This document shows, piece after piece, positions 1-39,182 of a stretch of 39,182 bases of DNA. Positions within the stretch are counted from its first letter, which is position 1. Every line of letters begins with the position of its first letter. The notes under the pieces are model-generated. The model made no database searches, was not told the origin of the DNA, and saw only the letters and a program-made list of their open reading frames with translations. Position numbers and translations under genes: made by a program. The stretch is from a virus: positions 1-39,182 of the IMG/VR virus record IMGVR_UViG_3300036861_000714; one strand, given 5' to 3'.

Positions 1-1
1 C

Positions 2-820
2 CTGTGGGAGCAGGAGGCCGATCGGCTGACCGCGGGGCTCGCCGAGGTCGCCGGTGACTTCGTGGACGAGGAGGCACGGCTCAGGGGCGAGCTCGAGGCG
101 TCCTCGTCCGCGGAGCACGGAGCGGAGCTCGCGGAGTCCCGTGAAGCCGACGCTCGTCAGCGTCTGGAGGCCTCCCGCACCGAGCTCGTCGAGGCGGCGA
201 AGGCCTTGGGGGCAGCCGAGCAGCTGGCCTGGAGCCTTGCCGCGACCACCCAGGAGCTCGAGAGCGCCCAGGCGGATCTCGCGCAGGCGTCGGAGCTCGA
301 ACGCCTGTGGCACCTGCTGGCGCAGATGTTCGGGCGCGACGGGTTGCCGGCACTCGTGATCGAGAACGCGGTCCCCGAGATCGAGGCTGCGGCGAACCGC
401 TGGCTCGAGAAGCTCGCCTCGGGACGTCTGTCGGTCCGGATCGAGTCGCTCCGCGCGAACAAGGGCGGGGGGATCCGCGAGACGCTCGACGTGATCGTGG
501 CCGACGCGGACGCTGAGCGTCCCCTCGAGGGATTCTCCGGCGGCGAGCGGCAGCGGGTGAACCTCGCGCTGCGCCTCGCGCTCTCCGAGCTCCTCGCGTC
601 CCGGGCCGGTCACCGGATCCAGTCGCTCGTCCTCGACGAGGCCTTCACGGCCCTGGACGCCGAGGGTCGTCAGCTCGCGATCGAAGTGATCCGCGCGCTC
701 GAGGAGACCTTCGAGCTGACGCTGTTCGTCACACACCTGGCGGACATGGGCGAGGCCTTCCCCGTACGCCTCGAGATCTCGCGCGACGAGACGTCACGGG
801 TGGAGGTCGTGCCCGCGTGA
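2..820 (+). CDS. SbcC/Rad50-type ATPase, C-terminal part (partial)
   Basis: The frame is open at the left edge, so only the C-terminal 272 residues are seen. The first part is a Glu/Ala/Arg-rich coiled coil. The ABC-type C-terminal half follows: the signature motif FSGGERQRVNLAL, a Walker B with D-loop (SLVLDEAFTALD), and a switch-histidine segment (LFVTH). This order is typical of SbcC/Rad50 and T4 gp46-type ATPases, which work with an SbcD/Mre11-type nuclease in DNA end processing. The Walker A half and the nuclease partner would lie outside the window. The stop overlaps the next start by 4 nt (GTGA), placing it in the early operon. The family call is firm; the specific phage role is inferred. 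Confidence 0.88.
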   Translation: MWEQEADRLTAGLAEVAGDFVDEEARLRGELEASSSAEHGAELAESREADARQRLEASRTELVEAAKALGAAEQLAWSLAATTQELESAQADLAQASELERLWHLLAQMFGRDGLPALVIENAVPEIEAAANRWLEKLASGRLSVRIESLRANKGGGIRETLDVIVADADAERPLEGFSGGERQRVNLALRLALSELLASRAGHRIQSLVLDEAFTALDAEGRQLAIEVIRALEETFELTLFVTHLADMGEAFPVRLEISRDETSRVEVVPA

Positions 821-1092
821 CTGCGTCCGGGAAACGCGTTGCCGGCGTCCGGGCGGCTCTCGAGACGGGCCTGGACAACGCGGGAGACCATCCCGTGGTC
901 CGGGCGTACTGGGAACAATCGCTCGCCGACCTTGAGGACATCCGGATCAGCGTCGAGGTCCTCGAGGACTCGATCAGGAATCTGCGTCGGCTTCTACAGG
1001 CACTCCGAGACCACCACCGCGGCTGCCCTCGCTGCAAGCGAGTCGCGAACGAAGCGCTGGACACCTACGTCGTGCGTCGGACGGCCTCGTGA
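817..1092 (+). CDS. Hypothetical protein with C-terminal CxxC
   Basis: A 91-residue protein with a GTG start that overlaps the upstream stop (GTGA). The middle is a predicted helical, charged region. Near the C-terminus lies a CPRC pair that could bind metal or act as half of a zinc knuckle. I do not recognise the family. Translational coupling on both sides makes it a real gene of the early operon, and proximity to the SbcC-like gene suggests DNA metabolism, but no function is supported. Confidence 0.75.
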   Translation: MTASGKRVAGVRAALETGLDNAGDHPVVRAYWEQSLADLEDIRISVEVLEDSIRNLRRLLQALRDHHRGCPRCKRVANEALDTYVVRRTAS

Positions 1093-1295
1093 TCGAGAAG
1101 CGACTGACGCGGAGCGCCGGCGGTGACCCGGTCCTGGTGATCAAGGTCACGGGCGCCAGCGACGTCTACCGGCTGGCTGAACACCTGAAGCGCGGACAGG
1201 TCGAGTTCGCGATGTTCGGCCGAAGAATCTCGGCCAGCCTCTACAAGCAACTGGGCCGCGCGGCCTTCAAGGCGCTCGAGATGGCGTGGCGATGA
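1089..1295 (+). CDS. Small hypothetical protein
   Basis: A 68-residue protein that starts with GTG overlapping the preceding stop by 4 nt and ends overlapping the next ATG by 4 nt. It has an alternating beta/alpha look (VLVIKVTG, then a helical YRLAEHLKRG) and a basic middle. No motif identifies a family. Gene-like codon use and coupling on both ends support that it is expressed with the early operon. Confidence 0.7.
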   Translation: MIEKRLTRSAGGDPVLVIKVTGASDVYRLAEHLKRGQVEFAMFGRRISASLYKQLGRAAFKALEMAWR

Positions 1296-1669
1296 CGACG
1301 CTTTGTCAGGACCACTGGGACCAGCTCCGCGCCGCGGTTGACGAACGCGGGCTCGGCGCGCTCGTCGCCGAGTCGGGCGAAGAGGCGATGCACCGGACCG
1401 TCCGCGAGCTCGAGGGCGAGCGGTCGATCGACTCGTTCGACCCGCTGATGAACGCGTTCTTCCTGATCCTCGGTCACGCCGTCGAGCTCGCAGGCCCGCG
1501 CGTCATGGCCGGGCCCGGCGACGGGTGCTTCCTCTGCTGGATGAATCTGGAGCACGAGCACAGTTGCACGGGCTGCTCGCTACCGCGTGTCAACGGCTTC
1601 GACCACTGGATCGACAAGGCGGCTGACGCGACCAAGCAACGCTGGCTCGAGCTGGGGGCCGCGACGTGA
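1292..1669 (+). CDS. Hypothetical protein with zinc-ribbon-like cysteines
   Basis: The ATG at 1292 overlaps the upstream TGA (ATGA), so it is preferred over the GTG two codons earlier. The protein has 125 residues. Near residues 80-100 it has two CxxC pairs about 13 residues apart, CFLC and CTGC, with HEH between them, consistent with a small metal-binding knuckle. The N-terminal half looks helical. I do not recognise a named family. Its stop overlaps the GTG of the next small gene. Confidence 0.75.
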   Translation: MTTLCQDHWDQLRAAVDERGLGALVAESGEEAMHRTVRELEGERSIDSFDPLMNAFFLILGHAVELAGPRVMAGPGDGCFLCWMNLEHEHSCTGCSLPRVNGFDHWIDKAADATKQRWLELGAAT

Positions 1670-1803
1670 TCTGGGCGATCGCCTCCGCCTTCCTGGCTGG
1701 CATCGCCGCCGGCGCCTTCATCTGGGTCCCACTCGTGATCAGCCACTACGAGCGCCGCGAGCGCTTCCGGATGGACGTCCACCGGAGGTACCGGCGCGGG
1801 TGA
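1666..1803 (+). CDS. Small single-pass membrane protein
   Basis: A 45-residue open frame starting at a GTG that overlaps the upstream stop by 4 nt and ending TGATG with the next gene. Residues 2-26 form one hydrophobic Ala/Gly/Ile/Trp segment that would span the membrane. An Arg-rich tail follows (HYERRERFR), predicting the C-terminus in the cytoplasm. Function is unknown. The overlaps on both ends and the clean membrane segment are the support for calling so short a gene. Confidence 0.65.
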   Translation: MIWAIASAFLAGIAAGAFIWVPLVISHYERRERFRMDVHRRYRRG

Positions 1804-2579
1804 TGCCCTGGGTGAAGACTCCCGTCGACCTCGCGGAGTACTCAGACGTTCGCGCCCTGCCTGTCGTCGAGCGGTGGACGTTCGTCTGCCTGTTCGCGCG
1901 CGCGCGGCGCACCCCTTCGAGCTTGATCGGCTGGCTGCTCGACGATCACGGTCGGACTCCGTCGATCCGCACCATCGGCACGTGGGCTGGGATCCCGAAG
2001 TCAACGGCCCATGCCCACGTGGACGACCTGCAGGGGCGGGGACTCCTGCGGAAGGACCTCGGCGGAAAGCTCCTCGTCCCGCTCGTGGTCGCGTTGGAGC
2101 ACCGGTTCGGTCGGCGCCGAAGCTCCAGTGACACCCCGCCGGCACCTGTGGAAAACCCACAGCTCGCCCTGCCCGGATTGTCCGGCCCACCGGACACTTT
2201 GTCCCACCAGTGGGACACCGCTTCTTTGTATGAAGTACAGAAGTTAGAAGACGTACGTCCCGTCGACGTCGTCGAAGCTGTGGAAAACCCCGAGCCAGGG
2301 CTCGGCCCTCGGTGGGATCTCGTCCCCGAGTCGGTCGATTCCGAGTCGTCGATCGCCTATCTCCTCGCCGAGCTCGCCGCGTCGGTGCCGGCGTGGGAGC
2401 GCACGCTCTCGACCCCGCGTGACGTCGCGAACATCGCACGTCTGGCCGGCGCCCATCCGGCGGAGCTCTACGACGCCCTTGCCCAGGAGCGCCTCGAGCC
2501 ATCGGCACGCAACCCGGCGGCCTGGCTGAACGCGACGGTCCGGGCCCGGGCGGAAGCCCGTGAGGAGCAGGCGTCGTGA
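1803..2579 (+). CDS. Replication initiator-like protein with N-terminal winged helix
   Basis: The ATG at 1803 shares its A with the upstream TGA, giving 258 residues. Residues 20-100 resemble a winged helix-turn-helix: SIRTIGTWAGI is the first helix-turn, STAHAHVDDL the recognition helix, then LLRKDLGGK the wing. Residues 110-180 form a Pro-rich linker. The C-terminal helical domain (about 180-258) includes DVANIARLAG and NPAAWLNATVRAR, the kind of end seen in phage replisome organisers such as lambda O, phage O-like and DnaD-like proteins. The linker DNA contains an origin-like cluster of repeats and dyads (see 2146-2290), the same position that the lambda origin has in gene O. The role is inferred from fold, context and that cluster. 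Confidence 0.7.
   Translation: MPWVKTPVDLAEYSDVRALPVVERWTFVCLFARARRTPSSLIGWLLDDHGRTPSIRTIGTWAGIPKSTAHAHVDDLQGRGLLRKDLGGKLLVPLVVALEHRFGRRRSSSDTPPAPVENPQLALPGLSGPPDTLSHQWDTASLYEVQKLEDVRPVDVVEAVENPEPGLGPRWDLVPESVDSESSIAYLLAELAASVPAWERTLSTPRDVANIARLAGAHPAELYDALAQERLEPSARNPAAWLNATVRARAEAREEQAS
2146..2290 (+). other. Candidate replication origin inside the initiator gene
   Basis: Two identical 13-nt repeats, ctgtggaaaaccc at 2146-2158 and 2278-2290, each contain TGTGGAAAA, one base off the DnaA-box complement TGTGGATAA. Between them lie two 18-bp dyads, 2179-2196 and 2200-2217, both of the form TGTCC-N8-GGACA and separated by 3 nt, so their centres are 21 bp apart (two helical turns). An AT-richer stretch follows at about 2220-2260. 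All of it falls in the region coding for the linker of the replication-initiator-like protein. The repeats are seen directly; the origin role is inferred. Confidence 0.5.
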
Positions 2580-2806
2580 GGCTCGTGATCGACAGTCGCG
2601 AGCTGGAGGACGAGGGCGTCGTGGTCGAGCGCGTAGTGCTGAGGGCCGCGGAGCGAGAGTTGAAGGAGCTCGGCAAGCTCATCTTCGACGACGCCAAGCG
2701 CGTCGAAGCTGAGAAGGACATCGCGGAGGGCGAGCGGGTCCTGGCCGCCGCCAAGGAGATCCGCTGGATCGTCCGGCGCTACTACACACCGGGTCGGTCG
2801 ACATGA
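2576..2806 (+). CDS. Small hypothetical helical protein
   Basis: A 76-residue protein with a GTG start overlapping the initiator stop by 4 nt. It begins with a short strand (LVIDSREL), then is mainly a charged helix rich in Glu, Lys and Ala, ending with an IRWIVRRYY basic-aromatic segment. No family is recognised. It is translationally coupled to both neighbours, so it belongs to the replication operon. A role accessory to the initiator is possible but unsupported. Confidence 0.65.
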   Translation: MRLVIDSRELEDEGVVVERVVLRAAERELKELGKLIFDDAKRVEAEKDIAEGERVLAAAKEIRWIVRRYYTPGRST

Positions 2807-3027
2807 CGCTCGTCGACGCGCTCTCCCTCCTCGTGGCGATCTGGCTCGTGGAGCTTCTGTTCGCCGTCGTGCTCCTGGCGCTGGCGCTCGTCCTGTCCTT
2901 CCGACGCGACCCACCGCGGTGGTGGCATCGCCGGATCCCCGACGAGGTGCCGGATGACTTCGGGCCTCTCCGATACGCCGAGCGTCCCGGAAGGGAGGCT
3001 CGTGACCGACGAGACCGTCTTCCCTGA
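2803..3027 (+). CDS. Small membrane protein
   Basis: A 74-residue protein starting with an ATG that overlaps the previous stop (ATGA). Residues 3-33 are one long hydrophobic stretch (LLVAIWLVELLFAVVLLALALVL), enough for one membrane span. A soluble tail rich in Arg, Pro and Asp follows. The 3' end overlaps the following gene by about 26 nt. It is the second small membrane protein in this early operon. I do not recognise a family. Confidence 0.65.
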   Translation: MTLVDALSLLVAIWLVELLFAVVLLALALVLSFRRDPPRWWHRRIPDEVPDDFGPLRYAERPGREARDRRDRLP

Positions 3028-3229
3028 CCCTCGGGAGCGTGCCGCGTGGAGGACCGTCGCGGACGCTGCCTCGCGCTGCCTGGCCCTTCCCGAGGAACAC
3101 TCGATGGAGCGCGCCGAGATCGCTAGCGCCTTCCACGAGATCCAGCGGTGGCTGCTCGCGCGCCCCGCTCGTCGCGTTCTCTACGACACCCCGATAGGCG
3201 GTGATGCCGAGAGCCGTGACCCTGCCTAG
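3002..3229 (+). CDS. Small hypothetical protein
   Basis: I place the start at the GTG at 3002, giving 75 residues, because an AGGGAGG Shine-Dalgarno sequence lies about 5 nt upstream; an in-frame ATG at 2954 is the alternative. The protein is acidic at the start, helical in the middle (AAWRTVADAASRCLALPEE) and ends with a flexible tail. No family is recognised. About 50 nt without a gene follow before the next start. Confidence 0.6.
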   Translation: MTDETVFPDPRERAAWRTVADAASRCLALPEEHSMERAEIASAFHEIQRWLLARPARRVLYDTPIGGDAESRDPA

Positions 3230-3280
3230 CCGTGCGGGCTGCCGGGAGCGGCTCGCCTCCGACGAAGGGGGTGCGAACCC

Positions 3281-3709
3281 ATGAAGCGAACCATCGCCGC
3301 AGTACTCGCATTGATCGTGATCTTCGGAGGTGGTCCCGCCGAGGCTCACCACCGACCCGGACCGTGCCCGATCCACTGGCTGCAGGCCTGGAGGAAGCAC
3401 CGTGACGTCGAGCCCATCAAGGACCTCATCCGATGCGCCGCGTGGCGGTGGCCCGTTCCTGGTGGTCCCGCCTTTGCCTTGGACGTCGCCTGGTGCGAGT
3501 CGAGGTTCAGACCGAACGCCGTCAACGGACGAAGCCAGGGGCTCTATCAGCACGTCGTCGACTACTGGCCCGGCCGCTACGAGCGCTGGACCTACCCGAG
3601 GTGGCGCCTGTACCCGTCGATCTGGAACGCGCGGACACAGGCGATCGTGACGATGCGGATGGTCCACGCCGGGGGCTGGGGACCATGGGAAGGCGGCGCG
3701 TGCGCGTGA
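3281..3709 (+). CDS. Secreted lytic transglycosylase-like protein
   Basis: A 142-residue protein with a good ribosome binding site (AAGGGGGTG) before the ATG. Residues 1-22 form a Sec signal peptide: Lys-Arg, then a hydrophobic core, then an AEA cleavage-like site. The mature part holds the SLT-fold hallmarks: WCESRF with the likely catalytic Glu, then DP-loop-like RPNAVNG and SQGLYQH, and a later NARTQAIVTMRMV helix. Such enzymes cleave the glycan strand of peptidoglycan. It lies in the early operon rather than beside the membrane proteins of the late operon, which is odd for a phage lysin. It could help DNA entry, release or superinfection control. Confidence 0.75.
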   Translation: MKRTIAAVLALIVIFGGGPAEAHHRPGPCPIHWLQAWRKHRDVEPIKDLIRCAAWRWPVPGGPAFALDVAWCESRFRPNAVNGRSQGLYQHVVDYWPGRYERWTYPRWRLYPSIWNARTQAIVTMRMVHAGGWGPWEGGACA

Positions 3710-3729
3710 CCGCCGGGAAGGGGAAGCAC

Positions 3730-4275
3730 ATGACGGATACCGACACCGACATCGAGCCGGGAACGATCCGGCTGGTCGACACGGAAGGGAAGCCCCTGGA
3801 CATCAAGCAGGTCCGGGGGAAGATGGCCGGCGACATCTTCATCGGCCACGACATCTCCGACCTGCCGGCGCAGGGCGCGAAGTTCGTGGCCACGATCGCC
3901 GGCGAGGTCAAGGGCAAGTACGACATCGGCCCGACGAAGGGCGGCGACTGGATCCTCACCGCGACGCTCCTGGTGAACGAGCGCCGGTCCTTCGAGCTCC
4001 TCGAGCGCGACGCTGAGCCCAACCTCTTCGAGGACAAGTGGACCCAGATCATCGACGACCTCGATGATCATGGGACCGAAGTCGACCGCAGCTACATCGA
4101 GGCTGCCGCCCAGGAGGCGCGCGACGCTGGGTGGAGCATCGTGGGGTTCGCCAGGGTGATCCGGGCGGCGGCCGCCACAGGGGGCAACCCGCTGGACGCC
4201 GTCCGACTGCAGGTCCAGCTGGATGCCCCCGACGTCGTCGCCGTACCTGACGCCGAGGAGGCGCGCGCCGAGTGA
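3730..4275 (+). CDS. Hypothetical protein upstream of the RusA gene
   Basis: The start is set at the ATG at 3730, 181 residues, with GGGAAGGGGAAG just upstream; the longer frame overlapping the transglycosylase gene is rejected. The first half is beta-rich with repeated short strands (GTIRLVD, KFVATIAGEVKG, DWILTATLLV). The second half is helical and acidic. No catalytic motif is evident. Its stop overlaps the RusA start by 4 nt, so it is probably made with the recombination genes. I do not recognise the family. Confidence 0.7.
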   Translation: MTDTDTDIEPGTIRLVDTEGKPLDIKQVRGKMAGDIFIGHDISDLPAQGAKFVATIAGEVKGKYDIGPTKGGDWILTATLLVNERRSFELLERDAEPNLFEDKWTQIIDDLDDHGTEVDRSYIEAAAQEARDAGWSIVGFARVIRAAAATGGNPLDAVRLQVQLDAPDVVAVPDAEEARAE

Positions 4276-4781
4276 CGACATCTCGGGCGGAGGCGCCGGC
4301 GTTCGAGCTGACGGTCTGGGGAATCCCCGCACCGAAGGGCTCAAAGTCGGCGTTCTCCGGCCACCGCAAGGACGGCTCGCACTTCGCCGCGGTGAAGGAG
4401 GGGAAGACCGAACGCCAGCGGGACTGGGCACGCCGGATCGAAGAGGTCGTTCAGTCGATGGCCGAGACTGGCGCCCGTCCTGTCGAGGGTCCCCTGGTCC
4501 TGGAAGTCACGTTCTTCCTTCCCCGGCCGAAGACCGCGCCGAAGACGAAGCGGACGTACCCGGCCGTCCGGCCGGACCTGTCGAAGTACCTGCGCGCGAT
4601 CGAAGACCCGATGTCGGGGATCCTGATCCATGACGACGGCCAGATCGTCGAGGCTCACGTCCGCAAGGACTACGCGGTGTACACGGGCGATGAGCGCCCA
4701 CGCGCCGAGGTCAGGGTGTGGCGACTGCTCGAGCCGCCGGCGGGCGTACCCGAGCCCCTTCCCCTGGCCTCCACGTCGTGA
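4272..4781 (+). CDS. rusA: RusA-like Holliday junction resolvase
   Basis: A 169-residue protein with a GTG start overlapping the upstream stop by 4 nt. It opens with the strand-loop VWGIPAPKGSKSAF typical of RusA, followed by VLEVTFFLPRPK. The acidic active-site region is clear: RPDLSKYLRAIEDPM with paired Asp residues, then LIHDDGQIVEAHVRKDYA. RusA dimers cut Holliday junctions by metal-dependent hydrolysis, resolving branched intermediates made during phage recombination and replication. The Asp residues and length fit the family. Neighbouring SbcC-like and HerA-like ATPases support a recombination module. Confidence 0.9.
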   Translation: MTTSRAEAPAFELTVWGIPAPKGSKSAFSGHRKDGSHFAAVKEGKTERQRDWARRIEEVVQSMAETGARPVEGPLVLEVTFFLPRPKTAPKTKRTYPAVRPDLSKYLRAIEDPMSGILIHDDGQIVEAHVRKDYAVYTGDERPRAEVRVWRLLEPPAGVPEPLPLASTS

Positions 4782-6604
4782 CCCTGAAGCTCGCCCCCGG
4801 GCTGTCCTTGCCCGACGACACGGTCACCCAGGCGCTCGGGATCCTGGCCAAGCGTGGAGCCGGCAAGAGCAACGCCGGCGCGGTGCTCGCGGAGGAGATG
4901 CACAAGGCGGGGCTCCAGTTCGACGCCGTCGATCCCGTCGGTGCCTGGTGGGGGCTCCGGAGCTCTGCTGACGGGAGGGGCCCAGGCCTGCCGATCCCGG
5001 TCCTCGGTGGCTACCACGGCGACGTCCCGCTCGAGCCCGGCGCTGGCCACTTGATTGCGGACCTGGTGGTCCAGGAGCGTCTGTCCGCCGTGATCGACGT
5101 GTCGGCGTTCGGAGAGAACGAGAAGAAGCGGTTCTTGGCCGACTTCGGCGAGCGTCTGTTCAACGAGAAGGGCAAGCCCGGGCACGAGGAGCCGCTGCAC
5201 CTGTTCCTCGAGGAGGCCCACGACTACGCGCCGCAGGGTGGAGAACGGAAGGGTGACCGAGGCCGCTGTCTCGGCGCGTTCCAGCGGATCGTCTCGCAGG
5301 GCCGCGGGCGGGGCCTCGGCTCGACGATGATCACCCAGCGCTCCGCGGCACTGAACAAGCACCTGCTGACCCAGATCGACACGCTGATCGTTTTGCGGAC
5401 TACGTCGCCCCAGGACCGGAAAGCGATCGCGGGCTGGGTCGCGTCCCAGGACCTCGACGAGGAGCTCCTGGAGTCCCTGCCCGGCCTGAAGAGCGGCGAG
5501 GCGTGGGTGTGGTCCCCCGAAGCACTCGAACTCGTGAAGCGCGTGCAGATCCGCCGGCGGGCGACGTTCGACTCGGGCGCCACCCCGAAGATCGGAGCGA
5601 AGAGGCGGGCCCCGAAGACCGTGGCCGACGTCGACCTCGACAAACTCCACGCGCGGATGCAGGAGACGATCGCGCGGGCGGAGGCGGAGGATCCGAAGCT
5701 CCTGACGAAGCGGATCCGCCAGCTCGAGGCGGAGCTCCGCCGAGGCGCAGATTCTAAGAATCCTAAGGATTCTCAGCCTCAGATCGTCGAGGTCGAGGTC
5801 GAGGTCCCCGTCCTGACACCCGACGTCGAGAAGGCGATGCGTGCCCTGAGCGACGGGCTCGTCGAGCGGATCGAGCGCGTGGGCCTCGAGCTTCGTCACT
5901 CCGGCGACGAGCTCGTGTCGGTGGCCACAGAGATCCGGGAGACGGCGGGCGAAGTGCTCGAGCTCGGGCTCCCTGTGCGTCCCATCGAGGCTCCACGGCG
6001 AGCTGCCCCACCACGACGGCCGCCTCCCGTTTCACCGCCTCGAACGAGGGAGCAAAAACGGAACCGCGAACCTGACATTCCGCTTACCGCTCCGCACGAC
6101 GGCGAGATGACGGGACCCGAGCGGAAGGTCCTGAACGCGATCGCTTGGTGGCAGGGCGTCGGGTTCCCGCAGCCGTCGAAGGTCCAGGTCGCGTTCATCG
6201 CTGGCTACCGGGTGAGCAAGCGTGTCGGCGGCCACTACGGGAACACGCTGGGCTCCCTGAAGGGTGCCGGCTTGATCTTCTACCCGACTCCCGGACAGGT
6301 CGACCTGACCGACGAGGGACGTCTGCTCGCACAGTCGCCGGCGATCGAGCGGAGCATCTCGGGCCTGCAGAACGCCGTGTTCGAGCGGTTGAACGGTCCC
6401 GAGCGGAAAGTCCTTGAGGTCCTCATCGAGGTCTACCCCGATGCGCTGTCGAAGCAGGAGCTCGGTGCTCGAGCTGGCTACGAGGTCGGGGAGCGCGTCG
6501 GCGGGCACTTCGGCAACATCCTCGGGTCGCTGAAGGGCCTGCAGCTGATCGACTACCCGACGCCGGGCGTGGCCGTCGCTCGACCCGTGCTGTTCCTGGA
6601 ATAG
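4778..6604 (+). CDS. HerA/DUF87-type ATPase with tandem C-terminal winged-helix-like repeats
   Basis: The GTG at 4778 overlaps the RusA stop (GTGA) and gives 608 residues. Residues 21-31 are a Walker A (GILAKRGAGKS), residues 141-150 a Walker B (HLFLEEAHDY), and an arginine-rich QGRGRGLG with TMITQRS follows. This order matches the HerA/FtsK-like DUF87 motor family, which form hexamers that move DNA. Residues 290-330 are a coiled coil. An AT-rich linker lies near residues 327-335. Two C-terminal repeats of about 70 residues, from 446 and 540, each start GPERKVL and contain GSLKG and YPTPG; they look like winged helices. It is the last gene of the operon, followed by a hairpin. DNA translocation is a family inference. 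Confidence 0.82.
   Translation: MTLKLAPGLSLPDDTVTQALGILAKRGAGKSNAGAVLAEEMHKAGLQFDAVDPVGAWWGLRSSADGRGPGLPIPVLGGYHGDVPLEPGAGHLIADLVVQERLSAVIDVSAFGENEKKRFLADFGERLFNEKGKPGHEEPLHLFLEEAHDYAPQGGERKGDRGRCLGAFQRIVSQGRGRGLGSTMITQRSAALNKHLLTQIDTLIVLRTTSPQDRKAIAGWVASQDLDEELLESLPGLKSGEAWVWSPEALELVKRVQIRRRATFDSGATPKIGAKRRAPKTVADVDLDKLHARMQETIARAEAEDPKLLTKRIRQLEAELRRGADSKNPKDSQPQIVEVEVEVPVLTPDVEKAMRALSDGLVERIERVGLELRHSGDELVSVATEIRETAGEVLELGLPVRPIEAPRRAAPPRRPPPVSPPRTREQKRNREPDIPLTAPHDGEMTGPERKVLNAIAWWQGVGFPQPSKVQVAFIAGYRVSKRVGGHYGNTLGSLKGAGLIFYPTPGQVDLTDEGRLLAQSPAIERSISGLQNAVFERLNGPERKVLEVLIEVYPDALSKQELGARAGYEVGERVGGHFGNILGSLKGLQLIDYPTPGVAVARPVLFLE
5757..5773. repeat. AT-rich 17-bp dyad within the HerA-like gene
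   Basis: A perfect dyad, agaatcc-taa-ggattct, within an AT-rich patch at about 5750-5780. The DNA codes a small Asp/Ser/Lys/Asn/Pro linker between the coiled coil and the rest of the protein, using codons (GAT, TCT, AAT, CCT) uncommon in this GC-rich genome. It may be a recent micro-repeat expansion or a small regulatory site; only the dyad itself is certain. Confidence 0.35.
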
Positions 6605-6611
6605 CGAAGAG

Positions 6612-6636
6612 CCCCCGGACCGGTGAGGTCCGAGGG
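6612..6636. terminator. Terminator-like hairpin between convergent operons
   Basis: A 10-bp stem with one mismatch, CCCCCGGACC pairing with GGTCCGAGGG, and a 5-nt loop, 7 nt after the stop of the HerA-like gene. It is followed on the plus strand by TTT. The minus strand gives the same stem followed by CTCTT, so it may stop both the early plus operon and the late minus operon that ends at 6680. A 15-bp AT-rich dyad follows at 6646-6660. Confidence 0.6.
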
Positions 6637-6679
6637 TTTCGCGCCTTCTAGATTCTAGAAACTAGATGAGAGCAGGGGC

Positions 6680-7093
6680 TCAGCGGCCGATCAGGACTCC
6701 GATCCCGATCAGGACGACCGCCAGGACCACGAGCTGCAGGAAGGCCAGCCCGAAGGCGTGGATCCCGAAGAGACCGAGGACCAGGACCAGCACGCCGGCG
6801 GCGATGAACAGCGCGCCGATTGTGACCGATCCCGTGTCGACGTCTGAGACCTCGCCGGTCTTCTGCCCCGCTGGGCCCGGTGCGAGGAGTGCGAGGGCGT
6901 TCAGGACGATCGCTCCTCCGGCCATCCAGCCGGCGTCGATCGCGTCACGGACGACGTGCGCGTCGATGTTGTCCAGGCCGCGCTTCGTGAGGTAGACGCC
7001 GAAGGCCGCGAGGGCGGTCTTGGTGACCCGGATCACGAAGTCGTCCAAGCCTCCCGGTTTGGCGATCCCCAACCACTTCTTGAGCTGGTTCAT
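6680..7093 (-). CDS. Small multi-span membrane protein, holin candidate
   Basis: The ATG at 7093 overlaps the previous stop (ATGA), giving 137 residues. A basic N-terminus is followed by an amphipathic part, then at least two to three hydrophobic spans: AGGAIVLNALALLA, then TIGALFIAAGVLVLVLGLFGIHAFGLAFLQLVVLAVVLIGIGVLIG. It is the last gene of the late operon, where phage holins often sit. Holin function is inferred from size, topology and position only, and the adjacent membrane protein could equally be the holin. Confidence 0.6.
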   Translation of the reverse strand: MNQLKKWLGIAKPGGLDDFVIRVTKTALAAFGVYLTKRGLDNIDAHVVRDAIDAGWMAGGAIVLNALALLAPGPAGQKTGEVSDVDTGSVTIGALFIAAGVLVLVLGLFGIHAFGLAFLQLVVLAVVLIGIGVLIGR

Positions 7094-7419
7094 GGTGCCC
7101 CGTTTCTTCCGTCGGCCTCGAGGCGAGCGGTGAGCCGCCCCGCAAGGAACGTGTTCGTCGTCAGGCACCCGGCAGCGAGGAACAATGCAACGAGCGCGCC
7201 ACGGCCGGGGAAGATGTGACCGATCGGGACGGCAGCAAGGAGCCCGGTGAATCCCACGAGCCGCACCCGTTCCTGTGCCTGTGTGCCCTTGGCGTAGATC
7301 AGCCCGACACCGTCGTCCGCAATATCCCGCACGACCAGCCGCGCATGGTGAAGGAGCTTGACCGACCAGATCCAGCCCGGGACAAGGATCACGAGCCACA
7401 CGATCTCCTCGGGGCTCAT
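7090..7419 (-). CDS. Small membrane protein of the terminal late cluster
   Basis: The ATG at 7419 overlaps the upstream stop (ATGA), 109 residues. It has an N-terminal span (EEIVWLVILVPGWIWSVKLL), a cytoplasmic-type loop with Arg and Asp, then two further hydrophobic stretches (VGFTGLLAAVPIGHIF and ALVALFLAAGCL). I do not recognise a named family. Its position among other membrane proteins at the end of the late operon fits a lysis or membrane-targeting role. Confidence 0.6.
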   Translation of the reverse strand: MSPEEIVWLVILVPGWIWSVKLLHHARLVVRDIADDGVGLIYAKGTQAQERVRLVGFTGLLAAVPIGHIFPGRGALVALFLAAGCLTTNTFLAGRLTARLEADGRNGAP

Positions 7420-7565
7420 GCTGGGCGCTTTCGGCGTTCGGCTTCGGCCGCTACCCGGTGGGCAGCGACGATGATCTCGACGCGACGGATGCGGCGCTCG
7501 AGTTGCTTTTGCCTCACCTGGAGCTTGCTCACCTTGTCGTTCTGCTCCTTCCACGGCCATCTCAT
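7416..7565 (-). CDS. Small coiled-coil protein
   Basis: A 49-residue protein with an ATG overlapping the stop of the gene before it (ATGA). It starts with an aromatic-basic patch (MRWPWKEQ), followed by a highly charged helix with heptad-like spacing (VSKLQVRQKQLERRIRRVEIIV) and a basic tail. No membrane span is visible. Coupled starts and stops on both sides support it despite its size. Function is unknown. Confidence 0.55.
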   Translation of the reverse strand: MRWPWKEQNDKVSKLQVRQKQLERRIRRVEIIVAAHRVAAEAERRKRPA

Positions 7566-7849
7566 GAGATCCGCCCTTCTGCACGGGCCGCTGCGACTGC
7601 GTCCGCCGCCGCCCGCGTCGCGATCTGTTCGGCGCTCTCCTGCTGGTGCCGCATGACTTCGGTCGCCTTCTCCGCCGTGATGGTCGAGCGCAAGAGAAGA
7701 CGCATGAACTCGTCGCGCTGCACGATGACGCGGCGGTGGGTCGGACCGGGTACCCACCATTCCTTCCAGGCTCCGTAGAGCGCGACGATAAGCACGACAA
7801 CGACAGGAGCCTGTTGGAGGAGCCAGTCGCCGTCGATCTGCCCCAGCAC
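7562..7849 (-). CDS. Membrane-anchored helical protein
   Basis: A 95-residue protein from a GTG at 7849. Residues 13-32 are a membrane span (APVVVVLIVALYGAWKEWWV), followed by a long polar helix rich in Arg, Glu and Ala that could form a coiled coil. An N-terminal anchor plus helical tail is common for small phage proteins beside the lysis genes, including some antiholin- or spanin-like proteins, but no specific family is recognised. Confidence 0.6.
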   Translation of the reverse strand: MLGQIDGDWLLQQAPVVVVLIVALYGAWKEWWVPGPTHRRVIVQRDEFMRLLLRSTITAEKATEVMRHQQESAEQIATRAAADAVAAARAEGRIS

Positions 7850-7850
7850 T

Positions 7851-7901
7851 TCAGTCGTCTGCTTTCCGCACGTCGACGCCGGGATTGAGCTCGCGGGCCA
7901 T
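7851..7901 (-). CDS. Possible 16-residue micro-ORF
   Basis: A 16-codon frame whose ATG overlaps the upstream stop (TGATG) and whose TGA lies one base before the next GTG. The peptide is polar. It could be a true small peptide, a coupling leader for the next gene, or just the gap between two genes. The only support is the start/stop chaining that marks genes in this operon. Confidence 0.3.
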   Translation of the reverse strand: MARELNPGVDVRKADD

Positions 7902-8596
7902 CAGGTCTGACCGCTCGGGGTGCAGGAGACGCCGCCTTCCACCTGGTAGTGGACGTGCCGGTGGTAGTCGCCGGCGTAGTGCTCCCATCCGGTGCTCGGG
8001 CGCCAGGACTGGTCGGCGACGATCAGGCGGGAGCAGTCGTTTTGCCCGGCCATGGCCTTGGCCACGATGAACTCGGCGACCTCCCACAGACCGTCCATCG
8101 TGTTCGGCTCCACGCGGAAGATGTCCTCGGCCGCGCCCTGCCACTGGCCGTCCTCATCCTCGTGGCCGTGGTAGGAGACGACCCCAGGCGGGAAGGTGCC
8201 GTCGACGAACCGGCAGTACCAGCGGCCACCCGAGCGGACGGTCGTACCGAACCGCTCCCAGACCTGGTGGTGGATGACCTCGACGCCTGGAGCGCAGCCG
8301 AGGTCCGGGACGTCGTCGTGCTCGACCTTCGTGATCGAGAGCTGGCGGTGATCCGATCGGCGCTCGGTGATGATCCTCGTCCCGGCGCCGCCCTCGCGTG
8401 TGACGCGACTCACACGGTCCAGGGCATCGGGGACGGGGATCCACAGGCCGAAGTTGCCGCCGCGTCGGCGTAGGCGCACCTTCACCGTGCCGGCGGTGAA
8501 GCGCTGCCACCGGTTGAGCATCGCCGGGCGCAGGACGGTCTTCTCGAGGTTGCCGGAGGGCCAGCGTTCACAGATGAACTCGTACTTCGTGCTCAT
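7901..8596 (-). CDS. Hypothetical protein downstream of the tail hub
   Basis: A 231-residue protein with a strong ribosome binding site (GGAAAGGGAA) before the ATG. Its N-terminus has a basic, strand-rich segment (GTVKVRLRRRG). Later segments are rich in Trp, His and Gly, for example YHGHEDEDGQW and HRHVHYQVEGGV. The N-terminal sequence also has FICERWPSG. It lacks obvious enzymatic motifs that I can name. Position after the baseplate-type gene suggests a minor tail or receptor-interacting role, which is inference. Confidence 0.65.
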   Translation of the reverse strand: MSTKYEFICERWPSGNLEKTVLRPAMLNRWQRFTAGTVKVRLRRRGGNFGLWIPVPDALDRVSRVTREGGAGTRIITERRSDHRQLSITKVEHDDVPDLGCAPGVEVIHHQVWERFGTTVRSGGRWYCRFVDGTFPPGVVSYHGHEDEDGQWQGAAEDIFRVEPNTMDGLWEVAEFIVAKAMAGQNDCSRLIVADQSWRPSTGWEHYAGDYHRHVHYQVEGGVSCTPSGQT

Positions 8597-8618
8597 GGGC
8601 GTTCCCTTTCCGGGGTGA

Positions 8619-10172
8619 TCAGATGCGCACGCGGTCGCGGATCCGCCGTTCCTCGCGTGCGGTCCACCGACTGATGACCGCCTCGATCTCGTCGTCGAAG
8701 ACGGGGAAGACGCCGGCGTCGGTCCGCCGCAGCTGCTGGACCTTCAAGACGGCACCGGTCGTCGGGTCGTAGCACGTGTCGCCGGCGTGCAGCAGGTGGG
8801 CCGAGACGGGGTTGCCGTTCTCGTCGTTCAGGACGACGAGCTGCCCATCGCCCTTCCAGCGCTCCCGTGAGAGGCGTCGGAGCAGGTTGTCGGCGAGCTC
8901 GTAGGCCCGTTCCGTCCCGTCGCCCGACGCCCCCCAGCGGGGGTGGCGGTCGGGGAGTTCGATCTTGCCATAGGTCCTGTGCTGGTCCAGGGGCGAGGGC
9001 ATCAGTTGCAGCCTCATCCCGCCCGTCCGACCGGATGGGTACTTGAACTTCACGTGGATCCGGTCGTAGGCGTCGATCCGCTCGATGTGGAGCGGCTGCC
9101 GCGGGTCGGCGATGTCCCAGCGCCGCCTGTCGTAGCTGCCGTACTCGAGGTAGGGCTTCTGGCCGGAGTCGAGGAACAGGGACCGGTAGCCGGTGAAGAG
9201 CGCGGCGTAGTCCAAGAGCTCCCCGGCCGTCGCGTCGCCCGGGTAGTACGGCAGGACCGAGACGCCGCGGTCGTCGATGTCGGTCGAGATCCCGACCCGG
9301 GCGGCGACGTCGCGCACGAGCCCCCCATCGCTGAGATCGACACCGCCGGGGATCCCCGAAACCCGGAGGTCCTGCAGGAAGCACCGGAACCCGCCCGCGA
9401 AGCCCGTGGCCTGATCCGTCATCCCCAACCACACGTGGTCGGGAGCGAAGCCCTGCGGCGTTCCCGTATCGTCGCTCGTGAGGTCGACGTCCCGGTCGGT
9501 GGTGCCGTCGTTGCCGATGATCGTGTAGAGCGCGGCCGAGAAGTCGTTGGACAGACCCGTCGTACGCTTGCACCTCACCTGGAGGAGGCCGCGGACGCTG
9601 ATGCCGCCCGAGGGCACCGTGCGAAACTTCAGCCGGTAGAAGTCGATCCCGGGGATGTGCAGGAGCACCGACTGGCCGCCGGTCCCGACGCTGTCCTGGG
9701 ACGAGCCGCCGGAGCTCGGGTTGTGCCGGATCCAGGAGATCGCTTCGGCGCCGACCTCGACGACCCACTTCGAGACGTTGCCCATCGATGTGCCGATGTC
9801 GGGGTTCGCCGTGTGGTGGGTCCACAGCGAGGGGTCCCAGCTCTCGTAGAGGATGTGGTCGAACTCGCGCTCGGGGTAGATCTCGCCCCAGCCTTTGCCG
9901 AGCACCGTGGCGACCCCGCCCTGGACCGAGACGTCTTCGATTTCGCCGGCCCACAGGCACTCGCCGCTCTCGCGGAGGTAGCTCCGCCACTCCGTCCTGT
10001 CGCGGTAGACGCTTGGCATCGCCCGGACGATCGCCTCGGGCAGGATCCCCGACGCCCCGAGGTATCCGGCTCCGGCCTCTTCGTTCGCCTGCCAGCCCCC
10101 GAAGATCGGGTTGTGGGACTCCCCGCTGGCACCGACGACCGTGTGCACGACGTGGCCTAGAGGGGATGCCAC
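8619..10172 (-). CDS. Minor tail / baseplate hub protein
   Basis: A 517-residue protein whose GTG start lies inside the 3' end of the upstream gene. It is beta-rich with few charges in blocks. The N-terminal region (residues about 50-120) with WAGEIEDVSVQGG and VLGKGWGE resembles the entry domain of phage hub proteins that define a local coordinate frame for the tail tip. The middle has a jelly-roll-like region with many short strands, and the C-terminus has the turn SAHLLHAGDTCYDP. Its place after the tape measure and distal tail-like gene fits a siphovirus hub (Tal-like) protein. Family membership is inferred from order and composition. Confidence 0.65.
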   Translation of the reverse strand: MASPLGHVVHTVVGASGESHNPIFGGWQANEEAGAGYLGASGILPEAIVRAMPSVYRDRTEWRSYLRESGECLWAGEIEDVSVQGGVATVLGKGWGEIYPEREFDHILYESWDPSLWTHHTANPDIGTSMGNVSKWVVEVGAEAISWIRHNPSSGGSSQDSVGTGGQSVLLHIPGIDFYRLKFRTVPSGGISVRGLLQVRCKRTTGLSNDFSAALYTIIGNDGTTDRDVDLTSDDTGTPQGFAPDHVWLGMTDQATGFAGGFRCFLQDLRVSGIPGGVDLSDGGLVRDVAARVGISTDIDDRGVSVLPYYPGDATAGELLDYAALFTGYRSLFLDSGQKPYLEYGSYDRRRWDIADPRQPLHIERIDAYDRIHVKFKYPSGRTGGMRLQLMPSPLDQHRTYGKIELPDRHPRWGASGDGTERAYELADNLLRRLSRERWKGDGQLVVLNDENGNPVSAHLLHAGDTCYDPTTGAVLKVQQLRRTDAGVFPVFDDEIEAVISRWTAREERRIRDRVRI

Positions 10173-11962
10173 GGTGTCACCACCACCGTCACGGTCGCCG
10201 CCCGCGCCTGGATCGCCTCGGCGACGGGGCCCCGGGGGTCGGCGTCCATCAGGGCGCCCTGGGTGGCCACGTCGCCGAGACGTACGACCCCGACCCCGTC
10301 ACCGGGCTCGAGCATCGGCATCCCGCCCTCCACGATGAGCGGCCACTTCCGAACGCCGGAGCTGTTCGCGATGTAGCCCCGGTTCGTCTTCGCGTCGAGC
10401 ACGAACCGGCTGCTCGAGAACACGGTCGGCACGAGCCAGCGCCTGATCTTCCGTACGCGCATCTCCACGCCGCCCTCGGTCGCATGGGTCTGCTGCACCC
10501 GGACCTTGTAGGTGGCCACCCCGTCGGCCTCGAACGCCACCCGCTTCGGCTGCGCCGCGCCGAACCCGGTCCACAGCCGCTGCTTCTCCGCGTAGATGTT
10601 CGAGCTCTTGTCGACGACGGCGTCCTTGAAGATCTGGATCTCCCCGATCTTGTCCCGGTCGAGTGCCTGGTTCTTCACCCGGCCGAGGAACTGGGCGAAG
10701 TAGGTGCCGGCCGGCAGGACCACGGCGTCGGTCTCGGCGTAGTCGTTCAGCGCGTCGAGCGTCACGTAGTCGGAGTCCGACGAGAGCGTGCCGCCGGAGA
10801 GCGTGAGGACGCCCGCCGGGAAGTCGAGGCGGAAGAAGCGCCCGTGCCGGTGCCCCGGGGAACTCGCGACGATCAGCTGCTCGTCCGCGGGCACGAGCGT
10901 CACCTGATCCCAGGTGACGTTCGCGGCGGCATCCGAGCGCCCCCAGAGCTCGAGCTGGACCTTCGCCCCGCTCCCGTCGAGCGTCACGGTCCCCAGCTCG
11001 ACCTCGCCGAAGTTGGTCCAGGCGGCGTAGGAACCGTTGTCGAACTGCCTCACCGGGTTCGTGCCACCCGGCGGGTCGTCGTCGGTCATCGACGTGCGCA
11101 GGAGCATCTCGTAGAAGTCGGCGCCTGCGAGCTTCAGCGCGGCGAACACCCGGAAGGTGCCCACGAACGCCGTCGCCGGCGTGGGGGTGATGACCTTGTT
11201 CCAGATCTTCTTCCAGGTGGCCGCGAACGCCGCCGGGGTGGCCGGCACGAACTGGTACTTCCCTCGGTACTCGGTGAGGTCGTCGGCCGAGAGGTCGCGC
11301 TTGGCCCTCAGCCCCAGGATCACCTGGGCGGTGTCGGCGGTCGCCGAGGCGACCTCGATCGTGACCTTCGCTGGCGAGGGCGCGGTCCCCGGGTTCGTGT
11401 ACGGGAACTCTCCGGCCAGGTTGCCGTTGTCGATCGCGAAGGCGTTCACGATCGTCTGGTCGGCCTCCCGGGCGTAGGGCTGGCGGACGATCTCGACCAC
11501 GATCCCCTGGGGGTACTGGCGGTTCCGCAGGGCCCTCCAGAGGTCCTCGAGCGCCTCGCCGAAGAGGGGGATCTCGGGCGAAGGCTCGGCGTCGAGGTAG
11601 AGCGTCTGGGCCGACCCCTCGGGCACGAACTTGATCACGCCGCCGACGCGCAGGCGCTTGTTCAGGTTGCGGACGGCATCGCGGAGGTTGTCGTAGGTGA
11701 CCGTCCCGGAGACGTTCAGCAGCCCCTGGTGCCACCGGGTGACGGTGAGGCCCGGACGGAACCAGGCCGTGATCCCGCCGGGAGCGGCTGGCGACTCGAC
11801 GCGCTCGGCCTCGAACTCGGGCGCGTGGAGCTGCAGGCCCATCACCGAGCTACCGACCCCGGTCGGGAGCGTCCCGCCGGAGCCAGCCTGGTCGTTGCAG
11901 TCCCACAGGACGCTCGCCAGGTTGTTCGGGTCGACCCACTGGAACGTCCCGACGCCGGCCAT
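10157..11962 (-). CDS. Distal tail-like minor tail protein
   Basis: A 601-residue protein that starts 1 nt after the tape measure stop. Its N-terminal 200 residues have the layout of distal tail (Dit) proteins: a beta-barrel with LPTGVGSSVMGLQLHAPEF, WFRPGLTVTRWHQGLLN, then RNLNKRLRVGGVIKFV. The rest is beta-sandwich-like, with a galactose-binding or carbohydrate-binding appearance (DNGSYAAWTNFGEVELGTVT). Dit rings join the tail tube to the hub. The extra C-terminal domains would sit outside and could bind the host surface. Confidence 0.65.
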   Translation of the reverse strand: MAGVGTFQWVDPNNLASVLWDCNDQAGSGGTLPTGVGSSVMGLQLHAPEFEAERVESPAAPGGITAWFRPGLTVTRWHQGLLNVSGTVTYDNLRDAVRNLNKRLRVGGVIKFVPEGSAQTLYLDAEPSPEIPLFGEALEDLWRALRNRQYPQGIVVEIVRQPYAREADQTIVNAFAIDNGNLAGEFPYTNPGTAPSPAKVTIEVASATADTAQVILGLRAKRDLSADDLTEYRGKYQFVPATPAAFAATWKKIWNKVITPTPATAFVGTFRVFAALKLAGADFYEMLLRTSMTDDDPPGGTNPVRQFDNGSYAAWTNFGEVELGTVTLDGSGAKVQLELWGRSDAAANVTWDQVTLVPADEQLIVASSPGHRHGRFFRLDFPAGVLTLSGGTLSSDSDYVTLDALNDYAETDAVVLPAGTYFAQFLGRVKNQALDRDKIGEIQIFKDAVVDKSSNIYAEKQRLWTGFGAAQPKRVAFEADGVATYKVRVQQTHATEGGVEMRVRKIRRWLVPTVFSSSRFVLDAKTNRGYIANSSGVRKWPLIVEGGMPMLEPGDGVGVVRLGDVATQGALMDADPRGPVAEAIQARAATVTVVVTPWHPL

Positions 11963-14296
11963 CTACACCCCTCCCCTGCGGACGCCGAGCCGATCGAGCC
12001 CCCGCTTGGCCTCATAGGGATCCATGCGCGCCACGAGCGGGGCGTGGCGGAGCGCGTCCGCGATCGCCTGGACGCTCCGGGCGTCCAGCGTGACGATCCC
12101 GCCGCCCGAGCGCTCGAGCGCCATCCCGAGCGCCTTCGCGAGGATCCCGATCCCGCGGGAGTCGAGGGGGAGCACCGCTTCGGCGCCCTGGCCGAACGGC
12201 GTGGCATAGGATCCCTCGCCAGCCAGGATCACTGGCCCACGCGCGATCAGGCCGTGCGCCGCGCGGACGATCCCGCCGGTGGCGTTCGGCAGGGGCTTGA
12301 ACCCCGCGGGACCGACCCCCGTCTGGACGTAATTCGTGGTGATCGTGATCGTCTTGGACTTGGGCAGCCGATCCAGCGCGTGCGCGTAGCCCCCGAGCTT
12401 GTCGATGAGCCTCTGGACCTCGTCCTTGGTCAGCCCGACCTGGCGGCCCATCTCGATGAGCTTCTGCTTGACCTCGGCCTGGGACGAGCCGGTCTGGCGG
12501 AGCTCGTCCCGGTAGTCGGCAAAGCTCGCGAGCAACGACTGCTGGGACTCGAGGAGGTTCAGCTCCGCGTCGGTGTACTCGTCGGTGCCCTGCTTGCCGT
12601 GCCTACGCAGGTCCGCCAACTCGCTTTGTGCGTCCTGGACCTGCCGGACGGAGGAGATCAGGCCCAGGAGACCGCCTGCCAGCTGGAGCTCGGCCGCTCG
12701 CTCCTCCCGGGCGGCCGCGGCGGTGTCGCGGTGCGCCGCCGCCTGATCCTTCTCCCGATCGGTGGACAGGCCGAGCGCCCCGGAAAGGATCGAGAGTGCC
12801 CGCTTCAGCTCCCCGTGGGCCAGCGCGTTCCGGAGTGCCTTGTCCTCGCCGTCGGTGAGCTCGACGTTGAAGTCCTCGACCGACTTCAGCGCTGCGGCCA
12901 CTCGGCCGTGCAGCTCGAGGTTCGCGTTGGCCGTCGAGTCCAGCTCGGTGCGGTATCGACCGTAGATCTCGGTCCCCGCGAGGACCTTCTCGTTCGCCGC
13001 GACGATGGCCGCCTGGACCTGCTGCTCGGTCTGCTCGAGCGCGCTGAGGGCTTGGCGGTCGCCGTTCCACATGTCCGACAGTCCGGAGTCGCCGGTGACC
13101 TGGTGGACGGCGGTTCGGTAGGCCCCGAGCGAGGCCTCGCCGGCGAGGATGGCTTCGGTCCATTCGCGCGCCTGCTGATCGTCGGCCGTGAAGAAGTCCC
13201 GGAGCTCCATCGCGGCAGCGACAGCGAGTCCTGCCGCCAGGGCCCAGGCGTTCAGGGCGGAGACTCCGCTGTTGAGTGCGGCCCGGAGCCCGCCCGAGGC
13301 CTTGGTGACGCCCTCGACCCTCTTGCCCATGAGGAAGACGGCGGCGCCACCGACGGCGGACGCGGCCTTGACGCTCGAGATCGCGCTCACGATCGGCCCG
13401 ACGACCTTCGCGATGATCAGCCAGCTCGCGAACGCGGCGCCGATCTGAGTGATGTGCTCGGCCAGGAACTGGGCCACCGGGATCGCGCCTCGCATGAGAC
13501 CGAGCAGGTCCTTGAAGAGCGGCAGGACCGCCTGGCCCATCTCCGCCTTCGCGTCCTCCCACTCGGCGTTCAGGGTCCGCTGACTGTTCGCCGCGCCCTC
13601 GGCGGTGCGGGCGAAGTCTCCCTGCGAGAGGGTCGTGTCCTGCAGGATCAGGTTGAAGCGGGCCTGGACCTTCTGGGCCTCGGTCAGCTCCTCGCCGTTC
13701 TTGGCGATGCCGGATGCGTAGGCCTCCGCCTTCACCCGTGCCTCGGACAGGAGCACGCCGACGGTGCGCAGGGGCTCGGCTTCGCCGGCGAGGCCCGACC
13801 GCAGCTTCTCGAGCGCCTCGGACGGATCGATGTTGTTGAACGACGCCAGGTCGCCCGCGAGCTGCACGAGCCGCACCGACATGTCCGCGGCCTGATCGGA
13901 GGCGAGCCCCGCCGTCTTCAGCATCGTGCCGAAGCCACCGGCCGCGTCCAGGGCCGCGGTCTTCGAGATCCCCGCGGCTTGAGCGGCTCGCTCGGCGTAG
14001 TCCTCGACGACCCCCGCAGACTTCTCGAAGACGACGTCGACCTTGTTGAGCGCCTCGCCCTGGTCGGAAGCCGCCTTGGCCAGGGAGGCGGTGAACTGAG
14101 CGACGTAACGGACCGCCTCGACGGCCAGGACGCCCTTGACGACCGATCCGAACGAGCGGAACTGGGAGCTCCAGGACTTGGTCGCGGAGGCGACCTGGGC
14201 GCTCTGGCCCTGGGTCGCGGTGCGCGCCTGGCGCATCGCCTGCTCGTAGTCGGTGGCATCGCCGAGGATGCGTACGCGTTCGGTGTACTCGGCCAG
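11963..14296 (-). CDS. Tape measure protein
   Basis: A long, helical, Ala-rich protein just after the tail chaperones, the standard site of the tape measure gene. I put the start at a CTG at 14296 (777 residues) because AAGGAG lies 6 nt upstream and the first 20 codons continue the reading frame; the first ATG is at 14236 (757 residues). Motifs include a hydrophobic central region (SWLIIAKVVGPIVSAISSV; SALNAWALAAGLAVAAAM), coiled coils and a C-terminal Gly-rich tail. Tape measures set tail length and help DNA pass the membrane. Family certain; start uncertain. Confidence 0.88.
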   Translation of the reverse strand: MAEYTERVRILGDATDYEQAMRQARTATQGQSAQVASATKSWSSQFRSFGSVVKGVLAVEAVRYVAQFTASLAKAASDQGEALNKVDVVFEKSAGVVEDYAERAAQAAGISKTAALDAAGGFGTMLKTAGLASDQAADMSVRLVQLAGDLASFNNIDPSEALEKLRSGLAGEAEPLRTVGVLLSEARVKAEAYASGIAKNGEELTEAQKVQARFNLILQDTTLSQGDFARTAEGAANSQRTLNAEWEDAKAEMGQAVLPLFKDLLGLMRGAIPVAQFLAEHITQIGAAFASWLIIAKVVGPIVSAISSVKAASAVGGAAVFLMGKRVEGVTKASGGLRAALNSGVSALNAWALAAGLAVAAAMELRDFFTADDQQAREWTEAILAGEASLGAYRTAVHQVTGDSGLSDMWNGDRQALSALEQTEQQVQAAIVAANEKVLAGTEIYGRYRTELDSTANANLELHGRVAAALKSVEDFNVELTDGEDKALRNALAHGELKRALSILSGALGLSTDREKDQAAAHRDTAAAAREERAAELQLAGGLLGLISSVRQVQDAQSELADLRRHGKQGTDEYTDAELNLLESQQSLLASFADYRDELRQTGSSQAEVKQKLIEMGRQVGLTKDEVQRLIDKLGGYAHALDRLPKSKTITITTNYVQTGVGPAGFKPLPNATGGIVRAAHGLIARGPVILAGEGSYATPFGQGAEAVLPLDSRGIGILAKALGMALERSGGGIVTLDARSVQAIADALRHAPLVARMDPYEAKRGLDRLGVRRGGV

Positions 14297-14320
14297 GGCA
14301 GGCTCCTTGGGAAGACGAAA

Positions 14321-14352
14321 GGCCCCGGCTCGAGCGAGACCGAGCCGGGGCC
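14321..14352 (-). terminator. Strong hairpin before the tape measure gene
   Basis: A perfect 12-bp GC-rich stem with an 8-nt loop lies in the gap between the tail chaperone stop (14361) and the tape measure start. On the minus strand it is followed by TTTCGTCTT, which is terminator-like. It would attenuate transcription from the tail tube and chaperone genes into the tape measure gene, lowering the dose of the latter. The stem is seen directly; termination is inferred. Confidence 0.7.
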
Positions 14353-14360
14353 GAGGAGGG

Positions 14361-14573
14361 TCAGTTCATCGAGAGCGGGTTCGGGAGTCCCGTGAGCTCG
14401 GAGATCCGCGCCTCGTGCGACGCGAGCGGGTCAGGCGGTCGCGGTGGCGGCTTCATGGCCTCGGCCCACGAGGCCCAGAACTCCCACCAGCCGATCGTGC
14501 GCCAGTAGTCGTGGGCCCAGCCGTTGCGGCGCCCCAGCGTCCTGATCAGCTCGAGGAGCCGGAGCTCGGTGCT
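14361..14573 (-). CDS. Tail assembly chaperone, frameshift extension (GT part)
   Basis: This 70-codon segment lies in the -1 frame relative to the upstream chaperone and has no good start of its own. It is reached by ribosomes slipping at CCCAAAA (14579-14573 on the minus strand). The resulting protein joins 158 residues of the upstream gene to these 70, about 228 in all. The extension is aromatic-rich (YWRTIGWWEFWASW) and Pro-rich. This is the standard G/GT design of siphovirus tail assembly chaperones, which hold the tape measure protein during tail building. Confidence 0.8.
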   Translation of the reverse strand, partial: STELRLLELIRTLGRRNGWAHDYWRTIGWWEFWASWAEAMKPPPRPPDPLASHEARISELTGLPNPLSMN

Positions 14574-15046
14574 TTTGGGTCCTTGCCCGCCTTGTCTGCC
14601 TTCGGCGGGGTCAGCTGCTCTCGCAGGTAGGCCTCGAGGGAGAGCTGGGTCTGCTGGAACTTCAGGCGCTCGATGACGATGTTGACCCAGGCGAGCATCT
14701 GGTTCTCGCCGATGTCGGCCTCGAGTCGGGCGCCATCCCATCCCTCGTTGCGGATCGAGACGACGGACGCGAAAGCGTCGAGGAGCTCCCTCCACGCTCT
14801 GGCGATCGCCTCGTCGCCCTTCGGGATCGCGGCGTCGAACCCGTCGCGGGCCACCGTGAGCGCGAGCGCCTTCGGCAGGGGCAGATCCCTCGGCATCGGG
14901 ATCTCGTGCTCTTTCCCGTGGACGTCGGAGATCTCGTAGATGACCGGCTTGTCCGCGAACTCGGTGACGTCGACGAGCCCGCCGGTGAGCATCCCGGCCA
15001 CGCCGGGCGGAACGACGATCCGCTCCTCGGTCTTCGGCTCAGACAT
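14546..15046 (-). CDS. Tail assembly chaperone (G part)
   Basis: A 166-residue acidic, helical protein between the tail tube and the tape measure genes, the usual place of the gpG-type chaperone. Its ATG overlaps the tail tube stop by 8 nt. The N-terminus has a short beta segment (KPVIYEISDVHGKEH), then helices (AIARAWRELLDAF; NIVIERLKFQQTQL). Near the C-terminus the slippery heptamer CCCAAAA in phase lets part of the ribosomes enter the -1 frame to make the longer chaperone. Confidence 0.8.
   Translation of the reverse strand: MSEPKTEERIVVPPGVAGMLTGGLVDVTEFADKPVIYEISDVHGKEHEIPMPRDLPLPKALALTVARDGFDAAIPKGDEAIARAWRELLDAFASVVSIRNEGWDGARLEADIGENQMLAWVNIVIERLKFQQTQLSLEAYLREQLTPPKADKAGKDPKAPSSGSSS
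14573..14579 (-). promoter_or_regulatory. Programmed -1 ribosomal slippery site
   Basis: On the minus strand the heptamer is C CCA AAA in the chaperone's zero frame, an exact X XXY YYZ site. After a -1 slip the tRNAs re-pair on CCC and AAA, and reading continues AGC ACC GAG, which opens the 70-codon extension. GC-rich sequence with paired GAGCTC/CTCGAG elements follows and could form a stimulating structure. Confidence 0.8.
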
Positions 15047-16034
15047 ACGCGGCCGCGTCGAGGTTGTTCGCCGTCACGTGGAAGAAGTCGGAGCCGGCGA
15101 CCTTCCGACCGAACGCCGTACGCGTGAGCAGCGCCGCCTGCGATCCGCCCGGGTCCAGCGGTGAGTACTTCGCCGTCTCGTAGGACAGCGACGCGAGATC
15201 GAGCTTGTGGCCGCGCGCGGTCCCGGCGGCGCCGCGGGTGAAGTTCGCGACGAAGGAGCCCGTCTTCGCGGTCTGGGAGACGGCCGTGCCGCCGCTCGAG
15301 CCGTAGTGCACCTCGCGGTAGCCGGAGGACCAGTCGAGGAGCAGCTGCTCGATCTCGAGCTCGACCTCGTCGCCGACCTTGGTCATGTACTCGGCGCTCA
15401 CCTTCGTGAGGCGATCGACCGAGTAGCGCATCCGCCACGTGAGCGAGAAGCGCGTCAGGTTGGTGATCGCCCCGCCGTCGACCGTGAACGCGCCCTCGGA
15501 GAACACGAACGGATCCTCCGTCTCGTAGCTCTCCGCGGTCGGCGTGGCCTGGACGGCCGGCTCACCGCCGAGCCAGGCGACCTTCATCCGCAGCGTCGGG
15601 TTGTCGCGGGAGCAGGACCAGGTGATCTCGGCGATCACCGAATCCTTGATGCGCTCGATCGCCTCGTCCTCGAGGTTCTGCTCGATGGTCGCATAGTCGG
15701 TGACCTCGTCGGTCTCGATCTCGTGCGGGGTGACGCCGGACACCGGAACTCCGGGGACGTCGACACCGCCCAGCATCGCGGGGAAGAACCCGGCGATCGA
15801 GGGGCGCGCCAGGATCTCAAGGGCGCCGGTCGGCATGTGGGCGATCTTCTCGAGCCACACGACCTCGCCGAAGGTCCCGGCCTCCATGATGCGATTGATC
15901 TGCTGGTTGTGGTCGAAGTCGACGGCGGAGATGTAGGCCCCGAACCGCGTCGGCGCGACGGCGGTGCCGCGGGTGACCTCCTTGCCGACGCCGACGTAGT
16001 TGGCAGATGCTGGCGGGGCGTAGGGTCCAGGCAC
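15039..16034 (-). CDS. Major tail tube protein
   Basis: A 331-residue protein with a GTG start. It has the beta-rich, Thr/Ser/Gly-rich make-up of siphovirus tail tube subunits: N-terminal YVGVGKEVTRGTAVAPTRF, then ISAVDFDHNQQINRIMEAG, and a C-terminal segment with LTRTAFGRKVAG. The order connector, gp10-like, tail terminator, small gene, tube, chaperones is that of classic siphoviruses. Subunits would stack as rings to form the tail shaft around the tape measure. Confidence 0.78.
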   Translation of the reverse strand: MPGPYAPPASANYVGVGKEVTRGTAVAPTRFGAYISAVDFDHNQQINRIMEAGTFGEVVWLEKIAHMPTGALEILARPSIAGFFPAMLGGVDVPGVPVSGVTPHEIETDEVTDYATIEQNLEDEAIERIKDSVIAEITWSCSRDNPTLRMKVAWLGGEPAVQATPTAESYETEDPFVFSEGAFTVDGGAITNLTRFSLTWRMRYSVDRLTKVSAEYMTKVGDEVELEIEQLLLDWSSGYREVHYGSSGGTAVSQTAKTGSFVANFTRGAAGTARGHKLDLASLSYETAKYSPLDPGGSQAALLTRTAFGRKVAGSDFFHVTANNLDAAAYV

Positions 16035-16037
16035 GGG

Positions 16038-16328
16038 CTACTCCTTCTCCGTCTCGGTCGCGGTCGCCGGCGCCTTCGTCCTCGGCTTGCGGGGCTTCCT
16101 GGGCTTGGCTCCGACGATCTCGAAGTCGTCGCGCTCGGTCGCCGAGTAGCGATCGATCGCTATCACGTCTCCCTTGGAGACGAGCACGTGCGGGTTGACG
16201 CCCTCGCGGCCGCCTTCCTCCCACTCCTTCGTTGCCTTCGCGGTCTCGGGCCGGTCGTGGTCCACGAGGTGGGGCATCGCGATCGGGGTGTCTCCGAGGT
16301 AGCGCGCCTTCACGGTCGGGTTGGCCAT
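16038..16328 (-). CDS. Small hypothetical protein between tail genes
   Basis: A 96-residue protein starting with ATG 10 nt after the tail terminator-like gene. It begins with a small beta segment (KARYLGDTPIAMPHLVD), then a middle with SKGDVIAIDRYSATERDDF, and ends in a basic Lys/Pro/Ala-rich tail. I do not recognise the family. Genes of this size and place between tail terminator and tube occur in many siphoviruses as unnamed proteins. Confidence 0.65.
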   Translation of the reverse strand: MANPTVKARYLGDTPIAMPHLVDHDRPETAKATKEWEEGGREGVNPHVLVSKGDVIAIDRYSATERDDFEIVGAKPRKPRKPRTKAPATATETEKE

Positions 16329-16338
16329 CTGATCTCCC

Positions 16339-16830
16339 TCACGGACTCTCGGTGGTGAACATGGGCAGCTCCAGGCGGATGTAATGGCAGACGACGAACC
16401 CGAAGGCTCGGATCTCGCCGGGTCTCGGGCTCGGTGCGAAAGTGGCGGGCCCGGCCGCCAAGACGGTGCCGCCCAGCCGCGTCGTTCGCGCGTCGGTGTT
16501 CAGGACCCGGATGATCTGCTCGCCGAGGGCGATCGCCGTCCGCTCCGAGTCGTTCTCGTCCTCCACCTGGAGGAACCCCTCGACGACGGCCATCCGGTCC
16601 CACTGGGTGTGCCCGCCCTGATCGGCCCAGAAGGCACGCTGCGGCGTCTCCAGGTGGAGCATCCACATCCGCAGGACCTGCACGCCCCCCAGCTCGAGGG
16701 CGGCATGCTCGGTGATGTCGTCTGCGGTCCGGAGCAGCCGTGCACGGGAGTGCACGCGGCCCACGTTGGCGACTGTCTTGATCCGGGCGACGATCCGGTC
16801 GGAGATCGCGGTCCAGCTCGACTGGGGCAT
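16339..16830 (-). CDS. Tail terminator-like protein
   Basis: A 163-residue protein whose ATG follows directly after the gp10-like stop. The first helix carries WTAISDRIVARIKTV, and the beta core includes LHLETPQRAFWADQGG and FGFVVCHYIRLEL. Size, alpha/beta layout and position just before the tail tube gene fit the tail terminator (gpU-like), which caps the finished tail tube and forms the joining ring. The assignment rests mainly on order. Confidence 0.55.
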   Translation of the reverse strand: MPQSSWTAISDRIVARIKTVANVGRVHSRARLLRTADDITEHAALELGGVQVLRMWMLHLETPQRAFWADQGGHTQWDRMAVVEGFLQVEDENDSERTAIALGEQIIRVLNTDARTTRLGGTVLAAGPATFAPSPRPGEIRAFGFVVCHYIRLELPMFTTESP

Positions 16831-17313
16831 CTACGAGCGCTCCAGGAGCGTCGCGACCGTGTGGCCCATCCGGGCCATGCGCGCCGGCTTCGTGGACTCG
16901 ATCGCCGGGCCCAGGACCGGCCGGGCGGGGATCCCCTTGCGTCCGATCGACCGGGCGATCACGAAGGGGTCGGCCTCGATCCCCATGGCGGCCATCCAGC
17001 CGACGAGCTCGTCGGGCGGGGGCATCGTGGAGCCAGCCGAGCGGCCGGCAGCGATCGGCGGTCCGTACTCGACAGGGTTCCCGGCGGTGGAGATGGCCAC
17101 TCCTCCGCCGGCGAACAGGCCCGCCGCGTCGGGCTGCGCCGCCCACGAGGCCGCGTAGCGTCCCGTGAACTTCGGGGAGATGACTGCGGCGGCCGCGGCG
17201 ACCATCTGAGCGCTGTCCTGGACCGAGTCGGCGACCATCCGCGTGCGGGCCGAGCTGTTGGAGAACCGGCGGATCAGCTGCTCGTCGCCCTCGATGATCA
17301 CCCGGGCGTTCAC
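16831..17313 (-). CDS. HK97 gp10-like head-tail/tail component
   Basis: The GTG at 17313 overlaps the preceding stop (GTGA) and gives 160 residues. After an N-terminal helix come MVAAAAAVISPKFTGRYAASW and AISTAGNPVEYGPPIAAG, the layout of HK97 gp10-like proteins: a helix, a P-x-x-T-G-x-x-x-x-S/W motif and a tyrosine-glycine turn. These proteins act at the head-tail joint. Position between the connector-like protein and tail terminator supports the call. Confidence 0.72.
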   Translation of the reverse strand: MNARVIIEGDEQLIRRFSNSSARTRMVADSVQDSAQMVAAAAAVISPKFTGRYAASWAAQPDAAGLFAGGGVAISTAGNPVEYGPPIAAGRSAGSTMPPPDELVGWMAAMGIEADPFVIARSIGRKGIPARPVLGPAIESTKPARMARMGHTVATLLERS

Positions 17314-18014
17314 CGGCGCCCCCTGAACAGGAACCGCCGGCCCGTCTCGAGGAAGCTCGCCGTGGCGTCCCAGTCGATGATCCCCGACGCCGGCGCCCCG
17401 CCCTCCTCGGTGCCCACGTGGCCCAAGTAGACCTTCAGGTGACGCTCGTACTCGGTCACCCACCGCGCGTGCTCGGTCTGCTCGCCCACCAGGTCCGCGT
17501 TCGGGAGCGAGCTGCGCGTGTGGCCGGCCGCGTCACCGGAGAGCTCGAGGGCCGCGTACGCGGCGCCCAGGTGGCAGACCGGCTCAAAGTCGAGATCCGA
17601 GATCTTGTCGATCGCCGGGTCCGATGTCGGCACGGGCCAGGGGAGCGAGTAGTAGACGCGCGCCGTCTTGCCCACTGCCGGCGTCGTGTCCCGCAAACGG
17701 ATCTTCGTCGGGGCGGAGTCGCGCGGGTAGAGGGCAACCTCCTGCAGGTCAAGGTAGGTCTCCGGGCGCTGCCCTTGCGGGTACTCGACCGCCTGCGCGC
17801 GAGAGAAGCCGCTCACCCACCCGGCCGGCAGCGCGAGATCGAACGTCACGCCATCGCCGGTGTAGTCGACGTAGGTGATGCGGGGCAGGTCCGAGGAGAA
17901 CTTCCGCACCGCGGCTATCACGTGGTCCTCGAGCGACTCCGCCGCCGGCGTCGGCTTCGGATCGCCCAGGAGTGTGGAGACGCGGTCGGCCCACTCGGTG
18001 ATCGTCCTGCCCAT
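17310..18014 (-). CDS. Head-tail connector-like protein
   Basis: A 234-residue protein with an ATG immediately before which the upstream stop ends. N-terminal helices (TITEWADRVSTLLG; LEDHVIAAVRKFSSDL) are followed by a beta-rich middle (TYVDYTGDGVTFDLALPAGW) and a C-terminal helical part. It may be the adaptor that binds below the portal, by its order upstream of gp10-like and terminator-like genes. No family-level motif was confirmed. Confidence 0.55.
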   Translation of the reverse strand: MGRTITEWADRVSTLLGDPKPTPAAESLEDHVIAAVRKFSSDLPRITYVDYTGDGVTFDLALPAGWVSGFSRAQAVEYPQGQRPETYLDLQEVALYPRDSAPTKIRLRDTTPAVGKTARVYYSLPWPVPTSDPAIDKISDLDFEPVCHLGAAYAALELSGDAAGHTRSSLPNADLVGEQTEHARWVTEYERHLKVYLGHVGTEEGGAPASGIIDWDATASFLETGRRFLFRGRR

Positions 18015-18344
18015 CTAGAACACTTCCAACTGGCCGACCACGCGAGTCGCCGTCTCGGTCGCGGTCGTGACCTTCGCCCAGATCGTGTAGGTCCCGACGG
18101 CGAGCTCCACCGCGGCCCCGCTTCCGATACCGCCCACGATCGCGCGCAGGTAGTACACGGTGGGCGAGACGCTCGAGTCCGTCTCCCAGGTCGCCGCCTT
18201 CCAGTCAGGGGCGGTCGGCTGGCCCGAGGTCTTGAACGCCAGGTTGGCGGTCTCTGTGGTCGGGTTGACACGAACGCCGGCCTCGACTGCGGAAACCGGC
18301 ACCCGGATGTACTCCTTCGTCGGCGTCGGGATCCGAAGAGCCAT
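18015..18344 (-). CDS. Small beta-rich structural protein
   Basis: A 109-residue protein whose ATG overlaps the stop of the repeat protein gene (TGATG). It is beta-rich: IRVPVSAVEAGVRVNPTT, YYLRAIVGGIG, then YTIWAKVTT and VVGQLEVF. This pattern is common for Ig-like or small sandwich proteins of virions. No named family is recognised. It is likely a structural or connector-associated subunit given its neighbours. Confidence 0.6.
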   Translation of the reverse strand: MALRIPTPTKEYIRVPVSAVEAGVRVNPTTETANLAFKTSGQPTAPDWKAATWETDSSVSPTVYYLRAIVGGIGSGAAVELAVGTYTIWAKVTTATETATRVVGQLEVF

Positions 18345-19225
18345 CAGACCTCCCCGGGTCCCTGGGTCCACTTGGTGCCCGAGCGCCCGAAGAGCCACTT
18401 CAGCTCGGGGCGACCAAGCGTCCACTTGAGCAGCGCGCGTCCGAAGGAGACGTCGCCGGCGAACGGCGTGATGGCCGTGGCCACGAGGTCCCCGACTGGC
18501 TGCACGAGACCACCGAAGGCCTTCAGGACGGCCTTGGTGAGCGAGCCCTGGGGTGTCACCGTGCCGGCGACCTGCTTTGAGGTCGTCTTCACCAGGCCGC
18601 CCACGGGTGTGACGGATCCCGACGTCGTGAGGTTCGCAGTCTTCTGGGTGCTCAGGGCACCGGCCGGAGCGACGATCCCGGCGAGGGCCTTCCCGACGAG
18701 CTTCAGCAGAGATCCGGACGGCGCGATCATCCCCGCCGGCGCCTTCGCCAGCTGCTTCGTCACCGCTCCCGCGGGGGCTACGACGCCTGCGAAGGCCTTG
18801 ATCCCCGACTTGAGCAGCGAGCCGGCCGGAGTGATCGAGCCCGACACCGAGATCGGCGAGACGACCGTGGTGGCGAGTGCTCCCGAGGGGTCGACTGTCC
18901 CGCCGAGGGCCTTCAGGACGGTCTTCAGGGTCGATCCCTGTGGCGTGGTCTGCCCGGCGAACGCCTTGGCCGTCTGCTTCGCGAGCGCTCCGACCGGGGT
19001 GATCTCTCCGCCGACGGAGATGGGGAACGTGTCGGTGCCGGCGACCTCCTCGACCGCTCGACGCGACGAGGGCTCCAGAACGGCTGTCGGACGACGACTC
19101 TGTACGTGCTGCTGATTGAAGACTGCATTGGCGGTGTTGGCGGCTCCACCAGCGTAGGAGGAGCTCCCACGCCCGTGATCCTGCCGGACCGTGTACTGGT
19201 TTGCCCCGGTACGCCAGACTGGCAT
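18344..19225 (-). CDS. 18-residue tandem repeat protein
   Basis: A 293-residue protein with a ribosome binding site (GGGAGGAA) before the ATG. Residues 1-70 are polar. From about 73 to 258 there are ten tandem units of 18 residues (two of 20), each with a conserved Pro then Gly. The pattern is xTPxGxLxKxxxKAxAG. The Pro residues are at 77, 95, 113, 133, 151, 169, 187, 207, 225 and 243. The end has two short Lys-Trp repeats. The regular Pro/Gly/hydrophobic spacing suggests a solenoid or stacked hairpins. I do not recognise a named family. The gene lies in a run of structural genes, so a virion role is possible. Confidence 0.75.
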   Translation of the reverse strand: MPVWRTGANQYTVRQDHGRGSSSYAGGAANTANAVFNQQHVQSRRPTAVLEPSSRRAVEEVAGTDTFPISVGGEITPVGALAKQTAKAFAGQTTPQGSTLKTVLKALGGTVDPSGALATTVVSPISVSGSITPAGSLLKSGIKAFAGVVAPAGAVTKQLAKAPAGMIAPSGSLLKLVGKALAGIVAPAGALSTQKTANLTTSGSVTPVGGLVKTTSKQVAGTVTPQGSLTKAVLKAFGGLVQPVGDLVATAITPFAGDVSFGRALLKWTLGRPELKWLFGRSGTKWTQGPGEV

Positions 19226-19228
19226 CGG

Positions 19229-19693
19229 CTATTCCTCCCACCAGAACGAGATGTCCCAGATGGAGGCACCGCCGACGTTGTCGACGATGAGACCCGTCGA
19301 TGGCGGGATCGTGATGCCTGGCTCCCTGAACCATGTCGTCTTGCCCGGCCCCTGCGCGATGCTGGATTGGGGGGTGAGGAACTTCATGAGCGTGCTCGCA
19401 TCGACGGTGGGGACAACGCTGTAGTCGGCGAGGTCCAGGAGCGCACCCGATGGTGGAGCCAGCTCGTGGATCGAGTGGTTGTCGATGTCAGGCGTGATGG
19501 TCGAGCCGGGAGTACCCCGTGTGGTCGAGCGTCTGAGAAGGGGTTCCTGACCGGGTGTCCCACCGACCCCGATGAGGCTCAGGAAGAGGACACGCAGCTC
19601 GAGCGTGCTCGACGGGTTCCAGAGACAGGCGAGCGGCTCCACGACCGTGGCGGCTGTGACCCGGTTCCCGACGAGGTAGAAGCCACCAGCCAC
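19229..19693 (-). CDS. Structural protein, paralogue of the upstream gene
   Basis: The GTG at 19693 starts 154 residues, 1 nt after the upstream stop; an ATG at 19720 in the same frame is possible. It matches the upstream gene along its length: WNPSSTLELRV versus WNPSTSKGIYV, TITPDIDNHSIHELAPPSGALLDLA versus TVTPDIDNDDANALAPVSGALLDVA, and an EPGITIPPSTGL segment. It is a beta-rich protein of unknown function in the capsid or tail region. The similarity marks a tandem duplication. Confidence 0.65.
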   Translation of the reverse strand: MAGGFYLVGNRVTAATVVEPLACLWNPSSTLELRVLFLSLIGVGGTPGQEPLLRRSTTRGTPGSTITPDIDNHSIHELAPPSGALLDLADYSVVPTVDASTLMKFLTPQSSIAQGPGKTTWFREPGITIPPSTGLIVDNVGGASIWDISFWWEE

Positions 19694-19694
19694 A

Positions 19695-20150
19695 TCACTC
19701 CGACCAGACGAACGTGACATCGGAGTCCTGGAGGATCACGGCGACCGGGGTGGCGATCGCCAGGCCCTCGCCGGCGGGAATGAAGATGCCCGGATCCCGG
19801 AACGTCCAGATGAAGCCTGCGCCTCCCGCGGCGGCGAGGTTCGTCCGGTGCATGTACGGGGCGGTGATGGTCGGCTGGGCCGAGTACGCCACATCGAGCA
19901 GCGCTCCTGACACGGGCGCGAGGGCGTTCGCGTCATCGTTGTCGATGTCGGGCGTGACGGTAGTCGTTGCCGTCCCTCGCGCCGAGATGCGGACGAGACC
20001 AGGGTTGTCCACGGTCGCGCCGACCTTCGCCCAATGGACCTCCTCGACGTAGATCCCCTTCGAGGTCGACGGGTTCCACAGCGCCGCCCCCACGTTGTCG
20101 GCCGTCGCGGCAGTGTCGACCGTGCGTCCCCCGACCCGGTAGCGGCTCAT
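19695..20150 (-). CDS. Structural protein, first of a tandem pair
   Basis: A 151-residue protein whose ATG overlaps the stop of the beta-helix gene. It is beta-rich, with YRVGGRTVDTAATADNVG at the start, DIDNDDANALAPVSGALLDVAYS in the middle, and RDPGIFIPAGEGLAIAT then FVWSE at the end. The sequence repeats in the next gene. The short, beta-only design and Gly/Pro turns resemble small virion surface proteins. The family is not recognised. Confidence 0.7.
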   Translation of the reverse strand: MSRYRVGGRTVDTAATADNVGAALWNPSTSKGIYVEEVHWAKVGATVDNPGLVRISARGTATTTVTPDIDNDDANALAPVSGALLDVAYSAQPTITAPYMHRTNLAAAGGAGFIWTFRDPGIFIPAGEGLAIATPVAVILQDSDVTFVWSE

Positions 20151-21352
20151 GTCGTGTTCCCTCCTCCGTCCACCCACGAACAGCCCTCGGGGCCGGGAGG
20201 GCCCGGTGGGGGCCAGAACGTCGTGGCCCCGATCACGGAACTGTTCGACGCTGTGAACTCGCAGGCTCCGTTGAGCCCCAGAGCCGAGGAAGCGTGCGTT
20301 CCATCGGCGAGCGGCTGGTGGTTGTCGTCGAAGATGACGCCCAGCGTTCCTGAGAACCCCCACGGAGCGCCTCCACCCGTGACGATGGGCTGAGTGGCGA
20401 CGTTCCCGACCATCGTGAGGCCGACGATCGGCCCCACCTTCAGCCACAGCCTCGAGACGACGTTCCCGGAGAATGTCACGTTGCGAACCGTGCCGCGCAT
20501 ACCGCCGCAGCACGTGACGTTCCGGATGGAGCCGACCACGTTGTTCGTCACGGAGAAGTTCTCCGTCAGGTGGTCGGCCCGGTCCTGCTCGATGTCAATG
20601 AAGGTGCGTGCGATGCGGTCGAACGTATTGCCGTCGATGGAGACGTTCAGCACGCCGCCGCCGTCGCCGATCCCCTGGCGGCCGTTGCAGTCGAACGACG
20701 ACCCCACGACGCGCAGGCCGTCCGTGTTGTACCGGGGCCCCCGCACGCCGTCGACCGGAGGCGTCTGGTATTCGGTCAGGTAGAGGAAGTCGCCGCCCAC
20801 GCCATACGCGCTGACGCGGTCCAGCAGCGTGTCGACCGCGCCCGAGATGACGAAGGCGTGCTCGAACTCGAACTCGGACTGGTAGATGCAGCCGTCGTTG
20901 GCGGAGGCCACGTTGAGGTCTCGGATCGTGACGCCGGAGGTGCGCTGCAGGCGAACGTGCTCGCGACCGTCGAACTTCCCGCTCGGGTCCTGGTCACCGA
21001 CCAGCGTCGTGGCCCGGAGCGTCGCGCCGTTGCCGAGTACGGTCAGCCCCGTTCGCTCGACGATCACCCACGTCTCCTCGGACACGTACGAGGCGGACTC
21101 GGGGAAGCAGAGCGTCCCGCCGTCGGGGGTCTGCGCCTCCGCCTGCTCGATCGCGGCCGTGTCGTTGAGTCCCGTCGGCGCCGGGACGAACACGTCGCAG
21201 ACCGGGTCGGGGACGGGGCTCGGCGTGGGCGTCGGTGACGGCGACTTCGTGGGCGAGGCTCCGGGATCCTTGGAGGTGCCCTGAGGAACGCCCGCGAGCG
21301 AGCCCAGCAGCAGAGCCGCGGCGAGCAGCGCCGCGAAGCGAACGCGCCTCAA
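20147..21352 (-). CDS. Secreted parallel beta-helix protein
   Basis: A 401-residue protein, TTG start with GGGGAG upstream. Residues 1-22 are a signal peptide (RR, then AALLAAALLLGSLAG). A Ser/Pro/Thr-rich linker runs to about residue 50. Then repeated short strands form a pectate-lyase-like parallel beta-helix: FDGREHVRLQRTSGVTIRDLNV, LRVVGSSFDCNGRQGI, VTNNVVGSIRNVTCCGG, VTFSGNVVSRLWLKV. Such folds occur in depolymerases and receptor-binding spikes. A Sec signal in a structural operon is unusual: the product may be exported before or apart from virion assembly. No catalytic residues were assigned. Confidence 0.75.
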   Translation of the reverse strand: MRRVRFAALLAAALLLGSLAGVPQGTSKDPGASPTKSPSPTPTPSPVPDPVCDVFVPAPTGLNDTAAIEQAEAQTPDGGTLCFPESASYVSEETWVIVERTGLTVLGNGATLRATTLVGDQDPSGKFDGREHVRLQRTSGVTIRDLNVASANDGCIYQSEFEFEHAFVISGAVDTLLDRVSAYGVGGDFLYLTEYQTPPVDGVRGPRYNTDGLRVVGSSFDCNGRQGIGDGGGVLNVSIDGNTFDRIARTFIDIEQDRADHLTENFSVTNNVVGSIRNVTCCGGMRGTVRNVTFSGNVVSRLWLKVGPIVGLTMVGNVATQPIVTGGGAPWGFSGTLGVIFDDNHQPLADGTHASSALGLNGACEFTASNSSVIGATTFWPPPGPPGPEGCSWVDGGGNTT

Positions 21353-21353
21353 C

Positions 21354-22106
21354 TCAGCTCCCCGAGTTGACCGTGAACGTGTAGGTGGCCTGCAGGGCGT
21401 CGCCGTTCGTGTCGAGCGTGATCAGCGCGTAGACGGTGCGGTCGAGCAGGACGCCGCCCCCGGTCGCCGCCTGGGACAGGACCCCGTGCTCGCGGAGCGA
21501 AATCGGGTGGCCCGAGTCGGGCGTCACGGTGCCGATCGTCCGGAAAACCTGCGCGGAGGCCTCCTCGAGGGATCCGGTCGCGCGCGTGTTGTCCGGGTTG
21601 TACTGGGTCGTGAGCTCGGTCACGAGGGCGGTGTCGCCGGCGGCCTCCGCGGTCGAGCCGGTACCGATCCCGTGGAACTTCATGTTCTCGAGCTCGACCA
21701 GGTTCTGGAAGGCGTCGACGATGAATCCGGCGCCGGCGTTCGTGACCAGCCGCAGCCCCGCGAGGCCGTAGTCGACGACGTCGCCGTTCGCGCAGAGCTT
21801 CCGGAGGTACAGGGCCCCGTGGAAGTGGGGGAGCCCCAGCCGGCGCGCGAGCGCGAGCCTGCCCGCCTGGCGGAGGAGCTTCGGCGTGTTCGCCCGGCGC
21901 CAGAGGTTCACGATCGCTGGGAGGCCGACCTGTGGGAGACCCAGGCGGATGATCTCCGCCATCGTGAGCTCGCGAGCGGTCTCCGGAGGGGGAGGGGGCC
22001 CGTCGGGTGTCCAGAGAACTGGACGCTCGATGCTCCCGTCCGCGCGGAGCACCTTCAGCTCGAGATCCCCGGAGGGGCCGATGCTGCCGTCCATCTCGAG
22101 GCCCAT
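21354..22106 (-). CDS. Hypothetical beta-rich phage protein
   Basis: The ATG at 22106 overlaps the previous stop (TGATG), 250 residues. The first 90 residues contain a Pro-rich segment and a helix with LPAIVNLWRR. From about residue 120 it is beta-rich: GLRLVTNAGAGFIVDAF, KFHGIGTGSTAEA, GTVTPDSGHPISLREHGVLSQ, VLLDRTVYALITL. Such Gly/Thr-rich domains occur in phage head or tail accessory proteins. Function is unassigned. Confidence 0.65.
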   Translation of the reverse strand: MGLEMDGSIGPSGDLELKVLRADGSIERPVLWTPDGPPPPPETARELTMAEIIRLGLPQVGLPAIVNLWRRANTPKLLRQAGRLALARRLGLPHFHGALYLRKLCANGDVVDYGLAGLRLVTNAGAGFIVDAFQNLVELENMKFHGIGTGSTAEAAGDTALVTELTTQYNPDNTRATGSLEEASAQVFRTIGTVTPDSGHPISLREHGVLSQAATGGGVLLDRTVYALITLDTNGDALQATYTFTVNSGS

Positions 22107-22393
22107 CACGCCCCCTTCCGAACCCGGACGACGACTGGGCCGCCAGCGGTGTGCTCGATCTTCTCGACGTGCGTGAACGACTTGAGGGCCTCGGCCAGGC
22201 GCTTGGGCTCCACCCGCTTGAAGCTCTCGGTCGACGCGTAGACCTCGGCGCCGCCGTCCAGGTGCACGGGCCGCTGGACGATCTCCCCGTGACGGTCGAC
22301 GACCTTGTGGCCCGCTCCGTCTGTAACGTCCTCCATCACCGTGTCGCCCTTGGCGTCGTGGACGACGTCGTAGGCGGTCCTGACGAACTCCAT
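22106..22393 (-). CDS. Small hypothetical protein
   Basis: A 95-residue protein with AGGAGG just upstream of its ATG. It has beta hairpins (TAYDVVHDAKGDTVMEDV; HKVVDRHGEIVQRP) and a helical middle (KRLAEALKSFTHVEKI), then ends with a strand. No recognised motif. It is the only gene here with that strong a Shine-Dalgarno, so it may be translated at high level like other capsid-associated proteins. Confidence 0.6.
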   Translation of the reverse strand: MEFVRTAYDVVHDAKGDTVMEDVTDGAGHKVVDRHGEIVQRPVHLDGGAEVYASTESFKRVEPKRLAEALKSFTHVEKIEHTAGGPVVVRVRKGA

Positions 22394-22401
22394 GGGGCCT
22401 C

Positions 22402-22683
22402 CTAGCTGGCGTAGACGGTGACGGTGGGGGTGCCGGAGACGATCTCGACCCAGATCCCGTTGGCGGTGGCGACGCCCTTCTCGAATGACGGCGTCTCGTC
22501 CACGCCGGCACCGCCGAGCCGAAGCGTGGCGATGATCTGGCCGGTGACCGCGCCGTCGCGGATCTCCACCTGGGCGGCCGCGCCGGCGTCCATCGAGGCG
22601 CCGTGGAAGTTCTTCGGCGTGTAGCCCTCGACGGTCACCAGACCGTCCGTGGTCCGGACGACGGGGGTGGTGGGGCCTCGCAT
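22402..22683 (-). CDS. Small capsid-region protein
   Basis: The ATG at 22683 shares its A with the stop of the gene above (TGATG), 93 residues. The sequence is beta-rich: VVRTTDGLVTVEGY, VEIRDGAVTGQIIATLRLGG, then WVEIVSGTPTVTVYAS. It follows the 71-residue head-region protein. Small beta-only proteins directly downstream of the major capsid protein often decorate heads, so that is a reasonable guess, not shown. Confidence 0.6.
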   Translation of the reverse strand: MRGPTTPVVRTTDGLVTVEGYTPKNFHGASMDAGAAAQVEIRDGAVTGQIIATLRLGGAGVDETPSFEKGVATANGIWVEIVSGTPTVTVYAS

Positions 22684-22898
22684 CAGGCGGCCGAGGTCAC
22701 GAGCTTCCACGTGGGCGACGCGAGGGTCCCGCCGTTCACGTAGAGCTTGCCGTTCGTCTGGTCGGAGTAGAGCGAGCCCTTCCCAGCCGTCCCGGCCCCG
22801 GTGCCCGAGACACCGTCGACCGGGACGCCGGCGCCGGGGATGATCTGGAAGTTGCTGTCGCCGATCTCGACCGGCCCGGAGAACCCTGTCTTGGCCAT
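22683..22898 (-). CDS. Small protein downstream of the capsid gene
   Basis: The ATG at 22898 has GGAAAGGA 5-6 nt upstream, 71 residues. It is Gly/Thr-rich with turn-like repeats (SGPVEIGDSNFQIIPG; GVSGTGAGTAGKGSLYSD; TWKLVT). It sits next to the major capsid gene after a hairpin gap. A head decoration or stabilising role is plausible from place and size. I do not recognise a named family. Confidence 0.6.
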   Translation of the reverse strand: MAKTGFSGPVEIGDSNFQIIPGAGVPVDGVSGTGAGTAGKGSLYSDQTNGKLYVNGGTLASPTWKLVTSAA

Positions 22899-23007
22899 GG
22901 GCGTCCTTTCCGAAGCGTGAAGACGGAGGGGGTGAAGACGACTGGCCCAGGCCATTCACGGTCGAGGGGATGACCCGTGATGGGCTCTTGGGAAGCGTGC
23001 GCGTCAC

Positions 23008-23027
23008 CCGGGCCCGTCGAGGCCCGG
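23008..23027. terminator. Hairpin after the capsid gene
   Basis: A 7-bp GC stem (CCGGGCC/GGCCCGG) with a 6-nt loop lies just past the capsid stop on the minus strand, in a gap of about 144 nt before the next gene. No T-tract follows, so it could be an RNA end, a stabiliser of the capsid mRNA or a partial attenuator. Confidence 0.4.
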
Positions 23028-23042
23028 ACCAGCCGCCGTCTA

Positions 23043-25739
23043 CTAGGCGACGATCGAGCCGTCGAAGCCGCGGAAGTCCACGACCGCCCCGCCGTAGATG
23101 TGGCGGATCTTGTACGTCAGCTGGTCGTTCGTGAACATCGAGCCGACGTTCGGCATGTCCTGGGTGAACAGCTCCGGCTCCTCGGACCCGACGAAGCCGA
23201 GCTCGATCAGCGGGGTCTGGTCCTTGCTGGCCGTCACGAACCAGTTGTTCGTGTCGGTCCAGTAGGGGACCTCGACGTACGTGAGGTTCAGGTCACGCAC
23301 GTAGTTCGCGTCGTTGTCCGCCGTCCCGGGCTTTCGATCCGAGGCGGTGAGCTCGTACGCGATCTGGTCGAGCTCCGGCGGCACCCACAGGTAGCTGGGC
23401 GTGAGCCCGAGCCGCTTTGACGACCCGGCTTCGGCCTGCTTGACCATCCGCAGGCGTGCGGCCGCGAGCGTCGCGAGCGAGAGCGCCGTGGAGCCGAGGT
23501 TGTTGTGGCCGGCCACGAACAGCGCGACCGCGTCGTAGATCGTCGGGTTCGACCGCAGGAAGTCCAGGACGAACTCGTGCAGCGTCTGAGCGGCGGCGCG
23601 GGAGAGCTTGGTGGGGAGCCGACGGATCACCCCGACGTCGTCGTTCATGATCGTCTCGAGGTTGATCGTCTCCGTGCCTCCGCGCTTGGCCGGCACGTAG
23701 GTCGCCTCCTCGTCGCCTGGCGAGGTGAGCGCCAGGTACGCGGCGCCCTCCGCGACGGTCGGCAGGTTCGCGTAGCCGCCCACCCTCACGCGCCGGTTCG
23801 TCCGGAAGTCCGACAGCGGGACGGTGTCCGCCAGCGGCTCCCAGATCCCCAGATTCGAGAGCCGGTAGTCGCGCACCATCTTGCGCGTCACCGAGTCGCC
23901 GAGCGCCTGGTCGAACGTGGTCGAGGAGACCGCCTCCGCGAGGACGAGCTCCCCGTCGGCGTCGGCCTCGGAAAGGCGGAGGTTGAACCTGCCGCCGTCG
24001 GCCTCGGACATCCCGAACTTGCCGATCGGGTTCTTCGGCAGGCGCCCGGTGATGACGCCGTCGGCCAGCCCGTCGCCGGTGATCTCCATGTACGCCCGCT
24101 TGAACGAGCGGTACGGGGCGATCTTCTCCCCGTCGATCTCGACGGCCTCGCCCAGGAAGAACCCGTCCAGGGCCGCCTTGGCGCGATCGGCCTCCTCGAT
24201 GCCCACGGTGCCGGCGTCGCGGGTCGATCCTGCGGAGCGCGAGACGAGGTTCTCCTTCTCGAGCTCCTTCCAGGTGTCGAGCTCGTCGGAGATGGCCTCG
24301 GTGAGGTCGGCCTCCGCGAAGCTCGTCCCGACGAACCGCTTCTCGATGCGCTTGCGCACCGGGTCCGGCAGCTTCGTCTCGTTCAGGGCCTCCCGAACGA
24401 CGAAGCGGGCGATCGACGCCGGGACCAGGTCCTCGTCGTCGTCGTCACCGTCGGCCTCGACGATCGGCTCGGTGGGCTTGGTGCCCGCCTTTGGCTTCGC
24501 CTTGGCCTTCGGCTTCGGCTTGTCCTCCGGGTCCGGGTCTCCGATCGCCTCGGCGATCTTCGACTCGATGTCGGGGTCCTCCTTCTTCAGCTCCTCGCGC
24601 TCCTCATCGGAGGCCTCGGCGAGGGCCGCCTGCGCTGCCTTGCCGTTGCCGCGGCCGAGCAGCGCCTCGATCAGCTCCTTGAGTCCCACGGACTCCTCCT
24701 TTCCTTCCGCGGCCGCGAGGCGGTTCAGCTGGCCTCCTGCCGAGGGGTCCACGACCAGGTCCACGGTTTGGACCGTCGCGATTCCGGTCACCTCGGAGAG
24801 GCGCCGGCCGTTGCGCGTGATGGGCTTGAAGCCCTTGGCGTTGCCCACGAGGGACAGCCCGACGAGGTCGCGCTTTCCCTTGCGCCAGGCGTCGACGAGC
24901 AGCTTGCGGAGACCCTCAGCGGCCTCCGACAGGTGCAGCCGTCCCTTGACCTGGTTGTTGCTGAACGTCACACCGTCGATCCAGCCGACGATGTTCCGGA
25001 CGTCCTTGCCCTTGCCCTTCAGGTGCTCATCGTCGGAGCGAGCGAGGACCCGGACACCTTCGAACAGGCCGTTCTCCACGGCCTCCTTCAGGACCTTCGC
25101 CGAGTAGATCCGGCCGTTCTTCGAGACCCCGACCTTCGCGATCGTGACGTCCCACTCGGCGCCCGTGGCCTCGTCGTCCTCGGCCTCCGTGATCGGCTCG
25201 GTGAGGAACCCGAAGGCCTCGGTGACCTCGATCCACTGGCGCTCGACCTTCGTGGCCGCGTCGCGGTCGAAGACGATCTCGTCGTCATCGTTGCGCGAGT
25301 AGGGGACCTGCCAGTAGTCGTCGCCCTGCTTCACGACGACCTTGTCGACGTAGACCTCCGAGCACCACGAGTCGTAGCTGGATCCCAGCTCGCTCTTCAC
25401 GAGCTCGCGCCACGAGTCGCGGACCTTCTCGCCCTGCTGGTCGAGGGAGAGCTCCGCCTCGGCGACGTTCCACTTGTCCGGGAGCAGGTCGACGAGCTTC
25501 AGGGCCCGAGCCCGCTTGACGATCCAGGCCTTCACTCGAGCGTTCGACTTGTCGCCGCGTCCGAAAGACTGGATCGCCTTCTTGAGGAAGGCCCTGTCGG
25601 GGATCGGCCACGAGCCGTCCGGGAGCGCCTGGCCGGCCTTCGCCCACTTCCGGCGCTGCTCCGCGGTGATGGTGGCCTCGGCGAGCCAGTACAGATCGTC
25701 TTCCGCCCAACCCTCGGCGATCCAGTTGATCTCGTCCAT
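23043..25739 (-). CDS. Prohead protease - linker - major capsid protein fusion
   Basis: One continuous 898-residue frame, ATG with TAGGAG upstream. Residues 38-95 match a small DUF6582-like domain (DGSWPIPDRAFLKKAIQSFG). Residues 196-345 look like a prohead serine protease: VSKNGRIYSAKVLKEAV, a DDEHL (His239), and VGLSLVG (Ser296). Residues 346-510 are charged, with Lys/Pro and Asp runs, like a scaffold. Residues 510-898 look like a Mu gpT/HK97-fold capsid protein (YLWVPPELDQIAYEL; GAVVDFRGFDG). A self-cleaving polyprotein would give protease and capsid in fixed ratio. There is no frameshift or internal start needed. Confidence 0.78.
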   Translation of the reverse strand: MDEINWIAEGWAEDDLYWLAEATITAEQRRKWAKAGQALPDGSWPIPDRAFLKKAIQSFGRGDKSNARVKAWIVKRARALKLVDLLPDKWNVAEAELSLDQQGEKVRDSWRELVKSELGSSYDSWCSEVYVDKVVVKQGDDYWQVPYSRNDDDEIVFDRDAATKVERQWIEVTEAFGFLTEPITEAEDDEATGAEWDVTIAKVGVSKNGRIYSAKVLKEAVENGLFEGVRVLARSDDEHLKGKGKDVRNIVGWIDGVTFSNNQVKGRLHLSEAAEGLRKLLVDAWRKGKRDLVGLSLVGNAKGFKPITRNGRRLSEVTGIATVQTVDLVVDPSAGGQLNRLAAAEGKEESVGLKELIEALLGRGNGKAAQAALAEASDEEREELKKEDPDIESKIAEAIGDPDPEDKPKPKAKAKPKAGTKPTEPIVEADGDDDDEDLVPASIARFVVREALNETKLPDPVRKRIEKRFVGTSFAEADLTEAISDELDTWKELEKENLVSRSAGSTRDAGTVGIEEADRAKAALDGFFLGEAVEIDGEKIAPYRSFKRAYMEITGDGLADGVITGRLPKNPIGKFGMSEADGGRFNLRLSEADADGELVLAEAVSSTTFDQALGDSVTRKMVRDYRLSNLGIWEPLADTVPLSDFRTNRRVRVGGYANLPTVAEGAAYLALTSPGDEEATYVPAKRGGTETINLETIMNDDVGVIRRLPTKLSRAAAQTLHEFVLDFLRSNPTIYDAVALFVAGHNNLGSTALSLATLAAARLRMVKQAEAGSSKRLGLTPSYLWVPPELDQIAYELTASDRKPGTADNDANYVRDLNLTYVEVPYWTDTNNWFVTASKDQTPLIELGFVGSEEPELFTQDMPNVGSMFTNDQLTYKIRHIYGGAVVDFRGFDGSIVA

Positions 25740-25749
25740 GCGTGCGCTC

Positions 25750-25977
25750 CTATGCCGACGTGTGGCTGAAGAGCGGGGACGTCGGCGGCTTAGGCTCGGG
25801 GGCCCGCTCGAGGATGTCGGTCGGGACGACCAGCCGGGCGACGCCGAGCTCGGCGTCGCGGACCGTGATCATCGGCACCTCGCCGTAGGAGATCCCAAGG
25901 ATCTCGACGTCCTCGGAGACCTCGTGGCGAGCGAGCGTGTCGGCGATCTGCCGGTCGGACAGACCCGGTGTGATCAG
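25750..25977 (-). CDS. Small hypothetical protein with non-standard start
   Basis: A coding-like frame of 75 residues between two clear genes. No ATG, GTG or TTG lies at the expected place; a CTG at 25977 overlaps the upstream stop (CTGA), matching the GTGA/TTGA overlaps used elsewhere. The sequence has a helical N-terminus (LSDRQIADTLARHEV), a strand-rich middle (VEILGISYGEVPMITVRDAEL) and a Pro tail. No family recognised. Start is the weakest point; the next in-frame start is a GTG that would leave about 40 residues. Confidence 0.55.
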   Translation of the reverse strand: MITPGLSDRQIADTLARHEVSEDVEILGISYGEVPMITVRDAELGVARLVVPTDILERAPEPKPPTSPLFSHTSA

Positions 25978-26375
25978 GCCTTCGCCTTCCGGCGCTTCTT
26001 CGAAGCCTTGGCGACCGGCTCCTCGTCCGAGACCGCGGCGCCCGGCTCGACCGCTTCCAATGCCTCCGCAGGCTCGATCGGCTCGAGCGGCGGGAGATCC
26101 TCGGCACCGGCGGCGACGTCGGTGTCCACCGGTGTGAACTCGGGCGGGTCGTAGATGTCCGGCGCGGCCTGCGGGCCCACCAGATGCTCCACGGAACCGT
26201 CAGGCTGGACACGGGCCTTCACTCCCGCGCCCGTGACCACGATCACGGCGCCGGTTGACTCCACGCGGGTGCCGAGGATCTCGGCGGGCGCGCCGAGGTC
26301 GCCGGCATCCATGGCGTCGGCCGCGACCTTCTCCGCGTCGATCTTCGAGACGTCGACCTTCGTGCTGGGTGCCAT
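25974..26375 (-). CDS. Hypothetical acidic protein near the portal gene
   Basis: A 133-residue protein with a GGGGAAGG ribosome binding site and ATG start, 17 nt after the portal stop. It is low in aromatic residues, with a beta segment (TGAVIVVTGAGVKARVQPDG), then acidic Pro-rich repeats (EPIEPAEALEAVEPGA) and a Lys/Arg-rich tail. This composition resembles scaffold-like or DNA-interacting phage proteins. The family is not recognised. Confidence 0.6.
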   Translation of the reverse strand: MAPSTKVDVSKIDAEKVAADAMDAGDLGAPAEILGTRVESTGAVIVVTGAGVKARVQPDGSVEHLVGPQAAPDIYDPPEFTPVDTDVAAGAEDLPPLEPIEPAEALEAVEPGAAVSDEEPVAKASKKRRKAKA

Positions 26376-26392
26376 CTACCTTCCCCTTTCCG

Positions 26393-27814
26393 TCATGCGG
26401 CTGCTCCTGCCGGCAACGCCGGCGTGTCGTCATCCTGGGAATCCTGGGAATCCTGGGAATCCTGGGTCTCGAGCTCCGGCTCCTGGCTCGGGTCGAAGTG
26501 CACGCCGAACTGAGCGAGGAAGCTCGCGAGGATTCGGCGAGACGTGTCCTTGCCGAACCAACCCTTGTCCTCGGCGACCGCCAAACCGTTCGCGACCTGG
26601 GTGAGCACCGAGCCGAACCGGGCCGTGTCGCGCGGCGAGATCTCGGGCGCCTGGAGCTGCACGAGCTTCCACGGGACCTGGGTCTTGCTGGTCTCGCGGT
26701 CCTGGTCGTCGTACACCTTCACGTGGCCCATCTCGTCATCGGGGATGACACCCGAGTCCACCGCCCGCTCGATCACGAAGCGGGTGATCTGCTTCAGGCA
26801 GTCGAGGTAGTAGCGCTGCCGGCGCGCCAGGTGCTTGATCGTCGGCTGACCCATCTCCGTCGCGGTCGCGCGGTTCACGTCGGAGGAGGAGGAGAGCCAG
26901 TGCTTCGGGATCCCGGCGCCGGCGGCGATATGCTGCATGACCGTCTCGGCTTCCTTCGACGTCTCGTATGAGCCGAGCTCCGGAGCGACGGCCTTCCACT
27001 CCACGCCCTCGTTGTGCGCCCTGACGGACCCGCCCTTCGGCGGCGTCCTGTTCTCCGCCAGCCACGCATCGACTTTGGACTGGTCCGCGTCCTTGATCAG
27101 CACGTCCCAGATGAAGGTCCGCGCGAGGCGCGCCCGCTCGACCATCTCCCAGAGCAGCTGATCGAAGGCGTCGAGCCAGTCGGCCACGTGCAACAGATCC
27201 GGCCAGCCGCGTGTGGCGTTGGAGACCGAGTTCACCTGCCAGCAGAAGACCTCGCCCTCCAGGACCCCCTTGCCGCGATCGCGGACCACCTGGAGCGGGC
27301 GGCCCCTGATGCCGGCACCCTTCTCCCGGATCCACACGGTGTCCAGGACGAGCGGGTTGTTCTTGATGGTCTCGATCCGCTTGATTTGGCCGGGGTCGAT
27401 GTAGCCGAGGCGCACGAAGCCGCTGACGTCGCCGACGAAGGCCTCCGGCAGGAGCTCCCCGTACAGGCCGAGCTCGAGCGCGAACTGGTCGTTGCGCTGG
27501 TCCAGGGCGTTCTGCCCGTCGGTCCAGAACTCCTCGACGACGTCGCGGACCCACGGGTTCTTCACCGTGAAGGTGATCCCGTCGCCGACCACGAAGTCCC
27601 GGATCAGCTCGGTGAGCCGGTGCCCCAGGGGGTTCGACTGGTAGAGCTGGAAGCAGACCTCCTGGGCCCGCGCCAGGGTGAGCGAGTTCAGGTCGCGCTT
27701 GCCCATGCCGAGCTCCCGCCACAGGTGCTCGTCGGGATCGACTCCGAAGGGCGTGGCCTCCGAGAGTGGAGGACCGAAGGCCTTGACGTGGCCGCGGGTC
27801 TGGATCGTCGTCAT
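26393..27814 (-). CDS. Portal protein
   Basis: The ATG at 27814 overlaps the previous stop (ATGA), giving 473 residues. It sits between the terminase genes and the capsid gene. The N-terminus has DPDEHLWRELGMGKRDLNSLTLARAQEV, then a wing and stem with YIDPGQIKRIETI and WLDAFDQLLWEMVERARLARTFIWDV, and a clip/crown region near KLVQLQAPEISPRDTARF. Portals form dodecameric rings for DNA entry. The C-terminal tail contains a Asp-Ser-Gln repeat coded by a 9-bp tandem repeat. Confidence 0.82.
   Translation of the reverse strand: MTTIQTRGHVKAFGPPLSEATPFGVDPDEHLWRELGMGKRDLNSLTLARAQEVCFQLYQSNPLGHRLTELIRDFVVGDGITFTVKNPWVRDVVEEFWTDGQNALDQRNDQFALELGLYGELLPEAFVGDVSGFVRLGYIDPGQIKRIETIKNNPLVLDTVWIREKGAGIRGRPLQVVRDRGKGVLEGEVFCWQVNSVSNATRGWPDLLHVADWLDAFDQLLWEMVERARLARTFIWDVLIKDADQSKVDAWLAENRTPPKGGSVRAHNEGVEWKAVAPELGSYETSKEAETVMQHIAAGAGIPKHWLSSSSDVNRATATEMGQPTIKHLARRQRYYLDCLKQITRFVIERAVDSGVIPDDEMGHVKVYDDQDRETSKTQVPWKLVQLQAPEISPRDTARFGSVLTQVANGLAVAEDKGWFGKDTSRRILASFLAQFGVHFDPSQEPELETQDSQDSQDSQDDDTPALPAGAAA
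26432..26467. repeat. 9-bp tandem repeat in the portal gene
   Basis: About four copies of a 9-bp unit (tcctgggaa) lie near the 3' end of the portal gene. On the minus strand they code the run DSQDSQDSQD in the acidic tail. Being in frame, copy-number change alters the tail length without breaking the gene. The codons differ from the GC-rich usage nearby. Confidence 0.7.
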
Positions 27815-28080
27815 CGCTTGATGATCTGGATGAACTCGACCTCGTCGCGCTCGATGAGGACCTCGCCGTCGATCGGATCGGGGTCCCCGGCGCCGACGAG
27901 CTCGGCCTGGCGGAGGATCAGGTGGTTCGGGGTGACCTCCCAGAGCACGCCCCGGAGGTCCCCGGTCCCGGTCTTCCGGTTCACGATCACGCGGCCCTTC
28001 ACGGGCCACCCGGCCAGCTGGGCCTCCAGGTCCCGGGCGCCCCAGCGCCGGGCGAGACGCGAGCGGAAGCCCACGCTCAA
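27811..28080 (-). CDS. Small Sm-like/beta-barrel protein near portal
   Basis: A TTG at 28080 overlaps the upstream stop (TTGA); a GTG at 28074 is the alternative. The 89-residue protein has a basic N-terminus, then five to six strands: GRVIVNRKTG, GVLWEVTPNHLILRQAEL, GEVLIERDEVEFIQII. This order looks like a small Sm/LSm-fold barrel. Such proteins are seen just before portal genes in actinobacterial phages and prophages; their role is unknown. Confidence 0.6.
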   Translation of the reverse strand: MSVGFRSRLARRWGARDLEAQLAGWPVKGRVIVNRKTGTGDLRGVLWEVTPNHLILRQAELVGAGDPDPIDGEVLIERDEVEFIQIIKR

Positions 28081-28367
28081 CCCGTGGTGGGCGAAACGTT
28101 CGGGCAAGTGCGCGGGTCGTGGTACTGGCCTGGGTTCGGCCCGCCGATCACGCTCGTGACCCAACCATCCTGGTTGACGACACCACCGCTCCGCGGATCG
28201 ATCAGGGACCTGTCGTTCCCCCCGTCGAGGAAGACGTGCAGGTTCACGGCCGAAGGCTCCGGACCGCCCCAGTTGCGGACGACGATCGCGGCCCGGCAGA
28301 TGCCGCCGAAGTTGTAGTGGACGATCCGGCCCTCGATCAGGGCTCGGTCGATGTACGGCTCGCCCAT
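28077..28367 (-). CDS. Small hypothetical beta-rich protein
   Basis: A 96-residue protein, ATG overlapping the upstream stop (ATGA). It has a beta-sandwich-like core: RIVHYNFGGICRAAIVVRNW, then AVNLHVFLDGGND, then DGWVTSVIGG. Pro and Gly turns dominate the tail. I do not recognise the family. Its place beside the portal and sigma genes is conserved by coupling but gives no function. Confidence 0.6.
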   Translation of the reverse strand: MGEPYIDRALIEGRIVHYNFGGICRAAIVVRNWGGPEPSAVNLHVFLDGGNDRSLIDPRSGGVVNQDGWVTSVIGGPNPGQYHDPRTCPNVSPTTG

Positions 28368-28549
28368 CAGTGCCTCCCCTCGGTGGCCAGGAGGTCCCTG
28401 GCCTCGATGATCTGCATCCCCAGCTGCTCCAGGCGCGCACGCGCGACCTCGGCCGCAGTCGGCACCGGTCGCTTCAGGGCCCGGGCGACGTCGGCCCGCT
28501 GTTCCTTCGGGAACTGCTTGGCGAGACGCCGGCGCTGGGCTCTGTTCAT
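28367..28549 (-). CDS. Small basic protein
   Basis: A 60-residue protein whose ATG overlaps the sigma factor stop (ATGA). It is strongly basic at the start (NRAQRRRLAKQ), then helical with Ala/Glu (PTAAEVARARLEQLGMQI). It may bind nucleic acid or a partner protein. The tight overlap with the sigma factor gene makes it likely that both are made together. Confidence 0.55.
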   Translation of the reverse strand: MNRAQRRRLAKQFPKEQRADVARALKRPVPTAAEVARARLEQLGMQIIEARDLLATEGRH

Positions 28550-29196
28550 GAGGCCTCCCGGTCGAGCTGGTCGCGGAGCTTGTTCACGGCCCGGACCTTG
28601 ATCTGGCAGGCGCGCGACTCGCTGAACCCGAAGCGCTTGCCGATCTCGGGGTGGGTGAGCTCCTCGACGAAGTAGAGCCGCAGGACTTCGCGCTCCGTCT
28701 CGGTCAACCGCGCCGCAAGGCGCGGCAGCAGGAGCTTCGACTCGACTTCTTCGAAGCCGGGCTCCTCGCGCCCGAACCATTCGCCGCCCTCCTCGGACTC
28801 GGCACTGAACCGATCGAGGGAGAGCATCTGGACCACCTGACCGCGGTGTCGGCTCCACCCGCGTCGGTTGCCCTGGATCCGGAGCTCGTCCTGGATCCCG
28901 TGACGGGCGGCGTTGCTGAACCAGGTGCGGAGCGAGCATCCGGCCCCCGGATGGAACTTCGCGACGGCCCGGGCCCCGCGCTCGAGCCCGGCCGCGAAGG
29001 CCTCCCCTCGGTCGTTCTCACCCATCGCATGAGGCGAGAGTCGGTCGACGTAGAACCAGACCAGGGAGCGGTGCTCGTAGGCGAACGTCCAGGCCTCAGC
29101 GGAGATCTCGGGCGCTGGCTGGGTGCTCGGCGTGCGTCCAGACGCGCGGGTGGATGTAGCTGATCCGGCATCTCGGACAGGTCCACCGTTCCCCAA
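28546..29196 (-). CDS. Phage-encoded sigma-70 family factor
   Basis: A 216-residue protein from a TTG at 29196, overlapping the zinc-ribbon gene by about 100 nt. Residues 35-110 form a region 2-like helical block with FHPGAGCSLRTWFSNAARH and GIQDELR, the promoter-melting part of sigma-70 proteins. Residues 163-210 form region 4: LTETEREVLRLYFVEELTHPEI, then GKRFGFSESRACQIKVRAV, a clear HTH that would contact the -35 element. The middle lacks region 3, as in small group 3-4 factors. It would redirect host RNA polymerase, most simply to late phage promoters. Homology is clear; target promoters are not identified. Confidence 0.8.
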   Translation of the reverse strand: MGNGGPVRDAGSATSTRASGRTPSTQPAPEISAEAWTFAYEHRSLVWFYVDRLSPHAMGENDRGEAFAAGLERGARAVAKFHPGAGCSLRTWFSNAARHGIQDELRIQGNRRGWSRHRGQVVQMLSLDRFSAESEEGGEWFGREEPGFEEVESKLLLPRLAARLTETEREVLRLYFVEELTHPEIGKRFGFSESRACQIKVRAVNKLRDQLDREAS

Positions 29197-29272
29197 GGCG
29201 CCCTGTCCTCCGGATGGCTCGGGCCTCCCACTTCTGGCAGGCCGGCGTGGTGCAACGGATGAGGTTCGGCAC
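29096..29272 (-). CDS. Small zinc-ribbon protein
   Basis: A 58-residue frame with a strong ribosome binding site (GAGGGGGGAG) before its GTG at 29272. It has two cysteine pairs, Cx4C (CTTPAC) and CPRC about 20 residues later, plus basic and aromatic residues (KWEARAIRR). This fits a small zinc ribbon. It lies directly before and inside the start of the sigma factor gene, so the two may be co-translated. Function could be nucleic-acid or RNA polymerase binding, but that is a guess. Confidence 0.65.
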   Translation of the reverse strand: MPNLIRCTTPACQKWEARAIRRTGRLGERWTCPRCRISYIHPRVWTHAEHPASARDLR

Positions 29273-29298
29273 GGCTCCCCCCTCGGTAGGGCCGTCCT

Positions 29299-30948
29299 TC
29301 AGCGCCGGCGCCGGCGCTGTGCTCTGAGCGACTCGGGCGGTGGGCCCGCGGCCTCCGCCGGCGGACCGCCGCGCGCGATCCGCGCGATCAAGTCGTAGGT
29401 CTCAGCGAAAAAGAAGTGATCGGCGCGCATGTTCATGTAGCGGGCGACGAGTCCTCCATCGAGCTTGTCCTGGACCACCCGGAAGACCGCAGTCACCTGG
29501 GGCACGTAGGTCCGCGGCAGGTTCTTCGGCAGGAGCTTCCGCTGGGCCTCGAACGCGGCGATGGTCTGGTCGCACGCCCAGGTCCGCCGGGTCTTGATGA
29601 TCCGGTGGTCGTCGTCGACCACGACGTTGTCGGCCTGGCCCTCAGAGGCCCACCGGTTCAGCAGGACCCGACCCTTGAACGCGTCCGCGAACTCCTTCGA
29701 CTTGCGCTCGTCGGGCTGCAGGTCGATCACGCCGAGGTTCACGCCGAAGCGGTTCCACAGCTGCGCGAGCTCTTCGAAGCTCCGGATCTCTCCGATGTAC
29801 AGCGGCGCGGCCTTCCCGCTTCCGAGCCAGCGCGAGATCCGGACGTGGAGTACCCGGCCGACGTCGACGCCGGCGGTCACCCAGTCGGGGCCCGTGTAGG
29901 CGTCCGGAGGTGTGTAGTCGCGTCGGCAAGCGAGCACGATCTCCTCCGAGAGCGACCCGCCCTTCGGCGCGTAGGGCAGTCCGAGGTCGAAGTTGAAGTG
30001 CGCCTGGAGCGTGTCCTCATCCGAGGCGTTGTGGCCCTCGACGAGCTCGGCCATGTCCTGGCCGGGCACGATCAGCTTCGAGATGTGGTAGCCGGGCGGG
30101 CGACGTCGCCGACGTGCGACCCAGCGCCCGGTGGCGATCGCCTCCGGGGGAAGCGCCCGGTGGCAGCGCCCGCAGACGCGGAGCTCGCGCTCCTCGTCGA
30201 CGAAGTGCGAGGCCTCCTCCTGCTCGTAGAGGATCTCGGCCTCGTGCCGGCATCGGCACCTGATGAGCCACACGCGCTGGTCCGAGTCCAGGTAGAGCCG
30301 GTGGATCCCGGCCTCGGGGAACGACGGGTTGGAGAACCGGCGCTCGAGCTTCAGCGACTTCGGGGAGCCGAGCCGCTTGCGGAACTTCGGGACGTTGCGC
30401 TGATCGAGCCGGTCGTACTCGTCCAGGATCAAGACGTCGGCCGGGATCGACAGGGCCTTCTTCTCGGAGACCGAGCCGCGGAAGTAGATCCACGCGTTGC
30501 CGATCCGCTTCAGACCCTTGTTCGACGTCCCCTCCGCGAACCGCATCGCCAGGTAGGGCGAGGCCTCCACCGCCGGCGCGACCCGGGAGTCGGAGAAGTC
30601 GTAGGCGTCCTGGGCGCCCGGCAGGACATAGAGGACGTTGGCTCCCCACCGGTCTGACGCGTATAGGGTGAAGGACACGGCCGCGGCCGAAATCCCGCAC
30701 TGCCCCGACTTCATCACGTCGACGGTCGGCAGGTCCTTGCGGCCGAAGTCGTCGTAGAGCCGGCGCTGGAACGGGAAGGCGTCGAAGTCGAGCGGCTCGC
30801 CCTCTTCGAACCGGAAGGCCTCCGACCAGTCGAGCAGTGCCGGATCCGTCCGGAGGAACCGCTCCACCGCCAGGCGGTAGGCGTCCTCGAGGTCAAGCCT
30901 TCTCGAGCTTGTCGAGGACCCGGGCGAGGCCAGCTTTGAGCTCGTCAT
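29299..30948 (-). CDS. Terminase large subunit (GpA-type)
   Basis: A 549-residue protein, ATG start, overlapping the small terminase gene by 56 nt. The ATPase part has a variant Walker A, VMKSGQCGIS (about 78-87), as in lambda GpA, where the Lys precedes the loop; Walker B is VLILDEYDRL (172-181). A cysteine cluster (CRCRHEAE and CGRCHRA) follows. The RNase H-like nuclease part starts at VTAGVDVG. The protein packages DNA into the prohead and cuts it at its ends. Overlap with TerS and position before the portal gene are as expected. Confidence 0.88.
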   Translation of the reverse strand: MTSSKLASPGSSTSSRRLDLEDAYRLAVERFLRTDPALLDWSEAFRFEEGEPLDFDAFPFQRRLYDDFGRKDLPTVDVMKSGQCGISAAAVSFTLYASDRWGANVLYVLPGAQDAYDFSDSRVAPAVEASPYLAMRFAEGTSNKGLKRIGNAWIYFRGSVSEKKALSIPADVLILDEYDRLDQRNVPKFRKRLGSPKSLKLERRFSNPSFPEAGIHRLYLDSDQRVWLIRCRCRHEAEILYEQEEASHFVDEERELRVCGRCHRALPPEAIATGRWVARRRRRPPGYHISKLIVPGQDMAELVEGHNASDEDTLQAHFNFDLGLPYAPKGGSLSEEIVLACRRDYTPPDAYTGPDWVTAGVDVGRVLHVRISRWLGSGKAAPLYIGEIRSFEELAQLWNRFGVNLGVIDLQPDERKSKEFADAFKGRVLLNRWASEGQADNVVVDDDHRIIKTRRTWACDQTIAAFEAQRKLLPKNLPRTYVPQVTAVFRVVQDKLDGGLVARYMNMRADHFFFAETYDLIARIARGGPPAEAAGPPPESLRAQRRRRR

Positions 30949-31441
30949 CGGGCACCTGCCGCAGCGTGACGTCGGTGGTGATGGACCGCCGGTCGGTGTC
31001 CTCGCCCATCTCGAGGCGGTACTTGTCGATCAGGATCCCGACGGTGACCGCGTAGTCGCGGCTCGCGGCGGCGGTCGGTCCGTCGAGCTTCACGCGCTCG
31101 ACGTGGGATCCGGCCTCGCGACCATCGGAGACAACCTTCAGCTCGACGTGGGGCTCGGAGATCCGATGAAGGACCTCGGCGGCCGTCTCGATCAGAGCTT
31201 CGCGGAGCTTGGCCCTTCGTTGCTCGGCCCTGGCGGCCGCGGCGGCGGTCGCTCTCGCGGTCGCCTGAGACGCCGGCGCGGACAGACCCTGCCTCTTCGC
31301 CCAGCTCTTGATCGTGCTGATCGGGATCCCGGTCTTCTTCGCTGCGGCGGTCGGACCGCGATCAACGAAGGCGGTGAGGGCCTCCTGCCGCAGCTTGACA
31401 CTCCAGCGACGCCGCACGGGCGCCCGGTTGGCCTTGGCCAT
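30893..31441 (-). CDS. Terminase small subunit-like protein
   Basis: A 182-residue protein with GGGGAGG before its ATG. Residues 10-50 hold a HTH: RQEALTAFVDRGPTAAAKKT and GIPISTIKSWAKRQG. Next come long Ala/Arg helices and an alpha/beta C-terminal part. This matches small terminases, which recognise phage DNA and hand it to the large subunit. It is the first gene of the late operon and overlaps TerL. The call rests on HTH plus position. Confidence 0.78.
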   Translation of the reverse strand: MAKANRAPVRRRWSVKLRQEALTAFVDRGPTAAAKKTGIPISTIKSWAKRQGLSAPASQATARATAAAAARAEQRRAKLREALIETAAEVLHRISEPHVELKVVSDGREAGSHVERVKLDGPTAAASRDYAVTVGILIDKYRLEMGEDTDRRSITTDVTLRQVPDDELKAGLARVLDKLEKA

Positions 31442-31815
31442 CGGTGCCTCCCCTGCGCTCGCCCGTTTAGGGCTGGTTCCTCCACCGGCCCCCTAGAGGC
31501 ACGCCGGGAGGAGCGCGGCGGCGGCGGTAGGGCCGTGTCCTCCACTCGGACACCCCCTCTGACCTGCGACGACGCGAAGCCTTTTTGCTGCAACCCGGAC
31601 GTTGCGTGGATCTTCTCTCTCCGCTGAGGGAACGTGGGCCTCGGGGGCCTCTACCCCCTCCCTATCTAGCGCGTTCTTGCAGGTCAGAGCGCTAGAGGGG
31701 TGGAGTAGCCCGCCCTGCTCAGGCTGCTGGAACGGGCCGCCGAGGGCCTCAGGCAACCCACGCCGAAAGTGGAGGGAAGCCCGCGGCCACAGTCAAGCGT
31801 GGGGAGCGCCCAGCC
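31442..31815. other. Non-coding gap upstream of the terminase
   Basis: A gap of about 370 nt without a convincing gene. It contains an 11-nt perfect inverted repeat (ctctgacctgc at 31557-31567, gcaggtcagag at 31679-31689), a CTAGCGC/GCGCTAG pair around 31674-31696, GC-rich polypyrimidine stretches and a T-run near 31581. Position just before TerS fits a packaging site (cos or pac) or late promoter region, but no core site was identified. An antisense open frame at 31493-31756 does not look coding. Confidence 0.45.
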
Positions 31816-32361
31816 CTATCGCCCACCGACGTCGTACAGACCGGACTCGTCCTCGAGGAGCTGCGGCAGAGCTGGATCGCCGAGCAGGAAGGACAACGGG
31901 TCTTGCCCGCCGTCCCAGTCGGTCACGGTGATGTCGTGCGAGCTCGGCGCGTACCGACTCCACCAGCTGGCGATCGCCGACCGGTAGTAGAGCTTCGACG
32001 ACCCGGGTCGATCGCTCGCCTCGAGCCGAGCCAGGCACTCGTCAACTGGCACGGCGAGGACGATCGGCACGACACCGTAGAGCCGGCGGAGCATGGCTCT
32101 GTTCTGCTTGGTCGGCGCAGCCCGGATCATCCAAACCAGGCCGGCGGCGGCGACCAGCTGCTGAGCTCGCTGCTGGTAGATGGACTCGACGACCGGCAGC
32201 ACCTGGGCGGGGTTCGGTCCGTGATCGTGTGTCTCAAGCCCGGTGACCTCGGCTCGGATGTCGTCCCAGTCCAGGACGTGGCCACCATGCCACTCGGCTT
32301 CGAGCCGAGCGAGCGTGCTCTTGCCGCTGCACGGTGGCCCGGCCAGGAGGTAGACAGTCAC
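31816..32361 (-). CDS. P-loop polynucleotide kinase-like protein
   Basis: The GTG at 32361 follows GGAGG and starts a 181-residue protein. A Walker A motif, LLAGPPCSGKST, is near the N-terminus (about residues 5-16), followed by a DWDDIRAEV segment that resembles the acidic lid or Walker B side of small P-loop kinases. The rest is alpha/beta (PIVLAVPVDECLARLEAS). It is closest in style to AAA_33/zeta-toxin or polynucleotide-kinase proteins. Substrate is unknown. It is divergent from the HTH gene at 32386, and the two share a 24-nt regulatory gap. Confidence 0.72.
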   Translation of the reverse strand: MTVYLLAGPPCSGKSTLARLEAEWHGGHVLDWDDIRAEVTGLETHDHGPNPAQVLPVVESIYQQRAQQLVAAAGLVWMIRAAPTKQNRAMLRRLYGVVPIVLAVPVDECLARLEASDRPGSSKLYYRSAIASWWSRYAPSSHDITVTDWDGGQDPLSFLLGDPALPQLLEDESGLYDVGGR

Positions 32362-32388
32362 GGGAACCTCCGCTATCCTGTCCCTGTG
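32351..32388 (+). promoter_or_regulatory. Promoter with leaderless GTG start
   Basis: TAGACA at 32351-32356 (5 of 6 for the -35), 17 nt, then TATCCT at 32374-32379. The GTG of the next gene starts 6 nt after, where transcription would begin, so the mRNA would have no leader. The -35 lies inside the start of the divergent kinase gene. Confidence 0.6.
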
Positions 32389-32598
32389 GCGGACAAGCTG
32401 TACGGGATCGACGAGATCGCCCAAGCCCTGGAGGCCAAGCGCGACACCGTGTCGAAGTGGTACCGCCGGGGCAAGCTCCCTCGGCCCGATGCCGTGCTGG
32501 GCATCGGCCCGGTCTGGAAGGCCAGGACGATCGCCCCGATGATCCGTGCGGGCGGGCCAAAGCCGAAGCCATCAGGCCGACCGCGGAAGGCGCGCTGA
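32386..32598 (+). CDS. MerR/excisionase-like HTH protein
   Basis: A 70-residue protein, probably leaderless from the GTG at 32386. It has a short HTH like AlpA/Xis or MerR-type domains: LYGIDEIAQALEAKRDTVSKW, then YRRGKLPRPDAV, the wing. The C-terminal tail is basic (KPKPSGRPRKAR). Such proteins act as excisionases or small regulators. Being divergent from a P-loop kinase and near two tyrosine recombinases, it is a candidate directionality factor, unproven. Confidence 0.68.
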   Translation: MADKLYGIDEIAQALEAKRDTVSKWYRRGKLPRPDAVLGIGPVWKARTIAPMIRAGGPKPKPSGRPRKAR

Positions 32599-32831
32599 TG
32601 GCTACCTTGCCCCTGTCGCCTGGGCCGCTCCCCACCGCCACCTACCGGATCCGGCTCAACTACTCGGCTCGCCAGAACGACGTCAACAAGCAGCTCGGGT
32701 ACGTTCGCCGGGCAGGTGGTCGGTTCGACCCCGAGTCCAGGACGTACACCGTGACGACTGAGTCCAACGAGTCGAAGGTCTTCGTGGACTGGCTGATCCG
32801 GCGCCACCACGTGGTTGCCGAGCTGGCCTAA
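32598..32831 (+). CDS. Small hypothetical protein
   Basis: A 77-residue protein whose ATG shares its A with the HTH stop (TGATG). It is alpha/beta with YRIRLNYSARQNDVNKQLG and AGGRFDPESRTYTV. The stop overlaps the end of the convergent gene at 32828. It may work with the HTH protein as they are coupled. Family is not recognised. Confidence 0.6.
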   Translation: MATLPLSPGPLPTATYRIRLNYSARQNDVNKQLGYVRRAGGRFDPESRTYTVTTESNESKVFVDWLIRRHHVVAELA

Positions 32832-33094
32832 TCCAGGCCGGATCGAAGCTCCGTGCCCGCTGGCATCGACGGGTCGACGATGACGCCGCCTCGCCCGGGG
32901 TTCACATCGAGCTGACCGCGCCAGTGCTCGACGTCGAGGACCTGGCCAGTACCGTGCCGGGTGTTGTCGGTGAACGACAGGCCGGCATCCCAGCCAGCGA
33001 TGCTCGGGAGAAGCCGAGCACCGGCGGCGATCAAGCGACAGCCGACCTCGAACAGCGCGTAGCCGAGCCGAGCCTTCCAGTGTCCGAGGTTCAT
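32828..33094 (-). CDS. Small hypothetical protein with hydrophobic helix
   Basis: An 88-residue protein with AAGGGGGA before its ATG at 33094. Residues 7-30 have a hydrophobic helix (RLGYALFEVGCRLIAAGARLLP). The rest is Gly/Asp-rich and beta-like. It is last in the minus operon that begins at the HNH gene or its insertion-separated partner. Function unknown. Confidence 0.6.
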   Translation of the reverse strand: MNLGHWKARLGYALFEVGCRLIAAGARLLPSIAGWDAGLSFTDNTRHGTGQVLDVEHWRGQLDVNPGRGGVIVDPSMPAGTELRSGLD

Positions 33095-33225
33095 ATCGGT
33101 CCCCCTTCTGGGCAGCATCCGAACCAGGGGTCGTCGTCCCACAGGTGAGACATCCACAACCACCATCGACGACCCGCCTCGTCAAGATCGGCCCACTGCT
33201 GGAGCGGTATGGACCAGTGCTCCAT
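33091..33225 (-). CDS. Small Trp-rich protein
   Basis: A 44-residue frame, ATG overlapping the stop of the gene before (TGATG) and stop overlapping the next ATG. It is rich in Trp (HWSIPLQQWAD; RRWWLWMSHLWDDD; PWFGCCP). The chained starts and stops are the main evidence that it is translated. Function unknown. Confidence 0.5.
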   Translation of the reverse strand: MEHWSIPLQQWADLDEAGRRWWLWMSHLWDDDPWFGCCPEGGPI

Positions 33226-33485
33226 CACTTCAAGAGCGACAGCTGCTCGATGTCGACGCGCTTCTGGAAGTCGGAGAGTCGGTCGCCGAGCTCGGCCTTC
33301 ACCTTCGCCGAGTCGAGCTGGACCCGAGTCGAGACGGCGTAGCCGATGCGACCACGGAAGTCCCGCTTCTTGTTCGCTCTGAAGTACTCCTTCAAGACCT
33401 CGGCGGCCTGGTCGAGCTGAGGCTTCAGCCGATCGATCTCCCGCTTGGAGTTCTCCCAGACCTTTGCCGCCTCGGTGACGTTCAT
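33225..33485 (-). CDS. Small basic helical protein
   Basis: An 86-residue protein with GAGGGGG before its ATG at 33485. It is mainly a charged helix (KVWENSKREIDRLKPQLDQAAEVLKEYF) then basic strands (RRGR-like IGYAVSTRVQ). It starts with MNVTEAAK, which recurs at 33776-33801 as an isolated start fragment after the HNH gene. This suggests it once followed the HNH gene directly and was separated by an inserted cassette. Confidence 0.65.
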   Translation of the reverse strand: MNVTEAAKVWENSKREIDRLKPQLDQAAEVLKEYFRANKKRDFRGRIGYAVSTRVQLDSAKVKAELGDRLSDFQKRVDIEQLSLLK

Positions 33486-33503
33486 GCTGGACCCCCTCGG
33501 TGT

Positions 33504-33519
33504 TATCGTCGACAGCGTG
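33504..33519 (+). promoter_or_regulatory. Leaderless start with -10 element
   Basis: TATCGT (TANNNT) at 33504-33509 is 7 nt before the GTG at 33517. TTCATG, a weak -35, lies 17 nt upstream. This resembles the layout at 32351 and 37745. Confidence 0.45.
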
Positions 33520-33792
33520 CCCGACTCGAAGGTCAGCGAGATCGAGATCCGGTTGACGGCCGGCAAGTTCCAGCGCTTCAACCCCAAGATCGGACTCTCC
33601 GCTGTGCCGCGGATGATCACCTTCTCGACGGATGTGGCCACCTATGAGGCGACGGTCGTCCATGCCGAGGCCACCGAAGACGGCAAGGCCCTGATCCTGG
33701 GGCTGCAGTTTCCCGAGCCGATCGAACCCGAATGGGCCGAGCGGCTGCTCAATGGTGAGGTCTGGTCGCTGAAGTCTTTGCCGCCTCGGTGA
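33517..33792 (+). CDS. Plus-strand protein in a repeat-flanked cassette
   Basis: A 91-residue protein on the strand opposite its neighbours, likely leaderless from the GTG at 33517. It has beta segments (VSEIEIRLTAGKF; MITFSTDVATYEATVV; ALILGLQFPEP) and a C-terminal helix (PEWAERLLNGEVWSL). No family recognised. Independent promoter, opposite strand and flanking direct repeats point to a mobile or moron-type insertion. Confidence 0.65.
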   Translation: MPDSKVSEIEIRLTAGKFQRFNPKIGLSAVPRMITFSTDVATYEATVVHAEATEDGKALILGLQFPEPIEPEWAERLLNGEVWSLKSLPPR

Positions 33793-33795
33793 CAT

Positions 33796-34089
33796 TCATG
33801 CCTGAGCCGCCTTCCAAGCATCGAAGCCTTGATGGGCCATCTGTCGTTCCCCGAGCCCGAACTGCCGCCGGATCTCCCAGGGAACGAACCCGCCGCCGCG
33901 CCGCATCGCGGTGAGCAACCGGTGGATGTTCGCGTGGCCCGTCTGACAGATCGGCACGATGTTCTCGTCCGTGTCCGGACCTCCCCACGAGAGGGGCCAG
34001 ACGTGATGCAGGTCCGACTCCTGGGGTCGAGGCGAGTGGTACCTGTGGACGGAGCAAGGAACCTCGGCCATCGCGATTCCGCCCTTCAC
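33796..34089 (-). CDS. HNH endonuclease-like protein
   Basis: Two starts are possible: GTG at 34089, overlapping the recombinase stop, or ATG at 34071 (91 residues). An HNH motif is seen: SDLHHVWPLSWGG, then DENIVPIC, then GHANIHRLL, giving the His-His...Asn...His set. Cysteines (PCSVHRYH; PICQTG) may bind zinc. HNH nucleases cut DNA; small phage ones act in packaging or homing. It is coupled to the upstream tyrosine recombinase. Confidence 0.75.
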   Translation of the reverse strand: MKGGIAMAEVPCSVHRYHSPRPQESDLHHVWPLSWGGPDTDENIVPICQTGHANIHRLLTAMRRGGGFVPWEIRRQFGLGERQMAHQGFDAWKAAQA

Positions 34090-34703
34090 AGCTTGTCGGT
34101 CTCCCTCCGCTTCCGTTCCTGGGCGACGTGGACGTACACCTCGGTAGTCGAGATCGAGGCATGTCCGAGCAGCTCCTGGATCACCCGAAGGTCGGCGCCG
34201 CGCTCCAGCAGCATCGTCGCGAACGTGTGTCGGAGCTTGTGCGGGGAGATCGGTTTCGAGATCCCGGCGATCTTGGCGAGCGACCCGACGATCACACGGA
34301 TCATCCGAACCGAGAGACGTTGTCCCTCCCGCGACAGGAAGAGCGCCGGCGTCTCGACGTCGGGCCGAGCCTCCACCCAAGCGGAGACGAACTGGGCAGC
34401 CCAGGGATTCAACGGCACCTCTCGGTCCTTCCGGCCCTTGCCCTGACGGACCCGGACGGTGAGGGCTTCGAGGTCGACGTCGCCGAGGTCGAGGAAGGAG
34501 ATCTCGGAGACGCGGAGCCCGCAGTAGACGCCGACCGCGATCACCGCGGCGTTGCGGAGCGCCCCATCCGGAACGCCTCTCGGTGCCGAGTCGAGGGCGG
34601 CCTCGAGGATCCGGTCGCGCTCTGTGTCGGTGAGGTAGACGGGGAGCTTTCGAGGCCTCCGTCGCTTGCCGGTATTCGGTGTTCTCGGCAAGTCGGAGGG
34701 CAT
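34086..34703 (-). CDS. Short tyrosine recombinase (catalytic domain only)
   Basis: A 205-residue XerC/D-like recombinase. All active residues are visible: Arg64 (CGLRVSE), Lys89 (QGKGRKDR), His155 and Arg158 (HKLRHT), His181 (LLGHAS), Tyr190 (TEVYVHV). The usual N-terminal core-binding helical domain (about 80-100 residues) is missing; the N-terminus begins just before the catalytic fold. It could act alone, with the longer integrase nearby, or be a decayed relic with an intact catalytic end. A hairpin precedes the start. Confidence 0.82.
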   Translation of the reverse strand: MPSDLPRTPNTGKRRRPRKLPVYLTDTERDRILEAALDSAPRGVPDGALRNAAVIAVGVYCGLRVSEISFLDLGDVDLEALTVRVRQGKGRKDREVPLNPWAAQFVSAWVEARPDVETPALFLSREGQRLSVRMIRVIVGSLAKIAGISKPISPHKLRHTFATMLLERGADLRVIQELLGHASISTTEVYVHVAQERKRRETDKL

Positions 34704-34705
34704 CG

Positions 34706-34734
34706 GGGGACGCGGCTCCTTCGGAGTGGTCCCC
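34706..34734 (-). promoter_or_regulatory. Hairpin at the recombinase ribosome binding site
   Basis: On the minus strand, GGGGAC pairs with GTCCCC and, inside, CTCC with GGAG; the latter contains the AAGGAG Shine-Dalgarno of the short recombinase, 12 nt from its ATG. The structure could hide the site and hold down translation. The pairing is seen; regulation is inferred. Confidence 0.4.
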
Positions 34735-34740
34735 TCGTCT

Positions 34741-35118
34741 TCAGTGTCCCCCCGGTTTCCCAGGAGTCAAGGGGTCCGTGCTCAGAAATCGCCCCCGTTT
34801 GGTGCCACTTCCGTGTCGGGCCTTGCCTCCGTGACCGAACGAGAGCTCCTTCGTCATCGCTCGCTGAACGATCTCGGGAGGGGCGTCGAGCTTCCGTAGG
34901 ATCCCCGCCCACTCGCGCTGTTCGTCCGACACGACATCGGATCCCTTCAGCTGGGCACGGGCTCGACCGCGTGCAGGCGTGATCCCCCGGACGTCGATGA
35001 GGCCGGTGACTATCTTCGCGTGGTAGAAGCACAAGCCTTTCTCCTTGTCGGAGCTCGCAACGAGCGAGACCGGCTGACTGCACCCAGCCGGCCAACGGCA
35101 ATAGCCGGGCTCGGTCAT
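34741..35118 (-). CDS. Hypothetical zinc-binding protein
   Basis: A 125-residue protein whose ATG overlaps the stop upstream (ATGA). Residues 6-40 have CRWPAGC and CFYHAK, a C-x5-C...C-x2-H set that would bind zinc. A basic C-terminal half (KARHGSGTKRGRF) follows. It may bind DNA. Its place just before the short recombinase suggests a link to lysogeny or DNA handling. Confidence 0.65.
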   Translation of the reverse strand: MTEPGYCRWPAGCSQPVSLVASSDKEKGLCFYHAKIVTGLIDVRGITPARGRARAQLKGSDVVSDEQREWAGILRKLDAPPEIVQRAMTKELSFGHGGKARHGSGTKRGRFLSTDPLTPGKPGGH

Positions 35119-35333
35119 CGTGGGACCACCTCCCAGTCCCCACGGCATCCACACGCGCACCCTGTGATGAGACCCCGCTTGATAAGTCGGCGGCCTTTCG
35201 CCAGGACGACCTTCTCGGGGAAGCCGAGACGCTCGGCGACGTCCCACCTGGTCGCGTCCCGATGGCCCCGAGCCCTTGCGGATTCGGAGACCGCCTCGAC
35301 GAACGCCGCATCTGAGATGTCGCTCGCCTTCAT
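35115..35333 (-). CDS. Small wHTH-like protein
   Basis: A 72-residue protein, ATG overlapping the gene above (ATGA). It reads as a small winged helix: DISDAAFVEAVSESARARG, DATRWDVAERLGFPEKVVLAKG, then RLIKRGLITG. The end has a CACGC cysteine pair. It is a likely DNA-binding regulator, target unknown. Confidence 0.6.
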   Translation of the reverse strand: MKASDISDAAFVEAVSESARARGHRDATRWDVAERLGFPEKVVLAKGRRLIKRGLITGCACGCRGDWEVVPR

Positions 35334-35749
35334 CGGGCCTTCCTGTAGAGCCGCTCGCAGCTCGGAGCATCCGGATCGTCGGCGTCGAGTGGGAGCCCGT
35401 TCAACCAGCCGGCCATGAAGGCGATCGCCTTGTTGTGGATCCGGGCCCAGTTCGTTCGTCCCCCGAAGATGCGGTAGAGGTCGTGGCCGTCCATGTCGAG
35501 CAGCGCCGTGCAGGCGATCACCGCGGCCGCGGCCGGATGCCGCGCCTGGAGCGCCGTGAGCGCGCGCTCGAGGTCGACTACCGTGGCCACGTTCTCCGCT
35601 TCGAGATCGCCGGTGCGCTCGACGTAGGCTCGGAGGTCCAGCCAGTGCGGTGTCTCGATCCACCGTCCTTCGTCTCGATCCTCGAAGCCGCCGTTCCACA
35701 GGGCCGAGACCGTTCGGCGTGAGTACCGGGCCTCGTCATCGGGATGCAC
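35330..35749 (-). CDS. Hypothetical helical protein, possible regulator
   Basis: A 139-residue protein from a GTG at 35749. It has helices with ENVATVVDLERALTALQ, then AAAAVIACTALLDMDG, and YRIFGGRTNWARIHNKAIAF, which looks like an HTH-type end. The size and layout recall phage late regulators of the RinA/ArpU kind, but no sequence motif confirms it. It starts just after a terminator-like palindrome. Confidence 0.55.
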   Translation of the reverse strand: MHPDDEARYSRRTVSALWNGGFEDRDEGRWIETPHWLDLRAYVERTGDLEAENVATVVDLERALTALQARHPAAAAVIACTALLDMDGHDLYRIFGGRTNWARIHNKAIAFMAGWLNGLPLDADDPDAPSCERLYRKAR

Positions 35750-35769
35750 GAGGACCGCTCATAGAAGAA

Positions 35770-35793
35770 GGGGCCGACCAGCTGGTCGGCCCC
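35770..35793. terminator. Perfect 24-bp palindrome, terminator-like
   Basis: A 24-bp perfect palindrome with AGCT at its centre, GC-rich arms GGGGCCGACC and GGTCGGCCCC. On the minus strand it is followed by TTCTTCT. It lies between the stop of the 54-residue gene (35832) and the start at 35749, so it would end transcripts from the right. Confidence 0.65.
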
Positions 35794-35831
35794 TCGATTG
35801 TCTCGCCAGGGCACACGTCTTCGGTTGTCTC

Positions 35832-35996
35832 CTACCTCACGAGGATCTCCTCGAGGTCGGCGCGCTTGAGTGTGAGGCCTGGCTTCACGACTGTCACCTG
35901 TCCGTCGACGACCTGGACGAGGACCTCACCGAAGCGCGTGACGCCAAGCGCCCGTGCGAGCGCCTCGGCCAGCTCGAGGGCATTTGTGAACGCCAC
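35832..35996 (-). CDS. Small 54-residue protein
   Basis: A 54-residue frame from a GTG at 35996. A CATACT -10-like element on the minus strand ends 8 nt upstream, so the start may be leaderless. The protein has a helix (ALELAEALARALG), beta strands (GEVLVQVVDGQVTVVKPG) and a final helix (RADLEEILVR). It looks folded. Family is not recognised. Confidence 0.55.
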   Translation of the reverse strand: MAFTNALELAEALARALGVTRFGEVLVQVVDGQVTVVKPGLTLKRADLEEILVR

Positions 35997-36035
35997 CCCA
36001 AACAAGTATGGGGCCGAACTATCGCTCCCGTGCGA

Positions 36036-36308
36036 TCAGAAGAGGACGCCACAGGGGCCGAAGAGGAGGGCGAGCAGGATCACCGCGCCGAGGATCAGCA
36101 CGAGGGCCTTCACCGCTGGCGAGTTGTTCGCGCCCTCACGCGCGCGAGGGCGCCCCGTCTCGAGACCTTCTACGAAGGTCCCGCAGTTCGAGCACGTGTA
36201 GGCCTTGGCCTCATCCGGCACCGACGAGGCGACGGCGCACTTCGGGCAGACCACCGACTTCATGGCCGCGATTGTGCGCTCGAGGCGTCGGGAAGTCGAA
36301 TCAGCCAT
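36036..36308 (-). CDS. Membrane-anchored zinc-ribbon protein
   Basis: Up to 90 residues; the ATG at 36308 overlaps the integrase stop region, and an ATG at 36263 is the alternative. There is a zinc ribbon, CPKC and CSNC about 18 residues apart. After a basic linker comes a C-terminal membrane span (ALVLILGAVILLALLFG). This is the common zinc-ribbon-plus-membrane-segment layout. Function is unknown. Confidence 0.62.
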   Translation of the reverse strand: MADSTSRRLERTIAAMKSVVCPKCAVASSVPDEAKAYTCSNCGTFVEGLETGRPRAREGANNSPAVKALVLILGAVILLALLFGPCGVLF

Positions 36309-37272
36309 GGCGCTCGGCGAGCTTCCGCATGTTCGGGTCCGAGGCCTGGGCGTAGGGCCTCAGCTGGGAGAGGTCCTCCCAGTTCGCCTGCTCCATGATC
36401 GTCCGCGGATCGATCTCGGGATCCTCGGCCCATCGCGTGATCGCGGTGTGTCGGAAGAGATGGGTGTTCAACCGGACGCCCGACCGCGCGGTCACCTTGT
36501 TCACCCAGGCCTTGTAGGCCTCGTACCCGACACCGACGAGCGTCGGGCGCCGCCGGGGCACACGCTTCGGCCGGTAGTCCAGGAGCTCGAGCAGCTGCGC
36601 CACGGCCTCCCGGCCCCGCGGGCCGAGCGGGACCTCGTAGGGCTTGTCGCCCTTCGCCTCGACGAAGTAGACGCTCGGCCCGGTCGGCCCTTGCCGCAGA
36701 TGCTCCGGCTCGATCGCCAGGAGCGAGCCGACCCGGCACCCCGTCGCGAGCTGCAGCTGGATCGCCCACCGGGCCCGGGGATCCTTGAGCGCCGCGGCGG
36801 TCTTGAGGACTAGGCCCGTCTGCTCGGGGGTGAGCGACGGCTTCGGCCTGATCTTCGGTCGCCTGGGGGTCAGCCGGCCCACCGGGTTCCGCAGCTCGTC
36901 GTCACGCGCGCACCCCCAGCCGTAGAGGGAGCGGAGACCCTTGAGCGTCTGCTCCCGCATCCCGGAGTGGACGTCGATGCCGGCGAGGTAGCCGACGACG
37001 TCGTCCTCGGTGATCGCGCCCAAGCTGCACGATCGATCCCAGTCCTCTGAGGAGAACAGGTCGGCCAGGAAGGCGAAGACGGCGCGGCGGTACTGGCGGC
37101 GGGTGTTCGCGTTGCAGCGTCCAGACGCCTCGAGGTACCGCTGCCAGCGCCGCAGTAGTACGAAGACGTCGCCGGTCGTCTCCGCTGCCTCTCCCACGGT
37201 CCTCGCCGGGGAAGGCGAGGCACCCATCCGATCGTTATTGCCGCGAGGGCGGGCCGCGGTTCGCGAGATCAC
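36301..37272 (-). CDS. int: Phage integrase, tyrosine recombinase
   Basis: A 323-residue protein, GTG start 9 nt after the XRE gene stop. Residues 37-135 are the core-binding domain (WQRYLEASGRCNANTRRQY). Catalytic residues are Arg180 (TGCRVGSL), Lys207 (AKGDK), His271 and Arg274 (HLFRHT), and Tyr307 (LRPYAQ). The usual His of box II is Trp298 (ANWED), as in Cre. It would integrate phage DNA at the host attB. Coupling with the XRE gene links integration to the lysogeny switch. The attP core is not identified. Confidence 0.87.
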   Translation of the reverse strand: MISRTAARPRGNNDRMGASPSPARTVGEAAETTGDVFVLLRRWQRYLEASGRCNANTRRQYRRAVFAFLADLFSSEDWDRSCSLGAITEDDVVGYLAGIDVHSGMREQTLKGLRSLYGWGCARDDELRNPVGRLTPRRPKIRPKPSLTPEQTGLVLKTAAALKDPRARWAIQLQLATGCRVGSLLAIEPEHLRQGPTGPSVYFVEAKGDKPYEVPLGPRGREAVAQLLELLDYRPKRVPRRRPTLVGVGYEAYKAWVNKVTARSGVRLNTHLFRHTAITRWAEDPEIDPRTIMEQANWEDLSQLRPYAQASDPNMRKLAERHG

Positions 37273-37281
37273 GGCCCGATC

Positions 37282-37692
37282 TCAGTCGATCTCGGCGGCG
37301 CACACCCTCCGGGAGGAAGTGGATCGACGGGGTGACCAGTGGAAGAGGATCAGGGCTGGTCGGGGGGAGACGAACGGTTTGCCACTGAAGTACTCCGGCG
37401 TAGTTGACCTCTCCGGGACCTCGTCGAGGGGGCCGAAGAACCACTGGAGAGGGACGCCCGTAGCGTACGCGATGAGGTAGACCTCCTCGACGAGGAGGCC
37501 TCGCCGGCCTTTCTCGAGCAGCGAGATCGCCTGACGGTTGATTCCGGTCGCGGTCGCGAGCTGCCCCTGGGTCCAGTCCCGGAGCGCTCGAGCGGCGGCA
37601 ACCTTGCGGCCCAGTCGGCGCCGGTAAGCGGGGAGCTCTGACTGGAACTCGTCCAGCCAGTCGCCCCGCCGTGCCCTTTCTCGTGTCGCCAT
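37282..37692 (-). CDS. XRE-family regulator, likely repressor
   Basis: The ATG at 37692 is chosen because a CATAAT -10 element ends 7 nt before it; a longer frame reaches 37824. The 136-residue protein has an XRE HTH at about 42-66: TQGQLATATGINRQAISLLEKG. A C-terminal part follows with VYLIAYATGVPLQWFFG. It would bind operators in the divergent region and keep lysogeny. It is upstream of the integrase in the same operon. Confidence 0.78.
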   Translation of the reverse strand: MATRERARRGDWLDEFQSELPAYRRRLGRKVAAARALRDWTQGQLATATGINRQAISLLEKGRRGLLVEEVYLIAYATGVPLQWFFGPLDEVPERSTTPEYFSGKPFVSPRPALILFHWSPRRSTSSRRVCAAEID

Positions 37693-37783
37693 GTCCGGCA
37701 TTATGCACGGTTCGGCAGATTCCGCAAGTCGCTTCCCGAAGCGCTTGACACGTGTCCGATAATCGGGCATCCTTCCGCCCATG
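37690..37783. promoter_or_regulatory. Divergent lysogeny switch region
   Basis: Leftward: TTGCGG (37727-37722), 16 nt, CATAAT (37705-37700), then 7 nt to the XRE ATG. Rightward: TTGACA (37745-37750), 17 nt, CATCCT (37768-37773), then 7 nt to the ATG at 37781. A perfect 10-bp palindrome GACACGTGTC (37747-37756) overlaps the rightward -35 and is an operator candidate. Both starts look leaderless. Confidence 0.55.
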
Positions 37784-38029
37784 CCGACAGCCGCCCCCCG
37801 CCTCACCGCCAAGATGGAGCTCATCCAGGACCGGCTCGGCCGTCCGCTCGACCAGTATCTCCGCGAGTCCTACTGGCAGCGCCGGCGGACATTCGTCGAG
37901 ATCTCCCGGGACCTGAAGCGCCTGACGAGCGTCCACGTGGGCCTCCGAACGATGAGCGACTGGTTCCGGATCTTCGACATCCCGACCAGCCACCGCAAGC
38001 CGGAGGAACGCGAGGAGGCGGCGGTCTGA
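37781..38029 (+). CDS. HTH protein, Cro- or excisionase-like
   Basis: An 82-residue protein, probably leaderless. It has an HTH-like core: SYWQRRRTFVEISRDLKRL, then HVGLRTMSDWFRIFDI, and a basic tail. It is divergent from the XRE repressor, the usual place of a Cro-type antirepressor or an early regulator. The family is not fixed by the sequence alone. Confidence 0.65.
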   Translation: MPTAAPRLTAKMELIQDRLGRPLDQYLRESYWQRRRTFVEISRDLKRLTSVHVGLRTMSDWFRIFDIPTSHRKPEEREEAAV

Positions 38030-38277
38030 TGTACGAGGTCACGAGCCTCGCCGGCGCGCGGTCCTTCGAGACCCGCCGCATCGACGCCTTCAGGCGCGCT
38101 CGTCGATTGGCCGAGGCCGACGGATGGGCTGAGGTCTACGACGTGATCGCTGGAGAGCGGTTCGTGTTCCACGCGAACGGCGCACCGTGTCTCGCGACTC
38201 CCGAGGAGCGGCTCCTGGCGGCCATCTTCGACCGCCCCTGCTGCATGCACGCGCCCGTCGCTGAGGGGGTGCACTGA
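38029..38277 (+). CDS. Small hypothetical protein
   Basis: An 82-residue protein whose ATG shares its A with the HTH stop (TGATG). The core is YEVTSLAGARSFETRRI then AEVYDVIAGERFVFHANG, alpha/beta. Two Cys near the end (RPCCMHA) may bind metal. It is coupled with its neighbours in the early operon. Confidence 0.6.
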   Translation: MYEVTSLAGARSFETRRIDAFRRARRLAEADGWAEVYDVIAGERFVFHANGAPCLATPEERLLAAIFDRPCCMHAPVAEGVH

Positions 38278-38435
38278 TGCAGATCACCACCCTCCGCCTC
38301 GAGCAGCTGGTCCGCGAGCGGCGCGCCGAGCGTGCCCGTACCGGTCTCGACCGCCCGCAGGACCGGTGGCGCGACCCCCGCGAGATCGACCGTCTCGTCC
38401 GCGAGTTGTACGACCGGAAGGCCCCGCGTTCGTGA
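38277..38435 (+). CDS. Small basic protein
   Basis: A 52-residue frame, ATG overlapping the previous stop (TGATG), stop overlapping the next GTG. It is Arg/Glu/Asp-rich and helical (LRLEQLVRERRAERARTG; REIDRLVRELYDRK). A peptide that binds nucleic acid or a protein is possible. Coupling on both ends supports it. Confidence 0.55.
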   Translation: MQITTLRLEQLVRERRAERARTGLDRPQDRWRDPREIDRLVRELYDRKAPRS

Positions 38436-38833
38436 CGCTCGGCCAAGCCGCCGCCGCGGACCTCAAGGACGCTCTCCTCGAGCACCTGAACGTGCATCGC
38501 GGCTACGTGAACGCGGTCCTCGGCGTGACGCTCGCACGAGGCCTCGGGATCTCCGAGCGGACCCTCCGCAGCCTTGTCGAAGAGCTCACGCTCGACGGCG
38601 AGCTGATCGGCTCGGCGTGTGCCGGAGAGGCGGCCGGCTACTTCCTGATCACCGATGAACGCGATCTCGCGATCGGGACGTCACACCTGCGGTCGCGCGC
38701 GAAGGCGATGTTCCGTCGGTACGGCGCCACACAGCGCGCCGCCCGCGAGAAGTTCGGGACTGAGGTCGCCGGCCGCCTCTTCTCCCTCGAGGACCTCGAC
38801 GTGGCTCAGGACGAAAAGGCGGCGATCGCGTGA
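38432..38833 (+). CDS. Winged-helix-like early protein
   Basis: The GTG at 38432 overlaps the upstream stop (GTGA), 133 residues. It has a helical start (AAADLKDALLEHLN), a winged helix-like part (ISERTLRSLVEELTLDG, then AAGYFLIT), and a C-terminal helix with Arg/Lys. It resembles small early phage DNA-binding proteins. No family name is certain. Confidence 0.65.
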   Translation: MTLGQAAAADLKDALLEHLNVHRGYVNAVLGVTLARGLGISERTLRSLVEELTLDGELIGSACAGEAAGYFLITDERDLAIGTSHLRSRAKAMFRRYGATQRAAREKFGTEVAGRLFSLEDLDVAQDEKAAIA

Positions 38834-38847
38834 GCCGGGGACAGCAA

Positions 38848-38873
38848 GCGGCCCCCGCAGGAACGGGGGCCGC
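38848..38873 (+). terminator. Strong hairpin before or within the last gene
   Basis: A perfect 10-bp stem, GCGGCCCCCG and CGGGGGCCGC, with a 6-nt loop. No T-tract follows. It lies between the stop at 38833 and the ATG at 38926, so it could attenuate or stabilise early mRNA. If the GTG at 38830 is the true start, it would lie in codons. Confidence 0.5.
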
Positions 38874-38925
38874 GACGAGGGCCGGTCAGGATCTCGCAGC
38901 CGTCAGCGTAGTCGAGGGGTCGGAC

Positions 38926-39182
38926 ATGGGCAACGAACCGGGCACGGGGCTCGCGACCCTCGACGCCTACTCGGCCTCCGAGTACAACGTGCTCCGACCC
39001 GTGATCGACGTTGTCGACCGCGGCGCCACGAGCTCGCCCTACCTCGTCGAGTCGGTCGCGATGCTCTCCATCTCGCCGAAGGAGCAGGCCGGCGAGACCT
39101 ACCACGACTTCCGGTACGCGAACGAGCGCGAGGGCCTGTTCGCCCTGTCGTCTCTCGGCCTGGCGAAGATCGCGAGCGCCGC
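38926..39182 (+). CDS. Hypothetical early protein (partial, open at right edge)
   Basis: Only the N-terminal 85 residues are seen from an ATG at 38926, chosen for GAGGGG upstream; a GTG at 38830 is the coupled alternative. It contains YNVLRPVIDVVDRG, VAMLSISPKEQ, and FALSSLGLAKIASAA. The design of short strands and a helix recalls DNA annealing or single-strand-binding related proteins of phage early regions, but I could not assign it. It would be followed by genes leading to the SbcC-like gene if the genome is circular. Confidence 0.55.
   Translation, partial: MGNEPGTGLATLDAYSASEYNVLRPVIDVVDRGATSSPYLVESVAMLSISPKEQAGETYHDFRYANEREGLFALSSLGLAKIASA

Follow-up and report, generated by a model that had tools for sequence, protein, structure and literature searches.

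Few phages have known replication origins, and the segment at positions 2146-2290 of a viral record in IMG/VR raises the question whether the cluster of repeats found there, inside a gene, is such an origin or serves another purpose. The window, that is the whole stretch of DNA analysed, comprises 39,182 bases with about 68% GC and codes for portal, terminase, head and tail proteins and an integrase. An SbcC-like gene is truncated at its left end (1-820) and an open frame continues past its right end (38966-39182), so the contig looks incomplete. GC skew reaches its maximum near 23.6 kb (block-permutation p 0.04), but as the skew is weak and the contig incomplete we did not count it as evidence. 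The cluster lies in an ORF on the plus strand (1803-2579, encoding the 258-aa protein P0001), with the SbcC-like gene on one side and RusA-like and HerA-like genes on the other.

We found that the 13-nt repeat CTGTGGAAAACCC is present in exactly two copies (2146-2158 and 2278-2290), which bracket two 18-bp dyads of the form TGTCC-N8-GGACA, TGTCCGGCCCACCGGACA at 2179-2196 and TGTCCCACCAGTGGGACA at 2200-2217. Their centres (2187.5 and 2208.5) are separated by 21 bp, all as described in the original prediction, and a scan of the entire window yielded no exact TGTCC-N8-GGACA site beyond these two. Arm complementarity extends over 7 and 8 bp. A close pair of dyads with 7-bp arms occurs once in the window (2179-2217) and never in 100 Markov-shuffled genomes; pairs with 5-bp arms of any sequence and several spacers average 0.17 per shuffle, so that a 5-bp-arm pair alone is modest evidence. 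Within each 13-nt repeat the minus strand carries the nonamer TTTTCCACA (2147-2155 and 2279-2287), which reads TGTGGAAAA on the opposite strand. These sites had been called near DnaA boxes; the type of site was recognised properly, but "near" was too cautious, as they fit the consensus TTWTNCACA in full. The consensus occurs twice in the 39 kb, just at the two sites flanking the dyads (expected 0.06 +/- 0.24).

The order of elements is DnaA box, dyad 1, dyad 2, AT-rich stretch, DnaA box. The presence of AT-richer DNA 3' of the dyads, noted at the outset, was confirmed: a stretch of about 42 bp (2217-2258, codons 139-152) has an AT content of 60%, compared to 32% for the whole gene, and is a candidate DNA unwinding element. 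When the synonymous codons of the gene were resampled in 200,000 trials with the protein fixed, the AT content of this stretch was reached in none of them, both DnaA boxes were recreated in a single trial and the dyad pair in 0.8%. The AT-richness of the stretch is thus a matter of synonymous codon choice, and the sole TTA among about 910 leucine codons in the genes examined is located within it. These computations show that the dyads, the DnaA boxes and the AT-rich stretch of the window are real and selected at the DNA level.

P0001 is replication-initiator-like. Pfam matches are limited to HTH_IclR (E=6e-5) and MarR_2, and the AlphaFold2 model (mean pLDDT 58) shows a confident winged-helix (wHTH) core and a helical C-terminal domain, with residues 96-175 disordered. 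The wHTH domain spans residues 38-101, mostly at pLDDT 72-91, and is encoded on the plus strand at 1914-2105, the C-terminal domain (residues 180-257) at 2340-2573, likewise on the plus strand; by analogy with the layouts of lambda O and pSK41 Rep, the latter presumably recruits a partner protein. The dyads encode about residues 126-138, so that "Pro-rich linker", as this region had been called, is a fair description of what is predicted to be a disordered connection between the two domains. Foldseek returned weak matches to wHTH folds of the IclR/MarR type, a comparison that is weak because of the low mean pLDDT. The Pfam search matched P0001 neither to Phage_rep_O (PF04492) nor to HTH_36 (PF13730), no significant match to PHROG initiator families was obtained, no close homologue was found in IMG/VR or INPHARED, and the four genomes reached through their dyad loci yielded no relative of P0001. 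Judged by its sequence, the protein is too divergent to match the HTH_36 or PHROG 270, 428 and 678 initiator families, which share the arrangement of wHTH domain, linker and C-terminal domain. Since no initiator family matches significantly, its assignment as an initiator rests on this layout, the wHTH domain, the gene neighbourhood and the class of dyads it carries.

This class was delineated by searching the 39-bp dyad-pair pattern as DNA, without any use of protein information. Among the 2.9 million viral contigs of IMG/VR, 23 loci were identified at a period of 21 bp and 25 at 22 bp, one being common to both sets, and the GTDB bacterial genomes contributed 15 loci. A single control with scrambled arms (CTGTC/GACAG, 21-bp pattern) yielded 0 loci. 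On clustering, the 62 loci (15 from bacterial genomes) formed 39 groups, 28 of them viral. In 17 of the 39 groups the gene containing the TGTCC dyads has a PHROG match of the replication-initiation, O-like or DnaD-like type, often together with Pfam HTH_36, which was matched by 15 of 28 dyad-gene proteins. For the viral groups, which are independent of each other, the figure is 14 of 28 (p about 1e-14 against a baseline of 3%, a generous assumed share of phage DNA), and from their sequences three more groups (the L011 group, L015 and L028) possibly carry the dyads in an initiator-type gene as well. Among the remaining pairs are some between genes and some in genes of other kinds, hence initiators are strongly over-represented among the loci with this pattern without accounting for all of them. 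As the search shows, in unrelated phages this class of dyads is a marker of replication-initiator genes, and the window, whose initiator-like gene holds a TGTCC-N8-GGACA pair within the 21-22 bp range of periods, belongs to this class. We found no prior description of a TGTCC-dyad iteron class shared across phages in the open-access literature, most subscription papers being outside the scope of the search.

Taken with the scrambled control and the identical layout of lambda O (see below), the DNA-only search supports the claim that the initiator gene contains an origin, and we regard it as very probable that 2146-2290 is an in-gene, lambda-type theta origin, predicted to be bound by the product of its own gene. 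One dimer of the wHTH protein would bind each 18-bp dyad; the pair of dimers on adjacent dyads, together with host DnaA at the flanking boxes, would bend or wrap the DNA, the AT-rich stretch (2218-2259) would open, and the C-terminal domain would bring in the helicase or its loader.

Of the alternatives, the one that survives best is that the dyads are operators through which the wHTH protein or a repressor controls transcription, with replication starting elsewhere. P0001 resembles IclR/MarR regulators in its wHTH domain, and some dyad pairs in other genomes are intergenic (L006, L014, L044/L046/L048). The dyads of the window, however, are located mid-gene, about 375 bp past the start codon, dyads of this class are found again in the linkers of replication initiators, and an operator function leaves both the DnaA boxes and the AT stretch unexplained. 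We therefore consider such a function unlikely.

The repeats could also mirror the peptide LSGPPDT-LSHQWDT, i.e. a repeat in the linker that incidentally gives rise to inverted repeats in the DNA. The period of 21 bp corresponds to 7 codons, both copies share L-S-x3-D-T, and with the protein fixed the pair does reappear in the small fraction of resamplings given above. In other phages, however, the dyads occur at a 22-bp period as well and encode unrelated peptides; those in initiator genes occupy all three codon frames, and successive copies of the 22-bp array of L052 translate as GQKCP, GTKMS and EDKNV. It is therefore the DNA and not the peptide that is conserved. As the linker is moreover predicted to be disordered, and above all because of the three frames, we rejected the peptide reading as very improbable.

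Inverted-repeat arrays also serve partition, packaging and recombination systems, and a site of this kind might simply happen to sit in the gene. One group of dyads from bacterial genomes adjoins a 465-aa ORF of unassigned role, which would suit such a site, but in viral contigs the dyads are tied to replication initiators and in the window DnaA boxes adjoin them, leaving this explanation a very slight chance. Equally slight is the chance that the dyads act as RNA, with two short hairpins pausing or regulating translation or transcription: as read from the sequence each could give a stem of 7-8 bp in the mRNA, but many related dyads have arms of 5 bp only (L017, L019, L025) and an arrangement in tandem every 21-22 bp or so is better suited to binding of protein to DNA.

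An origin within the initiator gene, as favoured here for the window, belongs to an already known type. Lambda O contains its origin inside the initiator gene (PMC3985674), and when used as a positive control our dyad finder recovered its known iterons, ATCCC-N9-GGGA[AT]. In the lambda record these are 18-bp features in codons 116-144, 20, 24 and 23 bp apart. In both lambda and the window, dyad iterons follow the part of the gene coding for the DNA-binding domain and are themselves followed by AT-rich DNA, so that the comparison with the matching part of gene O, made from the outset, holds: the repeats of the window sit between wHTH and C-terminal domain and the AT-rich element adjoins them. 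The two differ in the half-site (ATCCC in lambda, TGTCC in the window), in the number of iterons (four versus two), in the DnaA boxes, which flank the dyads of the window unlike those of lambda, and in the protein family, P0001 matching HTH_IclR instead of Phage_rep_O.

Genetic data place the origin of Staphylococcus phage 80alpha within its initiator gene ORF20 as well, since a deletion is not complemented in trans, and ORF20 and ORF21 suffice for autonomous replication (PMC5499656). The 80alpha record annotates the origin in the linker, where short perfect palindromes, CCAACGTTGG and ACCGTTAACGGT (L073 4675-4900), precede an AT-rich stretch coding for Asn. In contrast to the window, 80alpha has other palindromes at another spacing, a low-GC host and a DnaC-like loader gene next door, none having been identified in the window. 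In SPP1, oriL is found within the initiator gene 38 and comprises repeats and an AT-rich unwinding element (PMC6316719), similar to the window; its boxes, however, are direct repeats and a second origin, oriR, exists, whereas the window shows one dyad pair. RepA_N plasmids such as pSK41 also carry the origin at the centre of the rep gene, in DNA coding for a dispensable linker, and pPR9, an HTH_36 chimera with a phage-like HTH_36 DNA-binding domain, supports replication (PMC5703833); both are plasmids, unlike the phage of the window.

Comparison with the other loci shows which properties of the cluster are general. Tandem arrays of three to nine dyads are present at several loci. The 21-bp spacing of the window had been taken to mean exactly two helical turns and binding on one face; 21 bp is compatible with this, but related arrays span 20-26 bp, and close spacing of dyads, rather than exactly 21 bp, is the rule. 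The window shares DnaA boxes close to the dyads with the L011/L016 group alone, an extra match in L049 overlapping a half-site. AT enrichment at other loci occurs on both sides of the dyad array, which does not support a general rule of AT-rich DNA downstream only. As the bound site we preferred the 18-bp unit over a 13-bp unit GGACA-N3-TGTCC, given the 7-8 bp arms in the window and the constancy of the 18-bp unit in L009, where spacing varies (26/22/21). The opposite is seen in L018 (10952-11111), where the 3-bp spacer of GGACA-TAT-TGTCC is constant and the 8-bp spacer variable; from these sequences the 13-bp unit is a possible binding site in L018, and phages may differ in the unit that is bound.

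Relatives of the window were sought through its neighbouring genes, i.e. those for TerL and the SbcC-like and HerA-like proteins. The nearest relative phage is L074 (HerA-like protein 59% identical), and tblastn revealed no credible homologue of P0001 in L074 or L075. L074 carries a different initiator from that of the window: it belongs to the L004/L024 family, being 28% identical to the L024 protein, and its linker contains four dyads of the type TGTCA-N7-TGACA, 24, 22 and 23 bp apart. The window and L074 have a HerA-like gene in common but not their initiator, and each initiator has dyads of its own, which suggests that initiator and origin travel as a single module. The neighbour-gene search also led to L065, a short contig around TerL, to the distant L076, and to L077, where dyads are absent from the annotated gene adjoining HerA, the one gene considered there.

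The half-site is TGTCA in L074 versus TGTCC in its family member L024. A similar change is found between L062 (TGTCC) and Staphylococcus phage 77 (TTGAC), the initiators of which are 42% identical and differ in the recognition helix. These two sequence comparisons suggest, but do not prove, that recognition helix and half-site change together. Among named phages, several with homologues of the dyad-bearing initiators (Staphylococcus phages 77 and SP120, Butyrivibrio phage Ceridwen, Caldibacillus phage CBP1) have other dyads in the linker, 22-24 bp apart, and no comparable dyad array was found in the initiators of Virgibacillus phage Mimir87 and Flavonifractor phage Chenonceau. The linker-dyad layout is thus common but not universal. 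As a tentative proposal, which we put at somewhat below an even chance, the wHTH initiators of phages could read the dyads inside their genes by a recognition code: phages and prophages from several bacterial phyla would have retained TGTCC, and the half-site would shift along with the recognition helix. If this were true, origins and binding sites could be predicted straight from viral metagenome sequence. The recognition helices, each matched to its half-site, offer material for studying how initiators read DNA. A short DNA pattern, used without protein information, has pointed to the replication initiators of many uncultured phages and provides concrete, testable candidate origins for these viruses; such start sites could be located from sequence alone.

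Some loci outside this scheme were noted in addition. A RecG-like gene with AAA_4 and HTH_11 domains, which is not an initiator (L029, 5579-6631), has eight TGTCC dyads between its domains, the region being partly N. Four proteobacterial contigs (L026, L031, L033 and L036; Thauera and Dechloromonas are named) have the dyad pair near the 465-aa ORF, and one of them contains such an ORF on either side of the pair. The related viral contigs L044, L046 and L048 have an intergenic TGTCCC-type pair at 22 bp, outside any initiator gene. In the window itself, third-position GC is very low at 27840-27950, close to the 5' end of the ORF for the portal protein (26393-28009), and the start chosen for this ORF may be too far upstream.
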